A stretch of 64,000 bases of DNA from Roseivirga echinicomitans. GTDB lineage: Bacteria > Bacteroidota > Bacteroidia > Cytophagales > Cyclobacteriaceae. A program made the translations under genes and the position numbers. The notes below the pieces were generated by a model, which saw only the letters and a list, made by a program, of their open reading frames with translations, made no database searches and had not been told where the DNA came from. The stretch spans positions 186,001-250,000 of the forward strand of contig NZ_LRDB01000050.1 in the NCBI RefSeq assembly GCF_001592935.1, in the 5' to 3' direction. This document shows, piece by piece, positions 1 through 64,000 of the stretch (position 1 is the first letter of the stretch; every line of letters begins with the position of its first letter).

Positions 1-1
1 G

Positions 2-673
2 GATTATATGACTTGGGAAGAAATAGCTGATGCCCAGAAAGCAGGCGTAGAAATTGGTAACCACAGCCATAGTCATCCTTTCTTTTTAAGCGTTTCTGAA
101 CAAACTAGAAGCAGCTTTTTCAAACAGGAAATGCAAGAGAGCCAGGAACTAATGAAAGCCAACCTCAACTTCACCCCAAAGGTTTTTGCCTATCCCTATG
201 GAGAGCACGATGAAGAAATGAAGACAATTCTATCAGAAATGGGTTTTAAAGGTGCCGTTGCTCAAAATTCTGGAGTGATAACGGAGTATTCGAATGTATA
301 TCAGTTCCCCAGATTTCCTATGTCAGAATCGTATGGTGATTTAGATCAGTTCAAAGAAAAAATGAAAATGAAGGGCATGGCGATCAGTGAAGCAGAGGCC
401 ATTTCTTCTGGAGATGGCAATAGTGTGAGAAAACCCAAAGTCAGTATAGCGTTTTTCAAAAATGACTTGGTTGTAGAATCAATGCAGTGTTTTGTTCAGG
501 GCAGCAGCTGCGCGAAGACCATGAAAATTACACAAGATGGAAAAGTAGCACTTTCAATTCGCCCCGAAACAGATTTAAAAAGAAGAAGAACACTATTCAC
601 GATCACTGTACCCGACTCAAAGGGAAACTGGCATTGGTACAGTTATTTGTGGGTGATCCCTGAAATTCAGTAA
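2..673 (+). CDS. Polysaccharide deacetylase (NodB-like), 5' end missing
   Basis: The reading frame is open to the left edge, so the first Met seen (position 8) is probably internal and the N-terminus lies outside the window. Visible NodB-fold motifs are GNHSHSHPFF, the metal-binding HxxxH of motif 2, and FAYPYGEHD, equivalent to the substrate-groove motif 3. The first catalytic Asp motif must lie upstream. After about residue 120 the protein changes to a beta-rich C-terminal part of roughly 100 residues that I do not recognise. The family removes N- or O-acetyl groups from polysaccharides such as chitin oligomers or peptidoglycan; the substrate cannot be told here. It converges on the next gene with 15 bp between stop codons. 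The family call is fairly secure, the specificity is not. Confidence 0.8.
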   Translation, partial: DYMTWEEIADAQKAGVEIGNHSHSHPFFLSVSEQTRSSFFKQEMQESQELMKANLNFTPKVFAYPYGEHDEEMKTILSEMGFKGAVAQNSGVITEYSNVYQFPRFPMSESYGDLDQFKEKMKMKGMAISEAEAISSGDGNSVRKPKVSIAFFKNDLVVESMQCFVQGSSCAKTMKITQDGKVALSIRPETDLKRRRTLFTITVPDSKGNWHWYSYLWVIPEIQ

Positions 674-688
674 TCAAGCGTTTAACAC

Positions 689-2032
689 CTAATTACTCCC
701 CAATTCCTTGAGTAATTGCTTGTTTGCAGGGTGCTCATTAAAACTGTCGAACTCCAAAAAGTAATTCCCTGGATCGTAACCGACAAAGCCTGAATATTTG
801 CCTTCTTCATCCTTAGAGATAGTATTCTCTCTCAGTTCGAAAGGTTTTTGGCCTTGCACATAGTTAAACCAACCTTCTAGGTCGTTGACGATAAAGCCTA
901 CGTTTACCGCTTTGTCCTTCGCATAAGAATGCATTCCCCTACTCACATCTACCAAACCTATATAACTGTCGTCAGTGGTTCTGTAAATCTTTGTCCATAC
1001 CTGATCTGCGGCCAACTCAAAGCCCATTACATTCTCATAGAAATTCTGAAGTGGCAATAAGTCTTTGTAATACAGCCAGGTAATTGAAGCATGAAAACCC
1101 AGCGTTGTTCCCTTATGATTCGCAGTCGTCAATACATCATGGGTATTGGCCAAATAAGGAATAAAGTTTTCATTCTCTTGGTCTTGCTTAAATACTTCAA
1201 ATTCAAGCAAATAACCTTCTGGATCAATGGCTACAAAGCCATCGTGCGGGCCTCCCTCCTTTGGTTTGTAAGTGTATTTGATCTCTACCTTCTTTTCTTG
1301 TAAGTAGTCATACCATTCTGCCAACTGGCGGGTGAGAAAAGCTACAGCCACAGACTTGGGTTCATCAGCGGAATGCATGCCTTTGGCAGCATCGACTAGT
1401 GTTAGGAAAGATGTGTTGGAGATCTTTAAGATATTGGCGTTGTCATATTGGGCTACAATTGCCAAGCCCATGACTTCAGTATAAAACTCAGTAGCCTTTT
1501 GTATATCCTTGTAATAGAGAAAGACATTACTTGCCTTGATACCAAAATCGGTCAATCTGCTGTAATTGGTATTGGCAGTGAGTTTATCATTAATTCCTTT
1601 GGCCGAATAGCCCAGCAAGCACCCAAGTCTTCTGGCAATTTCTTGCCTTTCTGCCCCTTCATATAAGCCAGACTTCTCTAAGCTACTTCTGTCCGCCTTC
1701 AATTGAATATAGGCTTCATAACTATTGCCCTTGTACAAAATGAGTATTGCTTTCCCTTCGGCTATTTCCGCATCGAACAAATCGGTTTTAATCAGTTCAG
1801 TTTCTTGGACTAGCTTCACACCGTACTTGTCGGCTATGGCTTCTGCCATGGGTAAAAACGCATCCATTTCAGCTGCTGTCATCGGTTCGCTGAAAGCAAT
1901 TTGCTTTGCGCCACTATCCACCATTTCAGCAAAGGCAGCTAAACTCCCGAGCTCATTACTGAACTTTTCTGGAGTACCACAACCCATTAAAAAAGCGGCA
2001 ATCAAGACAATGGTTAAGGCTTTAGATTTCAT
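689..2032 (-). CDS. Lipoprotein with two VOC (glyoxalase-like) domains
   Basis: This is a 447-aa exported lipoprotein: a hydrophobic signal ends in the lipobox LMGCG, placing Cys18 as the lipidated residue. Residues about 30-150 form a helical region of unknown function. Two vicinal-oxygen-chelate repeats follow, about 168-285 and 310-435, each with the pattern LYYKD...FY..VMG and ending in DPEGYLLEFE or DPGNYFLEFD. The two repeats could form one complete VOC barrel pair. The usual metal ligands are not obvious, so it may bind a ligand rather than act as an enzyme. It starts 2 bp after the amidase stop, so the two are almost certainly one operon. A role in handling a small molecule made by the amidase is inference. 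Confidence 0.75.
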   Translation of the reverse strand: MKSKALTIVLIAAFLMGCGTPEKFSNELGSLAAFAEMVDSGAKQIAFSEPMTAAEMDAFLPMAEAIADKYGVKLVQETELIKTDLFDAEIAEGKAILILYKGNSYEAYIQLKADRSSLEKSGLYEGAERQEIARRLGCLLGYSAKGINDKLTANTNYSRLTDFGIKASNVFLYYKDIQKATEFYTEVMGLAIVAQYDNANILKISNTSFLTLVDAAKGMHSADEPKSVAVAFLTRQLAEWYDYLQEKKVEIKYTYKPKEGGPHDGFVAIDPEGYLLEFEVFKQDQENENFIPYLANTHDVLTTANHKGTTLGFHASITWLYYKDLLPLQNFYENVMGFELAADQVWTKIYRTTDDSYIGLVDVSRGMHSYAKDKAVNVGFIVNDLEGWFNYVQGQKPFELRENTISKDEEGKYSGFVGYDPGNYFLEFDSFNEHPANKQLLKELGSN

Positions 2033-2034
2033 TT

Positions 2035-3702
2035 TTACTTTTTTGTTGAAAACAATGGCGGGTGTTGCTCATCAAAGTCTGTCACATTTTGATACGCTTT
2101 GGCCAAGGCTAAAATCACTCCCTCATCGTACAAATTACCAATAAGTGTTAAGCTTGTTGGTCTATTGCGTTGATCGAAACCTGTTGGAATGGCGATTACA
2201 GGATGCCCCGTTAAATTGGTCGTCAGCAACTGGCTTCCGCGAGAAGTTTGGGAAATGATCACATCGTACTGCATAAACAAAGCATTCACTTCTTCAATCA
2301 GCTGTCTTCTTTGACGGTTGGCCTGTATGTATTCTACAGCTGGAATAAAGCGGGCTTGTCGTAATGAGTTGGCCCGCGAGCCTTTGGTTTGTTCTACCAT
2401 ACTGTCTGCATCGCCTGAACGTACCAGGTCATCAAAGAAGGCACCTGCTTCGGCACGAAGAATGATATCGAAAACATTGAATGGATAGTCAGTTGGTAAT
2501 TCTATCGCAGTAGGCGTAATTCCCATTTCTTTAAATACAGCCAAAGCCGACCTGATGTTATTGCCTGTGGCGGAAGAATCTCGATCGATGTCTCTTTTCA
2601 AATAGGCCACTCTTAACTCGCTCGGCTTTTTGGTCGAACGATTAAAAGGCACATTGCTGGTGGTTGGGTCCTTTGGATCTTTACCATAAATGGCGTTGAA
2701 AACAATTTCACAGTCTTCAGCAGAACGACACATTGGGCCGATTTTATCCATCGACCAACTCAAACTCATTACACCATAGCGACTAACACGACCATAAGTC
2801 GGTCTTAAGCCTGTAATTCCATTTCTAGACGAAGGTGAGGTAATCGATCCCAAGGTTTCCGTACCCAATGAAAAGCCCACCAAGCCTGCTGAGGTAGCTG
2901 AACCTGGTCCAGCGGAAGAGCCACTTGCGCCTTGATTCAAATCCCATGGATTTTTGGTCTTCCCACCAAACCAGACATCTCCCCTGGCCAATGAGCCAGA
3001 AACCAGTTTCGCAATTAGCACCGCTCCTTGGGCTTCTAATTTCTTTACTACACTCGATGTATGATTGATCATTTGATGCTCATAAGGAGCAGCCCCCCAA
3101 GTGGTAGGATAACCTTCAACAGCCATCAAATCTTTCACCCCATAAGGAATACCATGCAATAGGCCTTTATAGTTTCCAGCAGCAATTTCCTGATCTGCTT
3201 TTCTGGCTTGTGCCATACCCAGTTCTTCCGTTAGGTTGATCACACTTTGAAGCTGAGCATCATAACGCTTTATACGATTGACATACAACTCCGTAAGCTC
3301 TACCGAAGTGATTTTTCTGTTCTTCAAAAGCGAAGCCAGTTGCGGAATACTATAAAATGCAATCTCCTCTCTATTGGCCGGCAATGCTACATTTTCAGGA
3401 ATAACGAAGGCTGCGTTGGCCTGTGCTACTGGAAACTCAAAACCAGCAGGATGCGGATCGAAAGTCATCGCAGGGAAAGTTTCGTTGTAGGTTTCGTATT
3501 TCCTCAGGGTATCATAGCCACGTTTATTTCTGCCCAAGTATTGGTACATCGTGTCAATGGCGTCTTTATCGAAATCCAAGCCCATTAGCTTTTGGCTGCT
3601 TCGGACATCTTTTTTCGTAAAACCATATTCGTTGGTTTTACAGCCTACGGAAATAGCCAGAACAAAGCATACGGCCATGATGAGTGTGAATTGCTTCTTC
3701 AT
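2035..3702 (-). CDS. Amidase-signature family hydrolase, lipoprotein
   Basis: The amidase signature is clear: catalytic Lys in GIPYGVKDL, and the Gly/Ser-rich loop GASGSSAGPGSATSAG followed by GFSLGTETLGSI, giving the Ser-cisSer-Lys triad that hydrolyses carboxamides. I place the start at 3702 rather than the longer frame at 3729, because the protein then opens with a Lys-rich signal peptide and a lipobox (ISVGCK), and because the upstream gene's stop at 3714 is then not overlapped. About 120 residues precede the amidase core, longer than in GatA-like enzymes. The C-terminal GHPVIAIPTG and SLTLIGN segments are typical. It is probably a periplasmic or surface amidase. It lies between the DUF5916 protein and the VOC lipoprotein, all on the minus strand with 2-11 bp gaps, consistent with one transcript. 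Confidence 0.88.
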   Translation of the reverse strand: MKKQFTLIMAVCFVLAISVGCKTNEYGFTKKDVRSSQKLMGLDFDKDAIDTMYQYLGRNKRGYDTLRKYETYNETFPAMTFDPHPAGFEFPVAQANAAFVIPENVALPANREEIAFYSIPQLASLLKNRKITSVELTELYVNRIKRYDAQLQSVINLTEELGMAQARKADQEIAAGNYKGLLHGIPYGVKDLMAVEGYPTTWGAAPYEHQMINHTSSVVKKLEAQGAVLIAKLVSGSLARGDVWFGGKTKNPWDLNQGASGSSAGPGSATSAGLVGFSLGTETLGSITSPSSRNGITGLRPTYGRVSRYGVMSLSWSMDKIGPMCRSAEDCEIVFNAIYGKDPKDPTTSNVPFNRSTKKPSELRVAYLKRDIDRDSSATGNNIRSALAVFKEMGITPTAIELPTDYPFNVFDIILRAEAGAFFDDLVRSGDADSMVEQTKGSRANSLRQARFIPAVEYIQANRQRRQLIEEVNALFMQYDVIISQTSRGSQLLTTNLTGHPVIAIPTGFDQRNRPTSLTLIGNLYDEGVILALAKAYQNVTDFDEQHPPLFSTKK

Positions 3703-3713
3703 TTTAAGGTAGA

Positions 3714-5927
3714 TTATAAGTTTAGCCAATAAGTGAGTTTAAATACCAATGCCCTAGATTTTGACCTTCCAATATCGATAAAACCACCATCTTCAGTGGC
3801 TAAATAATTGTCGGTGTAGACCAGGAAGAAATCGGATACTGGGGCAAATCGCCATTGAATTCTTGAGTTAATATTCAAGTTATCAATTTGGCTATTGTAT
3901 TGTACAAAAGTGGTCCAGAAAAGCTTTTTTGTAAAGGTAAAATCAAAACGCGGCCCAATTAAAATCAGATTAGCGTCATTGTAGGGTTGCGGTAAGCGAA
4001 TGCGGTTATAAGCGAAATTAATGCTTGTAAAACCTAGCGGTTGATATCTTAAAGAGACACTTCCTTCCAAATTCAAACGTGTTCCATTGTAATACTCCCC
4101 CGACCTTGTGCTGAGTGAATAAGAAACAGCCTTCCTTTGGTCTGATCGAAAACTGGCAATAAAGAGGTAGGTGGTATAATCTGTATCGCTGGGTAGCGCC
4201 AAACCGCCTGAACCGCTCGGGTCGAAACCATTGAAAAGGTAAGTGTACTGTTTTCTCAGTCGAAAACTGAGCGAAGTAGAATTCTTCCAATTCACATCAT
4301 AGAGCAAGTTGGCATCCCAATCCAATAAGCCATATTCAGCATTGCCCACCATATCGAAATCAATACCTGGCCCATGTCGCTGAACTCCGCTATTGGCTGG
4401 AAAAAAGGAATACCGTGCCGTGCCATTGAGCTGTTTTACATTTCGTCTTCTTACAAAACCAACTTCTGGGTTATAATTTGCACCTACTTTTTGAGAGAAC
4501 AAGTTCGCAGAAAGCTTGGGCACCCCATATGACAGGTTAAAGCCCGCAGCATAAGCCTCATCGGGTTGCACCTGATCTATGGATTGATGATAGAAGGCCT
4601 TTCCTGCCCATCTATTATTGGCTGAAGCCATGTTGTAATCCATGCCCACGGTTCTATTCCATTCCGTAAAGTTGGCAGCGTCATAGGCCTCTTCTTTCTG
4701 AAAAGTCTGCTTGTTCACCAGCAAGAATGAAACATTGGAGCGATTGAAAACCTTTTGCTGAAGCGATAGCACAGAGAAATTATAAGAAGGCAGCCCAATG
4801 CTTTCATCACTTCCCGCCTGCATAGAAAGAAAACCGAGACGCAAGTCATCATTTACTTTCCCGCTCAAACGTGTGCCTACTGGAATTGGGTTCTGAACGT
4901 TCTGACCAGTATTTTCATCCCGCGCCACCCCTATTCTTCTAGAGAAAAATGGCCGGGTACTACTCGTTCCATAAGCCGCAAAAAGGTCAGCATTTTCTAA
5001 AAAGAACTGGCGCCTTTCAGGAAAGAAGATCTCGAAGCGGTCTAAGTTCGTCACCTGCTGATCTACTTCCACCTGCGAGAAATCAGGGTTCACCGTAACA
5101 TCAAGGTTTAAACTGGGCGTTACCGCAAACTTCAAATCAAAACCTGCATCAAAACTGTTTTCGGAAAGGCTTTCATCGAGGTAGTTCTTCTTGGTGCCTG
5201 CCGCCAAATAAGGAATGAAGGAGATGTTCGAGCCGGGTTTCTTGGTGGGCTCATCCCAATTCAAGGTGCGCATAGTACCCAAATTAACGATAGAAAAATT
5301 ACGAGAAATAGGCGACCAAGTAGAGCGCTCAGTGTATTCACTGTCGATTCGATAGAAATTCACATTCCATTGGCTTTGATCTTCGGTAAAGCGCAACGTC
5401 TTAAAAGGAATGGCCATTTCTGCCACCCAATACCCATCATATTGTTTGACTACGCCTTGCCATTTATTGTCCCAGTCCAAGCTAAAGGCGCCATCTCCAG
5501 ATCCTCCATTGGCAATTAAACCTTCCCTGCGGACGCCAAAAGGATTAATACCAAAAAGCACCGCATTGGTATTGTCCTGAAATGGGTCAAAAATAACAGA
5601 AAATGAATCGTTCGCTTCTCCCCTAAAATCTCTTCTGAGCGATGGTGTAATGTAATTTCTCTCCCCATTCGGGTTTCTCATTACACCCGAAACATAGATG
5701 AACTCATCATCATACAGTATTCTTGCCGTGGTTTGCGCCACTGCCAAGGAAGAATCATAAGGGAAATACTGTTTGAAGTTATAAGCCGAATCGGCAAAAG
5801 CCCAAGCAGCTTCATCAAGAACACCATCAAGCACGATAGGGCCAGTAGTTCTTCTAATTTCTAATTCCTGACTGAAAGATGAAAGCCCAATAAAAAGTAA
5901 AAACAGGGCCAAAGATGTTTTGAACAT
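3714..5927 (-). CDS. DUF5916 outer-membrane protein with CBM9-like N-terminus
   Basis: A signal peptide (LFLLFIGLSSFSQ) is followed by a domain at about 20-210 that resembles the carbohydrate-binding CBM9-like fold (GPIVLDGVLDEAAWAFADSA, then alternating strands with WNVNFYRI). From about 230 to the C-terminus there are repeated amphipathic strands ending in an aromatic residue (FKLTYWLNL), as in an outer-membrane beta-barrel. This architecture is the Bacteroidota family DUF5916, often found near hydrolases and transporters; its biochemical role is unknown. At 737 aa it is near the usual length. It is first in the minus-strand cluster with the amidase and VOC lipoprotein. The FFPERRQFFLENADLF motif is strongly conserved in this family. 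Confidence 0.85.
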   Translation of the reverse strand: MFKTSLALFLLFIGLSSFSQELEIRRTTGPIVLDGVLDEAAWAFADSAYNFKQYFPYDSSLAVAQTTARILYDDEFIYVSGVMRNPNGERNYITPSLRRDFRGEANDSFSVIFDPFQDNTNAVLFGINPFGVRREGLIANGGSGDGAFSLDWDNKWQGVVKQYDGYWVAEMAIPFKTLRFTEDQSQWNVNFYRIDSEYTERSTWSPISRNFSIVNLGTMRTLNWDEPTKKPGSNISFIPYLAAGTKKNYLDESLSENSFDAGFDLKFAVTPSLNLDVTVNPDFSQVEVDQQVTNLDRFEIFFPERRQFFLENADLFAAYGTSSTRPFFSRRIGVARDENTGQNVQNPIPVGTRLSGKVNDDLRLGFLSMQAGSDESIGLPSYNFSVLSLQQKVFNRSNVSFLLVNKQTFQKEEAYDAANFTEWNRTVGMDYNMASANNRWAGKAFYHQSIDQVQPDEAYAAGFNLSYGVPKLSANLFSQKVGANYNPEVGFVRRRNVKQLNGTARYSFFPANSGVQRHGPGIDFDMVGNAEYGLLDWDANLLYDVNWKNSTSLSFRLRKQYTYLFNGFDPSGSGGLALPSDTDYTTYLFIASFRSDQRKAVSYSLSTRSGEYYNGTRLNLEGSVSLRYQPLGFTSINFAYNRIRLPQPYNDANLILIGPRFDFTFTKKLFWTTFVQYNSQIDNLNINSRIQWRFAPVSDFFLVYTDNYLATEDGGFIDIGRSKSRALVFKLTYWLNL

Positions 5928-6070
5928 TATACAAAACTAAAATTTGCCAGTCATTTATAAGTCCAATTTACATCAATGGAAAATAAAATTTGGCACATTA
6001 TGCCTACGCTCTTAATAGGACATTTCTGATTTGAACAACGGAAATCTATTACATCCCCCTTGAAAGACGG

Positions 6071-6110
6071 TAAAAAAATAATGGACTTCCCGCAAAGAGA
6101 AGCCCATTAT
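6071..6110 (-). terminator. Rho-independent terminator of the FtsX operon
   Basis: On the minus strand, 24 bp after the permease stop, a stem pairs ATAATGGGCTTCTC with a matching arm (12 of 14 positions) around a 6-nt loop and is followed by a run of T residues (seven A on the plus strand at 6072-6078). Confidence 0.75.
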
Positions 6111-6133
6111 CATGTTATAAATATATATTTTGG

Positions 6134-8818
6134 TTATTCCGCTCTCAAGGCCTTCACAGGGTTCGATTTAGCTGCCCTGATGGCATGATAGCTAATCACC
6201 AATGTGGTTAAGCCAAAGGCCAGGGCTGCGCTTAAAACAAACATGTCTGCACCTATGCTAATTTGGTAGGCAAAGTCTTTGAGCCAGTTGCTCATTAAAT
6301 ACCAAGTAAGCGGCACCGACAATACAATAGCGATGATCAACTGCCACGAAAAATCATTGAACAGCATTGCGAAGATTTTGAGTGGTGATGCCCCCAATAT
6401 TTTACGGATTCCGATCTCCTTCACCTTCGTATTCACAATAAGAATAGTAAGCCCTAATAGCCCTATACTGGCAATCAACACACTTAATACGGTAGCTATG
6501 CCGACAATTTTATTTACCCTTGCTTCATCTTGATACATTAATCGCAACTTCTCATCCACAAAATCGAACCTCAATTCTTCGTTAGGGAAAGTGGAAGCCC
6601 AAGCCTTATCTAGTATGGATTTCACTTCTAAAAGGCTCGTTCCAGTATATTTGAACACCAATTTTGGGGTAGGCGAATCGTTAATACTAATATCATTGAT
6701 GCCAGAAAATATGGTTTGGTCATTTTGTGTAATTACTAAAGGACGAACCTCGCTATGCAGCGACTCAAAATTGAAATCTTCGGTAATACCAATAATGGTG
6801 TTATTACCAAAGTCCTGCCCCGGAAGCTGCTTTCCTATGGGGTCAGTTAAACCGAAATAATCCACTGCGGCTTGGTTCAGAATAATGGATTCTCGCTTGT
6901 CTAAATCCAATGCAGGGTCAAAGTCTCTGCCCTCTTTCATTTGAATGCCAAAACTCGAAATATAATAAGGATCAACCACCAACAGGTTGAATTGCTTAAA
7001 GGCATCATTGTTATCATTGAAACCCACTTTCATCCATCCATTAGCACCGAAAATATGGCTTCCCATGGCGACATCCGAAACATCAGGGTTCGATTCTAGC
7101 TTGGTCTTCAATAGTTGACCGTTTTTAAAGCCAGAGGTAAAATTATCGCCTAAACCCTGTGCTTCAGGGGCTGGGTACAAAACCACAGAGACCATCGCAT
7201 CACGATTGAAACCCAAGTCTTCGTTCTGAATAAAATTGAGCTGTTTTTTCATGATCAAGGTGCTTGAGATCAGGAAGACTGTAAGCAATAATTGAAAGAC
7301 CAAGAGTGATTTTCGTAACACGTTCTTTCCGCCCATGCTGGACGAGCCACCACGAAGCACATTGGTTAATTTAAGGCTGGAAAGCACCAAAGCAGGATAA
7401 GCACCCGTAGCCAAACCGATGCCCAAAGCCATCACCAAATACACCCAAAGCGATTCAAAATCGAAGGGCATGACTAAATCTGTATTGGCCAAGTTATTGA
7501 AAAGCGGCAAGAGCAAATAGGCCACCACTAGTCCAATGACCATGGCAATAAAGGTGATCAGAACACTTTCCGAAAGATACTGCCAAACCAAACCTGATTT
7601 CTGTGCACCTACCACTTTTCTTACCCCAACTTCCTTGGCGCGTTTCATGGACTGCCCCATGGAAAGCGTGGTGTAGTTGATACAAGCAATCAAGAGTACA
7701 AGCAAGCCAATGGCCCCAAGCACATATACATATTTAGGATTGCCAACAGGCATATTTCCTAATGGAAATTCAGGATTCAGGTGAATGTCGGTGAGGGGTT
7801 GTAAGCCCAAAGTATACTCTCCTTCTTCTACCCTGTCGCCCAAAGCGGTTTTGACCATGGCAGGCAGTTTTTCTTCCGTAGCTGCGAGCGTAGAGTTCTC
7901 TCTAATCAGTACAAAGGTTTCTGGAGAAACATTGAACCAAGCTTGCAGTGCTTCTTTTCTATAGAGAATATCATCATTCTTGTTCGAGATCATCATGTCA
8001 AAACTGAAGCCTGTATTCTTGGGCAAGTCTTGCATAATGGCCGACACGTTGAATACGCGGTTCTCCCCATTGATCTGTACCGAAATGGGTTCGCCAATAG
8101 GCATTTTGCTTCCAAAGTATTTAGTCGCATAGGCCTCGCTGATGACGATGGACGTTCTATCCGCCAATGGCTTTTCTTGATTTCCATTCACAATAGGAAA
8201 TGAAAACATCTCAAAGAATTCTGGACTGGCTATGGCAATGGGCTCGTTGATTCTTGCACCTTCTTCCCCCACCAAAAAATTATTACGGTTGTATTGCACC
8301 GCCATTTCTATATCGGGAATATTGTCTTCGAGCGCCTTTTCTAAAGGAAGTGGTGAGTTGGTGTAAAAGAACTGTTGGTCACCACCGTAATCTTCTAATG
8401 TCCAGGTACGGTAGATTCTATCTCCTTTTTCATGGAATTTATCAAAGCTTACTTCGCGCTTTACATAAAGTGAAATGAGCAAAAAGCAGGCGATGCCAAT
8501 GGAGATTCCGGTTACATTTAAGAGGGTATTTACCTTCTGCCGCCAAAGTACCCTTGCGGCAATTTTAAAGTTGTTGCGTGTCATTGTTACAATATTTGAG
8601 TTGAACCTTGTTGTTTTCTTGATATTGGACCATTTGAAAAAGCGCAGCACATTCCAAGCGTAGCGCCAATTGGCCCTTCGTTTTCCATGGGTTTGGCAAT
8701 TGACCTGATAGATCTCTTCTAAGTCGCCACTGATTTCTTCCAAAAACTCTTCCTTGCAGAAGAAGGTCAGGAAGCGATAGCTCCAGCGCGGTGGCTTTAT
8801 GGATTGTTGTTCCTTCAT
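6134..8818 (-). CDS. MacB/FtsX-type ABC transporter permease with PadR-linked prefix domain
   Basis: An 894-aa permease. Residues 1-70 form a soluble prefix (WSYRFLTFFCKEEFLEEISGDLEE) typical of Bacteroidota FtsX permeases encoded next to PadR regulators. Then come TM1 (about 98-118, NVTGISIGIACFLLISLYV), a MacB-like periplasmic domain, three TM helices at about 375-480 with the coupling motif AKEVGVRKVVGA, a second periplasmic domain, and a repeat TM unit ending in KEIGIRKILGASPLKI. The doubled FtsX unit suggests an eight-TM protein. No ATPase is encoded nearby, so it must use one made elsewhere. Its start codon overlaps the PadR stop (TAATG), showing translational coupling. Substrate unknown; relatives export peptides or respond to antimicrobials. 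Confidence 0.9.
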   Translation of the reverse strand: MKEQQSIKPPRWSYRFLTFFCKEEFLEEISGDLEEIYQVNCQTHGKRRANWRYAWNVLRFFKWSNIKKTTRFNSNIVTMTRNNFKIAARVLWRQKVNTLLNVTGISIGIACFLLISLYVKREVSFDKFHEKGDRIYRTWTLEDYGGDQQFFYTNSPLPLEKALEDNIPDIEMAVQYNRNNFLVGEEGARINEPIAIASPEFFEMFSFPIVNGNQEKPLADRTSIVISEAYATKYFGSKMPIGEPISVQINGENRVFNVSAIMQDLPKNTGFSFDMMISNKNDDILYRKEALQAWFNVSPETFVLIRENSTLAATEEKLPAMVKTALGDRVEEGEYTLGLQPLTDIHLNPEFPLGNMPVGNPKYVYVLGAIGLLVLLIACINYTTLSMGQSMKRAKEVGVRKVVGAQKSGLVWQYLSESVLITFIAMVIGLVVAYLLLPLFNNLANTDLVMPFDFESLWVYLVMALGIGLATGAYPALVLSSLKLTNVLRGGSSSMGGKNVLRKSLLVFQLLLTVFLISSTLIMKKQLNFIQNEDLGFNRDAMVSVVLYPAPEAQGLGDNFTSGFKNGQLLKTKLESNPDVSDVAMGSHIFGANGWMKVGFNDNNDAFKQFNLLVVDPYYISSFGIQMKEGRDFDPALDLDKRESIILNQAAVDYFGLTDPIGKQLPGQDFGNNTIIGITEDFNFESLHSEVRPLVITQNDQTIFSGINDISINDSPTPKLVFKYTGTSLLEVKSILDKAWASTFPNEELRFDFVDEKLRLMYQDEARVNKIVGIATVLSVLIASIGLLGLTILIVNTKVKEIGIRKILGASPLKIFAMLFNDFSWQLIIAIVLSVPLTWYLMSNWLKDFAYQISIGADMFVLSAALAFGLTTLVISYHAIRAAKSNPVKALRAE

Positions 8819-9147
8819 TAACTGCCGAATGAGATGTTGGGAATGCGGTTGTATAAACTCATGCGCTGCTCTTGCACTTCGTCCAAAGCCTTTTTACCGA
8901 AAGCCGTGAGTTCAAAAATGCGTTTTCTACGGCCTCCCCTTTCATTCGTAGGTCCACCCATTTCGGAAGTGACAAAACCCTTTTCATCCAAGCGCCTTAA
9001 GGCAGAATGGATGGCACTAATATTTACCGATCGGCCTGTCTCTTTGGCGATATCGTCCATAATGCCCACCCCATAGGCTTCTGGATAAAGGGCGCCTACG
9101 GTAAGCAGCACCAGTTCTTCAAATTCTCCGAGGTATGTTCCTTTCAT
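8818..9147 (-). CDS. PadR-family transcriptional regulator
   Basis: A 109-aa protein with the PadR winged helix: LGEFEELVLLTVGAL, then helix SVNISAIHSALRRLDEKGFVTSEMGG (the AIHSALRRLDEKGFV part is the family signature), and the beta-wing GRRKRIFELTAFGKKAL. It has the short C-terminus typical of PadR-s2 proteins. It precedes and overlaps the FtsX permease by one base, so it most likely represses its own operon in response to a small ligand. The start at 9147 leaves a 375-bp divergent region to the serine hydrolase gene. An operator could not be identified with confidence. Confidence 0.92.
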   Translation of the reverse strand: MKGTYLGEFEELVLLTVGALYPEAYGVGIMDDIAKETGRSVNISAIHSALRRLDEKGFVTSEMGGPTNERGGRRKRIFELTAFGKKALDEVQEQRMSLYNRIPNISFGS

Positions 9148-9522
9148 GCGTATGGCGGTTAGGTTATTACTTACGCAAATATAAAAGAAGTATATCTTTC
9201 ACTTATGTACAACTAATTAACGGTAGTTAACACTGGGGAGGTATTGAATTGTGGAATATATGTGTTGAAGTGTGGATGTGTTGAGGTGTTGAAGAGTGGT
9301 TAGTGCTCGGTGCTCAGGGTTTAGTGTTTAATGTGTGGAAGTGGCAAAGTGTTGAAGTGTTGGGGTGTGATGAGGCAAACTCGTCAGACCTCTGAAAGTA
9401 GTCGGACGTGTGGCTTGTATTGGTAGAATCAAACACCTCAATTAACTATTAAATTAGTTGTTCGGTCGGTATGTTTTCTGCAATTTCCCGACTCAATCGA
9501 AAAACCATTACAAACACTACGC
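9148..9522. other. Intergenic region with G/T-rich degenerate microrepeats
   Basis: This 375-bp divergent spacer has an AT-rich part next to PadR, then, at about 9245-9370, a strand-asymmetric G/T-rich tract built from variants of GTGTTGAAGTGTGG. No ORF is supported. From about 9440 the sequence is AT-rich again and should hold the promoter of the plus-strand hydrolase; no convincing TTTG/TAnnTTTG pair was found. Confidence 0.6.
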
Positions 9523-10764
9523 ATGAAAACCTTCAAATACATTACGCTTACCCTTCTTGCCATCATCCTTTGGGCCGTTTTTATCATTTATGGTATTTCC
9601 GATGGTTTCATTTTAAAAAGCCTTTCTAAAGATGAAAGCCCAGAAGCTTTTGTAGAAGCCACCAAAGCGCAAATCGAGCAAGAGTTTGTCGGCAATATGG
9701 CCATGGTGTTGGTGGAGAATGGAAAAGTAGCGGAGCAGTTCTTCCATTCTGAGGATAAGCCCGTGCATGAAAACACCGTTTTTCAAATGGCATCGGTCAG
9801 TAAATGGGTGACTTCTTGGGGAATTATGTCACTCGTGCAAAATGGCCAGTTGGATTTAGATCAACCGGTGGACGACTACTTAACGCGTTGGCATTTACCC
9901 GCCAGCGACTTTGACAATAGTAAAGTAACCGTGCGCAGGCTGCTCTCCCACTCTGCTGGTTTGGTGGACGATTTGGGCTATGAAGGTTTTGGGCCCGATG
10001 AAACAGTGCAAAGCCTCGAAGAATCGCTTACGAAGGCGGCCGATGCAGGCTATTCAGATGGCGTGACCAAGGTGGGTGTAGCACCAGGAACGCAATACAT
10101 GTATTCTGGAGGCGGCTATACTTTGCTACAATTGCTGATTGAAGAAGTCTCAGGTCAATCTTTTCAAGACTACATGACAGAGACGGTTTTTAAACCGCTG
10201 GGCATGAACAACTCTACCTTTGATTTAGCCCTGCGCCCTGACCTTGAATTGGCCACGCTTTATAAATCTGATGGTACTGTTTCTGCTCCTTACAAGTTTA
10301 CTTCATTGGCCGCTGCCTCGCTGTATACTTCTGCGGCAGACTTAACCAAGTTCTTATTGGCCAATATCAACCCGAACCCAGTATTGAAGCCTGAGACCAT
10401 CACACAAATGACCCAAGCGGAAACCTTTATTGGTCAAATAGGCGTCTATGGCATGGGACCTCATTTGTACAGCCAAAACGCTGAAGATTCTTATGTGATT
10501 GGACATGACGGCAACAGCAATAGACCGACCGTAAATACTGCGGCTCGCATTGATTTGATGGCTAAAAACGGCATTATCATTATGGAAATGGGCAGCCCTA
10601 ATATTGCTTCCACCCTAGCAGACGAATGGTTATTTGAAGCCGCTGGCATTGCCGACTTTGTGGTCATTCAGCGCAATATGTCCTATTTGATTATGCTCTT
10701 CAGCATTGGTGCCCTTTTGATGATTATTGGCGCTGTGGTTTTAGCGAGGAGGAAAAGAGGTTAG
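9523..10764 (+). CDS. Class C beta-lactamase-like serine hydrolase, membrane anchored
   Basis: A 413-aa protein with an N-terminal TM helix (ITLTLLAIILWAVFIIYG) and a C-terminal one (LIMLFSIGALLMIIGAVVLA) followed by RRKRG, so the catalytic domain sits outside the cytoplasmic membrane. Active-site motifs are SVSK (SxxK, nucleophile Ser), YSGGGY in place of YxN, and HDGN in place of KTG. These fit the AmpC/PBP4/esterase-like family rather than a true beta-lactamase. Substrate unknown: D-Ala peptide, ester or small peptide. The last about 150 bp of the gene recur twice more at 12386-12478 and 12793-12950, showing that its 3' end has been a repeated rearrangement or insertion point. It converges on the DUF3307 gene. 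Confidence 0.88.
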   Translation: MKTFKYITLTLLAIILWAVFIIYGISDGFILKSLSKDESPEAFVEATKAQIEQEFVGNMAMVLVENGKVAEQFFHSEDKPVHENTVFQMASVSKWVTSWGIMSLVQNGQLDLDQPVDDYLTRWHLPASDFDNSKVTVRRLLSHSAGLVDDLGYEGFGPDETVQSLEESLTKAADAGYSDGVTKVGVAPGTQYMYSGGGYTLLQLLIEEVSGQSFQDYMTETVFKPLGMNNSTFDLALRPDLELATLYKSDGTVSAPYKFTSLAAASLYTSAADLTKFLLANINPNPVLKPETITQMTQAETFIGQIGVYGMGPHLYSQNAEDSYVIGHDGNSNRPTVNTAARIDLMAKNGIIIMEMGSPNIASTLADEWLFEAAGIADFVVIQRNMSYLIMLFSIGALLMIIGAVVLARRKRG

Positions 10765-10786
10765 ATGGTAAGATCAATAGAAGCGG

Positions 10787-11521
10787 CTAATTAATCATCA
10801 GTTGAACGAGCAACCCAATAAAAATAGCGAGAGTAAAGCTTAACAGCGTCCCGATTAATATGTACTCTGTTTTCTTTTGTTCTTTGCCCTTCTTTAAATC
10901 GCCAAATCGAAAAACTGATTTTGCAGCGAGTAAAAAGCCTATGGGTTCCCATTGGTTGAAAATGATAAAGGTTAAAATGAGTAGTCGTTCTATGATGCCA
11001 ATCCATTTGCCCGCATCTTTTAGGCTTTCTTGGTTTTGTTTATCGCTTAATTGCTCTTGCCATGATTTGGTGAGGTAGCCAATCAGTACACCTGATGGTA
11101 GCGCTACTATAATGTATGCAATAGCGATGATGAGGAACGTTGAATGAAATTCAAAAGAACTTAGATCAATCATTGCTGCGATTGGTTTTGGTATTAGCAG
11201 CATCCATAGCAAGATAATGCTGATAAAGTGAGCAAATTGATCGCCTAGATAAATCCACATGTTGTCTTTCTTGATGCTGATTTTTATCCAATCGATAATA
11301 CCATGCGCAATGGCCATGGCAATTGGTGCCCACCAATTCGCCCAGTCGGCTATAAAGAGATAAGTCAACACCGCTACGATGACGAGGTGCCACCTGAATT
11401 GGGAAGACCTTGGGCCATTTTCTCTCTTGCCCTTGACCATGCCGTTGGTTTGAAAAACAAAATCGGCCAAGAGGTGAGCTATTATAAGTCTCAGTAATAG
11501 GGTTATACTAGATTCATCCAT
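10787..11521 (-). CDS. DUF3307 multi-pass membrane protein
   Basis: A 244-aa protein with about six or seven hydrophobic segments. The N-terminus LLLRLIIAHLLADFVFQTNGMV and the spaced polar motifs HLLADF, RWHL, HGIIDW and DQFAHF are the DUF3307 pattern. The conserved His and Asp residues inside membrane segments recall membrane-bound metal-dependent hydrolases (YdjM/DUF457 group), but no activity is known. A hydrophilic loop at about 150-165 splits the TM blocks. Its start overlaps the 3' end of satD by 19 bp, so the two are translated from one message. A 16-residue fossil of a second copy of its C-terminus lies at 12501-12551. It may be the membrane effector of SatD (inference). Confidence 0.8.
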   Translation of the reverse strand: MDESSITLLLRLIIAHLLADFVFQTNGMVKGKRENGPRSSQFRWHLVIVAVLTYLFIADWANWWAPIAMAIAHGIIDWIKISIKKDNMWIYLGDQFAHFISIILLWMLLIPKPIAAMIDLSSFEFHSTFLIIAIAYIIVALPSGVLIGYLTKSWQEQLSDKQNQESLKDAGKWIGIIERLLILTFIIFNQWEPIGFLLAAKSVFRFGDLKKGKEQKKTEYILIGTLLSFTLAIFIGLLVQLMIN

Positions 11522-12168
11522 TTCAATTGTTTTTCAAATCTTTTCAAATAAGGCTTTATGGCATCTATCTTACTTAAGTTTAACCTTTTACTAATTACTC
11601 TTTGCGACTTACCTAGTATTTTCCCTATCTCTTCTTGAGTAGCCTCTGTAAGTAGAAGTGATCTATAAACAGCGTCTGCTTGCGCAGTGGTCCACCTGTC
11701 TGTGATTACCTCAATTAATGGTACTACGGCCTCTAACTCTGCATTGATCGATTCATCGTTGGTTTTGATTTGTATGAGTGTTCCTTTTTCTTTCATTTTA
11801 TCGAAGGCCCTTCCAGAAATGGTAAATGGCTCGCCAGATGATTCGCTTAAATTATTTCCATTAGGATAATCCTCTAGTACACCAATACCAAGAGACATTC
11901 TGGCATCCCACTGCACTTCTTTACTCCCCTTCTTGTTGCTGTACCTCTTTAAACCTGCCTTAATAATTAATAGTACAAGTAGTGCTTTATTTGCTTGACG
12001 AGATATAGACTGAAAACTATCGCCTCTATAAATATCTAGAATGAAATGTTCATCTTGATGTTGTTGTATATCATCACCTATTTGATGCAGTACTTTTTTA
12101 AAATCAGCTGTGATTAGTGTAGACCCTACTATATCTCCTGTAATTACTGCTTTTATCTTATTGTTCAT
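11503..12168 (-). CDS. SatD-family protein: cyclase-like domain plus C-terminal HTH
   Basis: A 221-aa protein. Residues 1-150 carry the SatD pattern AVITGDIVGST (Asp12) and YRGDSFQ (Asp50), then ARMSLGIGVL and FTISGRAFDKM. These align by eye with the two metal Asp motifs and later strands of class III nucleotidyl cyclases, so a cyclase-like palm fold is plausible; catalysis is not shown. Residues about 160-205 (ATQEEIGKILGKSQRVISKRLN) form a sigma-70-region-4-like helix-turn-helix. Just upstream lie palindromic 22-bp sites at 29-bp spacing, the likely binding targets, suggesting autoregulation. It is transcribed first and overlaps DUF3307. A diverged N-terminal fossil of a paralogue lies at 12554-12640. 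Family assignment good; signalling role is inference. Confidence 0.78.
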   Translation of the reverse strand: MNNKIKAVITGDIVGSTLITADFKKVLHQIGDDIQQHQDEHFILDIYRGDSFQSISRQANKALLVLLIIKAGLKRYSNKKGSKEVQWDARMSLGIGVLEDYPNGNNLSESSGEPFTISGRAFDKMKEKGTLIQIKTNDESINAELEAVVPLIEVITDRWTTAQADAVYRSLLLTEATQEEIGKILGKSQRVISKRLNLSKIDAIKPYLKRFEKQLKWMNLV

Positions 12169-12176
12169 AGCTACAA

Positions 12177-12231
12177 TTTAGAACCTTTAAAGGTTCTAAA
12201 CAAGTAATAGAACCTCTATGGGTTCTATTAC
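12177..12231. promoter_or_regulatory. Paired palindromic operators upstream of satD
   Basis: Two sites share the form (A/T)TAGAAC-N8-GTTCTA(A/T). The first, 12178-12199, is a perfect palindrome that extends to 24 bp. The second, 12207-12228, has arms that extend to 10 bp each (12204-12231). Their centres are exactly 29 bp apart and the spacer reads ACAAGTA. The first site begins 9 bp upstream of the satD start codon, a position that would block promoter or ribosome access, so it fits repression by the SatD HTH. Confidence 0.7.
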
Positions 12232-12262
12232 AAAGCCTACATTATTTGGTGCTATCTCTACT

Positions 12263-12313
12263 TTAGTACCTTCAGCAGTTCTAAGCGTGCTTTAGTACCT
12301 TTAGGAATACTAA
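12263..12313. promoter_or_regulatory. Second, diverged pair of the same palindromic operators
   Basis: Sites at 12263-12284 (TTAGTAC-N8-GTTCTAA) and 12292-12313 (TTAGTAC-N8-ATACTAA) have the same 7+8+7 layout and again a 29-bp centre-to-centre spacing, but with GTAC replacing GAAC in the left arms. They lie 35 bp beyond the first pair. They may be operators of a lost paralogue or extra sites for satD. Confidence 0.55.
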
Positions 12314-12385
12314 CAGTACTGAATCTAATATGTCGTTTGGAACATCAACCTGACCGGTAACTGCTGCCGTGATTCGTGCTTCTAG
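12314..12385 (-). pseudogene. Fossil 3' end of a type I restriction specificity gene (hsdS), first copy
   Basis: Read on the minus strand, this stretch encodes RLEARITAAVTGQVDVPN and then drifts into noncoding sequence. The ITAAVTGQxDV segment is characteristic of the extreme C-terminus of many HsdS proteins. It closely matches the second fragment at 12731-12805. A weaker alternative is a SatD N-terminus (AVITGDI), but the QxDV ending favours HsdS. Confidence 0.5.
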
Positions 12386-12478
12386 CCTAGCAGACGAATG
12401 GTGAGTTGAAACTGCGAGTATTGAGCCATCTTTTTGTTAAAGGTAAGGTGGTTTTGGGAAGAAGGAAAAGAGGTTAGA
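12386..12478 (+). pseudogene. Degenerate duplicate of the serine hydrolase 3' end (copy B)
   Basis: The segment begins with CTAGCAGACGAATGG, identical to the codons in the intact gene at 10616-10630, loses similarity in its middle part (a deletion or replacement), and resumes with GGAAAAGAGGTTAGATGG as at the true stop. The Leu codon after Asp-Glu-Trp has become TGA, the same change as in copy C, so the two copies share a broken ancestor. Confidence 0.75.
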
Positions 12479-12500
12479 TGGATAAAATCACTAAAAACAG

Positions 12501-12640
12501 CTAATTAATGATTAGCTGAACGAGCAACCCAATAAAAATAGCGAGCGTAAAGTTATTCGGTGTAAAACCTCTCTGTAATCACCTTCTATAGCTGTAGACC
12601 TAATAATATCACCTGTAATAACAGCAGTAACTATCTTCAT
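12501..12640 (-). pseudogene. Fossil satD-DUF3307 pair collapsed by internal deletion
   Basis: On the minus strand a start at 12640 opens with MKIVTAVITGDIIRST and continues to EVLHRI (to 12554), clearly a SatD N-terminus that differs from the intact SatD at about half its positions. It then joins directly to the last 16 codons of a DUF3307 gene in another frame (FTLAIFIGLLVQLIIN, stop at 12501-12503), which matches the intact protein at all but one residue. Read through the junction, the SatD frame stops at 12512 after 42 codons. It is the remnant of a second pair that lost about 1.2 kb. Confidence 0.8.
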
Positions 12641-12649
12641 AGCGTTGAT

Positions 12650-12730
12650 TTTATAACCTTCTTGCGTTATAAACAAAGAATATAACCTTTAAAGGTTCTA
12701 AACAAGGGATAGAACCTCTAGTGGTTCTAT
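12650..12730. promoter_or_regulatory. Three palindromic operators at exact 29-bp period upstream of the fossil satD
   Basis: Sites at 12651-12672 (TTATAAC-N8-GTTATAA, perfect arms), 12680-12701 (ATATAAC-N8-GTTCTAA) and 12709-12730 (ATAGAAC-N8-GTTCTAT, perfect arms) have centres 29 bp apart. The 7-bp spacers are ACAAAGA and ACAAGGG, close to the ACAAGTA of the intact satD operators. The first site ends 11 bp before the fossil start codon. The mixed middle site has one arm of each type. Confidence 0.7.
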
Positions 12731-12805
12731 TTAGTTAGCTTCTTGTAGTCCTCTTACATCAGTCTGACCAGTAACCGCTGAGGTAATCAAGGTTTCCACC
12801 CTAGC
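12731..12805 (-). pseudogene. Fossil 3' end of hsdS, second copy
   Basis: The minus strand encodes ARVETLITSAVTGQTDVRG, then LQEAN and a stop at 12731-12733. The LITxAVTGQxDVRG ending followed by a few residues and a stop is how many type I restriction specificity subunits finish. The fragment is cut at its 5' side by the third copy of the serine hydrolase tail. It suggests that an earlier restriction system stood here in the same orientation as the present one. Confidence 0.6.
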
Positions 12806-12950
12806 AGACGAATGGTGAGTTGAAGCCGCTGGCATTGCCGACTTTGTGGTCATTCAGCGCAATATGTCCTATTTGATTATGATCTTCAGCATCGGTGCCC
12901 TTTTGATGATTATTGGCGCTGTGGTTTTAGCGAGGAGGAAAAGGGTTTAG
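12793..12950 (+). pseudogene. Duplicate of the serine hydrolase 3' end (copy C)
   Basis: About 155 bp match the intact gene at 10607-10764 with only a handful of substitutions, from TTCCACCCTAGCAGACG to the stop region. One pair of changes turns the Leu-Phe codons into TGA-Val. The last bases coincide with the 3' end of the minus-strand gene at 12947, so the restriction operon abuts this repeat exactly. The pattern is that of a direct repeat left at an insertion or recombination boundary. Confidence 0.85.
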
Positions 12951-13501
12951 ATAGTTGGGGGGATTTGTTGAGTGTCAATTTTCAATTGAAAGAGTTCTAG
13001 TTGATTCCTATCAATATCATCTTGAATTGTAATATACTTTCCATATATCCAGTTTTCAAGTCTCGTTTTGACATGTTGCAACGTTCTTTCCAAGTTTGTC
13101 AAGCTTCCAAAACACAGAAAATTGAACCCAAAAGCTATGAGCAATGTCGCTTCGGAATAGTTTAAAGTGTCTTCAAGATTATTGATATAACCCATATGAA
13201 AACCCAGCAACATTAGGCCCGCCCAAGCAGCGACAAATAAAACCCTAACCCATAAATAGATGCTTCTGAACCTTCTTTCTAGCTTCGTTTTAACTTCGAT
13301 TTTCTTAGCTATAAGATCAACGAGCTTTTTGTGCCTGCTTTGAGCTTTTTCCTTATTTTCCTTGAATTCTTCTGGAAATCCCCCTTTAGCACCAATATCT
13401 ACTTTTCCCAAAGTGGTTATATAGACTATGAGAGCAAAGAATAGTATCACAACTATTAAAACAATAAGCCATTTAGGGACTTTGACTTCATCATGTGCCA
13501 T
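12947..13501 (-). CDS. Three-TM membrane protein at the end of the restriction operon
   Basis: A 184-aa protein of no family I recognise. It has TM1 at about 11-30 (WLIVLIVVILFFALIVYITT), a charged coiled-coil-like linker (FKENKEKAQSRHKKLVDLIAKK), a TM hairpin at about 82-100 and 117-135, and a soluble C-terminus. It starts 5 bp after the stop of the PD-(D/E)xK/DUF5655 gene, so it is the last cistron of the operon. Small membrane proteins placed last in defence operons are often effectors that damage the membrane; that role is inference. Its stop lies inside the repeat-derived boundary, so the end may have been formed at the junction. Confidence 0.7.
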   Translation of the reverse strand: MAHDEVKVPKWLIVLIVVILFFALIVYITTLGKVDIGAKGGFPEEFKENKEKAQSRHKKLVDLIAKKIEVKTKLERRFRSIYLWVRVLFVAAWAGLMLLGFHMGYINNLEDTLNYSEATLLIAFGFNFLCFGSLTNLERTLQHVKTRLENWIYGKYITIQDDIDRNQLELFQLKIDTQQIPPTI

Positions 13502-13506
13502 AATCG

Positions 13507-14421
13507 CTAGTTGATATGATACTTATAACTCTGCTTGATTAAGCTCATTAAGTAATCCAAGTCACTATCTGGGGTTACAACTACTTCATAGTCCCCTACT
13601 CCGAACGTTCCAATATTTGATACATCTCTAAATAGATTTTTAGGATCATCCAATGCTCCTTTTTTCAAATTGATTCTGAGTTTGAGCTTGTTTTTCTGTA
13701 CCTCAAAATCCGTAACGATTCGTTTGTTGAGTTTGAATCCAATGTACTGTTTGACTGGATTGATTTCGATATTGTCTAATTCTAAAATTCGATCTCTAAA
13801 GGCGGTTGCCAACTCTCTAATCTCAGGGTTGCCTTTCTGATAGTGATCTTCTTCCGTATAAACCACTATCTCCTTGCTAACCTGTTCTGCCCTCTCATCT
13901 TTTGAGCTTATGGTTTTCACGCTCTCCTGGCTAGTGGGCTTGTGTTGATTGAGAATGACTGTGTCATTTGAATATTTCTTGATCTCCCAAAGATCAAATG
14001 GTAAGTCTTTAAATTCGATACTTTGTTTTTGAAAGGTTGTAAACTGAGGTGATATAAAAATTACTTTAGATTGACTCCAATCCACATCACCTTTTTTCAA
14101 AGATCTATTGGTGCATTCCTGATATTCTAAGATAAAATCAGCCTTATTATTTAGTAATAATGATAGATAAGAATAGCCCTGATCAATAACAGAATAGCTA
14201 TGGCCTTTTTTGTACTCGATGATTACAAATGACTGGGACTGTTGGTCAAATCCAAGTGTATCAACCCTAAAGTTATTCAACTGAAATTCAGTCTTTACAA
14301 ACTCAAGTCCAAATAGAACTTCTAAGTTATCTTCAACTAATGATTGAATGTCCTTTTCCAGTTTAAAAGGAGTGTTTCTAACTTCTTCGAGTTTAGATTT
14401 ATTGATTTTGTATAAGTCCAT
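13507..14421 (-). CDS. PD-(D/E)xK nuclease-like protein with C-terminal DUF5655
   Basis: A 304-aa protein. Its N-terminal half has a nuclease-type motif: FRVDTLGFD (Asp54), IIEYKKG (Glu69-x-Lys71) and a following DQGYSYLS (Gln81), as in DUF91/NucS-like and type I R-subunit nuclease cores. The C-terminal about 110 residues (RILELDNIEINPVKQYIGFKL and KKGALDDPKNLFRDVS) match DUF5655, a domain often found beside type I restriction systems. A linker at about 165-200 separates the two. The start directly follows the previous stop (no gap), so it belongs to the operon. A nucleolytic or DNA-binding accessory role in defence is likely; the target is unknown. Confidence 0.75.
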   Translation of the reverse strand: MDLYKINKSKLEEVRNTPFKLEKDIQSLVEDNLEVLFGLEFVKTEFQLNNFRVDTLGFDQQSQSFVIIEYKKGHSYSVIDQGYSYLSLLLNNKADFILEYQECTNRSLKKGDVDWSQSKVIFISPQFTTFQKQSIEFKDLPFDLWEIKKYSNDTVILNQHKPTSQESVKTISSKDERAEQVSKEIVVYTEEDHYQKGNPEIRELATAFRDRILELDNIEINPVKQYIGFKLNKRIVTDFEVQKNKLKLRINLKKGALDDPKNLFRDVSNIGTFGVGDYEVVVTPDSDLDYLMSLIKQSYKYHIN

Positions 14422-15453
14422 TTATCTCCCTATTTCCGTGGCATGCAATGTGAATGAATCTGCATGATCATTTGTGATCAGTCCTTTATAAATCTTGTCA
14501 ACCTCAGATTTGACTAGCCAACGTGAACCAATGAAATTCTTTTTAAAGAGTTCATCAAATGTGTTGCTGGATAATGTGGAATCTTCAATGTCCGCACGAT
14601 ATAAAATCTTGTCTCTTCTGCCCATTTTTGTGTAGGAATCTAAATCGCATATTTGGAGGTGAAACCCACTAGATTTTAGTGGACTATATTGATCAACCAA
14701 TCTATCTGTTGGTCTTAGGAATGCACTACAGTGTGGACATCTATATTCATAAGATGATCCATCACAATAACCTTTGGAGCATATTTCTCGCGTCATTCGC
14801 TTAAGTTGATCGTCAAGATTGGTTGCTTGACTCCAATACAGAGCGTCACCGTCCCAGAGCTTATATTGTATGTGAACAAACCTGATTTTATCAGTTGCAT
14901 GATCATAAACCTCATATATTAAATCGCAGCCCAATGCTTGCTCTACTTTACCAGGATGTGCGAATCTCACACGCAATAATTTGTTATCATTTAACTGATA
15001 ATCTTTGTGTTTTCCATAAGCTTCTCTAAGAATTGGCATGTCCGAGGGGATATTGAAATCACGCATCAAAATTTCATTCTCAGTAAACATCATCTGTTGA
15101 GATTCGAAATAATTCAAAGCCTTATTTAGACGTTTTATTCTTCTATCAATCGCATCTGTCTCACTCTGTGAGTTTCTTTTAGATATTCTCAAACGATTAA
15201 TATCATCACTTATCAACTTGACTGGGCTTTCACCTTCGGCAGCAGCCAATTGACTGTATTGTCTTACGATCTTAGGATCTTTGTTTTGTTTGATTAAACC
15301 GATGTCATCATGGAAAACCTCTGGCTCAATGTCTTGTGCACGTTGAATTGTCTCAGAATATGAAGGCTTCTTACCTTTTGCCATTCCAAACATGTCTCTT
15401 ATTGCATTAAGAGCAGCCCATAAGTTGTTAAGTTGCTTTGATGATTCGGTCAT
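14422..15453 (-). CDS. Unknown restriction-operon protein with zinc ribbon and QxK nuclease-like motif
   Basis: A 343-aa protein that I cannot place in a named family. Residues 1-125 are helical and charged. At about 176-200, GCDLIYEVYDH then VHIQYKLWDG gives Asp177 and Gln196-x-Lys198, the arrangement of Mrr-like (E/Q)xK nuclease sites. Cys225, Cys230, Cys239 and Cys242 (CPHC) look like a zinc ribbon. The C-terminal region (GSRWLVKSEVDKIYKGL) is unassigned. It sits 10 bp after the 107-aa gene and adjoins the DUF5655 gene directly. The motif reading is by eye, so nuclease function is a hypothesis. Confidence 0.6.
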   Translation of the reverse strand: MTESSKQLNNLWAALNAIRDMFGMAKGKKPSYSETIQRAQDIEPEVFHDDIGLIKQNKDPKIVRQYSQLAAAEGESPVKLISDDINRLRISKRNSQSETDAIDRRIKRLNKALNYFESQQMMFTENEILMRDFNIPSDMPILREAYGKHKDYQLNDNKLLRVRFAHPGKVEQALGCDLIYEVYDHATDKIRFVHIQYKLWDGDALYWSQATNLDDQLKRMTREICSKGYCDGSSYEYRCPHCSAFLRPTDRLVDQYSPLKSSGFHLQICDLDSYTKMGRRDKILYRADIEDSTLSSNTFDELFKKNFIGSRWLVKSEVDKIYKGLITNDHADSFTLHATEIGR

Positions 15454-15463
15454 TAGAAAATAC

Positions 15464-15787
15464 TTAGTACCCTAATTCCTCCATTTCATTCTTTAATTTC
15501 TCAAGCCAGTCAATAACTTCACCTTGCTCTTTCAGCTCCCAAATTTTATCATCTAGCTTCCGTAATTTTTTTACGGCCTCTTCATTATCCTTATGATCTA
15601 TAATGACTTTGGAGATAGTTGTTGCTAAAATCCTTTTTCCTCTTAATTTAATATCCCCAACAAAATTGGCATATCGATCTTGTGCCGCATAGCCAAATGG
15701 GTCTCCCCATTTAGAGCAATTGTCAAAAGCTGCTCTTACTATTCCCTCAAATAAGAAGGCTGGATCATCTTCATTTAAAAAATACAT
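15464..15787 (-). CDS. Small protein of unknown function in the restriction operon
   Basis: 107 aa, opening MYFLNEDDPAFLFEGIVRAAFDNC and ending in a strongly helical, charged stretch (EEAVKKLRKLDDKIWELKEQG). No membrane segment, signal or metal motif. The start lies 29 bp after the hsdM-S stop and the stop 10 bp before the zinc-ribbon gene, so co-transcription is near certain. It may be an adaptor or toxin-control protein of the system; I do not recognise the family. Confidence 0.65.
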   Translation of the reverse strand: MYFLNEDDPAFLFEGIVRAAFDNCSKWGDPFGYAAQDRYANFVGDIKLRGKRILATTISKVIIDHKDNEEAVKKLRKLDDKIWELKEQGEVIDWLEKLKNEMEELGY

Positions 15788-15816
15788 AATATATTATTTT
15801 GGATACAAGCTATAAT

Positions 15817-17931
15817 TTACAATTCCCCTTTAAAAGCGGAATCCAATAAACTGGCCTTCAATGACTTAAGGTTATTTATTTTTACTTCTATTTCTTTGAT
15901 TAGCATATTACTGCCATCATTTACTGTCCTAACTTTTTCATTGATTATTTCTTGATCTTTAGGGTCTATGGGGTATTTAATAATAGTCTCTTTCAGCATA
16001 CTTGAGTTAACACCTGCTTGGCCGATCCATTTTTTGCAAATTCTGAGAAAATAGCCCTGCTGGTGAAGGTTCATTAAGTAATTGACTAAGTATTCAGCAT
16101 TTATTTTATTCTTGTCAACTCGTATTCTAGTAAGATGATTACTGAAACCATAATCATAATCTTGATCAATCAGTGCTGTTTTTCCAACAAGCTCTTTACT
16201 ATTTGTGTTATTGAATAAAATATCGCCTGATTTGAGTTTACTCTTCTTAAGATCTACTTTCCTGTTATCTATTTTGATGAGTAAATCAAAATTTAGCTTT
16301 CCTGTAAAGTCAATATTATGCGTTCTTAAATGAACAAACCCATTAGGTTTTTCATTGGATTTATTACAAGCAAAACCAGAAACCATCTCAGTTATTAAAT
16401 TTTCTAGCTTATCTTCTTTCAAACTTATAGTCCTATTTAGCTCTCTATCTAATACACTTTTTCTTAGCTTTTTAGTTAGATTTTCTATTAGAGCATCATC
16501 CTCTTTGATTACATCTAAAAGATCTTTGGGGCTTTTATATTCGATTGATATTTCCTTGCTTGGATTCTTTGCTGAGAGATCGAATTCCTTGATTTCATTT
16601 ACATGAACAGTCCAATCCTGTTTTCCTTTGTTTCTATTCTTTGGGTTTTTATAGAGCCTGACAAAATCAGCCATGTGTTCATCACTCAAAGGCTTATTCT
16701 TGGTCAGTTTGTAAGGAGGTTCTACTTCGTAATACCAAATGTCAGAAGTAGCTCCTTTTCGTTCGAAGAAGATTACGTTTGTCTTTACTCCACTATAGGG
16801 TAAAAACACGCCACTCGGCAGACTTAGTATAGTATGAAGATTGAAGTGATGTAGCAAATCCTCCTTTACTTTAGCAAAAGCTGCATTGGTTTGAAAAAGC
16901 ACTCCTTCTGGCACAACAATGGCGGCTTTGCCATTCAGTTTCAGCATCTTCATAAAGTGTTGTAGGAAGAGGAGTTCCGTAGCATTGCTCTGGACTGGAA
17001 AATTTTGCTGAATCTGACTCTTTTCCTTGCCGCCAAATGGAGGGTTTGCAAGAATGATATCGTGCCGTTCTTTTTCCTGAATATCTCGGATGTTCTGAGT
17101 TAATGTATTCTGCTTGTAGACATTAGGGCTTTCAATGCCATGTAATATCATGTTCATCATGCCCATCACGTAACCAAGTGATGTTTTCTCAAAGCCAAAA
17201 AATGTATCCTCCTGAATCGTTTTAAGCTGTGTCGTGTTGTAAGACTCACGTTTTTCAGATTGCATCAAAAACTCAAATGCATCCACCAAAAAACCTGCAC
17301 TTCCGATAGCACCATCGTAAATACTCTGCCCTACTCTAGGTTCTATTACTTCTACAATTGATTTGATTATTGCTCTAGGGGTATAGAATTCTCCTGAGTT
17401 TCCACCGTCACTACCCATGCCTTGCAAGAGCCCTTCATACACCACAGATAATTCATGTAGTTCTTCTTGGCTTTGGAAGTCCAAAGTATCTACTATGTCT
17501 AGTACCTCTCTAAGCGTATGCCCGCTAGCTATTTTGTTATCTAAATACTCGAAAATAGCCCCGATTTTATACTTTGGAGATTTAGGATGATTTATGCCTG
17601 ATTTAGAAAAATCCTTTAAATATGGAAATAAGTGATCATTTACGAAATCATTCAGATCCTTCCCAGTATCAACTTTCTTTTTTGGAGTGCCATCATCATT
17701 CTTTGGACATGCCCATTGAGACCATCTAAATTGGGGCGAAATAATGAAATCATATTTTTCACCATTTAATTCAGCTGTATCGTACTTATTCTCTTCATAG
17801 TCATTAAAAAACTTAAGGAAAAGCACCCAGCTTATCTGTTCGGTATAGCCCATCGCTCCATTGATACCATCATCCCTTCTCAGGATATCCGTAATGCGAT
17901 TGACTTTATTTTGTATCTCTTTTATACTCAT
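15817..17931 (-). CDS. Type I restriction HsdM fused to a single-TRD HsdS
   Basis: 704 aa. Residues 1-130 match the HsdM N-terminal helical domain (DDGINGAMGYTEQISWVLFL). The N6-adenine methyltransferase core follows, with SAM motif I IYDGAIGSAGFL (about 204-215, a variant of DPxxGxGGF) and catalytic NPPF at 296-299, then GVFLPYSGVKTNVIFF. After a linker (about 480-520), residues 525-704 resemble one HsdS target-recognition domain with its conserved helix, ending KSLKASLLDSAFKGEL. A complete HsdS has two such halves, so two fused chains would be needed for a full specificity unit, probably recognising a palindromic or symmetric site. The start overlaps the ATPase stop by 4 bp (ATGA). Confidence 0.9.
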   Translation of the reverse strand: MSIKEIQNKVNRITDILRRDDGINGAMGYTEQISWVLFLKFFNDYEENKYDTAELNGEKYDFIISPQFRWSQWACPKNDDGTPKKKVDTGKDLNDFVNDHLFPYLKDFSKSGINHPKSPKYKIGAIFEYLDNKIASGHTLREVLDIVDTLDFQSQEELHELSVVYEGLLQGMGSDGGNSGEFYTPRAIIKSIVEVIEPRVGQSIYDGAIGSAGFLVDAFEFLMQSEKRESYNTTQLKTIQEDTFFGFEKTSLGYVMGMMNMILHGIESPNVYKQNTLTQNIRDIQEKERHDIILANPPFGGKEKSQIQQNFPVQSNATELLFLQHFMKMLKLNGKAAIVVPEGVLFQTNAAFAKVKEDLLHHFNLHTILSLPSGVFLPYSGVKTNVIFFERKGATSDIWYYEVEPPYKLTKNKPLSDEHMADFVRLYKNPKNRNKGKQDWTVHVNEIKEFDLSAKNPSKEISIEYKSPKDLLDVIKEDDALIENLTKKLRKSVLDRELNRTISLKEDKLENLITEMVSGFACNKSNEKPNGFVHLRTHNIDFTGKLNFDLLIKIDNRKVDLKKSKLKSGDILFNNTNSKELVGKTALIDQDYDYGFSNHLTRIRVDKNKINAEYLVNYLMNLHQQGYFLRICKKWIGQAGVNSSMLKETIIKYPIDPKDQEIINEKVRTVNDGSNMLIKEIEVKINNLKSLKASLLDSAFKGEL

Positions 17932-19652
17932 AGGTTGTCTCTAAAAAAACTGTAAAGGTGTGTGATGTCTTCGGATATTTCAATAGCTGGAATTTGAGCG
18001 ATCAACTGATCTAATTGTGTTTCATCAAAACCATTTGCTTTGTAAAATGGATGAGTTAATGGCTTACACCTGTATTCTGCTACGTCTCCATTCCCGTCAC
18101 AATTATTGCCAATAGCAGGAATATTATTGGGAAATGCTCTTTGAAGCTCGGGAGACATGTCAAAATGATTGAATGCCGAGTTACTGATTAAATAATTTTC
18201 AATTTCTCTACGTTTCCAACTCAATAGAAAATAATTTGGCTGGTTTCCTGATTGATTTCTCAGCCTTTGAAACTCTTGCGGAATAGTTACACGGTGATCT
18301 ACTCCAACTAAATTGACCCCTAAATCATCTTTATCGCAAAGGGCAAATATATTTCGAGTTTGAATTTCACGTCCATCGACTGCTATGATAAATTCCTTGA
18401 CAAATCTGAGTTTACTCTCTCCAAATATCATATTTGGATTGTTATATCCAGAGTGCCTTTTCACTGGAATAATTTTATCTAAGATTTCAAGGCAACCAAC
18501 ACCTAATTTCTTGACAGATAATTTTTTAAAAATTGTCCAATCATCCTGATCATCAACCAGAACTATATCCATTATTCTAGAAGCAATGAAATATTGTTGA
18601 TCAGTATCACCTATAATATCTGATAGCCTTTTAAGTAACTCATTTATAGCCAATCCGGTTTCTATTCGTCCGCTCTTGATATATCTGATTCGGTCAAAAT
18701 TTGAATTCAATAATGAATCGGCTGAATGAGTTGTAGTTAAAACTCTTCCTTCAATATCATCCAGTCTATTCCAGAGCTTTTTAACATTCTTATAGTATAA
18801 ATGGGAGTCCACTTCATCTAAAAGAAAAATGGTGTTTGGGGCATCGAACAAATCAAGCAAAGCGTACATGCTTAATAATTGATATTCCCCATCACTTAAG
18901 TACTTGAATTCTAATCCTGAACTGAACTTCAATTGAGATTCGTGCATTTCAATGTTCGAGAGCCATCCATGAGAACTCAAAGCGAAAAATGAGAATATTT
19001 TAGAAGCATCCTTATGGGTAAAAATGTCAAAGACGTTATTTGAATCTAATTTCACCCACCTTTTTACGAGATTGTCATTGTTTCTGAAATCAAAATCTAT
19101 TTCTAACCCTTCAATTAGATTTTCCAATGTTTCATGAAAGTCTGTCTTCCTCAGCAATTGAGCTTCAGGATCAAACTCACCAGTTTCTTCAGCTGCGATT
19201 TCAGCTCTAATCTTTTGAGTATAATATTTACGCACTCTGAGCCTGAACCAAAACTCAGAGGACTCATCATCTCCCAAATCGTTTTCTGCTATGTAATTAT
19301 GATCTACCAAGTATCTTCTTACAAAACCATCACGTTTTAGTTGACTCGCAAAGAAAATGAGAATTCTAACCCAATCATAATTGAAGTAAAAAGACTTAAT
19401 AGATTGACCTTCTTCCCTAATAAACCGTGTGCTTTTCTTTTTATAAGTATTGAATAGATCACTGAACAGCTCATTCTGACCAGAAGAGAAGCATATTATT
19501 TTTTGGTCTTCATTGTCAAGGTAATCTTCAAATATGGATTCCAAAATTGAAGACTTGCCAGAACCATTTTCACCGATGAAAGTCGTGACACCTTGATTTA
19601 AGGTAAAAGTTTGTGGTCTCCGAACAAGTTTGGAAGTAAATGTTATGTCCAT
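17928..19652 (-). CDS. OLD-like AAA ATPase with DUF4435/TOPRIM-like C-terminus
   Basis: 574 aa. ABC-type ATPase motifs: Walker A GENGSGKSS (27-35), signature YLSDGEYQLLS, Walker B TIFLLDEVDSH and the His of TTTHSAD. From about 350 there is a TOPRIM-like part: VLVDDQDDW in the place of the usual LVEGxxD, FALCDKDD (DxD) and REIENYL, as in DUF4435/OLD-family proteins. The usual Glu of the first TOPRIM motif seems replaced by Asp. It is inserted between hsdR (2-bp gap) and hsdM-S (4-bp overlap), so it is an integral part of the operon rather than a passenger. OLD-like proteins are known phage-defence nucleases (Gabija, Lamassu-like relatives); here it probably senses or cuts DNA. Confidence 0.82.
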   Translation of the reverse strand: MDITFTSKLVRRPQTFTLNQGVTTFIGENGSGKSSILESIFEDYLDNEDQKIICFSSGQNELFSDLFNTYKKKSTRFIREEGQSIKSFYFNYDWVRILIFFASQLKRDGFVRRYLVDHNYIAENDLGDDESSEFWFRLRVRKYYTQKIRAEIAAEETGEFDPEAQLLRKTDFHETLENLIEGLEIDFDFRNNDNLVKRWVKLDSNNVFDIFTHKDASKIFSFFALSSHGWLSNIEMHESQLKFSSGLEFKYLSDGEYQLLSMYALLDLFDAPNTIFLLDEVDSHLYYKNVKKLWNRLDDIEGRVLTTTHSADSLLNSNFDRIRYIKSGRIETGLAINELLKRLSDIIGDTDQQYFIASRIMDIVLVDDQDDWTIFKKLSVKKLGVGCLEILDKIIPVKRHSGYNNPNMIFGESKLRFVKEFIIAVDGREIQTRNIFALCDKDDLGVNLVGVDHRVTIPQEFQRLRNQSGNQPNYFLLSWKRREIENYLISNSAFNHFDMSPELQRAFPNNIPAIGNNCDGNGDVAEYRCKPLTHPFYKANGFDETQLDQLIAQIPAIEISEDITHLYSFFRDNL

Positions 19653-19654
19653 AG

Positions 19655-21982
19655 TTAACTAGCCTTGTAAATTTGTTCTTGAAGCTCATAGTAAGCTTCT
19701 TTTAATTTTTTTAAGTCACCAAAAATCAATTTGGCATCCTTTGGAGTACCCAGTTTCAATTTTACTAAGTCTCCCAGTTTATCTTTAGAAAGCTCATCTT
19801 CTCCATATTTTTCATAATGATCAAGTATAAAATCGATAAACTCCTTCGCCCTTAAATCCGAATAGACTGAAAGCGTTTGTGTTTGGCCTTTCACATGAAT
19901 GACTCTTTCTTTCCTTGTTTTTATGTCGGACCTAAAAGAAATATGCGCTAACACATCAAATATGTCCACTTGAGGAGAAGCTACCATTAATCTTAAAGCA
20001 TCTAATTGTTCTTTGTCAAAACCCAATTGCCCCAACTTTTCTAGAAGAGCAATTCTGGTTTCTGGATTCGACCAGGCTTGCCTTAACTGATCTTCATTCT
20101 TAAATAGATTAGGAAGGTTACCAACCAATTTTTCTAAAAATTCTCTGACTGTAAGCGGCTTACCATTTTCATCAATATAACGTGTTTCGACATTAGTCAC
20201 TTTTAGACTATTCCCATTACTCAACTTGATTACCAGTTTTTCTTCTGGTTCTTTAAATGTACTGGGTTTTTCTGGTGGCGTTTTATACTTCTTTTTTTTT
20301 CTTGGTTCGCTTGCCCCTCTTTCTTCGGTATCTACTTCTTCCTCTGGTGGGCCATCCCAATCACTATCATAAAAGGCATTTGTAGCACCAGTGAAATCGA
20401 TAATAGTGAAGAAATCCTTTCCATCAAAGAGTCTCGTTCCTCTACCAATAATTTGTTTGAATTCAACATGTGAATTGATTGTCCTGACTATTACAATATT
20501 TCTCACATTTCTGGCATCAACCCCGGTAGTAAGCATTTGCGATGATGTAAGTATCGCAGGAATGTCTTTATCATTATTTTGAAAATCTTCGAGATACCCA
20601 ATTCCTATTGAACCTTCATCCGATGTTACACGAACGCAGTATTTTGGATCACCAATTTCCTTATGATTGTTGATCATATCTCGCATGGTCAAGGCATGCT
20701 CCTGATTTACGCAAAACACAATGGTTTTGTCCATTGGTTCAATTTGATTGAGAATTGCTCTTGCAATAAGATCGGTACGCTCATTTACGGTAATAATGCG
20801 TTCAAAATCTTTAATCTCATAGCGTCCTTTTGTCACAGCTCCCTTGATGACTTCATTGTCATTTGTATGAATATACTCATCAATGTTTGTTGTGATCCTT
20901 TTGACCTTATATGGCGTTAGAAAGCCATCTGAAATTCCGTCCTTTAGTGAATACTCATAAATTGGCTTACCAAAGTATTTGTATGTATCAACATTATCTT
21001 CTCGTTTTGGAGTAGCAGTAAGTCCCAAATGAACAGCTGGCTTAAAGTGATCAAGAATTAGTCGCCATGAACCTGCTTCATTAGCACTTCCTCGATGACA
21101 CTCATCAATTATAATAATATCAAAAAAATCTTCAGGGTATTGACGATAGTACCCTCCTATATTCTCCTGCTCTTCATTTTCTCGATCTGCAAGTGCCTGA
21201 TAAATTGCAAAGAAGATATATGCGTTAGTTGGAACTTCCCCATTCCTTTTTCTAACCTCTTCCCCATTAATTTTGATTAGATCATTTTCATAAGGATTAA
21301 AAGTGTTTATCGCTTGATCAGCAAGTATATTTCTATCAGCTAGAAACAATATTCTAGGTCTTCTACTCTCGCCATCTTTATTCCATTTACCCTCTAGAAG
21401 CTTATGTACAATTTGAAAGGAAATGAATGTTTTACCCGTACCTGTTGCTAGAGTAAGTAACATTCGATCTTTGCCTTCAGCTATATTTTCCATCACTTTG
21501 TTGACAGCAATCTCTTGATAGTATCTTGGAGAAAAAGAGCCTGTTAAATAAAATGGGATTGACAAAAGCTTCTTTTTTAAATTGTTTTGCTTGTCAAAAT
21601 TCAGATTGAATAATTCCTCAGGATTGAGGAATTCATCAACATAATCACCCTTCCCTGTTCTTATATCGAACAAATAGAGTTGTTCACCATTGGTGGCATA
21701 GACTATATCAATTTTGAGTTTCTCGGCATATTCAATTGCTTGTTGCAATCCATCAGTTGGATGTTTACCAATTTTTTTTGCTTCAATAATTGCTAGGTTT
21801 GATCCGTTATATCGTAATAAATAATCCAGAAAAAGTCTCTTCCCTCTTTTATCACCAATCAACTTCCTACCGTCTGTGAAATAGTATTCACGAACAATAT
21901 ACCCTTCGTCCCATCCAGCATTTTTAAGCAATGGATCAATATATTTTGCTCTAGTATCCGATTCTGATAAATGTCTATTCAT
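19655..21982 (-). CDS. hsdR: Type I restriction endonuclease subunit HsdR (EcoEI-like)
   Basis: 775 aa. The N-terminal nuclease domain has Asp53 (FLDYLLRYNG) and Glu67-x-Lys69 (AIIEAKK), the PD-(D/E)xK core. The helicase motor has Walker A ATGTGKT (179-185), IIIDECHRG, GLTATPKR and motif VI QIIGRGTRLF. The C-terminal about 150 residues are the EcoEI R-type domain (ALRLMVASPQVDIFDVLAHISF) that docks to the methylase. Length is typical of this short R class. The start at 21982 lies inside the XRE gene (8-bp overlap), so regulator and nuclease are translationally coupled. It cuts unmodified DNA after translocation, with specificity from the fused HsdM-S. Confidence 0.95.
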   Translation of the reverse strand: MNRHLSESDTRAKYIDPLLKNAGWDEGYIVREYYFTDGRKLIGDKRGKRLFLDYLLRYNGSNLAIIEAKKIGKHPTDGLQQAIEYAEKLKIDIVYATNGEQLYLFDIRTGKGDYVDEFLNPEELFNLNFDKQNNLKKKLLSIPFYLTGSFSPRYYQEIAVNKVMENIAEGKDRMLLTLATGTGKTFISFQIVHKLLEGKWNKDGESRRPRILFLADRNILADQAINTFNPYENDLIKINGEEVRKRNGEVPTNAYIFFAIYQALADRENEEQENIGGYYRQYPEDFFDIIIIDECHRGSANEAGSWRLILDHFKPAVHLGLTATPKREDNVDTYKYFGKPIYEYSLKDGISDGFLTPYKVKRITTNIDEYIHTNDNEVIKGAVTKGRYEIKDFERIITVNERTDLIARAILNQIEPMDKTIVFCVNQEHALTMRDMINNHKEIGDPKYCVRVTSDEGSIGIGYLEDFQNNDKDIPAILTSSQMLTTGVDARNVRNIVIVRTINSHVEFKQIIGRGTRLFDGKDFFTIIDFTGATNAFYDSDWDGPPEEEVDTEERGASEPRKKKKYKTPPEKPSTFKEPEEKLVIKLSNGNSLKVTNVETRYIDENGKPLTVREFLEKLVGNLPNLFKNEDQLRQAWSNPETRIALLEKLGQLGFDKEQLDALRLMVASPQVDIFDVLAHISFRSDIKTRKERVIHVKGQTQTLSVYSDLRAKEFIDFILDHYEKYGEDELSKDKLGDLVKLKLGTPKDAKLIFGDLKKLKEAYYELQEQIYKAS

Positions 21983-22172
21983 ACCTCTTATGAGCTAGTA
22001 AATCTTTTGCATCAACATCCAATATTTCAGCAATACGATATAAATCCTCTAAACTTGGTTGTCTTCTATTTTGAACATATGAATTCACCATGTTATAGCT
22101 CTTTTCGAGCTTTTCAGCGAGCCAAGTTTGCTTGATTCCTTTCTCTTCTAAAACTGCTTTTATGCGGTTCAT
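21975..22172 (-). CDS. XRE-family HTH regulator (restriction control protein)
   Basis: 65 aa, essentially one HTH_3 domain: IKQTWLAEKLEKSYNMVNSYVQNRRQPSLEDLYRIAEIL. It has the size of C-proteins that time restriction relative to methylation. It is the first gene of the operon and overlaps hsdR by 8 bp. A perfect palindrome at 22217-22243, 45 bp upstream of its start, is the obvious operator. Confidence 0.88.
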   Translation of the reverse strand: MNRIKAVLEEKGIKQTWLAEKLEKSYNMVNSYVQNRRQPSLEDLYRIAEILDVDAKDLLAHKRYE

Positions 22173-22216
22173 CAGCGCTTAGACTTTATGAGAATCGAAT
22201 ATAATGAAATGAAAGA

Positions 22217-22243
22217 TTATTATCTCATTTAATGAGATAATAA
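22217..22243. promoter_or_regulatory. Perfect 27-bp palindrome between the restriction operon and a divergent gene
   Basis: Two perfect 13-bp arms (TTATTATCTCATT and its complement) flank a single T at 22230. The centre is almost equidistant from the starts at 22172 (minus) and 22287 (plus), so one bound dimer could control both. It is the likely operator of the XRE regulator. Confidence 0.75.
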
Positions 22244-22286
22244 AAAGTTAAATTGTAATCATTAAATAACTTTAATCAAGTAGAAA

Positions 22287-22670
22287 ATGGAATTTGATCA
22301 GTTAGAAGATCTAACTCACAGGGTAATAGGCCAAGTAAACGATGATTTGATCAGTTATCTAAAGACAAAACCCAGCGATGGATATCAAAATGGATGGGAG
22401 CAAATATTGGATCAGGCTAAAGAGATATCACTCCATGAGTTTGTCTTTAAATATGAATTTTCGTTCATGGATTTATTAAGAGAATCATTTTTAAAAGCAG
22501 ATTTAAATGGCCGAAAAATTAAGAAAGCAGCGGTTTTGTATAATAAGGAGTTTGAAGGAATCGAAGAAGAATATGAAAGGGACTTTTACGATAGCTATGA
22601 TGATATTGATTTTAGAAAAGCTCTAAAATATAGCTTGATACAATTTCACCAATTAATTAGAGAGTGGTGA
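22287..22670 (+). CDS. Unknown 127-aa protein divergent from the restriction operon
   Basis: I do not recognise a family. The protein is helical and acidic (EFEGIEEEYERDFYDSYDDIDF) with no membrane segment, signal or Cys motif. Its start at 22287 faces the restriction operon across a 114-bp spacer centred on the perfect palindrome, so it is probably regulated together with it. Its acidity would allow a DNA-mimic anti-restriction role, but that is speculation. Codon use is AT-rich like the island and unlike the S1/P1 nuclease gene after it, so the island probably includes this gene. Confidence 0.65.
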   Translation: MEFDQLEDLTHRVIGQVNDDLISYLKTKPSDGYQNGWEQILDQAKEISLHEFVFKYEFSFMDLLRESFLKADLNGRKIKKAAVLYNKEFEGIEEEYERDFYDSYDDIDFRKALKYSLIQFHQLIREW

Positions 22671-22932
22671 AATTAACCGCAAACCCGAAAACCTTTAAAT
22701 GATTAGTTCTGACTGTTCCAAAGGAAGTAGTCTACCTCCTAGTCAACCCATAAAAAACGGCCACTTCGTTGACGAAAAGCTGGTGAAGCTTATGGCTGGC
22801 GTAAAATTAATTATCACCGAATTTATTAGATAATTCTGCCATTTCAAATTTTAATAATGTTCTCTTGATGCTTCAATAATGATGAAGCCAATGAATTTTC
22901 ATAATCTTGTAGCGCAAACGAATACCCATTTT

Positions 22933-23709
22933 ATGAAGAAGTTATTATTACTGACCACACTATTCATTTTCAGCCACACCCTTAAAGACGAGACCGTTTT
23001 TTGGGGTCAAATTGGTCACCGTGCTGTCGGTCATATTGCTGATGGTATGTTGACTAAAAAGGCACAGAAGAATGTGAAACGAGTTTTAGGTACTGAAACC
23101 CTGGCCGTAGCAAGTACTTGGATGGATGATATTAAATCTGATCGCTCTTTCGATTACGCCAGTGCTTGGCATTATTGCACCATCCCTGAGGGCATGACCT
23201 ATGAAACTGCACCAACGCAAGAAGGTGGTGATGTGGTTTGGGCCATAGAAAAGGTAATCAAAGAATTAAAAGCGGGTGGCCTTACGCCTGAGCAGGAAGC
23301 GACTAACCTTAAGTTCCTAGTGCACCTTGTGGGCGATATCCACCAACCTATGCACGTAGGCAACGGAGAAGACAGAGGCGGAAATGACACGAAAGTGGAA
23401 TGGTTTGGCAGCAACACCAACTTACACAGCGTTTGGGACAGCCGTATGATTGAGGGCAAACAATACAGCTATACTGAGTTTGCGGATATAGTAAACCACC
23501 CCACAAAAGAGCAAGTAAAGGGATGGCAGGCCGCCACGGTTCGCGATATGGCCATGGAGTCTATGAGCTACCGCGATAAGGTGTATGACATTCCTGAAAA
23601 CGGTAGATTGAGTTATGAATACTCCTTCAAATATTTCGATATCGTAGAGCTAAGAATCGCCCAAGCAGGTGTTCGATTGGCAGGTATTATCAATGAGATT
23701 TATAAGTAG
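22933..23709 (+). CDS. S1/P1-type zinc nuclease, secreted
   Basis: I start it at 22933, where MKKLLLLTTLFIFS gives a signal peptide; the longer frame from 22879 adds 18 residues without a signal. The S1/P1 zinc-binding set is complete: Trp at the mature N-terminus (VFWGQIGHRAVGH), Asp in WMDDI, AWHYC, LVHLVGDIHQPMHVG and LHSVWD. This family hydrolyses single-stranded DNA and RNA with three zinc ions and usually serves nutrient scavenging. Length of about 258 aa is normal. It stands alone, followed by a long repeat region. Confidence 0.93.
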   Translation: MKKLLLLTTLFIFSHTLKDETVFWGQIGHRAVGHIADGMLTKKAQKNVKRVLGTETLAVASTWMDDIKSDRSFDYASAWHYCTIPEGMTYETAPTQEGGDVVWAIEKVIKELKAGGLTPEQEATNLKFLVHLVGDIHQPMHVGNGEDRGGNDTKVEWFGSNTNLHSVWDSRMIEGKQYSYTEFADIVNHPTKEQVKGWQAATVRDMAMESMSYRDKVYDIPENGRLSYEYSFKYFDIVELRIAQAGVRLAGIINEIYK

Positions 23710-24949
23710 CTAGTCTTACGGGTCGCTCCTACGGAGCGTAATTTTCACTTTATACGTTTTTACAAACAGTTCGCCCCGAAGGGGCTTTAGGCTTGTGGTT
23801 TGGCGGGAGGTGCGACCCTGCTAGGGTCGAGGTTTGCACTGCACTGTTATTTTTACAAATGTATGACCCCGCTGGGGTCTGAAGGGTGTTTTGCAGATGT
23901 TTACTCTATAAACGCATGACCTCGATGGGGCTTTGGGCTCAACTCGAAAATTGATAGTCAAAAAAGCCCTGGACTACTTTTTCATATCAGTCAACACCCC
24001 GTAAAAGCTGGTACAGATCACTTTTACCAAAACCTTGAATCCCGTAGGGATTCCACATTTATAGCAATGTTAGTATGCGTAATAGTACCAACCCTGAAGG
24101 GGTTGTATATTCTATTCCTTCAACCAGTCAATGGGAGGTGCGACCCTGCTAGGGTCGAGGTTTGCTCTGCACTATTTTTTTTACAAATGTATGACCCCGC
24201 TGGGGTCTGAAGGGTGTTTTGTAGATGTTATACGCTATAAACGCATGACCTCGGTGGGGTTTTGGGCTCAACTCGAAAATTGATGGTCAAAAAGGCAAGG
24301 ACTACTTTTTCATATCAGTCAACACCCGCTAAAAACTGGTACAGATCACTTTTACCAAAACCTTTAATCCCGTAGGGATTCCACATTTATAGCAATGTTA
24401 GTATGCGTAATGACACCAACCCTGAAGGGGTTGTATATTCTATTCCTTCAACCAGTCAATGGGAGGTGCGACCCTGCTAGGGTCGGGTTTTGCACTGCAT
24501 TATTATTTTTACAAATGTATGACCCCGTTGGGGTCTGAAGGGTGTTTTGTTGATGTTTACTCTATAAACGTATGACCTCGATGGGGCTTTGGGCGTGGAA
24601 CTCAACTCGGAAATTGATGGTCAAAAAAGCCCTGGACTCCATTTTCATATAAGTCAACACCTCGTAAAAGCTGGTACAGATCACTTTTACCAAAACCTTT
24701 AATCCCGTAGGGATGACCTGTTGGTAGCAGTGAATTAATCACTGCGTTAAGCTCCGTAGGTGCGACCTATTGGGTGGCCTTTTTCATTTATATTTTAGCT
24801 CTCTAGTTGATTTTCAACTGAAGACTGTTTTATAGATTTTTCATCCTGAGTGAAGCGAAGAAACTATAATTAAACCCAATACGCTGTACTCACTACTCAA
24901 TACTCAATACGCTGTACTCACTACCAAATACTCTTTACCCAATACTCCT
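23710..24949. other. 1.24-kb noncoding region filled with repeats
   Basis: No ORF is supported. After the S1/P1 stop there are short GC-rich palindromes (GCTCCTACGGAGC, GCCCCGAAGGGGC), then the 328-bp tandem array, then (24716-24949) an AT-rich tail with the element CAATACGCTGTACTCACTAC twice near 24889-24921 and further ACTCAATAC variants. Confidence 0.8.
23805..24715. repeat. 328-bp tandem repeat, about 2.8 copies
   Basis: The marker GGGAGGTGCGACCCTGCTAG occurs at 23805, 24133 and 24461, an exact 328-bp period. Each unit holds at least four short palindromes: CGACCCTGCTAGGGTCG, GACCCCGCTGGGGTC (or GTTGGGGTC), AATCCCGTAGGGATT and AACCCTGAAGGGGTT. The third copy is cut after the AATCCCGTAGGGAT element. 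Substitutions between copies are few. The palindromes look like Bacteroidota REP elements that have been amplified in a block. Confidence 0.9.
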
Positions 24950-27523
24950 TTACTTCTGCTGCAAACTCTGCTTCCCTCCTAGAATTCTTTCTGAACGGAA
25001 AAGGTTGTCTGCCGCTTGCAAGATCTTCATTTTCAATTGTGCATTGTAATCAGGATTATTCTTAAGGAAGTCACGTACAATTTTCACGGCTGAAGCTGAA
25101 TTGTAATTGCCCAAAGTTTGGTCCGTCCAACGGGTTGGGAAGAAGATATCTCCCGTTTCTTGAATCTCTTTAAGCAATTCAAGACTTGGCAAAATGTACT
25201 TTTCAGAAGACTCTTTTCTCAACGGATGATGCAAAGCACCCAAAGCAGAAAGCACCCAAGACTCGGTTTCGCGGTTTTTCGCATCCTTCAACGACTCAAA
25301 GAATGTATCGCGTACCTGTTGTGAGTTAGAAAGCGCAGGCATCACAAATTCGAATCTACGTTTGGTGTCAGGGTTTTTGATGGAATCCAGTTGCTGTTTC
25401 AGAATGGCATCTGCCCGCTCTGGTAAACGAATGGCCAATTGCGAAGCCAAACCTACTTTATCATTCTCTGATAAATTGAGCCCTTCCACTTTGGCGCCAT
25501 TCCAAATGTCGTACAAACGCCCGGTGTTGTTATCGGTAATGGTCACATTACGGAAGGCATTAAAGAAGACTTTCTTTACACTTGGTTTATCCGACTTGGT
25601 TTCCATTAAGAAATATAAGGTGCGCTCCAAGTCGGGTGCTACGCTGGTCCTTTCGGCTTCGGTTAAATATGACCAATAGATATTATTCATTTGGCCTAAA
25701 ACCAAGTTCAAAATCAGCTCATTCTCTTCTTTGGCAATGACCCATTTCACCATTTCTATGTAACCCACGCGAGGAAGTTTTCCGTCAAGGAAATTCTCAT
25801 AGAGGTTCACAAAGGTGGTTCCCTTTTCAACGTCCGTCATGCGCGAATAACGTTGCGTCACCATATTCATATCGGCTTCAAAGAGGCCATAACCTCTTCC
25901 ATCGGCATTCAGAACAATATCGCCCAATCGTAGAATAGGCAGGTCAACATTCAAAACCGCTTGTTTAGAGGCGAGCTTCTTGTATACCTTGGTTTGATCG
26001 AGCCAAGCCGCAGCACTAAAAACCTGTGGCCAGGTGCGGTCCTTTCCAGAAGGGTCAAACTGACTTAACTTGATTTCGTTGAGCATCCCCTGCTGACGAA
26101 CAAGCTCCAACTGAAACTCGGGACGGCCAGCCGTATTCACCCAAACCTCACTCCATGTTTTCAAATCTTCTGGCGTTTTCTTGTCCAGAATATTGATCAA
26201 ATCGGGCCATGTGGCATTGGTGAAAGAATAGGTTTTCAAGTACTCTTGCATGCCTTCTTGGAACAATTGTTCTCCAATGAGCATTTCTAGCTGACGCATC
26301 ATAATGGGTGCTTTATTGTAAATAATGGCACCATACATTTGCCCCGCTTCGTTCAGGTTGTTCAGTTCTTGTCGGATTGGATTTGCCCCTTCCGTTCTGT
26401 CCACGCCATAAGCTGACGGATAATGACGCACCAAGAAATTTAACTCATGGTCGATTTCTGGAAAGCTTGGGTTCACCATTTTGGCGGCCATAAAATTGGC
26501 AAATACCTCTTTGGTCCACACATCATTGAACCAGTCCATAGTCACCAAGTCACCAAACCACATGTGGGCAGTTTCATGTGCAATTAAACTTGCTCTGCTC
26601 AATAACTGAGATTGCGATGGATCTTCATCCAAGAAAAGGCTATTGGCTTGGTACTGAATAGCGCCTACATGCTCCATTCCGCCATATTGGAAACTAGGAA
26701 TGAGTGCAAAATCGAATTTCTTAAAGGGATAATCAATCCCTGTGTATTCTTGTAACCATTGAATTGAAGCCCCGTGTAGATAGAAAATCAAATCGAGGTT
26801 TCTGGCTACTTTTGCGCTGTCAGTTTCCCTGTGGAGCATGGTCATTTCCATTCCTCCCACATTTTGAGTTTCGGTTTTGAATTTACCTGCCACAAAAGAG
26901 AACAAGTAAGTACTGATCAAATCAGACTTTTCAAACTGAATGTTCTTTCGGCCATCTTTTACACTTAAAAGTGCCACAGGGCCATTGGCTATGGCCGTCC
27001 AGCTTTCGGGCAAGTCTAAGGTCAGTTCGTAGGTCGCCTTTAAGTTGGGCTGATCAAATGAAGGGAAAAGCGTACGTGCTCTGTCTGGAACCAACAGCGT
27101 GTACATAAACTCTTCCTTACGGTTGAGCGAAGTTTCTCCCGCAAAGAAATTGATCTCAATAATGTTCTTCCCTCTTCTCAATAAATCCTTACTAATAATG
27201 ATGTGCTCATTCTTGAAATTGATTTCAGCCGATTGATCATTGACAATAATGCCTTTAAGCTTGTCAGCCGATTCTCTAAAATCTAAAAGCAGGTCTTCAG
27301 AATTGTCACTCAAGTTGAAACTCAAAGTTTCCAGCGACTGAATGGGTTGCGTAAGGGCTGCTGGCACCCTGAATTCAAGGTTATAATTGATATTGGAAAC
27401 AATGGCTTTTCTAGATGTGGCCAAGGCCAGCGAAACCCCATTCTCAATGCCTCCAGACTCATCTTTGCTGTTACACGAAAAGATCAAAAAGGGAAGCAGG
27501 CAGATTAAAAGTAGTTTTTTCAT
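24950..27523 (-). CDS. M1-family aminopeptidase, lipoprotein
   Basis: 857 aa with a lipoprotein signal (LLPFLIFSCNS). The zinc site is HETAH followed 18 residues on by Glu (WTKEVFANF), the gluzincin pattern. The exopeptidase motif normally written GAMEN reads GGMEH here, which may change N-terminal amine recognition. The N-terminal beta domain and the C-terminal helical ERAP1-like domain (residues about 530-850) are both present, so the protein is full length. Probably a periplasmic or surface aminopeptidase for peptide nutrition. Its first codon overlaps the upstream gene stop by 4 bp (ATGA). Confidence 0.92.
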   Translation of the reverse strand: MKKLLLICLLPFLIFSCNSKDESGGIENGVSLALATSRKAIVSNINYNLEFRVPAALTQPIQSLETLSFNLSDNSEDLLLDFRESADKLKGIIVNDQSAEINFKNEHIIISKDLLRRGKNIIEINFFAGETSLNRKEEFMYTLLVPDRARTLFPSFDQPNLKATYELTLDLPESWTAIANGPVALLSVKDGRKNIQFEKSDLISTYLFSFVAGKFKTETQNVGGMEMTMLHRETDSAKVARNLDLIFYLHGASIQWLQEYTGIDYPFKKFDFALIPSFQYGGMEHVGAIQYQANSLFLDEDPSQSQLLSRASLIAHETAHMWFGDLVTMDWFNDVWTKEVFANFMAAKMVNPSFPEIDHELNFLVRHYPSAYGVDRTEGANPIRQELNNLNEAGQMYGAIIYNKAPIMMRQLEMLIGEQLFQEGMQEYLKTYSFTNATWPDLINILDKKTPEDLKTWSEVWVNTAGRPEFQLELVRQQGMLNEIKLSQFDPSGKDRTWPQVFSAAAWLDQTKVYKKLASKQAVLNVDLPILRLGDIVLNADGRGYGLFEADMNMVTQRYSRMTDVEKGTTFVNLYENFLDGKLPRVGYIEMVKWVIAKEENELILNLVLGQMNNIYWSYLTEAERTSVAPDLERTLYFLMETKSDKPSVKKVFFNAFRNVTITDNNTGRLYDIWNGAKVEGLNLSENDKVGLASQLAIRLPERADAILKQQLDSIKNPDTKRRFEFVMPALSNSQQVRDTFFESLKDAKNRETESWVLSALGALHHPLRKESSEKYILPSLELLKEIQETGDIFFPTRWTDQTLGNYNSASAVKIVRDFLKNNPDYNAQLKMKILQAADNLFRSERILGGKQSLQQK

Positions 27524-28110
27524 ATCAGAATAAAGTCTTTTCTCAATTCAGGAGGAATGCCAAAATGCTGGTCAACAAATCCATCCATGTCTTCTTTGGT
27601 TTCTTTGGAAAGCAAGCCGTTCAGTTCTTCTAAAGCCAAGCCTCCAATCATGTAAGGTGGCATAAAATTCGTCATCAAACGATCTCCCTTAAAAGAAGCA
27701 GCCACTTGAAACTCCGTCATTTCTTCTTTGGGTGTGCCATGAATCATACAATGGGACATCCACTTCTCAGGATCTTCTGGGTTTTCCTCAATGCGTTGCT
27801 GCATGGCCGAAAAATCCATATTGTTCATCATGTAATTGGAGAGGTTCTGCATGCTTTCCACAGAGAGGCTATCCTTCATTTTTTCATAGCAAACGCTGCA
27901 CATGCCGTATTCGAAAAGCACTTGGGTGGAATCAAGGTGAGGGTATCTTTTAAATACCTTTTCGATCATATAAGAGCGATCGCCTTTTAACAACTCATAA
28001 TCGCATTGAATGCAATGGGTGATATAGCCTTTGGTATCTGAATTTCTAAATATCTCGGGAATGGGAAGGCCTTCTTGCGGCACTTCGTCATTGAATTCTT
28101 CTTCGTACAT
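27520..28110 (-). CDS. Unknown protein with two CxxC-type motifs
   Basis: 196 aa. CIQCDYEL (about 33-40) and CSVCYEKM (about 71-78) are arranged like a treble-clef or zinc-ribbon pair, with HCMIHG later. The rest is helical with a Met-rich middle (NLSNYMMNNMDFSAMQ). It is cytoplasmic by appearance. It overlaps the M1 peptidase by 4 bp, so they are co-translated. It looks like a conserved Bacteroidota hypothetical protein; function unknown. Confidence 0.7.
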   Translation of the reverse strand: MYEEEFNDEVPQEGLPIPEIFRNSDTKGYITHCIQCDYELLKGDRSYMIEKVFKRYPHLDSTQVLFEYGMCSVCYEKMKDSLSVESMQNLSNYMMNNMDFSAMQQRIEENPEDPEKWMSHCMIHGTPKEEMTEFQVAASFKGDRLMTNFMPPYMIGGLALEELNGLLSKETKEDMDGFVDQHFGIPPELRKDFILI

Positions 28111-28143
28111 CGTATTTCTTGTTCTTTCTGAGAAATGTAAAGC

Positions 28144-28890
28144 TTAGTTTTTCGCCACTAAAGTAGGCGAAGCCTGTGCGGCAGGTAAAATGAGCGTATC
28201 GGCAATATTCACATGCGCTGGTCGGGTAACAATAAAGCAAATAAGGTCTGCAATATCTTCTGCTCGAAGGGCATCAAAGCCCTCATAAGCCACTTTGGCT
28301 CTGTCTTTATCGCCTTTAAAGCGTACCAGTGAAAATTCAGTTTCCACCAAACCTGGGCAAACCTGAGACACCTTCACTCCTGTTCCGTTCAAGTCCATTC
28401 GCATGCCCGTATTAATAGCATCTACGGCATGTTTAGAACCGCAATACACATTTCCTCCCGGATAGGCTTCCTTGCCCGCAATAGACCCAATATTGACTAC
28501 ATGACCAGCACCTCGCTCCACCATATTTGGCACAATGGCTTTGGTGACATACAAAAGACCTTTGACATTGATGTCAATCATGGCATCCCAGTCATCAATA
28601 TTGCCTTCGTGAATTTTGCCCAAACCATGTGCATTTCCAGCATTGTTGATCAACACATCAATCTGTTTCCATTCCGTTGGAAGTGAATGAAGGGCTTCCG
28701 CTACCGCAGCTCTATCGCTCACATCAAAAAGGAGTTCTAAGGTTTTTACGTCCACTTTTGCGGATAATTCTTGCAGTCGTTCCTTTCGTCTTCCACAGAT
28801 AATCAATTGATAACCTTCCTTGGCCAGTGCTTCGGCAGTAGCCCAACCAATACCAGAGGTGGCTCCGGTAACCATTGCTATTTTGCTCAT
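28144..28890 (-). CDS. Short-chain dehydrogenase/reductase (YdfG-like)
   Basis: 248 aa, classical SDR: cofactor motif TGATSGIG near the N-terminus, basic residues in CGRRKERL that favour NADP(H), NNAGNAHG, catalytic Ser in NIGSIAGKEAYPGG and YCGSKH (YxxxK). The closest pattern is the YdfG/serine-3-dehydrogenase-like group acting on 3-hydroxy acids. It lies 33 bp upstream of the 196-aa gene in the same direction, so it is probably the first gene of that operon. Confidence 0.9.
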   Translation of the reverse strand: MSKIAMVTGATSGIGWATAEALAKEGYQLIICGRRKERLQELSAKVDVKTLELLFDVSDRAAVAEALHSLPTEWKQIDVLINNAGNAHGLGKIHEGNIDDWDAMIDINVKGLLYVTKAIVPNMVERGAGHVVNIGSIAGKEAYPGGNVYCGSKHAVDAINTGMRMDLNGTGVKVSQVCPGLVETEFSLVRFKGDKDRAKVAYEGFDALRAEDIADLICFIVTRPAHVNIADTLILPAAQASPTLVAKN

Positions 28891-29572
28891 TCCTGTTCTA
28901 AATTCTTAAGGTTCGAATTTAGAAGAAATATGGGGAAGTATGAAGGTATTATTTATGATGTGAGTTGTGTTTTGGAATCGTTCCCATCTATTAAAGCCAT
29001 TTCCCACTAGATGTAATACCTAAAGGTTATACAGCATGAATGTTACTACGAACACTCCTCCTTGGAGAAGGAGGTTGGGAGGATTGGGCTTTGGTCTCTG
29101 TAAAGAAGTAACTCTAATCCCCCTACCCCCCTTTTCGAAAAAGGGGGAAGTGCCCCAGTACTAACTTTTACTATAGCACTTTTAATAACTAATGATCGCT
29201 CACTTCTCTGCACTTCTATTAAGGGATCTTCCTTAGCAGATGAAGCCACTAAAGGCTATGCAGCACAAATATTTGCACGAACACTCCTCCTTGGAGAAGG
29301 AGGCTGGGAGGATTGGGCTTTGGTTTTAGTAAAACAGTAATTCTAATCCCCCTACCCCCCTTTTCGAAAAAGGGGGAAGTGCCCCAGTACTAACTTTTAC
29401 TATAGCACTTTTAATAACTAATGATCGCTCACTTCTCTGCACTTCTATTAAGGGATCTTCCTTAGCAGATGAAGCCACTAAAGGCTATGCAGCACAAATA
29501 TTTGCACGAACACTCCTCCTTGGAGAAGGAGGTTGGGAGGATTGGGGATTTGGTATTAATTTAACAGTAACT
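28891..29572. other. Noncoding region carrying a 229-bp tandem array
   Basis: No supported ORF. The first about 110 bp are AT-rich and should hold the SDR promoter; the rest is the tandem repeat described separately, which runs up to the porT stop codon. Confidence 0.75.
29010..29572. repeat. 229-bp tandem repeat, about 2.4 copies
   Basis: The hairpin-forming marker AACACTCCTCCTTGGAGAAG starts at 29051, 29280 and 29509, an exact 229-bp period. Each full unit also has a C-run/G-run palindrome (CCCCCTTTTCGAAAAAGGGGG) and the element CTAAAGGCTATGCAGCAC. The first copy is diverged at its left end, the last is cut at TAACTCTAATCC, which is also the 3' end of porT. Confidence 0.9.
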
Positions 29573-30307
29573 CTAATCCGTAAAGTGGAAATAGATAGAG
29601 AAGTTGTGCGTGGTAATTTGGCCTATGCCGTTGGAGTAGAAGTTGTTCGAAGGGTTTAACACATTCGTCAAGCCTCTGGAGTAGCGTATTTCAGGTTCAA
29701 GTTTGAAGAACTCAAAGTAATTTTCGAAACCAAAGCCAATTTCAGCCTTCAAGTTTCCTTTCCTTATTTCAAGTTTATCCACACCACCTAAATCTTCAGC
29801 TTTGCCCGAACGCATAGAGGCACTTACACCCGCAATCACGTACATTCTAAGATTATCGCGTCTGATGGAGCGGTATTTAACGAAGATACCAGGTTCTATT
29901 CGCGTGCTTTCAATCAGCTGCTCATCTACAGTGCCATCGGTCATATTGTACTGCACCAATTGCTGATAAAGACCAATTTTCACTGGCACAAACCTCAGGG
30001 TCAGTTGATCGTCTAATCTGAAATTGAGCATAAAACCCAAGTTAAATCCAGAATTCTGCTTAGATACGATGGAAGTTACGTCATCGTAATCGGGTCCATC
30101 AAAAGCATCGGAGTATTTTATTCCGTAGTAGTTCTGATGATAGCCCAAAAAGAAGCCATAGTTCACTTTTTTATCATCACTACCAATGCGGTTGAGCTTT
30201 ACGGGAATTTTTTGCCCCAAAGCAACATTGCAAATAAATAATGCTAAACAGAAAACTATTTTTGACCGATGTATATTGAGCTTATACCAAAAGTTAGTGG
30301 CTTGCAT
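29573..30307 (-). CDS. porT: PorT-family protein of the type IX secretion system
   Basis: 244 aa with a signal peptide ([17 protein letters not shown]) and alternating strands ending in an aromatic residue ([11 protein letters not shown]), a small outer-membrane beta-barrel. The pattern [19 protein letters not shown] and the position right after ubiE are characteristic of porT in Bacteroidota. PorT is required for type IX secretion and gliding. The start at 30307 overlaps the 3' end of ubiE by 52 bp in another frame; the signal peptide is encoded largely within that overlap. The stop falls at the edge of the 229-bp repeat array. Confidence 0.85.
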
Positions 30308-30978
30308 TCAGTTTTGTTAAATCCTACTTCCCCTAAAATATTCAAAAATCTTTCACCATCGGGAAAAGCGGCTACCGATTCTGGCAAATAAGTATAAGCC
30401 GATTGATCTTTAGACACCATTTTTCCAATGACAGGTAAAATCGACTTAAAGTAAAAATTATAAAGCTGCTTCATTGGGAAAGTTCGTGGTTGCGAAAACT
30501 CTACAATAACTACCTTCCCTCCTGGCCTCAATACGCGGTGCATATCGCTCAAACCTTGCTTTAAGTTCTCGAAATTCCTTACGCCAAATGAAACGATCAC
30601 GGCATCAAAGGTATTGTCTTCGAAGAGTAACTTCTCTGAATCGCCCATCTGCATATCTATGATATGATCAAGGCCCTTTTTCTCCATCTTCTGCTTACCG
30701 ATTTCCAGCATTCCAGCAGAAATATCAACCCCTACTACACGGTCTGGGTTAAGGGCTAAAGCTTCAATAGCAAAATCTCCCGTTCCAGTAGCAATGTCCA
30801 AAATCTGCTTCGGCTGATGAGGTTTCAGCATTCTAATGGCCTTTTTACGCCACAGAATATCGATGCCTAGGCTTAAAAAATGATTCAAGAAATCATACTT
30901 GTGGCTAATGTTATTGAACATTTCAGCCACTTGCTCTTTTTTACTTGCTTGGTTCTCTTTGTAAGGTACAACCGCCAT
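30256..30978 (-). CDS. ubiE: Demethylmenaquinone methyltransferase
   Basis: 240 aa class I methyltransferase: SAM motif [15 protein letters not shown], then [30 protein letters not shown] and the UbiE signatures [17 protein letters not shown] and [14 protein letters not shown]. It makes menaquinone from demethylmenaquinone, the last step of quinone synthesis in this phylum. Length is standard. It is followed by overlapping porT, a common pairing in Bacteroidota. Confidence 0.95.
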
Positions 30979-31320
30979 TTTTTCGAATTTGGGTGCAATA
31001 ATACGAAGGAAACAGGGGGGATAAGAGTTTTGTTGCGATTAATTGCGGTGAAAATAGTGAGTGATCGCAGATTTATGGGGGTTATGGGATGGCGCAGATT
31101 AGATTGCTTTATACAAGTCATGTAGGGACGTGATATTTAACTTATTTAAGATTCAGTAAATTAATGAGTTCAAGACACCTTCATGAAATCTAGTTGTGTG
31201 CTCTAATAACTTTTCAATAAATTACATGGGATATGAACTCCATAAACGTGGCGCCTATATTAGGTTATAAGCAATTACCCTTATCAAAAATCGGTTGAAC
31301 TTGTATGCAAACATTTAAAA
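30979..31320. other. Intergenic region between divergent ubiE and the sensor kinase
   Basis: 342 bp of AT-rich sequence without a supported ORF, repeat or clear hairpin. It must hold promoters in both directions; none could be fixed with confidence. Confidence 0.5.
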
Positions 31321-32520
31321 ATGAATGATAAACCGACATACGAAGCGTTGGAAAATCAGATTGCTGAACTCAAAAAGCAAAATGAAGCGCTACGATTGCA
31401 TACCTCATCTCAAAGCGAAGTAGAAACAAAGGAAAGTAGGGAGTACATTCATGCCATCCTTAACAATATGGGTGATGCAGTATTCGTGAAGAACAATAAA
31501 AGTAAGTTGATCTTGGTGAACGATGCTTTTTGTGAGCTGTTCGGACTTTCAAGGACTCAAATAATAGGTAAAACCTTGGCCGAAAATGTATCTCCTGATG
31601 AACGAAAAAGTTTTTTGAAAATTGACAAGAAGGTACTTTCCAGTGGGCTCGAAAATATAAGCGAAGAGTCACTTACGGTAGACGGAGGCCAAACGCATAT
31701 CATCTCAACACGGAAGTCACGGTTTATTGATGCTAGTGGGGAAAAATTTATTGTCGGAGTAATTCGTGATATTTCCGAACACCAAAAAGCAGAAGCAGCA
31801 TTAAAAGAAAGTGAAGCCCGACTTAGGGCACTGAATACCACAAAAGACAAATTGTTCTCTATCATAGCGCATGATTTAAGAGGTCCGTTCTATAATATCA
31901 TAGGCGTTTCGCAGCTGCTTATTAATGAGGTGAAGGACACTGAGAATGAGGCGACTCAAAAACCTATTGATATGATAAATTCAATAGCCAAAAACACGTT
32001 TTCTTTGCTTGACAACTTATTGAATTGGGCTAGAACTCAATCTGGTGAGCTTAATTTAGTACCCGAAAAGATCATTCTACCCGTTCTTATTCATGAAATA
32101 ATAGAACTTAATAAACCGCTTGCAAGGGCCAAAGATATTACGCTGAATTATACCCTAACCGATGACATCGAGTTATACACGGACGAAAACATTTTAAGAA
32201 CTGTTTTACGAAACCTCATTTCAAATGCAATTAAATTCACACATTTAGGAGGAAATGTCAATATTTCAGCGAACATCAAAAACCACCAGGTTGAAGTTGC
32301 TGTTGCTGATAGTGGCGTTGGCATGAACCAAGAAACGTTGAATAAACTTTTCAATCTTTCAACCAATGCAACATTGCCAGGCACCGCGAGAGAAAAGGGT
32401 TCTGGTTTGGGTCTAGTGCTCTGCAAAGAGTTTGTAAAAAAGCTTAATGGGGACATTTGGGCGGAAAGTGAAGTAGGAAAAGGAAGTACCTTCATATTTA
32501 ATTTGCCTTTGAGTGCTTAA
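31321..32520 (+). CDS. Soluble PAS-domain sensor histidine kinase (orphan)
   Basis: 399 aa without membrane segments. A short coiled coil (residues 5-35), one PAS domain (about 45-155, MGDAVFVKNNKSKLILVNDA), HisKA with the phospho-acceptor in FSIIAHDLRGP, and HATPase_c with NLISNAIKF (N box), DSGVGMN (G1) and GSGLGLVLCKEFV (G2). It is complete and should autophosphorylate in response to a cytoplasmic signal. No response regulator is adjacent, so its partner is encoded elsewhere. Confidence 0.93.
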   Translation: MNDKPTYEALENQIAELKKQNEALRLHTSSQSEVETKESREYIHAILNNMGDAVFVKNNKSKLILVNDAFCELFGLSRTQIIGKTLAENVSPDERKSFLKIDKKVLSSGLENISEESLTVDGGQTHIISTRKSRFIDASGEKFIVGVIRDISEHQKAEAALKESEARLRALNTTKDKLFSIIAHDLRGPFYNIIGVSQLLINEVKDTENEATQKPIDMINSIAKNTFSLLDNLLNWARTQSGELNLVPEKIILPVLIHEIIELNKPLARAKDITLNYTLTDDIELYTDENILRTVLRNLISNAIKFTHLGGNVNISANIKNHQVEVAVADSGVGMNQETLNKLFNLSTNATLPGTAREKGSGLGLVLCKEFVKKLNGDIWAESEVGKGSTFIFNLPLSA

Positions 32521-32586
32521 TAAAATAAGTGATCTCGTCCCCTATTGGTGTTCCATTAAGAATAGGCAAGAAACCTTCTGTGAGAA

Positions 32587-33009
32587 ATGAGTAATGACAG
32601 TAATGAAATAGAGATCCAGTTTTTAGACCATGTAGCAATCCGGGTGAAGGATTTAAATCAATCTGTTGAATGGTATCAAAAAGTCCTTGGCCTCAGGAAA
32701 TATCAATTACCAGCATGGGGAGAATATCCGATTTTTATGCTTTCAGGGAAGACGGGAGTCGCTTTGTTCCCAGCAACGGTTACCGATCCACAGCTTGATC
32801 TAACATCAAAAAATGTAAAAATAGACCACTTTTCGTTCAATGTCACCAACGATAATTTTGAGAAAGCAAAAAGGAAATATGCAGCATTGAACCTCGAATT
32901 CACTATTCAAGACCATCATTATTTTCATTCAATTTATACCAAAGACCCCGATGGCCATACCGTTGAATTAACTACAATTGTAACTGACGAGGGAGAATTC
33001 TACGAATAA
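32587..33009 (+). CDS. VOC-family (glyoxalase/dioxygenase-like) protein
   Basis: 140 aa, single VOC module pair: FLDHVAIRVKDLNQSVEWYQKVLGL at the start and DPDGHTVELTT at the end, with a likely metal set His (LDHVAIR), His (KIDHFSFN) and Glu (VELTT). Cytoplasmic, no signal. Reaction unknown; relatives include glyoxalases, antibiotic-resistance thiol transferases and dioxygenases. It follows the kinase by 66 bp and may be co-transcribed. Confidence 0.85.
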   Translation: MSNDSNEIEIQFLDHVAIRVKDLNQSVEWYQKVLGLRKYQLPAWGEYPIFMLSGKTGVALFPATVTDPQLDLTSKNVKIDHFSFNVTNDNFEKAKRKYAALNLEFTIQDHHYFHSIYTKDPDGHTVELTTIVTDEGEFYE

Positions 33010-33029
33010 GAAACACACTGAATCCCACT

Positions 33030-33235
33030 AATACTCGTTTGTAACGAGTATTTACATTTCCTCAGCCCTGAAAGGGTTTCATACCAAAACGAAGGCGCAA
33101 CCCTTCGAAACACCCACCCCCTATCCTTATTTAGTCCTGTAAGGACGAAACAACCTTCCGACAAAAAAAAACGAAGGGTAAAAACCCTTCGCATAACTAC
33201 CTGACATATTCAATCGCCCCGAAGGACGGAATATT
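33030..33235. repeat. Cluster of REP-like short palindromes
   Basis: Several inverted repeats lie side by side: ACTCGTTTGTAACGAGT, GCCCTGAAAGGG, CGAAGGCGCAACCCTTCG, GTCCTGTAAGGAC and CGAAGGGTAAAAACCCTTCG. Related elements occur at 46690-46920. They are typical dispersed palindromes between genes of this phylum and may also terminate transcription from both sides. Confidence 0.7.
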
Positions 33236-33237
33236 AA

Positions 33238-34047
33238 TTACTTCAATGTACTCTTATTATAGTACTCCATCGCCTTTGGCAAGGCAGCGTTCAATCTTTC
33301 AATCCTAGTTTCATGACTTGGGTGCGTAGAAAGAAACTCTGGTGGGGCTTGACCGCTACTGCCTTCCGACATTCTTTCCCAGAACTTAGGTGCCTCACTC
33401 GGGTCGTAACCCGCAATCGCCATAAAAGTCAAGCCCAATTCATCGGCTTCTGATTCATGCGTTCTTGAGAATTTCAAAAGTCCAATATCTGTTCCAATAC
33501 CTACTGCCTGAAACACCATTTGCTGTGCCAAAGTTGGGTCTTGACCCAGCGCCACTGCACCGATGCTTAAACCTACTTGTTTGGCATAACTCTGATTCAT
33601 TCGCTCCTGACCATGTTTGGCTACCGCATGCGCTACTTCGTGTCCCATTACTACGGCAACACCCAAATCATCTTTACAAATAGGAATGATTCCAGTATAG
33701 AAGGCCACTTTACCTCCTGGCATTGCCCAAGCGTTAACTTGCTCACTTTCAATAAGGTTGAACTCCCAATCGAAACCATCCAAAAGACCTTCATAACCAT
33801 TGTTGTTCATGTATTGCTCCACCGCTTTTTGAATTCTGGTGCCCACACGTTTAATCATGGCCACTTGCGCTTGATTATCCGAAAGCTTCACGGAATCCAT
33901 TACTTGCTTGTAAGCATCAGCACTCATGGCAATCACTTCATCACTACTCACAACTCCAGTAAGTTGTCTTCTGCCTGTAATTGGCACAGTAGTACACCCA
34001 ATCACTAAGGCTACTATAAAACTAAGTGCTACTAATTTTCTCATCAC
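33238..34047 (-). CDS. M48-family metallopeptidase, lipoprotein
   Basis: 269 aa with lipobox VIGCTT. Zinc site HEVAH in VVMGHEVAHAVAKHGQERM and the third ligand in HESEADELGL, the M48 pattern of BepA/LoiP-like periplasmic proteases. No TPR domain follows, so it is the short LoiP-like type acting in outer-membrane quality control. A THPSHETRIERL motif near the end is family typical. It stands alone on the minus strand. Confidence 0.92.
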   Translation of the reverse strand: MMRKLVALSFIVALVIGCTTVPITGRRQLTGVVSSDEVIAMSADAYKQVMDSVKLSDNQAQVAMIKRVGTRIQKAVEQYMNNNGYEGLLDGFDWEFNLIESEQVNAWAMPGGKVAFYTGIIPICKDDLGVAVVMGHEVAHAVAKHGQERMNQSYAKQVGLSIGAVALGQDPTLAQQMVFQAVGIGTDIGLLKFSRTHESEADELGLTFMAIAGYDPSEAPKFWERMSEGSSGQAPPEFLSTHPSHETRIERLNAALPKAMEYYNKSTLK

Positions 34048-34217
34048 TAAAAGTTCTCTATTATTAAAAATGTATCTCCCTGAATAACAAGGTCTATTGT
34101 TATATTCCTTCGTTTCACAAAAATGATCATAAATGACAGGTTGTCAAATCAGATCGAAATTTTAATTTTGTGCTGAGGTTGCCTTTTGGTTATTCAACCC
34201 TAACTAAACTTATCCGA

Positions 34218-34826
34218 ATGAAGATTGTTGCCATTGGACGTAATTATGCTGAACATATTGCTGAATTAAACAACGAACGCCCGACAGAACCGGTGGTATT
34301 TCTAAAGCCCGATACAGCCGTATTAAGAAATAGCGTACCTTTCTATCACCCTGATTTCTCAAATGATGTTCATTTCGAGGTAGAAATACTTTTGAAAATT
34401 AGTAGAGAAGGAAAACACATCGAGAAGAAATTCGCCCATAAATACTATGATGAAATTGGCGTGGGAATTGATTTCACTGCCAGAGATGTTCAGCAGCGCT
34501 GCAAAGAAAAAGGATTACCTTGGGAAAAAGCCAAGGCTTTTAATGGCTCTGCCCCTATTTCTGAATTTGTGAGCAAGGATAAGTTTGATTTGAATAACAT
34601 CAACTTTAGCTTGCAGCAAAACGGTGAAGTAAAACAAGACGGAAATACCAATATGATGCTTTTCAGTTTTGACGACATCATTGAGCATATTTCGAAATAC
34701 TTTACGTTGAAGAAGGGAGACATTATTTTTACCGGTACACCTGCGGGCGTTGGAAAAACGGTGATTGGCGACACACTTACTGCTTATATAGAGAATGAGA
34801 AAATGTTGGAAGTTGAGGTTAAGTAG
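34218..34826 (+). CDS. Fumarylacetoacetate hydrolase-family protein
   Basis: The start at 34218 (MKIVAIGRNYAEHI) is preferred over the longer frame at 34170, since family members begin at this motif. 202 aa. Metal-binding residues are visible in HFEVEILL (two Glu) and GVGIDFTARDVQ (Asp), and the lid region GSAPISEFV and FTGTPAGVG are typical. It is the short FahD1/YcgM-like form, which acts as acylpyruvase or oxaloacetate decarboxylase. It overlaps the M23 gene by 32 bp. Confidence 0.9.
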   Translation: MKIVAIGRNYAEHIAELNNERPTEPVVFLKPDTAVLRNSVPFYHPDFSNDVHFEVEILLKISREGKHIEKKFAHKYYDEIGVGIDFTARDVQQRCKEKGLPWEKAKAFNGSAPISEFVSKDKFDLNNINFSLQQNGEVKQDGNTNMMLFSFDDIIEHISKYFTLKKGDIIFTGTPAGVGKTVIGDTLTAYIENEKMLEVEVK

Positions 34827-36708
34827 ATTTCATTTTATTCCCCTTTTGTTTGTTACCGTTTCGACCTTTGCCCAATACAGCAAGATCGAAAAAGGATATT
34901 ATCAATTCCCCATCCAGCCAGAACGCACCAATTATCTGGCGGGAAATATGGGTGAATTGCGTGCCTCGCATTTCCATGCTGGGCTCGACATTAAAACCAA
35001 TGGTGTGGTAGGACTAGATGTGTACTCCGCTGCCGAAGGTTATGTTAGCCGAATTGCTGTATCTACAGGCGGTTATGGTAATGCTGTTTACATGGTTCAT
35101 CCCAATGGCACCACAACGGTATATGCCCACTTACAGCGCTTCAATAAAGAACTGGCGAAGTACGTACTGGAAAGCCAGTACAAACAAAAGTCCTTTGGCG
35201 TAAACCTATTCCCCGATCGCGGTCGTTTTAAACTGAAAAAAGGCGAAGTATTGGGCTACTCAGGAAATTCAGGATCATCTACAGGCCCACACCTTCATTT
35301 CGAAATCAGGGATGCCAGACAAGAAGTGCTTGATCCCCTCAGAATTGGCTTCACTGAAATTAAAGACAAAATCGCACCTATTGCGGAAAGAATTGCCTTG
35401 AAAACCATGGACATCAATTCAAGGGTAAATGGGCAGTTTGGTAGATTCGAATTCAACCTAGAAAAGCGAGGCAACGAATATGTGATTACTGACACCATTC
35501 GCGCAGCCGGAAAAATTGGCTTTGAAATTTGGGCACACGACAAACTGGATGGAGCAGCCAATAAAAATGGTGTCCCTGAAATTGATGTGTATCAAAATCA
35601 AGAATTGCTCTTCAGTCAAAGAATTGATTCTGTCAACTTCTCTTTACAAAACAACATTAAAGTCCACACCAATTACAAGGCTGAACAAGAAACCAACAGA
35701 CGATACAACAAACTCTATGTGGATGATGGCAATGGCTTAGGTTTTTACAATGGCATCAAGAACAAAGGCTTCTTCCACCCGAAGCAAGACTCCATTTACC
35801 TTTTCCAGATTATAATGGCCGATGCTTATGGAAACCAACGCAGGGTTTCATTCAACGTAAAAGGCGCAAAGGCCTCTCCTGCCGAACTCGCACAAGTAGA
35901 CCGCAGAGATCATTCCTATCTATTAGATAACACGCTTCAAATCAATAGGAAGCGTAAAGGCGAGCTGAACAATATCACTGTATATACCCAGCAAGGTTCG
36001 CACATTTTAGAGCCTGCTTATTCCGATGGTGAGGAAAACGTTTACTTGGTTGACTTGAATAGAGGCCTTCCAAAAACAATTGACTACGGAGATGATCAAG
36101 AGGAAATGGAATTCATGGATATGATTCCTTCCGAAAAAGAACACTCCTACCTTTCTAATTCCTTTTCGGCTGCTTTCGGCAAAAACACTTTGTTCGATAC
36201 ACTGTATTTAAAGGCAAGGCACTACATCGATGAGGAGAAGAAGATTGAAATATTGCAGATTGGTGATGACGTCTCGGCTTTAAGGGGAATCGTTGAAATT
36301 GAGCTTGTACCACTTTTACAATACGATTCCTTAGAACAATTTCAGGCCTACGCTTTAAGCAGCTCAGGTAACGCTAGCTTTGTGGGTGGTACTTGGAGCG
36401 AAGGAAAAATCAGGTTTGCCATTTCATCTTTAGGCAATTTTACGCTGAAGAAAGACTTAACACCACCGACCATAAGGCAACGCACGTCAAGCAATGGTAT
36501 TCTCTATTTCAATATTGACGATGAGCTTTCGGGCATTAAAGATTACGAGGCCACCATTAACGGAGAATGGCTTTTGATGAACTACGACCCCAAGAGAAAA
36601 TTGATTTGGTCAGAAACTTTAGATAAGAGCAAACCATTGAAGGGAGATTTTGCTTTAACAGTAACAGATTACGCTGGAAACAAGAAAACCCTAACGTTAA
36701 AACTTTAA
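34795..36708 (+). CDS. M23-family metallopeptidase with large C-terminal region
   Basis: 637 aa with a signal peptide (FHFIPLLFVTVSTFAQ). LytM-type zinc site: HFHAGLDI (HxxxD), VYAHLQRF and GPHLHFEI (HxH), residues about 50-190. This is an active peptidoglycan endopeptidase signature. About 440 residues of beta-rich sequence follow and are unassigned; similar long M23 proteins are common in Bacteroidota. The start overlaps the preceding gene by 32 bp, and no later Met would keep the signal peptide. The stop is 2 bp before bcp. Confidence 0.9.
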   Translation: MRKCWKLRLSRFHFIPLLFVTVSTFAQYSKIEKGYYQFPIQPERTNYLAGNMGELRASHFHAGLDIKTNGVVGLDVYSAAEGYVSRIAVSTGGYGNAVYMVHPNGTTTVYAHLQRFNKELAKYVLESQYKQKSFGVNLFPDRGRFKLKKGEVLGYSGNSGSSTGPHLHFEIRDARQEVLDPLRIGFTEIKDKIAPIAERIALKTMDINSRVNGQFGRFEFNLEKRGNEYVITDTIRAAGKIGFEIWAHDKLDGAANKNGVPEIDVYQNQELLFSQRIDSVNFSLQNNIKVHTNYKAEQETNRRYNKLYVDDGNGLGFYNGIKNKGFFHPKQDSIYLFQIIMADAYGNQRRVSFNVKGAKASPAELAQVDRRDHSYLLDNTLQINRKRKGELNNITVYTQQGSHILEPAYSDGEENVYLVDLNRGLPKTIDYGDDQEEMEFMDMIPSEKEHSYLSNSFSAAFGKNTLFDTLYLKARHYIDEEKKIEILQIGDDVSALRGIVEIELVPLLQYDSLEQFQAYALSSSGNASFVGGTWSEGKIRFAISSLGNFTLKKDLTPPTIRQRTSSNGILYFNIDDELSGIKDYEATINGEWLLMNYDPKRKLIWSETLDKSKPLKGDFALTVTDYAGNKKTLTLKL

Positions 36709-36710
36709 TT

Positions 36711-37160
36711 ATGGCATTACAAGCAGGCGATAAAGCCCCAGATTTTGAAGGAATCGATCAAGACAGTAAGCCCATTAAGCTTTCGGACTTTGCTGGAAAG
36801 AAATTAGCCCTATTCTTCTACCCAAAAGACAATACCCCCGGCTGCACCGCAGAAGCATGCAACCTTAGAGATAATTATAATGCCCTTTTAGAGGCTGGAT
36901 ACGCAATTGTTGGGATTAGTTCGGATTCGGCAAAGAAGCATCAAAATTTTATTAATAAATTCGCACTACCATTTCCGCTAATTGCCGATGAAAACAAGAG
37001 TATTCATGAGCAGTTTGGGACATGGGTAGAGAAGTCGATGTATGGCAGAACTTATATGGGAACTGCCCGCACAACATTTATAATTGATGAAAACGGAGTG
37101 ATTGAAGAGGTAATTGCGAAAGTGAAAACCAAAGACCACACCGCTCAGATATTGAAATAA
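36711..37160 (+). CDS. bcp: Thioredoxin-dependent peroxiredoxin, Bcp type
   Basis: 149 aa. The active-site loop TPGCTAEAC has peroxidatic and resolving cysteines five residues apart, as in atypical two-Cys Bcp/PrxQ. ALFFYPKDN and RTTFIIDENG are family typical. It reduces hydrogen peroxide and organic hydroperoxides with thioredoxin. It follows the M23 gene by 2 bp and precedes the transketolase genes by 24 bp, so it may be part of one long transcript. Confidence 0.95.
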   Translation: MALQAGDKAPDFEGIDQDSKPIKLSDFAGKKLALFFYPKDNTPGCTAEACNLRDNYNALLEAGYAIVGISSDSAKKHQNFINKFALPFPLIADENKSIHEQFGTWVEKSMYGRTYMGTARTTFIIDENGVIEEVIAKVKTKDHTAQILK

Positions 37161-37184
37161 TTTTTAACCAATCATTAATACAGC

Positions 37185-38033
37185 GTGAATAAACCTAGTA
37201 TTGAAACCCTAGAGAAAACAGCTTCTCAGGTAAGGCGTGATATTGTACGTATGGTACATGCCGTGAACTCTGGTCACCCAGGAGGCTCTTTAGGATGCAC
37301 CGATTTCCTTACTGCTTTGTACTTCAACATCATGGACATCAAAAAGCCATTTGATCCAGATGGAAGAGACGAAGACATGTTCTTTTTGTCGAACGGGCAC
37401 ATTTCTCCGGTTTGGTATAGCATTTTGGCCCGCAGTGGTTACTTCCCTGTGGCCGAGCTTGCTACTTTCCGAAAGTTAGATTCTAGGCTTCAGGGCCACC
37501 CTGCTACCGAAGAAGGTTTACCTGGAATTCGTGTAGCTTCAGGTTCATTAGGCCAAGGCCTATCTGTAGCCTGTGGTGCTGCTCAAGCTAAAAAGCTGAA
37601 CAAGGACGACAAGCGTGTGTATGTTTTGATGGGCGATGGAGAACTTGACGAAGGTCAGGTATGGGAAGCGGCCATGTATGCTGCTCACTGTAAAATCGAT
37701 AACCTTATTGCTACAGTAGATTACAACGGTCAGCAAATTGACGGCCCTACTTCTGAAGTAATGGACCTAATGGATTTGAAAGCCAAATGGCAAGCCTTTG
37801 GTTGGGATGTGATTGAAAGCGATGGTAACGACATGAAGTCTGTCATCAATGCCATGAGTTTAGCAAAATCACTTTCTGGTAAAGGAAAGCCAGTAGTTAA
37901 CCTGATGAAAACCGAAATGGGTGCTGGTGTAGACTTTATGATGGGTTCGCACAAATGGCATGGTGTAGCGCCAAACGATGAACAATTGGCTACCGCTTTG
38001 GCCCAGTTAGAAGAAACCCTTGGAGACTATTAA
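37185..38033 (+). CDS. Transketolase, N-terminal (TPP-binding) subunit
   Basis: 282 aa, starting with GTG; the conserved N-terminus (QVRRDIVRMVHAVNSGHPGG) requires this start, as the first ATG would remove it. The TPP/Mg motif GDGELDEGQVWEA is present. This is the half-size, two-gene form of transketolase, with the catalytic partner next door 9 bp on. Together they move two-carbon units in the non-oxidative pentose phosphate pathway. Confidence 0.95.
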   Translation: MNKPSIETLEKTASQVRRDIVRMVHAVNSGHPGGSLGCTDFLTALYFNIMDIKKPFDPDGRDEDMFFLSNGHISPVWYSILARSGYFPVAELATFRKLDSRLQGHPATEEGLPGIRVASGSLGQGLSVACGAAQAKKLNKDDKRVYVLMGDGELDEGQVWEAAMYAAHCKIDNLIATVDYNGQQIDGPTSEVMDLMDLKAKWQAFGWDVIESDGNDMKSVINAMSLAKSLSGKGKPVVNLMKTEMGAGVDFMMGSHKWHGVAPNDEQLATALAQLEETLGDY

Positions 38034-38042
38034 TAAGCAGCA

Positions 38043-38996
38043 ATGACGAAATTAACATACACAGAAAAAAAAGATACGCGTTCTGGCTTCGGTGCTGGTT
38101 TATTGGAATTAGGACGTACCAACCCTGAAGTAGTGGCGCTTTGTGCCGACCTTGTGGGTTCTTTGAAAATGCAGGATTTCATCGATGAATTTCCTGAAAG
38201 ATTCTTTCAAATAGGTATTGCTGAAGCGAACATGATGGGTGTAGCTGCTGGTTTGACCATTGGCGGTAAAATTCCTTTCACAGGTACTTTCGCCAACTTC
38301 TCTACGGGTCGTGTTTACGATCAAATCCGCCAGTCGATTGCTTACTCTGGTAAAAACGTAAAGATTTGTGCTTCTCATGCAGGATTAACTTTGGGTGAAG
38401 ATGGTGCAACACACCAGATTTTGGAAGACATTGGTTTGATGAAAATGTTACCGCACATGACGGTGATCAACCCATGTGATTACAACCAAACCAAAGCGGC
38501 TACCATTGCCATTGCTGAATTTGAAGGCCCTGTTTACTTGCGTTTTGGAAGACCAAAAGTGCCTGTATTTACACCAGCCGATCAGAAATTCGAAATTGGT
38601 AAAGCCATTAAAATGATTGAAGGAAATGATGTAACCATCTTTGCTACGGGTCATTTGGTATGGGAAGCCATTGAAGCAGAAGCGGTATTGGCCAAAGAAG
38701 GTATTAGCGTGGAAGTAATTAACATTCACACCATTAAGCCTTTAGACGTTCAAGCGATTATTGAATCAGCTAAGAAAACGGGTTGTGTAGTGACTGCCGA
38801 AGAACACCAAATGAATGGTGGTTTGGGCGATAGCGTAGCACAGACTTTAGCGCTTAACCTCCCTACCCCATTAGAAATGGTAGCGGTGAATGATTCTTTC
38901 GGTGAAAGTGGAACACCAGAGCAATTGATGAAGAAATACGGTATCGATGCTGAAAACATCGTGAAAGCCGTTAAAAGAGTAATGAAGAGAAAGTAA
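38043..38996 (+). CDS. Transketolase, C-terminal subunit
   Basis: 317 aa with the pyrimidine-binding domain ([21 protein letters not shown], the invariant Glu in this run) and the C-terminal domain ([20 protein letters not shown]). It completes the enzyme of the previous gene. A strong terminator follows 24 bp after the stop. Confidence 0.95.
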
Positions 38997-39020
38997 TTCC
39001 CCTTCAACCCCTAAAATACT

Positions 39021-39053
39021 AAAAGCCCGATTCATAAGAGTCGGGCTTTTTTT
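39021..39053 (+). terminator. Rho-independent terminator after the transketolase genes
   Basis: AAAGCCCGA pairs perfectly with TCGGGCTTT around a 10-nt loop, and is followed by seven or more T. Confidence 0.92.
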
Positions 39054-39407
39054 ATGTTGGTTGAATTGTAGCCCCCTGCCCCCTGGTTCTTGGCACTCCC
39101 GCTCTGATCAGACGGACTCTCACGGTTTCGCTCTTCAAGCTTCAACCTCAGAGTGACGGTTATTTTTAGCGTCATTCTGAGGGAATTCACTTGTGGATAC
39201 ACAATATGAATGACCGAAAGCTCCGAAGCTTCGGAGTGTCAGTGCTAAGCTCTCCCTCTCCGAACAAACAGACTCTAGCGGTTTTGCTCTCCAAGCTCAA
39301 CCTCAGAGTGACGGTAATTTGTAGATCTCCATGTTCTTTGCGGTGAAGAAACCAATTCCCTGAAATACCACAAAGGCCGACTAGGTTTATTAATTTAGGG
39401 CTTGCCA
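39054..39407. other. Intergenic region with two diverged copies of a repeat
   Basis: About 350 bp without an ORF. A segment at 39107-39163 (CGGTTTCGCTCTTCAAGC, then AACCTCAGAGTGACGGT) recurs in diverged form at 39267-39319, roughly 160 bp later. The palindrome AAGCTCCGAAGCTTCGGAG lies between them. Confidence 0.65.
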
Positions 39408-39881
39408 ATGAACAAGTCTACCTTTAAGCTCCGCCCCTTTTTATACAGTTTATTCATAATGATTGCCTTGGTGATTATTACAGACTTTGCGCTACCCGGA
39501 AAAGCCTTTACAGATCAGGTGATAAAAGTCCAAGCGGAACGACAACAGTATTACAATGCGGCCCAGAACTACCATTATTCATACACGCTAACTACTGGGC
39601 AACACGATTTTTCTGTGTCGGAAGAATTTGCCGAAACGGTCAATGAAGGAGATACCGTCAATTACCGTCTTTCCCGCATATTCAAGGAAGTTAATCGCTA
39701 TCAGCTAAGTGCGGCTGAGAACATTCACACTGATTCTTTAAGGCGTTATTCTGGCCTGATCCTTCCATTGCTTATGCTCTTGGTCATGGGACTCGCTTTT
39801 CGACACGGAAAAAGAATGAGTGTGCTAATTTTTGTTTTGCAAGCACTCACCTTAGGCGACTTGGTGTTTTTGATGATGTGA
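39408..39881 (+). CDS. Small membrane protein of unknown function
   Basis: 157 aa when started at the ATG (39408); a TTG two codons earlier is less likely. One TM helix near the N-terminus (LYSLFIMIALVIITDFAL), an extracytoplasmic domain of about 80 residues (AAQNYHYSYTLTTGQHDF), and two close TM helices at the end. I recognise no family. It stands alone between the transketolase terminator and the HD gene. Confidence 0.65.
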   Translation: MNKSTFKLRPFLYSLFIMIALVIITDFALPGKAFTDQVIKVQAERQQYYNAAQNYHYSYTLTTGQHDFSVSEEFAETVNEGDTVNYRLSRIFKEVNRYQLSAAENIHTDSLRRYSGLILPLLMLLVMGLAFRHGKRMSVLIFVLQALTLGDLVFLMM

Positions 39882-40033
39882 TGGGGCCAATTCGAAGCGT
39901 CATACTGAGCTTGTCTCAGTATCCCTCAATATTAACCTCCCTTTGCGTTTCTCCGCGTTCTTTGTGGTTTAATAAAGGTTAGTTATTTGCTTTCTCATTT
40001 TTAAAATCAGGCTTTTGCTCGTATTTTGACCCT

Positions 40034-40573
40034 ATGACCAGAGAAGAAGCACGAAACATTCTAGCATCAATGACCAAAGGTGACAGCCTTTTGCGTCATG
40101 CCCGAAGTGTAGAATTGGTAATGGAAGCATATGGAAAGCATTTTGGAGAAGATCCAGAAGAATGGGCCATAACAGGCATGCTCCATGATGCCGATTATGA
40201 AGCGTACCCAGAAGAGCATCCCAACAGAATTGTGAGCATGCTTAGGGAAATGGGTGAAGAAAAAATCGCACATGCTATTTCAGCTCATTACACCAAATGG
40301 GGCGTTGAATATGAAACCAAGCTGGACAAAGCCTTACTCGCCTGCGATGAACTGACGGGTTTTACCATTGCTTGTTGCCAAGTTCGGCCAGAAAGCATTG
40401 AGGGTTTGTCGGCTAAATCGGTAAAGAAAAAGCTCAAGCAGAAAAGCTTTGCTGCCAAAGTAGAGCGTGATGAAATAGAAGCCGGAGTAGCACTCTTAGG
40501 TGTTGATCTGACCGAACATATAGAATTCATTATCAAAGTGTTAGAAGAGAACAGAAAAGAGCTGAATCTTTAA
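40034..40573 (+). CDS. HD-domain phosphohydrolase family protein
   Basis: 179 aa. HD residues: His in LLRHARSVE, the HD pair in GMLHDADYEAYPEEHP, further His in ISAHYTKWG and Asp in ACDELTG. The metal-dependent HD fold hydrolyses nucleotides or phosphoesters; substrate unknown. The stop overlaps the start of the Sir2 gene by one base (TAATG), so the two are coupled. Confidence 0.88.
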   Translation: MTREEARNILASMTKGDSLLRHARSVELVMEAYGKHFGEDPEEWAITGMLHDADYEAYPEEHPNRIVSMLREMGEEKIAHAISAHYTKWGVEYETKLDKALLACDELTGFTIACCQVRPESIEGLSAKSVKKKLKQKSFAAKVERDEIEAGVALLGVDLTEHIEFIIKVLEENRKELNL

Positions 40574-41265
40574 TGAAAAAGCTAGTTGTACTTTCTGGGG
40601 CAGGCATAAGTGCCGAAAGTGGTTTGAAAACTTTTCGGGATGCAGACGGACTTTGGGAAGGTCATTCAGTCACAGAAGTAGCCACACCCGAAGGCTGGCA
40701 TAGCAACCCAGCACTGGTGCTGGAGTTTTACAACCAGCGTAGAAAGCAAGCTTTAGAAGCCAAACCCAACAAAGCGCATGAAATTCTCAAAGAATTAGAA
40801 GCCCATTTCGAGGTAAGCATCATCACCCAAAACGTGGACAACTTCCATGAACAGGCGGGCTCAAGCCAAGTGATTCACTTACACGGCCAGCTTTTTCAGA
40901 GCCGTAGCGTGGCCAATGAATCATTGATTTATGAGATGGATCATTGGGAACTCAAACTCGGAGACCTTTGCGAAAAAGGATATCAGCTGCGTCCTAATAT
41001 TGTCTGGTTTGGGGAGGCCGTTCCCATGATGGATATCGCTGCGGAAATTACCCAACAAGGCGATATCCTTGTGATTGTGGGCACTTCACTTGTGGTATAT
41101 CCTGCTGCCAGTTTGGTGCATTATGTGGGCAATCACGTGCCTGTGTATATTGTAGACCCACATCAACCAGAAATTAGCCGTAGATCAAATCACCATTTTA
41201 TTCAGGAAAAGGCCACTACTGGAATGGCATCGCTCAAAGAAATTTTACTTACAGATTACGCTTGA
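40573..41265 (+). CDS. Sir2-family NAD-dependent protein deacylase
   Basis: 230 aa. NAD motifs GAGISAESGLKTFRDADGLW and TQNVDNFHEQAG, the catalytic His in HLHG, and VGTSLVVYPAASL are all present, so it is probably active. The small domain between HLHG and RPNIVWFGE holds only one Cys (LCEKGYQL), so the four-Cys zinc site of most sirtuins is missing. The size is that of CobB-like class III enzymes, which remove acetyl, succinyl or other acyl groups from lysine. It is coupled to the HD gene. Confidence 0.92.
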   Translation: MKKLVVLSGAGISAESGLKTFRDADGLWEGHSVTEVATPEGWHSNPALVLEFYNQRRKQALEAKPNKAHEILKELEAHFEVSIITQNVDNFHEQAGSSQVIHLHGQLFQSRSVANESLIYEMDHWELKLGDLCEKGYQLRPNIVWFGEAVPMMDIAAEITQQGDILVIVGTSLVVYPAASLVHYVGNHVPVYIVDPHQPEISRRSNHHFIQEKATTGMASLKEILLTDYA

Positions 41266-41426
41266 GTTTTGTAAAAAGAAAAAAAACTTCCACTTTTACG
41301 TCATCATGAAGTTATGAGAATTGTGTTTACCATAGTTGCCGTCAGTGCACTGGTCGCAGAAGCGAGCAAGTAGAATAGCTCGTACCCCTATTACTCATAT
41401 TTTTACCATAATTTTTCAAGACAACA

Positions 41427-42836
41427 ATGACAGATTTTTCAAAATCTTCTATTAAGAAGTTTATACACTATTTTAAAATAGCCATTACCGGTAAGGAAGA
41501 AGACTTCACTACTGGTAGCATTCGCAAAGCCATCTTTATGCTTTCCATTCCAATGATTTTGGAAATGCTGATGGAATCTACTTTCGCTTTGGTCGACATG
41601 ATTTTTGTGTCACAGGTAAGTACCAACGCTATTGCCACGGTGGTACTCACCGAGTCAGTAATCACTTTAGTTTATGCTTTGGCCATTGGCTTGAGCATGG
41701 CGGCCACCGCTGTTGTAGCCAGAAGAACTGGCGAAAAGGATATGGAAGGTGCTTCTAAAACTGCAGTTCAAGCCATATTTCTAGGTACAATTATCGCCAC
41801 AGTGATTGGTATTTTCGGCATTATTTATCCTAAGGAAATTCTCGGTTTAATGGGTGGAGAACCCGATTTGATAGAAGAAGGCTATCGTTATACCCAAATC
41901 ATGATTGGGGGAAATATAACAGTAGTACTTCTTTTTCTAATCAACGCCATTTTCAGAGGTGCGGGCAACGCCTCCATCGCCATGTGGACCTTAGTGCTCT
42001 CTAACGGCATTAACATTATCCTTGATCCGATGTTCATTTTCGGTTTTGGCCCTATTCCAGCCTATGGCGTGGAAGGCGCAGCCATTGCTACCAACATCGG
42101 CCGTGGAGTGGCGGTAATAGGACAGCTCGTGGTGCTCTTTATGGGTGGTAGTCGCATTAAAGTTGGGCTTAAGGATTTGGTATTCCGAGGCAAAATCATG
42201 TGGGGTTTGATCAAGGTTTCTTTGGGCGGCATTAGTCAGTTCATTATTGGCACCTCTTCTTGGGTAATACTGACCAGAATTATTTCAGAATTTGGCAGCG
42301 ATGTGTTGGCGGGTTATGGCATTTCCATTCGAGTAATGATGTTTACCATGATGCCCGCTTGGGGAATGAGTAATGCTGCAGCTACACTTGTTGGACAAAA
42401 CTTAGGCGCTGGTCAACCTGATAGGGCTGAGAAATCAGTATGGACAACAGCTAAATACAATGCCATTTTTATGGTGAGTATTTCTGTGATCTACCTGCTA
42501 TTTGCCAAAACCATAGTGGGCTGGTTTAAAGGTGATATTGCCGTGGTAGAAGCTGGAGCCTTAAGTTTACAGGTAATTGCGGCTGGTTATGTATTCTATG
42601 CCTATGGAATGGTGCTCACGCAGTCCTTTAATGGGGCGGGAAATACCAAAGTGCCTACGGTTATCAATTTCTTTTGCTTTTGGCTATTCCAAATTCCGGT
42701 GGCTTATGTTGCCGCGCTGGTGCTTGGCTGGGGTCCATTGGGTGTTTATTTGGCCATAACCCTTTCCGAAACCTTAATCGCGGCTGTTTCATGGTATTGG
42801 TTCAAAAAAGGAAAATGGAAAACCTTTAAAGTTTAG
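41427..42836 (+). CDS. MATE-family efflux transporter
   Basis: 469 aa with about twelve TM helices in two homologous halves (SIPMILEMLMESTFALVDMI and VSLGGISQFIIGTSSWVILT) and the usual NAIFRGAGNASIAM and GAGNTKVP motifs. It uses a Na+ or H+ gradient to export organic cations or drugs. A cytoplasmic N-terminal tail of about 35 residues is slightly longer than normal. Confidence 0.93.
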   Translation: MTDFSKSSIKKFIHYFKIAITGKEEDFTTGSIRKAIFMLSIPMILEMLMESTFALVDMIFVSQVSTNAIATVVLTESVITLVYALAIGLSMAATAVVARRTGEKDMEGASKTAVQAIFLGTIIATVIGIFGIIYPKEILGLMGGEPDLIEEGYRYTQIMIGGNITVVLLFLINAIFRGAGNASIAMWTLVLSNGINIILDPMFIFGFGPIPAYGVEGAAIATNIGRGVAVIGQLVVLFMGGSRIKVGLKDLVFRGKIMWGLIKVSLGGISQFIIGTSSWVILTRIISEFGSDVLAGYGISIRVMMFTMMPAWGMSNAAATLVGQNLGAGQPDRAEKSVWTTAKYNAIFMVSISVIYLLFAKTIVGWFKGDIAVVEAGALSLQVIAAGYVFYAYGMVLTQSFNGAGNTKVPTVINFFCFWLFQIPVAYVAALVLGWGPLGVYLAITLSETLIAAVSWYWFKKGKWKTFKV

Positions 42837-42856
42837 TATGCTACAAATTTGCTAGG

Positions 42857-42897
42857 AACGCCTTATATTTATATATTAAAAATAAGGCGTTTTTTTT
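42857..42897 (+). terminator. Rho-independent terminator after the MATE gene
   Basis: AACGCCTTAT pairs with ATAAGGCGTT around an AT-rich loop and is followed by seven T. Confidence 0.9.
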
Positions 42898-42961
42898 ATG
42901 GCCAATTTTAACCCACTTTTATGAATCCATTACATTTGATTCACTTCATAATTTCGAAGCC

Positions 42962-44263
42962 ATGAAAAAGCAAGCTCTTTTACTCACCCTTTCTATTCTC
43001 TTCTGTTTTTCTTGCGAAAAAACAAGTGCACCCACACTAGAAATGAACTCAATTGCTGAAGCCTATGTAAAGCTGGTGTTGGAAATTGGTCAATACGACT
43101 CGGACTTTGTGGATGCCTACCATGGCCCAGAAGATTGGAAACCAAAAGGTGAAAGGCTAGCAGAACTTCCTTCCCAAGACTTTATTGAGAGGGCCTCTAC
43201 CCTTTTATATCAGTTGGAAATGATAAATAGTGAAGGTTTTGGTGAGCTTGAACAGTCACGACTTAACATGATGAATAAGCAGTTGGTGTCTGTAAAAACG
43301 AAAGTGGAAATGTTGGCTGGAAAATCCTTAACCTTTGATGAAGAAGCAAAACTATTGTACGATGCAGAACCACCTCATTATGATCAATCCCATTTCGATA
43401 GTTTACTAAACTACCTAGACCATGCACTTGAAGGAAATGGCTCCATTTCTGAGCGATTTGTAGCGTATTCTAGTCAGTTCATAATACCAAGAGATAAATT
43501 GGACGCTGTATTTAAAGCGGCCATTACAGAAGCTCGAAAGCGTACTGATTTGCACTTCAACCTTCCTGAAAACGAGAATTTTGCTTTGGAATATGTGAAC
43601 GATAAATCTTGGTCGGGTTATAATTATTATCAAGGCGAAAGCAAGAGTTTGATTCAATTAAACACCGATTTCCCAATTTATATTGAAAGAGCCATTGATT
43701 TGGCTTGCCATGAAGGCTACCCTGGTCATCATGTTTTTAACGCTCTGCTCGAGCAAAACTTAGTGAATGGTAAAGGCTGGATAGAGTTTTCAGTGTATCC
43801 GCTTTTTTCTCCTCAATCACTAATTGCAGAAGGAAGTGCCAACTACGGTATCGATGTGGCTTTTCCTGGCGAAGAAAGAATCAATTTTGAAAAGGAAGTG
43901 CTTTTTCCTTTGGCGGGTATTGATCCCAACATGGCAGATCAGTATTATGAAATTCAAGAATTGCGTTCTAAGCTAGACTATGCAGGAAACGAAGCGGCTA
44001 GAAAGTACTTGAACAAAGAAATCAGTAGAGAAGAAGCAGCCATATGGCTTGAAAAATATTTGCTCTACGAACCAGAGCGCGCTTTGCAACGCACCCGTTT
44101 TTTCGACCAGTACAGAAGCTATGTAATCAATTATAACCTCGGCAGAGACCTAGTGGATGAATATATCAAAGCCCAAGGGGGAACCGCAGATCATCCTGAA
44201 CAACGATGGGCAATCTTTAAGAGTTTATTGAGCAACCCACACACCGCAAGTGGGTTGAAATAG
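42962..44263 (+). CDS. DUF885-family lipoprotein, probable metallopeptidase
   Basis: 433 aa with lipobox LFCFSCEK. The core motif ACHEGYPGHHVFNALL (HExxxxHH) and the later EGSANYGIDVAFPG are the DUF885 signature, and the fold is related to gluzincin peptidases. It is shorter than many members (about 550-600 aa). Probably a surface or periplasmic peptidase. It converges on the M20 peptidase gene with 29 bp between them. Confidence 0.85.
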   Translation: MKKQALLLTLSILFCFSCEKTSAPTLEMNSIAEAYVKLVLEIGQYDSDFVDAYHGPEDWKPKGERLAELPSQDFIERASTLLYQLEMINSEGFGELEQSRLNMMNKQLVSVKTKVEMLAGKSLTFDEEAKLLYDAEPPHYDQSHFDSLLNYLDHALEGNGSISERFVAYSSQFIIPRDKLDAVFKAAITEARKRTDLHFNLPENENFALEYVNDKSWSGYNYYQGESKSLIQLNTDFPIYIERAIDLACHEGYPGHHVFNALLEQNLVNGKGWIEFSVYPLFSPQSLIAEGSANYGIDVAFPGEERINFEKEVLFPLAGIDPNMADQYYEIQELRSKLDYAGNEAARKYLNKEISREEAAIWLEKYLLYEPERALQRTRFFDQYRSYVINYNLGRDLVDEYIKAQGGTADHPEQRWAIFKSLLSNPHTASGLK

Positions 44264-44292
44264 TCGATATTATCTATTATTAAGAGGGAAGA

Positions 44293-45600
44293 TTACTTAT
44301 TACTGATCTTTCTATTTTTATCTAAACCAGCTTCGGCTACAGTGACTAATAAGGCCAACTTGATGGCGTCAGCACCATTTTTGTTTAACCACCATTCCGT
44401 CAATGAATGTCCGTCTGAGCCTACACCACCACGCCCCAAAGTAACCGCTGGAATCCCCAAGGCGATTGGGATATTAGAGTTAGTAGAACCTCTCGTCAAT
44501 GAAGGTTCTTCCCCAAAATACTCAGTAGCTGCCATAGAACGTTGTACCAAAGCAAGGCTTGTGGCCAATTCGCCACTTGGCCTATCTCCTATTTGCTCAA
44601 GCACTAAAGTAAGTTTCTCGCCTTTGATTCCACTGTTATTGTAATCTACCAAGGCACGGTTCATGGCGTCTTTGAATATTTTGTCAATTTGATTTAAGCG
44701 ATCAGGACTTACCGAACGCATATCCACTTCCATCCATGACTCAAAAGGAATAGAATTCACCGAAGTTCCTCCGCCCATTCTTCCTACATTAAAGCTTGTT
44801 CTTGGTCCCTCTGCTGTGAACTTAGAAGCATCTTGCGTAAAGTAATCAATCGCTTTTCCAATGGCATGATGAGGATTCCCCAAACCAAAGGCACCCCAAG
44901 AGTGTCCACCCGGCCCTTTGAAAATGGCCTTGTATCTTTTTGAGCCCAAACCCTGATTGTTCACTCGACCAATAGAACCTCCATCAATTGAAATCCATGA
45001 GTCAATTCTCACTTCGCCTGCTTCGAATAAATGACGAACACCTCTCAAATCGCCCAAGCCTTCTTCGCCCACAGTGCCTACAAAAAGCAAGTCAGCTTCT
45101 GTCTGTATTTCAGCCTTATTCAAAGCCCTTAAAGTAGTCAATACTACCACCAAACCTCTCGTATCGTCACCGATTCCTGGGGCGTACATCGTGTCTCCTT
45201 TGTACTTTACTTTTACATCCGTCCCCTCAGGGAAAACGGTATCTAAATGTGCATCTAAGGCAACAGTTCTGCCTCCTTTGGTGCCTTTCTTTAAAGCCAA
45301 TACATTCCCGACTTCATCAATCCACACCCTATCAGCACCAGCTTCTTCCAGCATTTCCTTATACTTTAAGGCACGTTTGGTCTCCTTAAATGGAGGCGCT
45401 TCAATTTCTGTCAGTAATACCAAATCACTTTGAGATTGAGCCTCAAGTTCATCTATGACCTGGAAAGCCTTCTCCAGCTGCTTTTCCAAAGTAAGGTTCT
45501 TAATTTCTTTTGTATAGGCCTTTTCAACCTCTGCCTTTTGGGCAAAAAGATTGACGCTTAAGAATGTCACAAAAAGGAGGGCTATCAATTTCTTCATCAT
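44293..45600 (-). CDS. M20-family metallopeptidase, exported
   Basis: 435 aa with signal peptide (LIALLFVTFLSVNLFAQ). Dinuclear zinc site: DAHLDTVFP (His, Asp), GIGDDTRG (bridging Asp), GTVGEEGLGD (general-base and metal Glu) and a late His in GSDGHSLTEW. The dimerisation domain with GPGGHSWGAFG is present. It is close to tripeptide aminopeptidase PepT-like or carboxypeptidase G2-like forms. Start may be either of two adjacent Met codons. Confidence 0.92.
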   Translation of the reverse strand: MMKKLIALLFVTFLSVNLFAQKAEVEKAYTKEIKNLTLEKQLEKAFQVIDELEAQSQSDLVLLTEIEAPPFKETKRALKYKEMLEEAGADRVWIDEVGNVLALKKGTKGGRTVALDAHLDTVFPEGTDVKVKYKGDTMYAPGIGDDTRGLVVVLTTLRALNKAEIQTEADLLFVGTVGEEGLGDLRGVRHLFEAGEVRIDSWISIDGGSIGRVNNQGLGSKRYKAIFKGPGGHSWGAFGLGNPHHAIGKAIDYFTQDASKFTAEGPRTSFNVGRMGGGTSVNSIPFESWMEVDMRSVSPDRLNQIDKIFKDAMNRALVDYNNSGIKGEKLTLVLEQIGDRPSGELATSLALVQRSMAATEYFGEEPSLTRGSTNSNIPIALGIPAVTLGRGGVGSDGHSLTEWWLNKNGADAIKLALLVTVAEAGLDKNRKISNK

Positions 45601-45772
45601 TGGGGTCTTTTATTTGGAATCAAGATAAGGTATAAATCTGAGTTGATTCACGGGTTTTTGATGAACGACATACCTTTGTCCGCTCCCTTTCCTTCTTCTC
45701 TTGCCTTAACTCTCATTTTCAACTATCTTGAACAGGTAATTAATTATTTAAACCACCAAATCTCTGATCCCC

Positions 45773-46660
45773 ATGAAAAAGCTGACCAAAGAAGAAGTAA
45801 ATCCAGAAATCTACGATCTGTATGATGACTATGCCCACAGTAAGATTGATAGAAGGCAATTTATGGAGAAGCTTTCCATTTATGCCATTGGTGGCATTAC
45901 CATAACCTCCCTTATGGGCTTTATGATGCCCAATTATAAAGACACCATGTTGGTAGCTCCAGACGATGAAAGAATCAGTTCTGATTATATCAATTATGAA
46001 TCGCCAAAAGGTGGCGGAACTATCAAAGGTTTGTTATCTAAACCCAACAATTCGAGCGGTAAACTACCGGGGATAGTTGTGGTGCATGAAAACCGTGGGT
46101 TAAACCCATATATAGAAGATGTAGGACGCAGAGCTGCTGTAGATGGCTTTATCACTTTGGCACCCGATGCCCTCACTCCACTGGGGGGGTATCCTGGTAA
46201 CGATGATGAAGGTAGAGCCATGCAAAGCAAGCGCGATAGAAATGAGATGTTAGAGGATTTCATTGCTGCTTATGAGTATTTACGCAATCATCCAGACTGC
46301 AATGGAAAAATAGGCGTTGTGGGTTTCTGTTTTGGTGGTTGGATCGCCAATATGATGGCCGTGAAAGTACCTACTTTAGGCGCAGCAGTTCCTTTCTATG
46401 GTGGCCAGCCTTCGGCAGAAGATGCTGCCAAGGTAAAAGCTCCACTAATGTTACAGTATGGCGGTTTAGATACACGAGTGAATGCGGGATGGCCTGCATA
46501 CGAGGAAGTATTAAAAGCAAATAATGTGAAGTATGAGGTATTTATTTATGAGGATGCAAATCATGGCTTCCATAACAATACCACACCTCGTTATGATGAA
46601 GCTGCTGCTACTTTAGCCTGGTCAAGAACCATCAAGTTCTTTAAGGATAATCTGGTTTAA
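45773..46660 (+). CDS. Dienelactone hydrolase-family protein, Tat-exported
   Basis: 295 aa. The N-terminus has DRRQFMEKL followed by a hydrophobic run, a twin-arginine signal, so the folded enzyme is exported. Triad: Cys nucleophile in GFCFGGW, Asp in GGLDTRVN and His in NHGFHNN. This alpha/beta hydrolase family opens dienelactones or acts as a general esterase. Confidence 0.9.
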   Translation: MKKLTKEEVNPEIYDLYDDYAHSKIDRRQFMEKLSIYAIGGITITSLMGFMMPNYKDTMLVAPDDERISSDYINYESPKGGGTIKGLLSKPNNSSGKLPGIVVVHENRGLNPYIEDVGRRAAVDGFITLAPDALTPLGGYPGNDDEGRAMQSKRDRNEMLEDFIAAYEYLRNHPDCNGKIGVVGFCFGGWIANMMAVKVPTLGAAVPFYGGQPSAEDAAKVKAPLMLQYGGLDTRVNAGWPAYEEVLKANNVKYEVFIYEDANHGFHNNTTPRYDEAAATLAWSRTIKFFKDNLV

Positions 46661-47026
46661 CTGATCATTCTTTCTTAATACAAGAAGTTATTACGCCCCT
46701 TCAGGGCTTATTAATTATATGTTGAACATATGGAATGGGTTGTACCCATTCCTATGATATTCCGCCCCGTTGGAGCTTTTTTTGGTGAAACAGTATTTAG
46801 TCTAAAATAGAAATCACTCTACCTATTAGCCCTGAAATGGCGTAACAACTAAACGAAGGGTGCAACCCTTCGACAAGTACAATCTACTTTCTTCAAAAGC
46901 CCTGAAGGGGCTGGATATAAAAACACATCAATCCTTTCAGTAGAAGTTTTCAAATAGTTCGTAACTATAAAAAAATGGCTCCCCTATTCATTAGAGAAGC
47001 CATTTTTTTTTATAGAATGATTGAGA
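46661..47026. other. Intergenic region with REP-like palindromes
   Basis: 366 bp without an ORF. It holds GCCCCTTCAGGGC, GGAATGGGTTGTACCCATTCC, CGAAGGGTGCAACCCTTCG and AGCCCTGAAGGGGCT, the same class as at 33030-33235, and ends in a bidirectional terminator. Confidence 0.75.
46968..47011 (-). terminator. Bidirectional rho-independent terminator
   Basis: AAAAAATGGCT pairs with AGCCATTTTTTTT around a 17-nt loop. A- and T-runs on both sides let it act in both directions; it lies 16 bp after the minus-strand stop at 47027. Confidence 0.85.
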
Positions 47027-47617
47027 TTACATCTCAAATTCATTGATCAACTTTTCCTTTAGGTCTAGGAGTTGCTTCTTTTTCCCGAGGTTAAAACGCT
47101 TGTGTTCCCAACGGCTCATAAAAAAGCCAATGATAAAGAAACCAGAGATCAAAATAATGTTGAGTAAAGACTTATCGCTATTCAGCACAGTGTACATGGT
47201 AAATGCAATCACAATCAAGCAGAACCAAATCATAGATTGAGAAAGCTTAATGCGGTAATTGATGTTCTCGATCGCATTCTCTAAATCTCCCAAAATAGAA
47301 ACATCCGTTTGCTGATCTCTTTTGATTCTTTGTGAGCGCATGAACAAAATATAAGCCCCTACAATCATCATCATAGCCCCCATACTCAACGCAGCTACAT
47401 TACCACTGTTTTTCAGTAAGTGTGATATAATTACCACGCCTCCCGCACATAGGTTAGAGACGATAAGTATCACTTCCGAGAAACTGGTCTTTCTTTTTGT
47501 GCCCATTTTCTTCGCTTTAATTCTTCTGTGCAACGCATCTTCATTAATCACATAAAGTGCCTCATCGTTCTGCGTATCCCATATTTTTTTCATTTCCTTA
47601 AATTCCATGGCGATCAT
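47027..47617 (-). CDS. Membrane protein co-transcribed with an ECF sigma factor (possible anti-sigma factor)
   Basis: 196 aa: a cytoplasmic N-terminal part of about 45 residues (MKKIWDTQNDEALYVINEDAL), four TM helices in two pairs (about 48-66, 72-90, 128-145, 148-165) and a charged cytoplasmic end. It overlaps the sigma factor gene by 4 bp (ATGA). Position and topology suggest it controls the sigma factor, but no zinc anti-sigma HxxxCxxC motif is present. Family not recognised. Confidence 0.7.
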   Translation of the reverse strand: MIAMEFKEMKKIWDTQNDEALYVINEDALHRRIKAKKMGTKRKTSFSEVILIVSNLCAGGVVIISHLLKNSGNVAALSMGAMMMIVGAYILFMRSQRIKRDQQTDVSILGDLENAIENINYRIKLSQSMIWFCLIVIAFTMYTVLNSDKSLLNIILISGFFIIGFFMSRWEHKRFNLGKKKQLLDLKEKLINEFEM

Positions 47618-48108
47618 GATTTTTCTGATTTCGTGGTTAAATGTTTCTTGATTCGGTTGATCTTCACTCCTACATTACTTTCGGAAATTCCCAAAATCTT
47701 GGACATCTCTTTATAGCTGAACCCATCCAATAATAAGAGGGTGAGTGAACGGTCTACCTCATTGAGTTGGGCAATTTCCTCATACAACCAAGCCAGCCGA
47801 TCGTCTGGCGGTTGATGACTTTCAATGATGTGCTGACTAACATCAATCGACTCATGTCTATCTTGGTGCTTTCGCTCCTTGGTAGTCCATTTGATGGCCG
47901 TGTTTAGCGCAACGCGATAGAGCCAAGTGGTTACCGCTGATTGCTGTTTAAAACTCGTCACAGACCTCCAAACCTGAATCGCGATTTCTTGAAAAAGATC
48001 ATCTCTGTCTTCTTCGTTAAAGGCATAGGACCTTACTATTTTAAATAGTAAAGCTTTGTGCTGCTTTAACCAGGTTTGAAAAATGTGATTGATTTCGTTT
48101 TCCGTCAT
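47614..48108 (-). CDS. ECF-type RNA polymerase sigma factor
   Basis: 164 aa with region 2 (AFNEEDRDDLFQEIAIQVWRS and TTWLYRVALNTAI) and region 4 (LTLLLLDGFSYKEMSKILGISESNVGVKINR). The two regions and their spacing are typical of group 4 sigma factors. It is the first gene of a two-gene operon with the membrane protein. Confidence 0.93.
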   Translation of the reverse strand: MTENEINHIFQTWLKQHKALLFKIVRSYAFNEEDRDDLFQEIAIQVWRSVTSFKQQSAVTTWLYRVALNTAIKWTTKERKHQDRHESIDVSQHIIESHQPPDDRLAWLYEEIAQLNEVDRSLTLLLLDGFSYKEMSKILGISESNVGVKINRIKKHLTTKSEKS

Positions 48109-48275
48109 TTTGCCTTATTCTCAAATTACTAGTACCAACAGGCAATGGATTTCTTACACAAGGACGTAAATTTTTATAATTTCATACGCAGCACAATAAG
48201 GAGTTCCTTGTTTTATAAAGTCGAAATCAGGTTTAATCCCTACCTTTGCTGCCATAATTTTCAATCCTTTGTTTT

Positions 48276-49823
48276 ATGAAAGAAGAGGCCGATAAACAGC
48301 TAAGTCAGGAAGAAATACAACGCTGTATTGAAGTAATGGAAGCCCTTATTGGCGATACCAATCAACTCTTTGAAATGCCCGAGGAGCAACGAGTGGCCTT
48401 ATTTATGGCCGCTGGAAAATTAACTCGTCCCGACCGTGAAGAATTTGCAAGGCGCAGAAAGGACGCCAAAAAAGCCGCCAAGCGTAAAATGATTGAGCGT
48501 GATAAACACGCTAGAAAAACCACTGGTATTCGAAGTGCCCGAGAGCAAATTGTTTTTGAAGCGCCAAAACTCATTTCTTTGGTTGAACCGGAAAAACTGG
48601 ACACACCAGAACTGGAATCACCAAGAAACTGCTACGTCTGCAAAGCGGTATACACCAAAGTGCACCATTTCTACGACACCATGTGCAAAGATTGCGGTGA
48701 CTTCAATTATGCCAAACGATTTCAAACCGCAGACCTTACAGGCCAAGTAGCATTAGTTACTGGCTCTAGGCTTAAGATTGGTTATCACATTACCTTAATG
48801 CTCTTAAGAGCGGGCGCTACCGTGGTGGCCACTACCCGATTCCCTGTTGATTCTGCCATTCGCTTTTCAAAAGAGGCAGATTATGCCGACTGGGGTGATC
48901 GTCTAAAGATTCACGGCTTAGATTTAAGGCACATTCCGAGTGTGGAGATCTTCTGCAATTACATAGAGCAGAAATACGATCGACTCGATATTCTGATTAA
49001 TAACGCGGCACAAACCGTAAGAAGGCCTTCTGGTTTCTACCATCACCTGATGGAGAATGAGGAAAAACCCATTGAGAAACTCACGCCTTATGTGAAAGAC
49101 CTTTTGGCCGATCACCATTATTGTTTACAAGAATTGAGGACACTTTCTTCAGGTGCTTCGGACAAGAAGAACAATGCCCTTTCGGTCACTTGGCATGCAC
49201 CAGAACCAGGTATTGGAATAAGGGCTTCTGCACAATTATCGCAGATCCCATACAGTTTCGATAATTCGCTTCCTACCAAAGAAGTATTCCCTGAAGGTCA
49301 ATTAGATGCAGATTTGCAGCAAGTCGACTTAAGAAAGACCAACAGTTGGCGTTTGAAGTTGGGTCAAATTGAAACACCTGAAATGGTAGAAGTACAGCTC
49401 GTAAATGCCGTAGCGCCCTTTGTGCTGTGTAATCGCCTTTCGAATTTAATGCGAAAGGAAAACACGGGCATGAAGCACATCATTAACGTTTCAGCCATGG
49501 AAGGCAAGTTCCATCGTTTCCATAAAGAAGACCGACATCCGCATACGAACATGGCCAAAGCTGCCTTGAACATGATGACGCACACTTCTGCTTCTGACTT
49601 TGCCAAGGATGGTATTTATATGAATGCTGTAGATACGGGTTGGGTGACTGATGAAGACCCTGCAGAGCTCTCTAAAGCCAAACAAGAGGTACACGACTTT
49701 CAACCACCATTGGATATTGTAGACGGAGCCGCCCGAGTAATGGATCCTTTGTTTGACGGAATCAACACTGGAAAACACTGGTGTGGAAAATTCTTAAAGG
49801 ACTACAGACCAATAGATTGGTAA
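48276..49823 (+). CDS. Large SDR-fold protein with zinc-binding insert; catalytic Tyr replaced
   Basis: 515 aa, twice the size of a normal SDR. Residues 1-110 are helical and basic. A four-Cys cluster, CYVCK and CKDCG (about 116-140), looks like a zinc ribbon. The Rossmann part starts at about 155 ([12 protein letters not shown]) with NNAAQTVRR and NVSAMEG (Ser). The position of the YxxxK Tyr reads Thr (HTNMAKAAL), so normal SDR reduction chemistry is doubtful. A long insert sits at about 265-375. It looks like a conserved but uncharacterised family. It stands alone and ends at a terminator. Confidence 0.8.
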
Positions 49824-49836
49824 ACTAAACTTAAAC

Positions 49837-49879
49837 TAAAAAAACAGCCCATTAATGAAATTCATTAAAGGGCTGTTTT
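49837..49879. terminator. Bidirectional terminator between convergent genes
   Basis: AAAACAGCCC pairs with GGGCTGTTTT, and the loop can itself pair (TTAATGAA with TTCATTAA). It serves the SDR gene ending at 49823 and the permease ending at 49897. Confidence 0.88.
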
Positions 49880-49896
49880 GATATATAGGCTCGCTG

Positions 49897-52302
49897 TTAC
49901 TCGCTTCTTAGTGCATCTACTGGATTGGACCTGGTGGCCAAAACTGATCGGTAACTCACGGTCAGTAATGCAATCGCCATGGTCATCAACCCCGCCACAA
50001 TAAATGCGATTGGGCTGATGTTCACATGATAGACGAATCCATTCAGCCAGTTTTTCATGATCCAAAAAGCAAAGGGGCTGGCAATGATAAAGGCCAAAAA
50101 CACCTGCTTCGCGAAAGTGGATGAAAGTAAATAGAACAAGCTCAACTGACTGGCGCCTAACACTTTTCGGATACCCAATTCCTTGATTCGTTTTTCAACC
50201 GTAAACGAAGCCAAACCAAATAGGCCCAAACAAGCCACGAAAATACTGAGCCCAGCCCCTACCTTGTAAATTACACTGGCCTGCTGCTCTGCCTGATAAA
50301 AGTTCGCCAATTGACTGTCTAAAAAGTGTGACTCCATGGCCGTGGCTTGATCGAACTTATTATGCACCTCTGTAAGGCCAGTCACCATATTCGCCATATT
50401 GCCCGAAGCTTTTACCGTAAAGTAATCTATAGTACCCGCAGGGTTATTCCAATAACCAAGAATCATTGGTGCTACTTTATTGTGTAGTGACTGAAAGTTG
50501 AAATCCTCTACCACACCAATGATCTGTACTCGTATACTTCTACCTTGTGAAGTTAATTCTATGGTTTCTCCAATTGGGTTTTCTAAACCAAAAGTAGCCA
50601 CAGCTGTCTCATTCAGTAATATTTTAGTGCTATCAGTAGCGTCAATGCCAGTAAAGCTCACTCCATCCTTTAATTTAAAACTGAAAGTCTCAATCAGGTT
50701 TTCATCAAAGCCCATATAGAAAACGTCCACCGAATCCCGAGTCTGTTGATTTACATTGTTGGTGACTGCTGTAACTTCATCAATATTTTTCCATTCCCCT
50801 GGTACGCGAGTGGAAACAGATACCGATTCCACTCCTGTCACTTTAGCCAATTCGGTACGCATGGCTTTAAAGTTTTTTCTAACATTTGCATTGTTGATGT
50901 CAATTACTACCAAATTACTATCATCAAAACCAAGGTTCTTATCGTTGATATAGTTCATTTGCTGGGTTACCACAATGGTTGAAATGATCATGATAATGGA
51001 AAGCGAAAATTGTGCGATCACCAATATTTTACGCAAAGCAAATGGACTGCTGGTTTTGCGCTCCCCTTTTAGTACATCCACTGTTTTAAAACGGGTCATG
51101 AAAAAGGAAGGATAAATTCCAGAAAGCAAAGCGATAACAGCGGAAAGCCCAAGTAACATCGGTAAATATTCTCCTAAAGTAGCCCAGCTAAAGTCGAAAT
51201 TCTTTTGAGTAAGATCATTAAAGAAAGGCATACTGAGGTCAGTAAGACCAATGGAGACAATTAGGGAGATTAATGTGATCAGCAAAGACTCCATTAAAAA
51301 TTGAGTGACCAACTGCTTTTTAACGGCTCCTACTACCTTTCTTATTCCAATTTCTTTAGCCCTAAAAACAGCCCTAGAAGTAGCCAAATTCATATAGTTT
51401 ACCGAAGCGATGACCACCAAAAATATAGCAATGGAAATGAAAATAAGGATATAACTCTTGTCGCCACTGGTTTGCGCTATACTTCGCTCAATGTCGGCTG
51501 ATCCGAAATGGATATCAGAAAGCGACTGCAATTCAAAATCAACCATATCAGCGAAAGGTGCTCCCATTCTTTCATTCGCAATCGCTTCGGCTTTCTTTTG
51601 CACATCGGCAATGTCGGCTCCCTTGGTTAGCACTAAATAGGAACTAGGCCCAATTTGTTCCCAACTGGTGAGCATCTGTTGCCATTGAGGTTCAGAATAA
51701 TTTTGCGAAATCAGCACATCAAATTTAATGTGTGAATTGGCTGGGGTGTTTTTTGAAATGCCTGTTACTTTAAATTCTCCTGCAAATGGCGAGGTGATAG
51801 TTCTGCCTAGAGCATCAGTTGTACCAAAGTATCGAATGGCTTCATTTTCACTCAACACCACAGAATTGGGCTCAGCCAATGCGGTAGCCCTATCTCCTTC
51901 CAAAAACTCAAAATCAAATACTTCAAAGAAAGATGGATTAGTGATAAAGTAATTCCTTTGAGCAAAACGCACCCCATCAATGGTGAAATTCATATGCCCA
52001 CCTCGCATAAACAAGGTAGTGGCCTTGGTTACCTCTGGCAATTCTTCCACTAAAGTAGAAGCAAAGACTGCAGCATTAACAGCAAATTTTCTGGGTGCTT
52101 CTCCTGTCTTATCCACCGCAATTATGCGCACAATATCATCCGCTTTACTGTGGAATTGATCAAAGGAAGTTTCATCTTTTACATAGGTGAGCAAAAGTGT
52201 GGCTCCAGTAATACCAATGGCCAGGCCAAGGATATTAATAAAGGCGTAGCCTTTACTTCTAGCAAGGGTACGAAAGGCGATTTTAAAATAGTTTCTAAGC
52301 AT
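49897..52302 (-). CDS. MacB/FtsX-type ABC transporter permease
   Basis: 801 aa, classical duplicated FtsX architecture: TM1 at about 21-40 (INILGLAIGITGATLLLTYV), MacB periplasmic domain, three TM helices at about 285-425 after AKEIGIRKVVGAVKK, a second periplasmic domain, and a C-terminal TM block with IKELGIRKVLGASQLSL. There is no PadR prefix. It follows the related permease by 23 bp; the pair share about the same plan and probably work together with an ATPase from elsewhere. The neighbouring two-component system is the likely regulator. Confidence 0.92.
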   Translation of the reverse strand: MLRNYFKIAFRTLARSKGYAFINILGLAIGITGATLLLTYVKDETSFDQFHSKADDIVRIIAVDKTGEAPRKFAVNAAVFASTLVEELPEVTKATTLFMRGGHMNFTIDGVRFAQRNYFITNPSFFEVFDFEFLEGDRATALAEPNSVVLSENEAIRYFGTTDALGRTITSPFAGEFKVTGISKNTPANSHIKFDVLISQNYSEPQWQQMLTSWEQIGPSSYLVLTKGADIADVQKKAEAIANERMGAPFADMVDFELQSLSDIHFGSADIERSIAQTSGDKSYILIFISIAIFLVVIASVNYMNLATSRAVFRAKEIGIRKVVGAVKKQLVTQFLMESLLITLISLIVSIGLTDLSMPFFNDLTQKNFDFSWATLGEYLPMLLGLSAVIALLSGIYPSFFMTRFKTVDVLKGERKTSSPFALRKILVIAQFSLSIIMIISTIVVTQQMNYINDKNLGFDDSNLVVIDINNANVRKNFKAMRTELAKVTGVESVSVSTRVPGEWKNIDEVTAVTNNVNQQTRDSVDVFYMGFDENLIETFSFKLKDGVSFTGIDATDSTKILLNETAVATFGLENPIGETIELTSQGRSIRVQIIGVVEDFNFQSLHNKVAPMILGYWNNPAGTIDYFTVKASGNMANMVTGLTEVHNKFDQATAMESHFLDSQLANFYQAEQQASVIYKVGAGLSIFVACLGLFGLASFTVEKRIKELGIRKVLGASQLSLFYLLSSTFAKQVFLAFIIASPFAFWIMKNWLNGFVYHVNISPIAFIVAGLMTMAIALLTVSYRSVLATRSNPVDALRSE

Positions 52303-52325
52303 GTTGTGTTGTTTTTGAGTTTATT

Positions 52326-54707
52326 TTATTCGCTTTTCAAGGCGTTTATTGGGTTGGCTTTAGCAGCTTTAATCGCCTGCAAACCAACGGTAAATAGTAC
52401 AATCGCTAGAGAGATGACCAAAGCGACCAGAAAAGGCAACACTCCAATATCGGTACTATAAGCAAAATTGGAGAGCCATTCTTTGCCTGCGCCAAGCGCT
52501 AATGGAATTGAAATGACCGCAGCAATGGCCAATACCATTAAAAACTCCTTGAGAATAATGAAATTGATATTGGTGCCAGAAGCGCCCAACACTTTACGAA
52601 TACCGATTTCCTTCAATTTTCGCTCAATTACGAAAGTGACCATTCCGAATAAGCCTAAAGCAGTGAGTACAATACTCACCATAGAAAAGAAGCTAATGGC
52701 CTTCAGTAACCTGGTTTCGCTGGCATAGAACCGCGCAAACTCATCATTGATAAAGCTGTAGGTAAATGCCTGATCTGGTTCAAATTCGGCCCATTTGCTT
52801 TCTAAGAATGCAAGGGTTTCAGTAATGTTTTCTGCCTTCATGTTCACGGATAGGTTCCATAAATTTCTGTTGGCAATTCTAAACGCTACTGGACTAATTT
52901 TCTGATGAAGTTTTTGAAAGTGGAAATCCTTCACCACGCCTATAATCTTCATTCCCCTGTTATTCGGGTTGTAAAGCGTCACTTCATCTTCCATCGGATT
53001 ATCTAAGCCGAGTTGGGCAATAAAAGCCTCGTTTACAATAAGCGCACTGGAGTCTGATGAAGATTGAGGATCGAAATCTCTACCGTTCACCAGCTTCAAA
53101 TCATAGGTTTTTAAGAAATCGAAGTCTACTCCAAAGATGGTGGTTACTGCACTCAAGTCCGGATTGGTCTTGGACATCATCGGTCCAGAGTTATTCGTAT
53201 AGCCGCTTCCTAATACATCCGTGCTGACCGATGAAGCCACAACGCCTGGGTAGGCATCAATTTCACTTTTGAAGGACCTATAATTTCTACTTAAGTTTTT
53301 GGTCGAAACACTGAAAGTAATGACTTGGTCTTTGTTAAAACCTAAATCCTTCTGATGTAGAAATTGGTTTTGCTTAAAGGCGATTACCGTAACAGCGATC
53401 AAAAAGAGTGAGATCACAAACTGAACAAACATTAATGTTTTACGTGCCCTTCCTCCTTTCAAGGATTCACGAGCCGAAGCTTTAAGCGCCTGAGAAGGCT
53501 GGAAAGACGATAGCACCAAAGCCGGATAAAGACCAGAGAACAGGGAAGTAAAGAGCACAACCCCCAGTAAAACAGGCAGCAATCCTTCATTCATTAAAGT
53601 GGCAGTAGTAAATTCTTTGCCTGTAAGCTGATTGAAAGAGGATAAACCTACATCGATTAACAGAATAGAAAAAATTGCTGAGATGACCGTGACCAGAATG
53701 GCTTCACCCAAGAACTGGCGTATCAATTGCCCTCGGTGCGCCCCCATTACTTTCCTCACTCCAACTTCCTTCGAGCGCCTCGCTCCTTTTGCGGTTTGCA
53801 AATTGATGTAGTTGATACAGGCCACCACTAAAATGATAATGGCAATAAACAAGAGGGTTTGAATGGCCGAAGCACTTCCTGAAGCGAAAGACATAAACTG
53901 TATGTCTCCAGATTTTAAATACATATCTGTTACAGGAAAAAACTCGTAGCTGAAGTCACCTTCAAAACCTGGTTCCTTCGCTAACTTTTCATTCTTTAAA
54001 CTTCGTATGTCATCAATACTAGTACCTGCTATGGTTTTTACATAGGTATAAAGCGAGTAGGCATAACCTTTGGCAGGCTGCAAGCCACTAGGAAAAGTCA
54101 TTTCCCAAGGAATGATTGCTTGAAACTTGATGTGTGAGTTCTTTACATCAGCAGCAATCCCCCTCACTACCAATGCTTTGTCAGACAAAACCCCAGCCAT
54201 GGTCACTGTTTTTCCAATGGCATTGGAAGTACCGAACAAGGCAATAGCGGTGCTTTCAGTAATGACGATGGAAGAAGGATCACTCAGTACTTGCGCTGCG
54301 TTTCCTTCTATTAAAGGGAAGCCAAAAAACTCAAAGAAATTACTGCTCGCATACCAATAGTCGATGCTTAGTTTTTTGGTTGAATTATCTTCTGGATAAA
54401 AATCACTGCTATTATTTCTGATAATCGCAGCTTCTTTAACTCCCGCATAGTTGCTCGACAAATCTTTATAGTCATCTTCTACCGAAAGCCCCACCTTTCT
54501 TGAATTCACGCCCGTTTGAGTGCCATATAGAAAATAGGTGTTCTCCTTTTCAGGAATGAAATCATCCATGGCATACTCATACTGCACATAAAGCAGTAAA
54601 AGCAGACTGCATGAAATACCTAAAGTAAGACCAATGAGGTTGGTGCCCGTTACCAGTTTGTTTTTCCAGAGGTTCCGGATAGCGAGTTTGAAGTAATTCT
54701 TAATCAT
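52326..54707 (-). CDS. MacB/FtsX-type ABC transporter permease, first gene of the pair
   Basis: I use the start at 54707 (MIKNYFKLAIRNLWKNKL), where all such permeases begin; the frame is open 11 codons further up. 793 aa with TM1 at about 20-40, a MacB domain, a TM block at about 280-425 after RSKEVGVRKVMGAHRG, and a second block after LKEIGIRKVLGASG. It lies divergent from the sigma-54 response regulator, and the shared spacer holds a strong palindrome and a possible -24/-12 promoter facing this gene. Confidence 0.92.
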   Translation of the reverse strand: MIKNYFKLAIRNLWKNKLVTGTNLIGLTLGISCSLLLLLYVQYEYAMDDFIPEKENTYFLYGTQTGVNSRKVGLSVEDDYKDLSSNYAGVKEAAIIRNNSSDFYPEDNSTKKLSIDYWYASSNFFEFFGFPLIEGNAAQVLSDPSSIVITESTAIALFGTSNAIGKTVTMAGVLSDKALVVRGIAADVKNSHIKFQAIIPWEMTFPSGLQPAKGYAYSLYTYVKTIAGTSIDDIRSLKNEKLAKEPGFEGDFSYEFFPVTDMYLKSGDIQFMSFASGSASAIQTLLFIAIIILVVACINYINLQTAKGARRSKEVGVRKVMGAHRGQLIRQFLGEAILVTVISAIFSILLIDVGLSSFNQLTGKEFTTATLMNEGLLPVLLGVVLFTSLFSGLYPALVLSSFQPSQALKASARESLKGGRARKTLMFVQFVISLFLIAVTVIAFKQNQFLHQKDLGFNKDQVITFSVSTKNLSRNYRSFKSEIDAYPGVVASSVSTDVLGSGYTNNSGPMMSKTNPDLSAVTTIFGVDFDFLKTYDLKLVNGRDFDPQSSSDSSALIVNEAFIAQLGLDNPMEDEVTLYNPNNRGMKIIGVVKDFHFQKLHQKISPVAFRIANRNLWNLSVNMKAENITETLAFLESKWAEFEPDQAFTYSFINDEFARFYASETRLLKAISFFSMVSIVLTALGLFGMVTFVIERKLKEIGIRKVLGASGTNINFIILKEFLMVLAIAAVISIPLALGAGKEWLSNFAYSTDIGVLPFLVALVISLAIVLFTVGLQAIKAAKANPINALKSE

Positions 54708-54735
54708 ATCTTGAGTATTTGACAATGCTCTAATG

Positions 54736-54749
54736 GCCAATTTTGAACC
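54736..54749 (-). promoter_or_regulatory. Possible sigma-54 (-24/-12) promoter for the permease operon
   Basis: On the minus strand TTGGTTCAAAATTGGC gives the required GG-N10-GC spacing, about 29 bp before the start codon. The bases between differ from the consensus (TTGGCAC-N4-TTGC), so the call is tentative, but the position and the divergent sigma-54 activator support it. Confidence 0.35.
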
Positions 54750-54832
54750 AACATTTTATTTCACTGTATATCAATAAGTTACGAGCAATCAACCCAATGT
54801 AACCCCTTTCAATTGTCCATCAGTAAAACAGG

Positions 54833-54852
54833 AGTGCCCAAAATTGGGCACT
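54833..54852. promoter_or_regulatory. Palindromic upstream activator site for the response regulator
   Basis: A perfect inverted repeat, AGTGCCCAA-AA-TTGGGCACT, lies about 85 bp upstream of the possible -24/-12 element and 80 bp upstream of the regulator gene. This is the expected kind of site for a dimeric NtrC-type Fis HTH. Confidence 0.65.
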
Positions 54853-54931
54853 TTTCAATACATTCATATTACTAAAAGTAAATGAATCAGCATATTGTAA
54901 GCTTGGTATAAATTTGGTGCTTTAGGCAGTT

Positions 54932-56302
54932 ATGAAAAACAAAGGTCGAATTCTAATTGTAGACGATGACAATTATGTGATGCTCTCCATTCGCATTTTA
55001 TTGGAGCAGCATTATGACGATGTTCGGGGCATAAACAATCCGCTTCAAATTGAAACGGCCTTGGCCGAAAATGAATATGACCTTATTATTCTGGACATGA
55101 ACTTTAAGGCAGGTGAAAGCTCTGGAAATGACGGATTATATTACCTCAATCAAATTAAGAGCATTTCCCCAGAAACTTCTATTGTGCTCATTACCGCTTA
55201 TGGCGAAATCAATCTGGCCGTAGAAGCCATAAAACTGGGGGCCTTCGATTTCATTACCAAGCCATGGCAAAATGAAAAGCTGCTGACCACGGTTTCGGCT
55301 GCTTTTCAACTGAACAAATCAAAGCACAAGGTCAAAGAATTAAGTTCGAAGCAAACGGTATTGAATGCAATGCTCGATGCCCCCTTCACTGAAATTATTG
55401 GTGAATCGGAGAAGATCAAGCAAGTTTTTCAACAAATTGAAAAGGTAGCCCATACGGATGCTAATATTCTGATTACAGGTGAAAATGGTACTGGTAAGGA
55501 ATTGGTCGCTAGAGCGATTCATCGTGCTTCCAACCGCTCTAAATCCATTTTTGTGAATGTTGATATGGGTGCCATCACGGAAACCCTTTTTGAAAGCGAA
55601 CTCTTCGGGCATAAAAAAGGCGCCTTTACCGATGCTAAAACCGACCGCATTGGGAAGTTTGAGGCGGCCAATGATGGTACTTTGTTTTTAGATGAAATCG
55701 GCAACCTGATCAAGCCGCTTCAGGCCAAAATGTTACGCGTTATTCAGGATCGTCAGATTGTGCCTGTTGGGTCCAATGATGCCAAAGCCATTGATGTCCG
55801 TTTGATTTGCGCAACCAATGCCAATCTTCCCGAAATGGTGAATGAAGGCGAATTCAGGCAAGATCTACTGTTTCGAATCAATACCATCGAAATCCACCTT
55901 CCTCCCCTGCGCGAACGCAAAGAAGACATTGCGGTGTTGGCCGAGCACTTCATCAGTTTGTATAAAACCAAATATGGGAAGAAAGGCCTCTTTGTACCCG
56001 AATACGTCATTACCAAACTCGAAAAATATGATTGGCCTGGCAATATCAGAGAGCTTCAGCACAGCATTGAGCGTGCGGTCATCATGAGTGACGGCAAACA
56101 ACTCCATGTTCAGGATTTCAATCTCAACAGCCAAAACACCAGCGACAACGCACAGGTAGAGAGCTTTAACCTTGAAGAGCTAGAAAAATGGGCGATTGAG
56201 ACCTGTATCAAAAAGCACCAAGGAAACATTAGCAATGCGGCTGGAGAATTGGGGCTGAGCCGTGGCGCCTTGTACCGTAGAATGGAGAAGTATGAACTCT
56301 AA
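54932..56302 (+). CDS. NtrC-family sigma-54-dependent response regulator
   Basis: 456 aa: receiver domain 1-125 ([11 protein letters not shown], phospho-acceptor in LIILDMNF, Lys in FITKPW), AAA+ domain about 145-375 (Walker A GENGTGKE, Walker [11 protein letters not shown]) and a Fis-type HTH at the end ([19 protein letters not shown]). The sigma-54 contact loop reads GAFTDA rather than GAFTGA. A plausible TAnnTTTG-type -7 box lies at 54909-54916. It is co-transcribed with the kinase (11-bp overlap) and most likely activates the divergent permease operon. Confidence 0.93.
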
Positions 56303-57665
56303 GCATTTTCAAATTCAGATTATTGTTAGGCTGCTGCTCATCACTGTGGGCTTGGCCTTTTTGCTGTTCTACATTTTTGAGGACCGTAATTACATCCGCT
56401 TGTTCTTTATTGTCATTTTCATCTTGTCGGCCCTGATTGAGCTTTTCTACTACATCAACCGGACGAACAAGGACACCAAGAACTTTCTTGAAGCCATTCT
56501 CCACAACGATTTCACCTTAAAGTATTCAGCGGATCATAAAGGAAAAAGTTTTGGCAAGCTCTACGATAGTTTCAATCTGGTAAACCAGAAATTCATCGTG
56601 GCCTCTCAGCGTGAAGCCAACGAATATCAGTACCTGTCGGTGTTGGTGCAGCAGCTCGAAATTGGCGTGCTTTCTTATGACGATAAGGAAAGAATTCATT
56701 TGGCGAATAAGGCACTCAAGCAGCTATTGGGCAAAGAAGAACTGATCACATTGAACAGTATAAAGACAATCAGTTCAATACTTTACGATACCATACTTCA
56801 ACTAGAAATTGGCCAAAGCGAATTGCTGAAAGTGACAATTCATGGCAAGGAGTTTCAGCTTTCCATCAAGGCCTCTGTCTTCAAATTGAGAGGAACAAAA
56901 TTCACATTAGTTTCTATTCACGACATCCATACCGAACTGGACAATAATGAAATGCTGGCTTGGCAAAAGTTGATTCGTGTGCTGACTCATGAAATCATGA
57001 ATTCGGTGGCGCCTATTACTTCGCTCTCTTCAACGCTCAACCATATTGTAAGTCAATCACGCACTTCAGGTCAAGATTTGACCGAAGCCCAACTCCAATC
57101 CCTACAAGAAGGCCTCGATGCCATAGAGCACCGCAGTGCAGGGCTCATGACCTTCACTGAAGCCTACAGAAGCTTAACGCGTGTACCCCTGCCCCACATT
57201 AAACCCGTTGAAGGTCAACTTTACTTTCAGCGCATTGCTTCGCTTTTTAAGCCTACGCTGGCCCAAAGTAATATTCAGTTCCATATGGAGCTTCCCAAAG
57301 AAGCGTTCACCTTACACATCGACTCAGATTTGATGGAGCAAGCGCTGATTAATCTATTAAAGAATGCCAAAGAAGCCGTGGTAGCCAATACCGGAATCAT
57401 CCGCCTAGCAGTAAAACAGCCAAGCCTATTGGAAGAAAAGATGGGTAGTTTTCAAATTTCTATTACGGATAATGGTGGTGGCATTCCAGCCGAAATTCAG
57501 GAAAATATTTTCATTCCTTTTTACACCACAAAATCCAGTGGCTCTGGGGTTGGGCTCAGTTTAGTCAAACAAATCGTGCAAGCCCATAAAGGTGAAATTG
57601 GCTTTACTACCGATCGAAACAAAGGAACTACTGAGTTTATGATTAAGGTGGCGGGAAGCGTTTGA
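56292..57665 (+). CDS. Membrane sensor histidine kinase, partner of the sigma-54 regulator
   Basis: Start at 56292 ([10 protein letters not shown]), inside the 3' end of the regulator gene; the longer frame has no support. 457 aa: two TM helices (about 6-30 and 35-58) with almost no periplasmic loop, so it may sense within the membrane or bilayer stress. A PAS-like region follows (about 110-215), then the phospho-acceptor His in RVLTHEIMNSVAPI and the ATPase motifs NLLKNAKEAV, DNGGGIP and GSGVGLSLVKQ. With the regulator it forms a pair often found beside FtsX permeases in this phylum. Confidence 0.92.
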   Translation: MNSKHFQIQIIVRLLLITVGLAFLLFYIFEDRNYIRLFFIVIFILSALIELFYYINRTNKDTKNFLEAILHNDFTLKYSADHKGKSFGKLYDSFNLVNQKFIVASQREANEYQYLSVLVQQLEIGVLSYDDKERIHLANKALKQLLGKEELITLNSIKTISSILYDTILQLEIGQSELLKVTIHGKEFQLSIKASVFKLRGTKFTLVSIHDIHTELDNNEMLAWQKLIRVLTHEIMNSVAPITSLSSTLNHIVSQSRTSGQDLTEAQLQSLQEGLDAIEHRSAGLMTFTEAYRSLTRVPLPHIKPVEGQLYFQRIASLFKPTLAQSNIQFHMELPKEAFTLHIDSDLMEQALINLLKNAKEAVVANTGIIRLAVKQPSLLEEKMGSFQISITDNGGGIPAEIQENIFIPFYTTKSSGSGVGLSLVKQIVQAHKGEIGFTTDRNKGTTEFMIKVAGSV

Positions 57666-58054
57666 GTATAGTAAAGGAAGGATTCGCAGAAACTATTTAG
57701 GAACGTCATTGCGCCTTTGTTGTAGTTATAGAGCAAGCCTAGTGAGGCTCTCAAATCGGAGCGTCATTGCGAACGCTTACGCCTTAGCTTTCACTGTTGG
57801 CCGTAGCCTATAGCGAAGGACTCAGCGTTGGCGCAGAAGCAGACTTCGCAATAGCGAAAGGCTGTTACGAAGCAATCTCTCGTACTACAAGTCAATATTG
57901 AAATTGCTTCACGTAAACACCATCACTTCGAAAAACTGCAGCAGGTTCGCAACGCTTGCGCTGAAGCTTCACCGCGTTCGCCTTAGCTTTAACGGTTGCG
58001 AAGCGAAGGCGCAATGACGGTTAACGCAGGCTTCTGAAGCAATTTCTAACTATT
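57666..58054. repeat. Dispersed repeat region, left copy (flanks the GIY-YIG gene)
   Basis: No ORF. The segment at about 57869-58035 contains GAAGCAATCTCTCGTACTAC, ATTGCTTCACGTAAACA, AACTGCAGCAGGTTCGCAA and GCAATGACGG, all of which recur at 58471-58580. Insertions of short CG-rich repeats (TTAGCTTTCACTGTTGG, TTCGCCTTAGCTTTAACGG) make this copy longer. Confidence 0.75.
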
Positions 58055-58354
58055 TCACCAATCCTTAATGTCATCATAAAGGTCTTCCCAATCTGGATTC
58101 ATAGATTCTACCAACTCTATTTTCTTAACCCGTGATCCCCCTTTAATTCTTTTCTCTTCTTCTATTGCAGATTCTATATGACCGAAAGCCTGATAATACA
58201 CGAGTTTATAACACTTGTACTTGGCAGTAAAGGAATTTGGTAAATGTTTTTCACGATGTTGAATAATTCGTGAAACCAAGTCAGAGGTGACTCCTGTATA
58301 AAGTGTAGAATGGGTTAAGTTGGTAACTATATATACAAAACCTCCTTTAGGCAT
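58055..58354 (-). CDS. GIY-YIG nuclease-fold protein
   Basis: 99 aa, the single-domain UPF0213/YhbQ-like type: FVYIVTN and LYTGVTSDLVSRIIQH (GIY-YIG motif and catalytic Arg), then Glu in AIEEEKRIKGGSR. The C-terminal NPDWEDLYDDI is common in Bacteroidota members. Function is unknown; these small genes are frequent in repeat-rich intergenic DNA. Both sides carry copies of the same dispersed repeat, so the unit may be mobile. Confidence 0.9.
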   Translation of the reverse strand: MPKGGFVYIVTNLTHSTLYTGVTSDLVSRIIQHREKHLPNSFTAKYKCYKLVYYQAFGHIESAIEEEKRIKGGSRVKKIELVESMNPDWEDLYDDIKDW

Positions 58355-58784
58355 AAACTCAAATTAATGAAATTCATTGAGATTGCTTCATTTTATCTTG
58401 ATCACACCTAACCGCAAACGCCCAATCGGACCGTCATTGCGAGAAAACTTTCTTGCGATAGCAAAGAAAGGTGACGAAGCAATCTCTTGTACTACAACGC
58501 GACATTGAGATTGCTTCACGTAAACATAATCACTTCGAAGAACTGCAGCAGGTTCGCAATGACGGGTAACGCAGACTTTATTAGTATTTTAATACTAAAT
58601 AGCCAACGAATGTTACTGTTCTAAAATTAATTTCGCTAAACTTATAACTTGTTAATAGGTGCGTATAGTACACCGTATTGGGGTGCTAACGCTCACTTTT
58701 TGTAAACTATTGGAAATATATCGCTCATAAATGTGAGCTATAGCCAACGTTAGATACCATCTCGCCAGAGATAGAAACAGATAG
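58355..58784. other. Intergenic region with the right repeat copy and an attC-like site
   Basis: 430 bp without an ORF. 58425-58580 is the second copy of the dispersed repeat (ACCGTCATTGCGAG ... GCAATGACGGGTAACGCAG). The rest, from about 58640, is AT-rich and leads into the attC-like hairpin described separately. Confidence 0.7.
58684..58758 (+). repeat. attC-like hairpin at the left end of a gene cassette
   Basis: CTAAC-GCTCAC (58686-58696) is matched in inverted order by GTGAGC (58733-58738) and GTTAG (58749-58753), the R''-L''...L'-R' order of integron attC sites. The last element, GTTAGAT, fits the GTTRRRY core. Ten unpaired bases between L' and R' are more than usual for attC. Confidence 0.45.
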
Positions 58785-59234
58785 ATGCGCGAACTCAAAT
58801 TCCTTAACAAGAAGTTTACTTCACAACTTTCAACTGATGAAATCAAACAGGTAGTTGGTGAACTAGAAGAACGGGAAATTCTTGAAAAGTCAACAACAGA
58901 AGATGGGTTTAGAATCGTAACGAAAGCGAACAATCACTTTGGTTACGGTTTAACTTTTATGGCAAGACTCGAAGAGAGGAATGACGGACGAACTGACGTA
59001 ACTATTAAAACTGAAACTCGCCATGACTTCTTTTGGCTCAACTTGATTTTTGGCGGTCTAACACTCTCAATTTTGCTGTTTGAGAACATTCGAATCAACG
59101 GTGAAATTCAAAGTCTTTCGAACAGGCTCTTTTACGCTCTAACTGCTGGCATTATCACAATACTGCTTAACGCCTATATGATATTTCTTCCAGCTCGATT
59201 TCTGAACAAGAAAGTTATAGCAAGAATTAAATAG
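58785..59234 (+). CDS. Cassette-borne membrane protein of unknown function
   Basis: 149 aa. About 80 residues of soluble N-terminal sequence (TSQLSTDEIKQVVGELEERE, then a beta-rich part) are followed by two TM helices (about 86-104 and 118-138). I recognise no family. The gene is bracketed by a perfect 10-bp inverted repeat, GTTAGATACC at 58749 and GGTATCTAAC at 59243, as a mobile cassette would be. It has no clear operon partner. Confidence 0.65.
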   Translation: MRELKFLNKKFTSQLSTDEIKQVVGELEEREILEKSTTEDGFRIVTKANNHFGYGLTFMARLEERNDGRTDVTIKTETRHDFFWLNLIFGGLTLSILLFENIRINGEIQSLSNRLFYALTAGIITILLNAYMIFLPARFLNKKVIARIK

Positions 59235-59242
59235 AACAGCAC

Positions 59243-59273
59243 GGTATCTAACAGACGCTGATCGTTGTGCGTC
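59243..59273 (+). repeat. Cassette junction with two core-like sites
   Basis: GGTATCTAAC (59243-59252) is the inverted repeat of the start of the first cassette; GTTGTGCGT (59264-59272) is the inverted repeat of the end of the second. Eleven bases (AGACGCTGATC) separate them. RYYYAAC and GTTRRRY cores of integron attC sites would lie in this order. Confidence 0.5.
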
Positions 59274-59286
59274 ATTTAAAACCAAT

Positions 59287-59697
59287 ATGAAAACTAATTT
59301 CGAAATTGAAGATAATAACTCGGTCAATTGGAATGGACAACATATTGACCTACACAATAATTTTGATTATGCTGGACTAGTTGAAACGGAAAAGGATATA
59401 TCTATCGTATTTGGACGGACCAATGGAAATTGGATTAAGAAAAATGAATTTAGAACGGTAAATTTTGAATTCAAAAATGTTAGCTATAAATCTATTGAAG
59501 ATGGCGACCCTTTGGCTTCTGACGAAGACAAAATTCAGCTAGCCGAAATATCGTTTTTCCCGAATAATGCACGGGAAATTAATAACTCGATTATACCACA
59601 AAAAAAACCTAATCCAAATGATGACTTGATATTATTTTTTGAGGACGGAAAAGTGATTCGTATTGGTAGTGAAGAGATTAAATTGATTGCGGAATAA
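59287..59697 (+). CDS. Cassette-borne protein of unknown function
   Basis: 136 aa, acidic, beta-rich (FEIEDNNSVNWNGQHIDL, FEFKNVSYKSIEDGDP), no signal or TM. It looks like an immunity- or adaptor-type small protein, but there is no toxin gene next to it and I do not recognise the family. It is flanked by GTTGTGCGT and ACGCACAAC, a 9-bp inverted repeat different from that of the first cassette. Confidence 0.6.
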   Translation: MKTNFEIEDNNSVNWNGQHIDLHNNFDYAGLVETEKDISIVFGRTNGNWIKKNEFRTVNFEFKNVSYKSIEDGDPLASDEDKIQLAEISFFPNNAREINNSIIPQKKPNPNDDLILFFEDGKVIRIGSEEIKLIAE

Positions 59698-60028
59698 AAA
59701 CGAACGCACAACAAAACCTATAAACAATACGGGCTTTGAGCTTAATCGCAAGGTTTGCGTATTTTTATAAGGTCCGCAAAATCTTTTGGATTTTGCTTTT
59801 TGGCTGGACAAAGAAAAAAAGAAAAACTAAAGATTTCGCTATGTTCGTGGCGGAAAGCAAACGCGAGTTTGCCCCCGTACTGTTCATAGCTCAACCGTTC
59901 GCTCAACCCCAATTACATAAGAACCTCTCCCTTCCCCCAACTAAAACACCCTTGAACCAATAATTTTCACCGTTACCTTCCTTCATTTTATAAGCTATTG
60001 ATTAGTTTAGCAGCCTGAAAAGAATCCC
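59698..60028. other. Intergenic region, end of cassette and lspA promoter
   Basis: 331 bp. The cassette end ACGCACAAC is at 59704-59712, followed by a repeat-like tract (ATCGCAAGGTTTGCG, GGTCCGCAAAATCTTTTGG, A-rich run). An open frame at 59736-59963 is not credible as a gene. AT-rich DNA at 59960-60020 should hold the lspA promoter. Confidence 0.6.
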
Positions 60029-60544
60029 ATGAAGTCAAACGTTAATCGTATCATCGCTATTCTCGCCATTATCATTGTCAATATAGGCTGCGATCAAATC
60101 ACCAAAGACATGGCGCGCGAGCAAATTGAATACAATGAGCGCATTGAAGTCATTGGCGATAATCTTATTCTTACCAAAGTTGAAAATTCAGGCGCTTTCT
60201 TAGGTATGGGTTCCGACCTATCTCCTATTTTAAGAGGTATTCTGTTGCTAGGCTTACCAGGCTTGGTCATGCTTGGTATTTTCGTGTACCTTCTTGTAGA
60301 GAAAAAATTAACCAAATTGGCCATTGTTGGCCTTTCGTTTATTGTAGGCGGTGGTATTGGCAATCTGTATGACCGCATTCTTTATGGCTCGGTGACCGAT
60401 ATGGTGCATATAGATTTAGGTGGAGTTTTTAGAACAGGGATTTTTAACGCTGCCGATGTATCTGTAATGATTGGCACGGGCTTAATTCTGCTAGAGCAAT
60501 TTTTGACCAGAAAAGACCACAAGAAAGTAGAGGAAGCTAGTTAA
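60029..60544 (+). CDS. lspA: Lipoprotein signal peptidase II
   Basis: 171 aa with four TM helices. Catalytic Asp pair in NLYDRILYGSVTDMVH and FNAADVSV, and the conserved N-terminal helix CDQITKDMAR. It cleaves lipoprotein signal peptides before the lipidated Cys, which fits the many lipoproteins in this window. It stands alone. Confidence 0.94.
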   Translation: MKSNVNRIIAILAIIIVNIGCDQITKDMAREQIEYNERIEVIGDNLILTKVENSGAFLGMGSDLSPILRGILLLGLPGLVMLGIFVYLLVEKKLTKLAIVGLSFIVGGGIGNLYDRILYGSVTDMVHIDLGGVFRTGIFNAADVSVMIGTGLILLEQFLTRKDHKKVEEAS

Positions 60545-60545
60545 T

Positions 60546-60698
60546 TCACAACACCAGCCATAACAACAAGGCCACAATTAAGAGGATTGCTACCCAGCTA
60601 ATTGCCTTGGACTGCGAAGGAAATTCATAAGCACAGATAGGGCAAACTTTGGTTGTTGAGTCAATTTCCATGGCGCATGAAGGACATTCTTTTTCCAT
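60546..60698 (-). CDS. 50-aa zinc-ribbon membrane protein
   Basis: This small minus-strand gene opens with MEKECPSCAMEIDS and VCPICAYEF, two CxxC pairs 10 residues apart forming a zinc ribbon, and ends in one TM helix (WVAILLIVALLLWLVL). Start at 60698, stop TGA at 60546-60548, only 1 bp from the lspA stop. Small zinc-ribbon/TM proteins of this plan are common in Bacteroidota but uncharacterised. Codon use is normal, and the paired Cys pattern would not arise by chance easily. Confidence 0.75.
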   Translation of the reverse strand: MEKECPSCAMEIDSTTKVCPICAYEFPSQSKAISWVAILLIVALLLWLVL

Positions 60699-60778
60699 TT
60701 GTGCAATTTATGAAAATATAAAAGCGCAAAAGCGTCTCACTTTTCTATTTATACCTGAAATACAAGTAGTTTTGCACC

Positions 60779-62104
60779 ATGCAAACTGCCCATAAAAACC
60801 AAGAGGAAATCCTCGCCAAGCTTCGTATAGAAAAACTCAACCCGATGCAAGAAGCGGCTCAAGAAGCCATTCATCAGCATCCGGATGTAGTGTTGCTTTC
60901 CCCTACGGGCACAGGAAAAACCTTGGCCTTTTTGCTTCCAATCCTTCAGGGTTTAGATATCAATTGCGCTGAAGTACAAGCTTTGATCTTGGTACCCTCT
61001 AGGGAATTGGCCATTCAGATTGAACAGGTGATCAGAGAAATGGGAACGGGTTTTAAAGCCAATGCCGTGTATGGCGGGCGCCCTGCATCGAAAGACAGAA
61101 TGGAGTTGAAACACAGGCCTGCTATCCTTGTGGGTACTCCCGGCCGTGTAGCAGACCATTTAAGACGTGAAGTTTTCCCTGTAAACGACATCAAAACATT
61201 GGTGTTAGATGAATTCGATAAGTCTTTAGAAGTGGGTTTCGAACTGGAAATGCTGGAGATCATCGCTTCGCTTACCCATGTCCAGAAGAAGATCTTGACT
61301 TCGGCCACCAACGAAACCGAAATACCGGGCTTTGTTAAACTCAAGTCACCCCAAATTCTTGATTTTTCAGATAATGGCGACTCTTCGCTAGAAATCCAAC
61401 TGGTGCTTTCACCGGATAGAGATAAGCTAGAAACGCTCGTTGATACCCTCAATAGACTTGGAGACCAGCCGGGCATTGTGTTCTGCAACTTTAAAGATTC
61501 TATCGAACGCATCAGCCAATACCTTTTCGATCATGAAATTAACCATGGCGTGTTCTATGGTGGAATGGAACAAATAGACCGTGAAAGGGCACTCATTCAG
61601 TTCCGAAATGGCACTTATCAGTTGCTATTGGCGACAGATTTGGCCGCCAGGGGTATTGATATTCCAGAATTGAAATTCATTATCCATTATCACTTGCCTA
61701 ACTCTGGGCCAGAATTCACTCACAGAAACGGTAGAACGGCCAGAATGAACTCAGAAGGCACGGCTTACGTGTTGCAATGGGAAAAAGAAGAATTGCCTGA
61801 TTTCATTTCGGACCTTAAGCCGAAAAGCGGCCGAGTGCGTGATGTATTGGAAGGAATTTCAGCCCCTTCTCCATTGATGAGAACCCTGTTTATTTCGGGT
61901 GGAAGAAAGGACAAAATATCGAAGGGCGATATTGCTGGACTCTTCTTTAAGCAAGGGCAATTGCAGAAAGATCAGCTGGGCATGATAGAAATTAAAAACG
62001 ATTGTGCTTTTGTTGCGGTAGCCGCCATAGAAGCCAAACGCTTGATTAAGAGCTTAAACAACACTAAACTGAAGAACAAAAAGGTAAGAATTACTGAAAT
62101 TTAA
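60779..62104 (+). CDS. DEAD-box RNA helicase with DbpA-type RNA-binding domain
   Basis: 441 aa. Motifs: SPTGTGKTLAF (I), VGTPGRV (Ib), LVLDEFDKSLE (II, DEFD in place of DEAD), LTSATNE (III), ATDLAARGID (V) and HRNGRTARM (VI). The last 70 residues (KISKGDIAGLFFKQGQL, CAFVAVAAIEAKRLIKSL) match the DbpA RNA-recognition domain that binds 23S rRNA hairpin 92. It probably helps 50S ribosome assembly. The DEFD variant is unusual but should still bind Mg-ATP. Confidence 0.92.
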   Translation: MQTAHKNQEEILAKLRIEKLNPMQEAAQEAIHQHPDVVLLSPTGTGKTLAFLLPILQGLDINCAEVQALILVPSRELAIQIEQVIREMGTGFKANAVYGGRPASKDRMELKHRPAILVGTPGRVADHLRREVFPVNDIKTLVLDEFDKSLEVGFELEMLEIIASLTHVQKKILTSATNETEIPGFVKLKSPQILDFSDNGDSSLEIQLVLSPDRDKLETLVDTLNRLGDQPGIVFCNFKDSIERISQYLFDHEINHGVFYGGMEQIDRERALIQFRNGTYQLLLATDLAARGIDIPELKFIIHYHLPNSGPEFTHRNGRTARMNSEGTAYVLQWEKEELPDFISDLKPKSGRVRDVLEGISAPSPLMRTLFISGGRKDKISKGDIAGLFFKQGQLQKDQLGMIEIKNDCAFVAVAAIEAKRLIKSLNNTKLKNKKVRITEI

Positions 62105-62152
62105 TCATTAGTTGTCCCCTATTTTTATTCTGGTTCGTCAATTCAATAAAAC

Positions 62153-62653
62153 ATGAAAAAGCTAAACCTTTCTCTCCTATTCGTTTTGTTTTCGTTTACC
62201 GCTTTTGGTCAAAACACCTTAAAGCTTGGTACTAACAAATCTCCCAAAGCAACTTTGGCCGATGTCGCTTGGATCAGTGGCCATTGGCGTGGCGAAGCCT
62301 TTGGAGGGATTACAGAAGAAATTTGGTCTCCTCCTTTGGGCGATTCCATGATGGGCTCCTTCAAACTGGTTTCGGAAGGCAAAACTACTTTTTACGAAAT
62401 CTGCCAAATTGTAGAAGAGCAAGGCTCACTGTCCTTTCGCCTAAAGCATTTTAATAGCAACCTGACGGGCTGGGAAGAGAAAAACGAACGAGAGGAGTTT
62501 CCGTTGGTCAAAGTGGAGAAGGATGCTGCTTATTTTGATGGTTTTACCATCAAGCGAATTTCTGAAAATGAGATTCATATGTATGTCGTCATCAGCGATG
62601 AAGGAAAACCGGAAGAGGTTGAATTCAAGTATTTTAGATTCAATAACAAGTAA
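62153..62653 (+). CDS. DUF6265-family exported protein
   Basis: 166 aa with signal peptide (LSLLFVLFSFTAFGQ). ADVAWISGHWRGEAFGGITEE and WSPPLGDSMMGSFKLV match DUF6265, a lipocalin-like beta domain seen in many Bacteroidota. Function unknown. It follows the helicase by 48 bp and may share its transcript, ending at the terminator below. Confidence 0.82.
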   Translation: MKKLNLSLLFVLFSFTAFGQNTLKLGTNKSPKATLADVAWISGHWRGEAFGGITEEIWSPPLGDSMMGSFKLVSEGKTTFYEICQIVEEQGSLSFRLKHFNSNLTGWEEKNEREEFPLVKVEKDAAYFDGFTIKRISENEIHMYVVISDEGKPEEVEFKYFRFNNK

Positions 62654-62726
62654 GTTCAGCACTCTGCCTGAACTTTTATAATTACTGATTTCAAATCAAA
62701 AAATGCTGGCCACTTCAGCGTTTTTT
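62652..62726 (+). terminator. Two consecutive hairpins, the second a rho-independent terminator
   Basis: AAGTTCAG/CTGAACTT (62652-62675) ends in a short T-run. AAAAAATGCTG pairs with CAGCGTTTTTT (62698-62726), one wobble position, with a strong T-run. They close the transcript of the DUF6265 gene. Confidence 0.75.
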
Positions 62727-62794
62727 GAAATTTAAAGTCGTCTCGGAGTTCATTTTTACCTATTTTAGAAGAATTACGAACTATCTTGACCTTT

Positions 62795-64000
62795 ATGAAC
62801 AACCTCGAATACTGGCCAATCTTTATTATTCTGTCTATTGCCTGGGTAGTGCCTTTGGTGCTTTCTAGGCTAGAAATATCAAAAGTACCTTCCGTAATTG
62901 TCGAAATTGTAATGGGGGTTTTGGTTGGCCCTTTTATATTGGGTTGGGTAGAAGAAACGGCCATTACCAGCTTTTTAGCGCAAACAGGTTTCCTATTCCT
63001 TATTTTCTTGGCAGGAATGGAAATTGACGTCAATAAAATTATTTCATCATTTCCCCGAGGCCGCATCAAGTTTGTCGATTTAGTCAGTAACTCTTTGCTG
63101 GTCGCGCTCTTTATTTACTTTGGGTCATTATTGCTTTCCCTGCCCTTTGCTTGGCTAATGAACCAATTTATGGAGGTGGACATCGTATTCTACATGTTCC
63201 TATTGCCTACCGTAGCGCTCAGCATTACGGTTCCGATATTAAAAGCGGAAGGAGAATTGAAGCGTAAGTTTGGCCAAATCCTATTAATGGAAGGCGCCAT
63301 TGCTACGGTAATGAGTATCATATTGATCTCCATTTATTCAGGCGTACTGAAAAAAGGATTTCAAGTAGAGTTGCTTCTTTTCGCCATCATTTTCATTGTA
63401 TTCATTGTGGTTTACTGGCTTGGAAACCGAATGATGAAAGTACGCAGCTTTCAGCAATTACTGTATAGATTAGAACATGCAGCAAGCCAGATCCGAGTGA
63501 GAGGCGCTGTAGCACTACTCCTTTTCTTTGTAGTGATTGCCCATTTAATTGGCACTGAGTTGGCCATGGGTGCCTTTTTTGCAGGCACATTGTTGAGTCT
63601 TTTTGTAAGTAAGGAACGTTCGGCATTGCTGTTTAAGCTGGACGGCATGAGTTACGGCTTCTTTATTCCCATCTTCTTTATCATGGTTGGGGTGAATTTA
63701 GATTTATCCGCGCTGACGCAGTTTCAAGAGTCGATTCCGTTTATTCTTACCTTAATGGTGGGTTTTTTTGTTACCCAGCTTATTCCCGCTTTAATTATGA
63801 TTAAAGTATTTGGGCTGAAGAAGGCTTTGGCTGGAGGCGTATTGCTTACTGCTAGAATGGGATTGACGATTGCAGCAGCTCAAATCGGACTTTCGTTAAA
63901 CGTAATTAGCTCTGCAGATAATGCGGGAATTGTAACTACGGCCATTCTGGTGAGTCTAATTTCACCTTCTATTTACAAGATCTTTAATAACAGTAAAGAA
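62795..64000 (+). CDS. Cation:proton antiporter, CPA2 family, 3' end missing
   Basis: Open from ATG at 62795 to the right edge (402 codons seen). About 12 hydrophobic segments, with the Kef/NapA-type motifs GVLVGPFILGW, FLFLIFLAGMEID (Asp in the ion path) and FFIPIFFIMVGVNLDL. The sequence at the edge (YKIFNNSKE) lies after the last TM of the exchanger domain, so a C-terminal TrkA-N/regulatory domain may follow outside the window. It exchanges Na+ or K+ for H+. Confidence 0.9.
   Translation, partial: MNNLEYWPIFIILSIAWVVPLVLSRLEISKVPSVIVEIVMGVLVGPFILGWVEETAITSFLAQTGFLFLIFLAGMEIDVNKIISSFPRGRIKFVDLVSNSLLVALFIYFGSLLLSLPFAWLMNQFMEVDIVFYMFLLPTVALSITVPILKAEGELKRKFGQILLMEGAIATVMSIILISIYSGVLKKGFQVELLLFAIIFIVFIVVYWLGNRMMKVRSFQQLLYRLEHAASQIRVRGAVALLLFFVVIAHLIGTELAMGAFFAGTLLSLFVSKERSALLFKLDGMSYGFFIPIFFIMVGVNLDLSALTQFQESIPFILTLMVGFFVTQLIPALIMIKVFGLKKALAGGVLLTARMGLTIAAAQIGLSLNVISSADNAGIVTTAILVSLISPSIYKIFNNSKE

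Follow-up and report, generated by a model that had tools for sequence, protein, structure and literature searches.

Palindrome arrays with a 28- or 29-bp step before satD genes point to a self-controlled satD-DUF3307 system in bacteria and archaea

The window analysed here is a stretch of 64,000 nucleotides from a contig of Roseivirga echinicomitans. It contains a two-gene cassette on the minus strand that consists of a satD-like gene and a gene for a DUF3307 membrane protein. Palindromic sites and the remains of a second satD allele are found before the intact satD gene, and 162-bp direct repeats flank both the cassette and the fossil. The features of this region are as follows.

10608-10769, strandless: left copy of a 162-bp direct repeat, 3' end of a beta-lactamase-like gene
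10787-11521, minus strand: DUF3307 membrane protein gene, overlapping the end of satD
11503-12168, minus strand: intact SatD-like protein, 221 aa, with a predicted N-terminal palm domain (D12, D50) and C-terminal HTH
12178-12199, strandless: putative SatD operator 1, perfect 22-bp palindrome TTAGAACCTTTAAAGGTTCTAA, promoter-proximal (sequence, shuffles)
12207-12228, strandless: putative SatD operator 2, 29 bp from operator 1 (sequence, shuffles)
12248-12255, strandless: right half-site GGTGCTAT standing alone, its centre implied at 12244.5; probably what remains of a third operator (tentative)
12263-12284, strandless: putative decayed operator with TTAGTAC/TTAGAAC arms, 6/7 (sequence, genome pattern search, shuffles)
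12292-12313, strandless: putative decayed operator with TTAGTAC-like arms, 6/7, 29 bp after the 12263-12284 site
12448-12552, strandless: copy of the stretch after DUF3307 (10735-10838, 86.7% identity), deletion-joined to the fossil satD
12554-12640, minus strand: fossil satD, 28 codons after the start codon, orthologue of the intact gene in the congener G006
12651-12730, strandless: putative three-operator array of the fossil satD allele, orthologous to the G006 array

A single satD turned up in searches of the whole genome. Its product aligns with the Pfam family SatD (PF16264; residues 10-208 over profile positions 5-201 of 211) with 26.3 bits and an E-value of 7e-6. This is below the gathering cut-off of 29, and the protein is therefore named SatD-like here. 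The same profile is matched by 15 of the 22 proteins in our alignment A1 at E 0.01. SatD proteins above the cut-off (Haloplanus, Natronosalvus, Fusobacterium) have the same kind of operon partner, with DUF3307 or a relative encoded next to them. In the window, this partner scores 73.1 bits against a gathering cut-off of 23 for DUF3307 (PF11750), a family listed in Pfam without a function. NCBIfam gave a SatD match far below the cut-off only, and none for DUF3307. The partner also matches SieB, below the Pfam cut-off. Its model is all-helical, and the best hit among solved structures (Z 6.5, rmsd 6.3, 112 aligned) was rejected as not meaningful.

The predicted model of SatD (pLDDT 95) shows a palm domain followed by an HTH that resembles sigma-70 region 4; the recognition helix (residues 189-199) is the second helix of this predicted HTH. 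The palm of the model matches the DosC GGDEF domain (Z 10.3, rmsd 2.8, 128 aligned), the class III cyclase Rv1625c (Z 9.3, rmsd 3.7, 147 aligned) and Cmr2/Cas10 (Z 9.0, rmsd 3.7, 147 aligned), and we predict a palm fold of the GGDEF/Cas10/class III cyclase kind. According to an earlier study (PMC2904730), palm enzymes carry acidic residues where strand 1 ends and in the hairpin formed by strands 2 and 3. In the SatD model, D12 lies near the end of strand 5-14 and D50 between strands 43-47 and 51-56, and this acidic pair is kept in 211 (D12) and 215 (D50) of 217 SatD proteins. The window SatD has no GGDEF/GGEEF motif and carries RGDSF in its place. An assignment to the class III cyclases by sequence alone was rejected, as it would rest on an E-value of about 0.05 to Ma1120.

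The original prediction described seven palindromes, each with two 7-bp arms around an 8-bp centre, in three arrays with an exact 29-bp period. All seven are present at the predicted centres (12178-12199, 12207-12228, 12263-12284, 12292-12313, 12651-12672, 12680-12701 and 12709-12730), and the period is exact within each group. Read from the sequence, the arms of the sites are complementary, in this order, at 7/7, 7/7, 6/7, 6/7, 7/7, 5/7 and 7/7 positions. Between 12100 and 12800 we counted 14 sites when up to two mismatches were allowed, compared with a mean of 12.4 for first-order Markov shuffles. Site pairs 29 bp apart number four in this stretch, and only 0.1% of 2000 shuffles came to as many. 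The unusual feature is thus the spacing and not the number of sites. In the whole window, 29-bp pairs with at most one mismatch start only at 12178 and 12263 (0.23 expected). With two mismatches allowed, the number of pairs rises to 23 (14.8 expected), so that the weakest sites are not conspicuous by themselves. The pattern TTAGAACCN6GGTTCTAA has five matches with up to two mismatches in the genome, all of them at the satD locus. When three mismatches are counted, the 28 genome matches are close to the 23 obtained for the reversed pattern, which is nearly chance; a SatD regulon elsewhere in the own genome was rejected, since the matches outside the locus are near chance.

The division into three arrays held for the group at 12651-12730 but may not hold for the pair at 12263-12313. 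The lone half-site GGTGCTAT bridges this pair to the first one; with its implied centre the steps become 29, 27, 29 and 29, and we are probably looking at a single decayed array of five sites. The TTAGTAC pair is then probably the decayed far end of the intact satD's own array, which explains it better than the proposal that such mixed sites are intermediates of operator divergence.

That a fossil satD lies upstream of the intact gene is borne out by the congener G006: positions 12554-12949 are 88.9% identical to the start of its satD together with the array. The remainder of the fossil gene is deleted, with the junction at about 12552/12553. The right copy of the 162-bp repeat (12794-12955) is 95.7% identical to the left copy, and an older partial copy at 12342-12423 shows 76.8% identity to 12756-12837. 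Between the window and G006, the DUF3307 proteins are 96.7% identical and the SatD proteins only 53.6%, and the change falls at the gene border. This is the most discordant pair (0.97 vs 0.54) among 210 loci compared pairwise. Swapping of modules as a general habit is not supported, for the 21 pairs with DUF3307 identity of at least 90% have a mean SatD identity of 0.93. Since the fossil is the orthologue of the G006 gene, and the intact SatD is a 53.6% allele on a 96.7% DUF3307, the locus looks like a block replacement. Tandem units probably formed and decayed here, and the regulator-plus-operator block beside DUF3307 was probably replaced. Operators had been proposed to diverge along with a duplicated regulator. 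Two diverged satD alleles with partly different arms do exist at the locus, but a history of plain duplication and divergence is not supported.

The same geometry was found before many other satD genes. SatD homologues are present in 22 of 99 related genomes (own included) and in 107 of 395 genomes drawn from the phylum. For each locus we determined the best self-match lag, in the range from 15 to 60, within the 160 bp before the satD start. In set 1, which leaves out L001 and L039 as copies of the window's own gene, this lag is 28 in 59 and 29 in 36 loci (95/131), and nine more have it at 56-58, a double step. Set 2 comprises 90 loci obtained via named genomes, plasmids and viral contigs; 89 were scored after the start-less L167 had been dropped, and 71 of them show a lag of 28 or 29, 58 at a score of at least 15. 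Taken together, the strongest period is 28 in 102 and 29 in 64 loci, that is, in 166 of 217 satD-like genes. A few loci occur in both sets (for example L082/L169) and are merged by clustering; with clusters formed at 50% identity, the 28/29 step is seen in 72 of the 97 representatives.

A palindrome-pair model that was free to take any step from 22 to 36 chose 28 or 29 in 106 of 128 loci. The model exceeded the 99th percentile of shuffles in 68 of the 128, all of them at 28 (40) or 29 (28), whereas the shuffled sequences had no preferred step. Other ORFs at the same loci, chosen mechanically, served as controls. The step was found before 95 of 128 satD genes and 25 of 429 control ORFs, and at a score of at least 15 before 85 of 128 and 3 of 429, respectively. 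These counts and those of the palindrome-pair model (n=128) also leave out the start-less L131-L133.

The step extends far beyond the Bacteroidota. It is 29 in Serratia, 28 in Idiomarina and Pseudoalteromonas, 28 and again 28 on a Vibrio lentus plasmid, and 29 on plasmids of Enterobacter kobei and of a Klebsiella. On the E. coli plasmid pEC34A a step of 29 is visible by eye, with an automatic score of only 11. All three haloarchaeal plasmids have a step of 29: by eye, Haloplanus has two pairs of 29 bp each and Halorientalis likewise, the two being near-identical DNA, and Natronosalvus has 29. As bacteria and archaea share the step despite their differing promoters, it is likely that the protein determines it, for instance through contact of adjacent dimers, and not the spacing of the promoter.

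There are also loci off the 28/29 step, 51 of the 217, and ten of these have a lag of 56-58. Family f37 has no locus among 14 with a step of 28 or 29 at score 15. An even draw of 369 gammaproteobacterial genomes gave 14 matches, nine of them with DUF3307 and three with the step; the three include the Serratia genome used as centre, so that two of eight new loci have the step and six do not. No 28/29 step was seen at the one Fusobacterium locus or in Sphingomonas. At L096 and L100, satD starts 3 and 22 bp after a gene for 564-566 aa, which we take to be glutaminyl-tRNA synthetase, and has no array, as if it had been relocated to another operon. Some array-less satD genes may lie within longer operons. 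At L019, L022 and L023, satD comes after the end of one and the same gene, probably that of a formate-tetrahydrofolate ligase, which suggests a common insertion site.

While the step is shared, the arms differ between subfamilies (TTATCGG, TTATAAG, TTATTAC, TTATCGT, TTATTCC, TTAGAAC and others). The original prediction had proposed comparing the recognition helix with the arms, and this comparison turned out positive. Among 76 loci in 58 clusters, the strongest background-corrected covariation is that of residue 191 with arm position 6 (0.46) and of residue 194 with arm position 7 (0.39). The calculation covered SatD columns at least 85% filled and eight arm positions, and kinship was weighted without a tree. 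Further pairs reach at most 0.23 and lie partly outside the HTH or the helix (e.g. residue 29 with arm position 5). The fitting of arms favours TTA at positions 1-3, which may cause bias there but not at positions 6-7.

The pattern at residue 194 is chemically sensible: K or R goes with C, E or Q mostly with G, and G with T. As learned on set 1, the rule gave the right letter at arm position 7 for 24 of 37 set-2 proteins (17 K with C, seven E/Q with G) and the wrong one for 13. The commonest training letter would have been right in seven cases and the commonest test letter (always C) in 18, and 0 of 10,000 permutations reached 24, although the test proteins are partly related and no tree correction was applied. 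All test proteins are less than 70% identical to the training proteins; five of 42 had been dropped, three at 70% or more and two with an unseen residue. By inspection, a helix of type VYKN...G pairs with TTMAACC-type sites both in Bacteroidota and on pEC34A. Since the arms track residues of its recognition helix, we take SatD to be the binder. The claim that the sites are operators linked to SatD's own HTH is thus supported both by the common geometry before homologues and by the covariation, and from sequence evidence the palindromes are very probably SatD's own operators. A strictly even lattice of half-sites (14/14.5 bp) fits some arrays and was rejected. The covarying positions 6-7 are about 10 bp apart across the dyad, and we therefore retained one dimer per palindrome.

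On the minus strand of the window, a TTG (12203-12201) is followed by 20 nt of palindrome, the heptamer TAAATTG (12180-12174), 5 nt and the ATG. The heptamer deviates from TANNTTTG, the -7 element of Bacteroidota. Of 217 loci, 88 have TANNTTTG in the 90 bp that precede the start, against 15.4 in shuffles, a count that is not fully independent of the arrays, because arms ending in TAT help to create the element; it often continues the right arm (GCTTATATTTG and similar). In 25 instances the G of the -7 element stands 3-5 nt before the start codon, which implies a nearly leaderless mRNA. Two palindromes in Serratia have a -35-like TTGACA between them. The spacer ACAAGTA, which had attracted attention for its partial conservation, probably supplies a -33-like TTG when read on the strand of the gene and would not reflect a protein contact. 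As the proximal palindrome covers the promoter spacer and the -7 region, a bound dimer should block the polymerase, and autorepression of satD by SatD is the most likely form of control.

The direction of control could also be the opposite. SatD might activate its own promoter in class II style, if its HTH reached RNA polymerase from just before the -35/-33 element. The likeness of the HTH to sigma-70 region 4 would suit such a role. So would the Prevotella-like loci, where the palindromes stop upstream of the -33 element, and several enterobacterial loci; in both, inspection shows the proximal palindrome directly next to the -33/-35 element or overlapping it. We nevertheless consider activation unlikely, because in the window, in Serratia and at many other loci a palindrome occupies the spacer (-33/-7 or -35/-10) or the -7 element itself. 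A more radical alternative is that SatD does not bind at all and that the palindromes serve another regulator or form hairpins in an RNA leader, into which they could indeed fold once transcribed. This is very improbable: where the -7 box is 3-5 nt from the start codon there is no leader to fold, the arm letters follow the SatD helix residues within and beyond the training set, and archaea have the same geometry. The arrays might finally be incidental tandem repeats produced by slippage near a duplicated locus, a thought encouraged by the tandem duplication and deletion in this part of the window. It is hardly credible, since the step recurs at most loci with many different arms and is rare before control ORFs; on the control count at a score of at least 15, slippage repeats were rejected. 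Autorepression through SatD-bound operators remains our preferred reading of the arrays.

The partnership of SatD with DUF3307 is as regular as the arrays. DUF3307 comes directly after satD in 121 of 131 loci of set 1 and in all 89 of set 2. Strong DUF3307 matches (E 1.4e-20 or better) number 21 in the 99 related genomes, including a broken one, and every one of them falls in a genome with satD. The only satD genome without a strong match, G036, encodes a SatD with E12 and K50 and has no array. Seven genomes without a satD match (G005, G007, G010, G037, G066, G069 and G091) have weaker, mostly short DUF3307-family matches; six of these genomes have open frames of roughly 118-134 aa, one of which contains an in-frame TAG, and the seventh has a frame of 48 aa. 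Where a palm aspartate is lost, DUF3307 is lost or broken in 4 of 5 cases, compared with 1 of 209 otherwise; the Fisher test on these numbers ignores phylogeny and omits L118 and L128 (contig ends) and L130 (a false match). This co-loss is in line with a restraint of DUF3307 by SatD, and it is also explained if a dead module decays as a whole. One of the four cases is L008 (genome G057), where SatD has Y in place of D12 and DUF3307 is interrupted by an in-frame TAG.

We could observe satD-DUF3307 on several kinds of mobile carriers. Within the genus, satD is patchy and occurs in 6 of 19 genomes, own included. A 3.8-kb plasmid with Rop and MobA has it, together with DUF3307, as its main cargo. 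It lies next to primase and integrase genes in a satellite that we read as P4-like, it occurs on a phage-plasmid-like contig with ParA/ParB and tail genes, and it is carried by haloarchaeal plasmids. A tblastn search of the INPHARED phage genomes gave no SatD or DUF3307 match. In the congener G006, a type II CBASS (CD-NTase, E2/ThiF, JAB, Cap15; L228, 7118-11121) adjoins satD-DUF3307 at a site whose flanking genes are those found in the window, and we regard this site as a variable defence slot. On a Sphingomonas plasmid, genes for a Pycsar effector and for a cyclase stand beside satD. PADLOC models do not match SatD or DUF3307 at E 0.01. In the window, a defence-island-like block extends over 13507-19652 with these genes:

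13507-14421: PDC-S18 candidate defence protein
14422-15453: uncharacterised 343-aa protein
15817-17931: type I methylase fused to a specificity-like end
17928-19652: AAA ATPase with weak matches to AriA, PtuA and GajA models

What the module does might be less dramatic than defence. It is a real possibility, though one we rate below even, that satD-DUF3307 serves the envelope or the response to acid stress in an ordinary way, under its own autoregulator, and has no role in defence or addiction. The absence of PADLOC matches agrees with this, and so does the name satD, which goes back to acid tolerance in S. mutans according to a citation in a Tn-seq meta-analysis of S. pyogenes (PMC11323703). 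The same paper reports satD as an accessory gene of S. pyogenes (178 of 249 genomes) that alone among accessory genes ranks in the upper quarter by essentiality, which would be odd for an ordinary module. The patchy occurrence, the role as cargo of a minimal plasmid, the P4-like satellite and the phage-plasmid-like carriers argue against it as well. The neighbouring CBASS, Pycsar, type I methylase and candidate defence genes do so too, as individual cases. An accessory gene that is essential where present is what one expects of a gene restraining a harmful partner, so the S. pyogenes satD fits a restraint by SatD. Because of the patchiness, the mobile carriers, the defence neighbours and the streptococcal gene, we suggest that satD-DUF3307 may be an addiction- or Panoptes-like guard.

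Several known systems resemble the module in part. Panoptes consists of the mCpol protein OptS and the 2TM effector OptE and is often coupled to CBASS (PMC12657218). Like Panoptes, the satD module places the gene of a palm-fold protein of the GGDEF/Cas10 kind beside that of a membrane protein, and it is coupled to CBASS in G006. Unlike Panoptes, SatD has an HTH and putative operator arrays, and its partner, with an all-helical model and no meaningful match to a solved structure, is not known to be an S-2TM-beta effector. Pycsar pairs a nucleotide cyclase with an effector. SatD, a cyclase-like protein paired with a membrane protein, recalls this arrangement but has a DNA-binding domain and, as noted, no PADLOC match. 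Type II toxin-antitoxin operons are autoregulated through palindromic operators over their own promoter. The satD operon is similar in that the HTH protein comes first and putative palindromic operators cover its own promoter, and, should the S. pyogenes case hold for it, in being essential wherever it occurs; it differs in its multi-pass membrane partner DUF3307 and in the enzyme-like domain of SatD.

The streptococcal satD of the S. mutans sat operon is the namesake of Pfam SatD, and the passages of PMC11323703 consulted, which describe it as accessory yet essential in S. pyogenes, do not mention operators or DNA binding. The repressor RptR of a restriction-modification and phage defence island is a different protein, and the paper on it refers to palindromes often (PMC12255303). 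Beyond the name, we found little on SatD in the literature searched, which did not extend to subscription papers and preprints. Among the matches listed, antiphage and autoregulation papers do not mention SatD or DUF3307. In this literature, "SatD family" is used in a single paper, an annotation survey that infers acid resistance from the name, and DUF3307 likewise in a single one, as an entry in a phage gene table.

Taken together, we propose the following course of events. A SatD dimer would bind each 22-bp palindrome through its C-terminal HTH, with adjacent dimers held at the fixed step of 28 or 29 bp. Occupancy of the promoter-proximal operator would most likely shut down the satD-DUF3307 operon. 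The palm domain would most likely bind or make a nucleotide that reports on the state of the cell and keeps the DUF3307 membrane protein restrained. The operon would then be a self-limiting, mobile module of a defence- or addiction-like kind. We regard this joint reading, from SatD-bound operators and autorepression through the nucleotide palm and the restraint of DUF3307 to the defence or addiction module, as probable and hold it with good confidence. A more specific version is offered as speculation that we ourselves find somewhat doubtful: an as yet unrecognised nucleotide-signalling guard of bacteria and archaea in which the palm enzyme is its own repressor and lines its promoter with dimers in a strict 28/29-bp lattice, with a readable code from helix to arm. 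DUF3307 would be lethal unless held back by the nucleotide that SatD makes or by the nucleotide-bound state of SatD, and a phage would release it by altering or depleting the nucleotide or by disturbing the lattice of SatD on DNA.

Autoregulated operators as such have been known before; the geometry of the arrays, the code from helix to arm and the pairing of a palm-HTH protein with DUF3307 appear to be new. The arrays provide a handle that does not require a phenotype, and they argue that SatD is a DNA-binding autoregulator. The code predicts the places where SatD would bind, and a step maintained from Bacteroidota to haloarchaea while the arms change freely speaks for a geometry set by the protein. 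The proposed restraint of DUF3307 would explain, in a way open to testing, how satD can be accessory in S. pyogenes and still essential. The results also set a palm-fold protein that has a DNA-binding domain next to immunity of the CBASS, Pycsar and Panoptes kind. Our results point to a widespread, uncharacterised two-gene system that appears, from its sequences, to control itself in distant bacteria and archaea.
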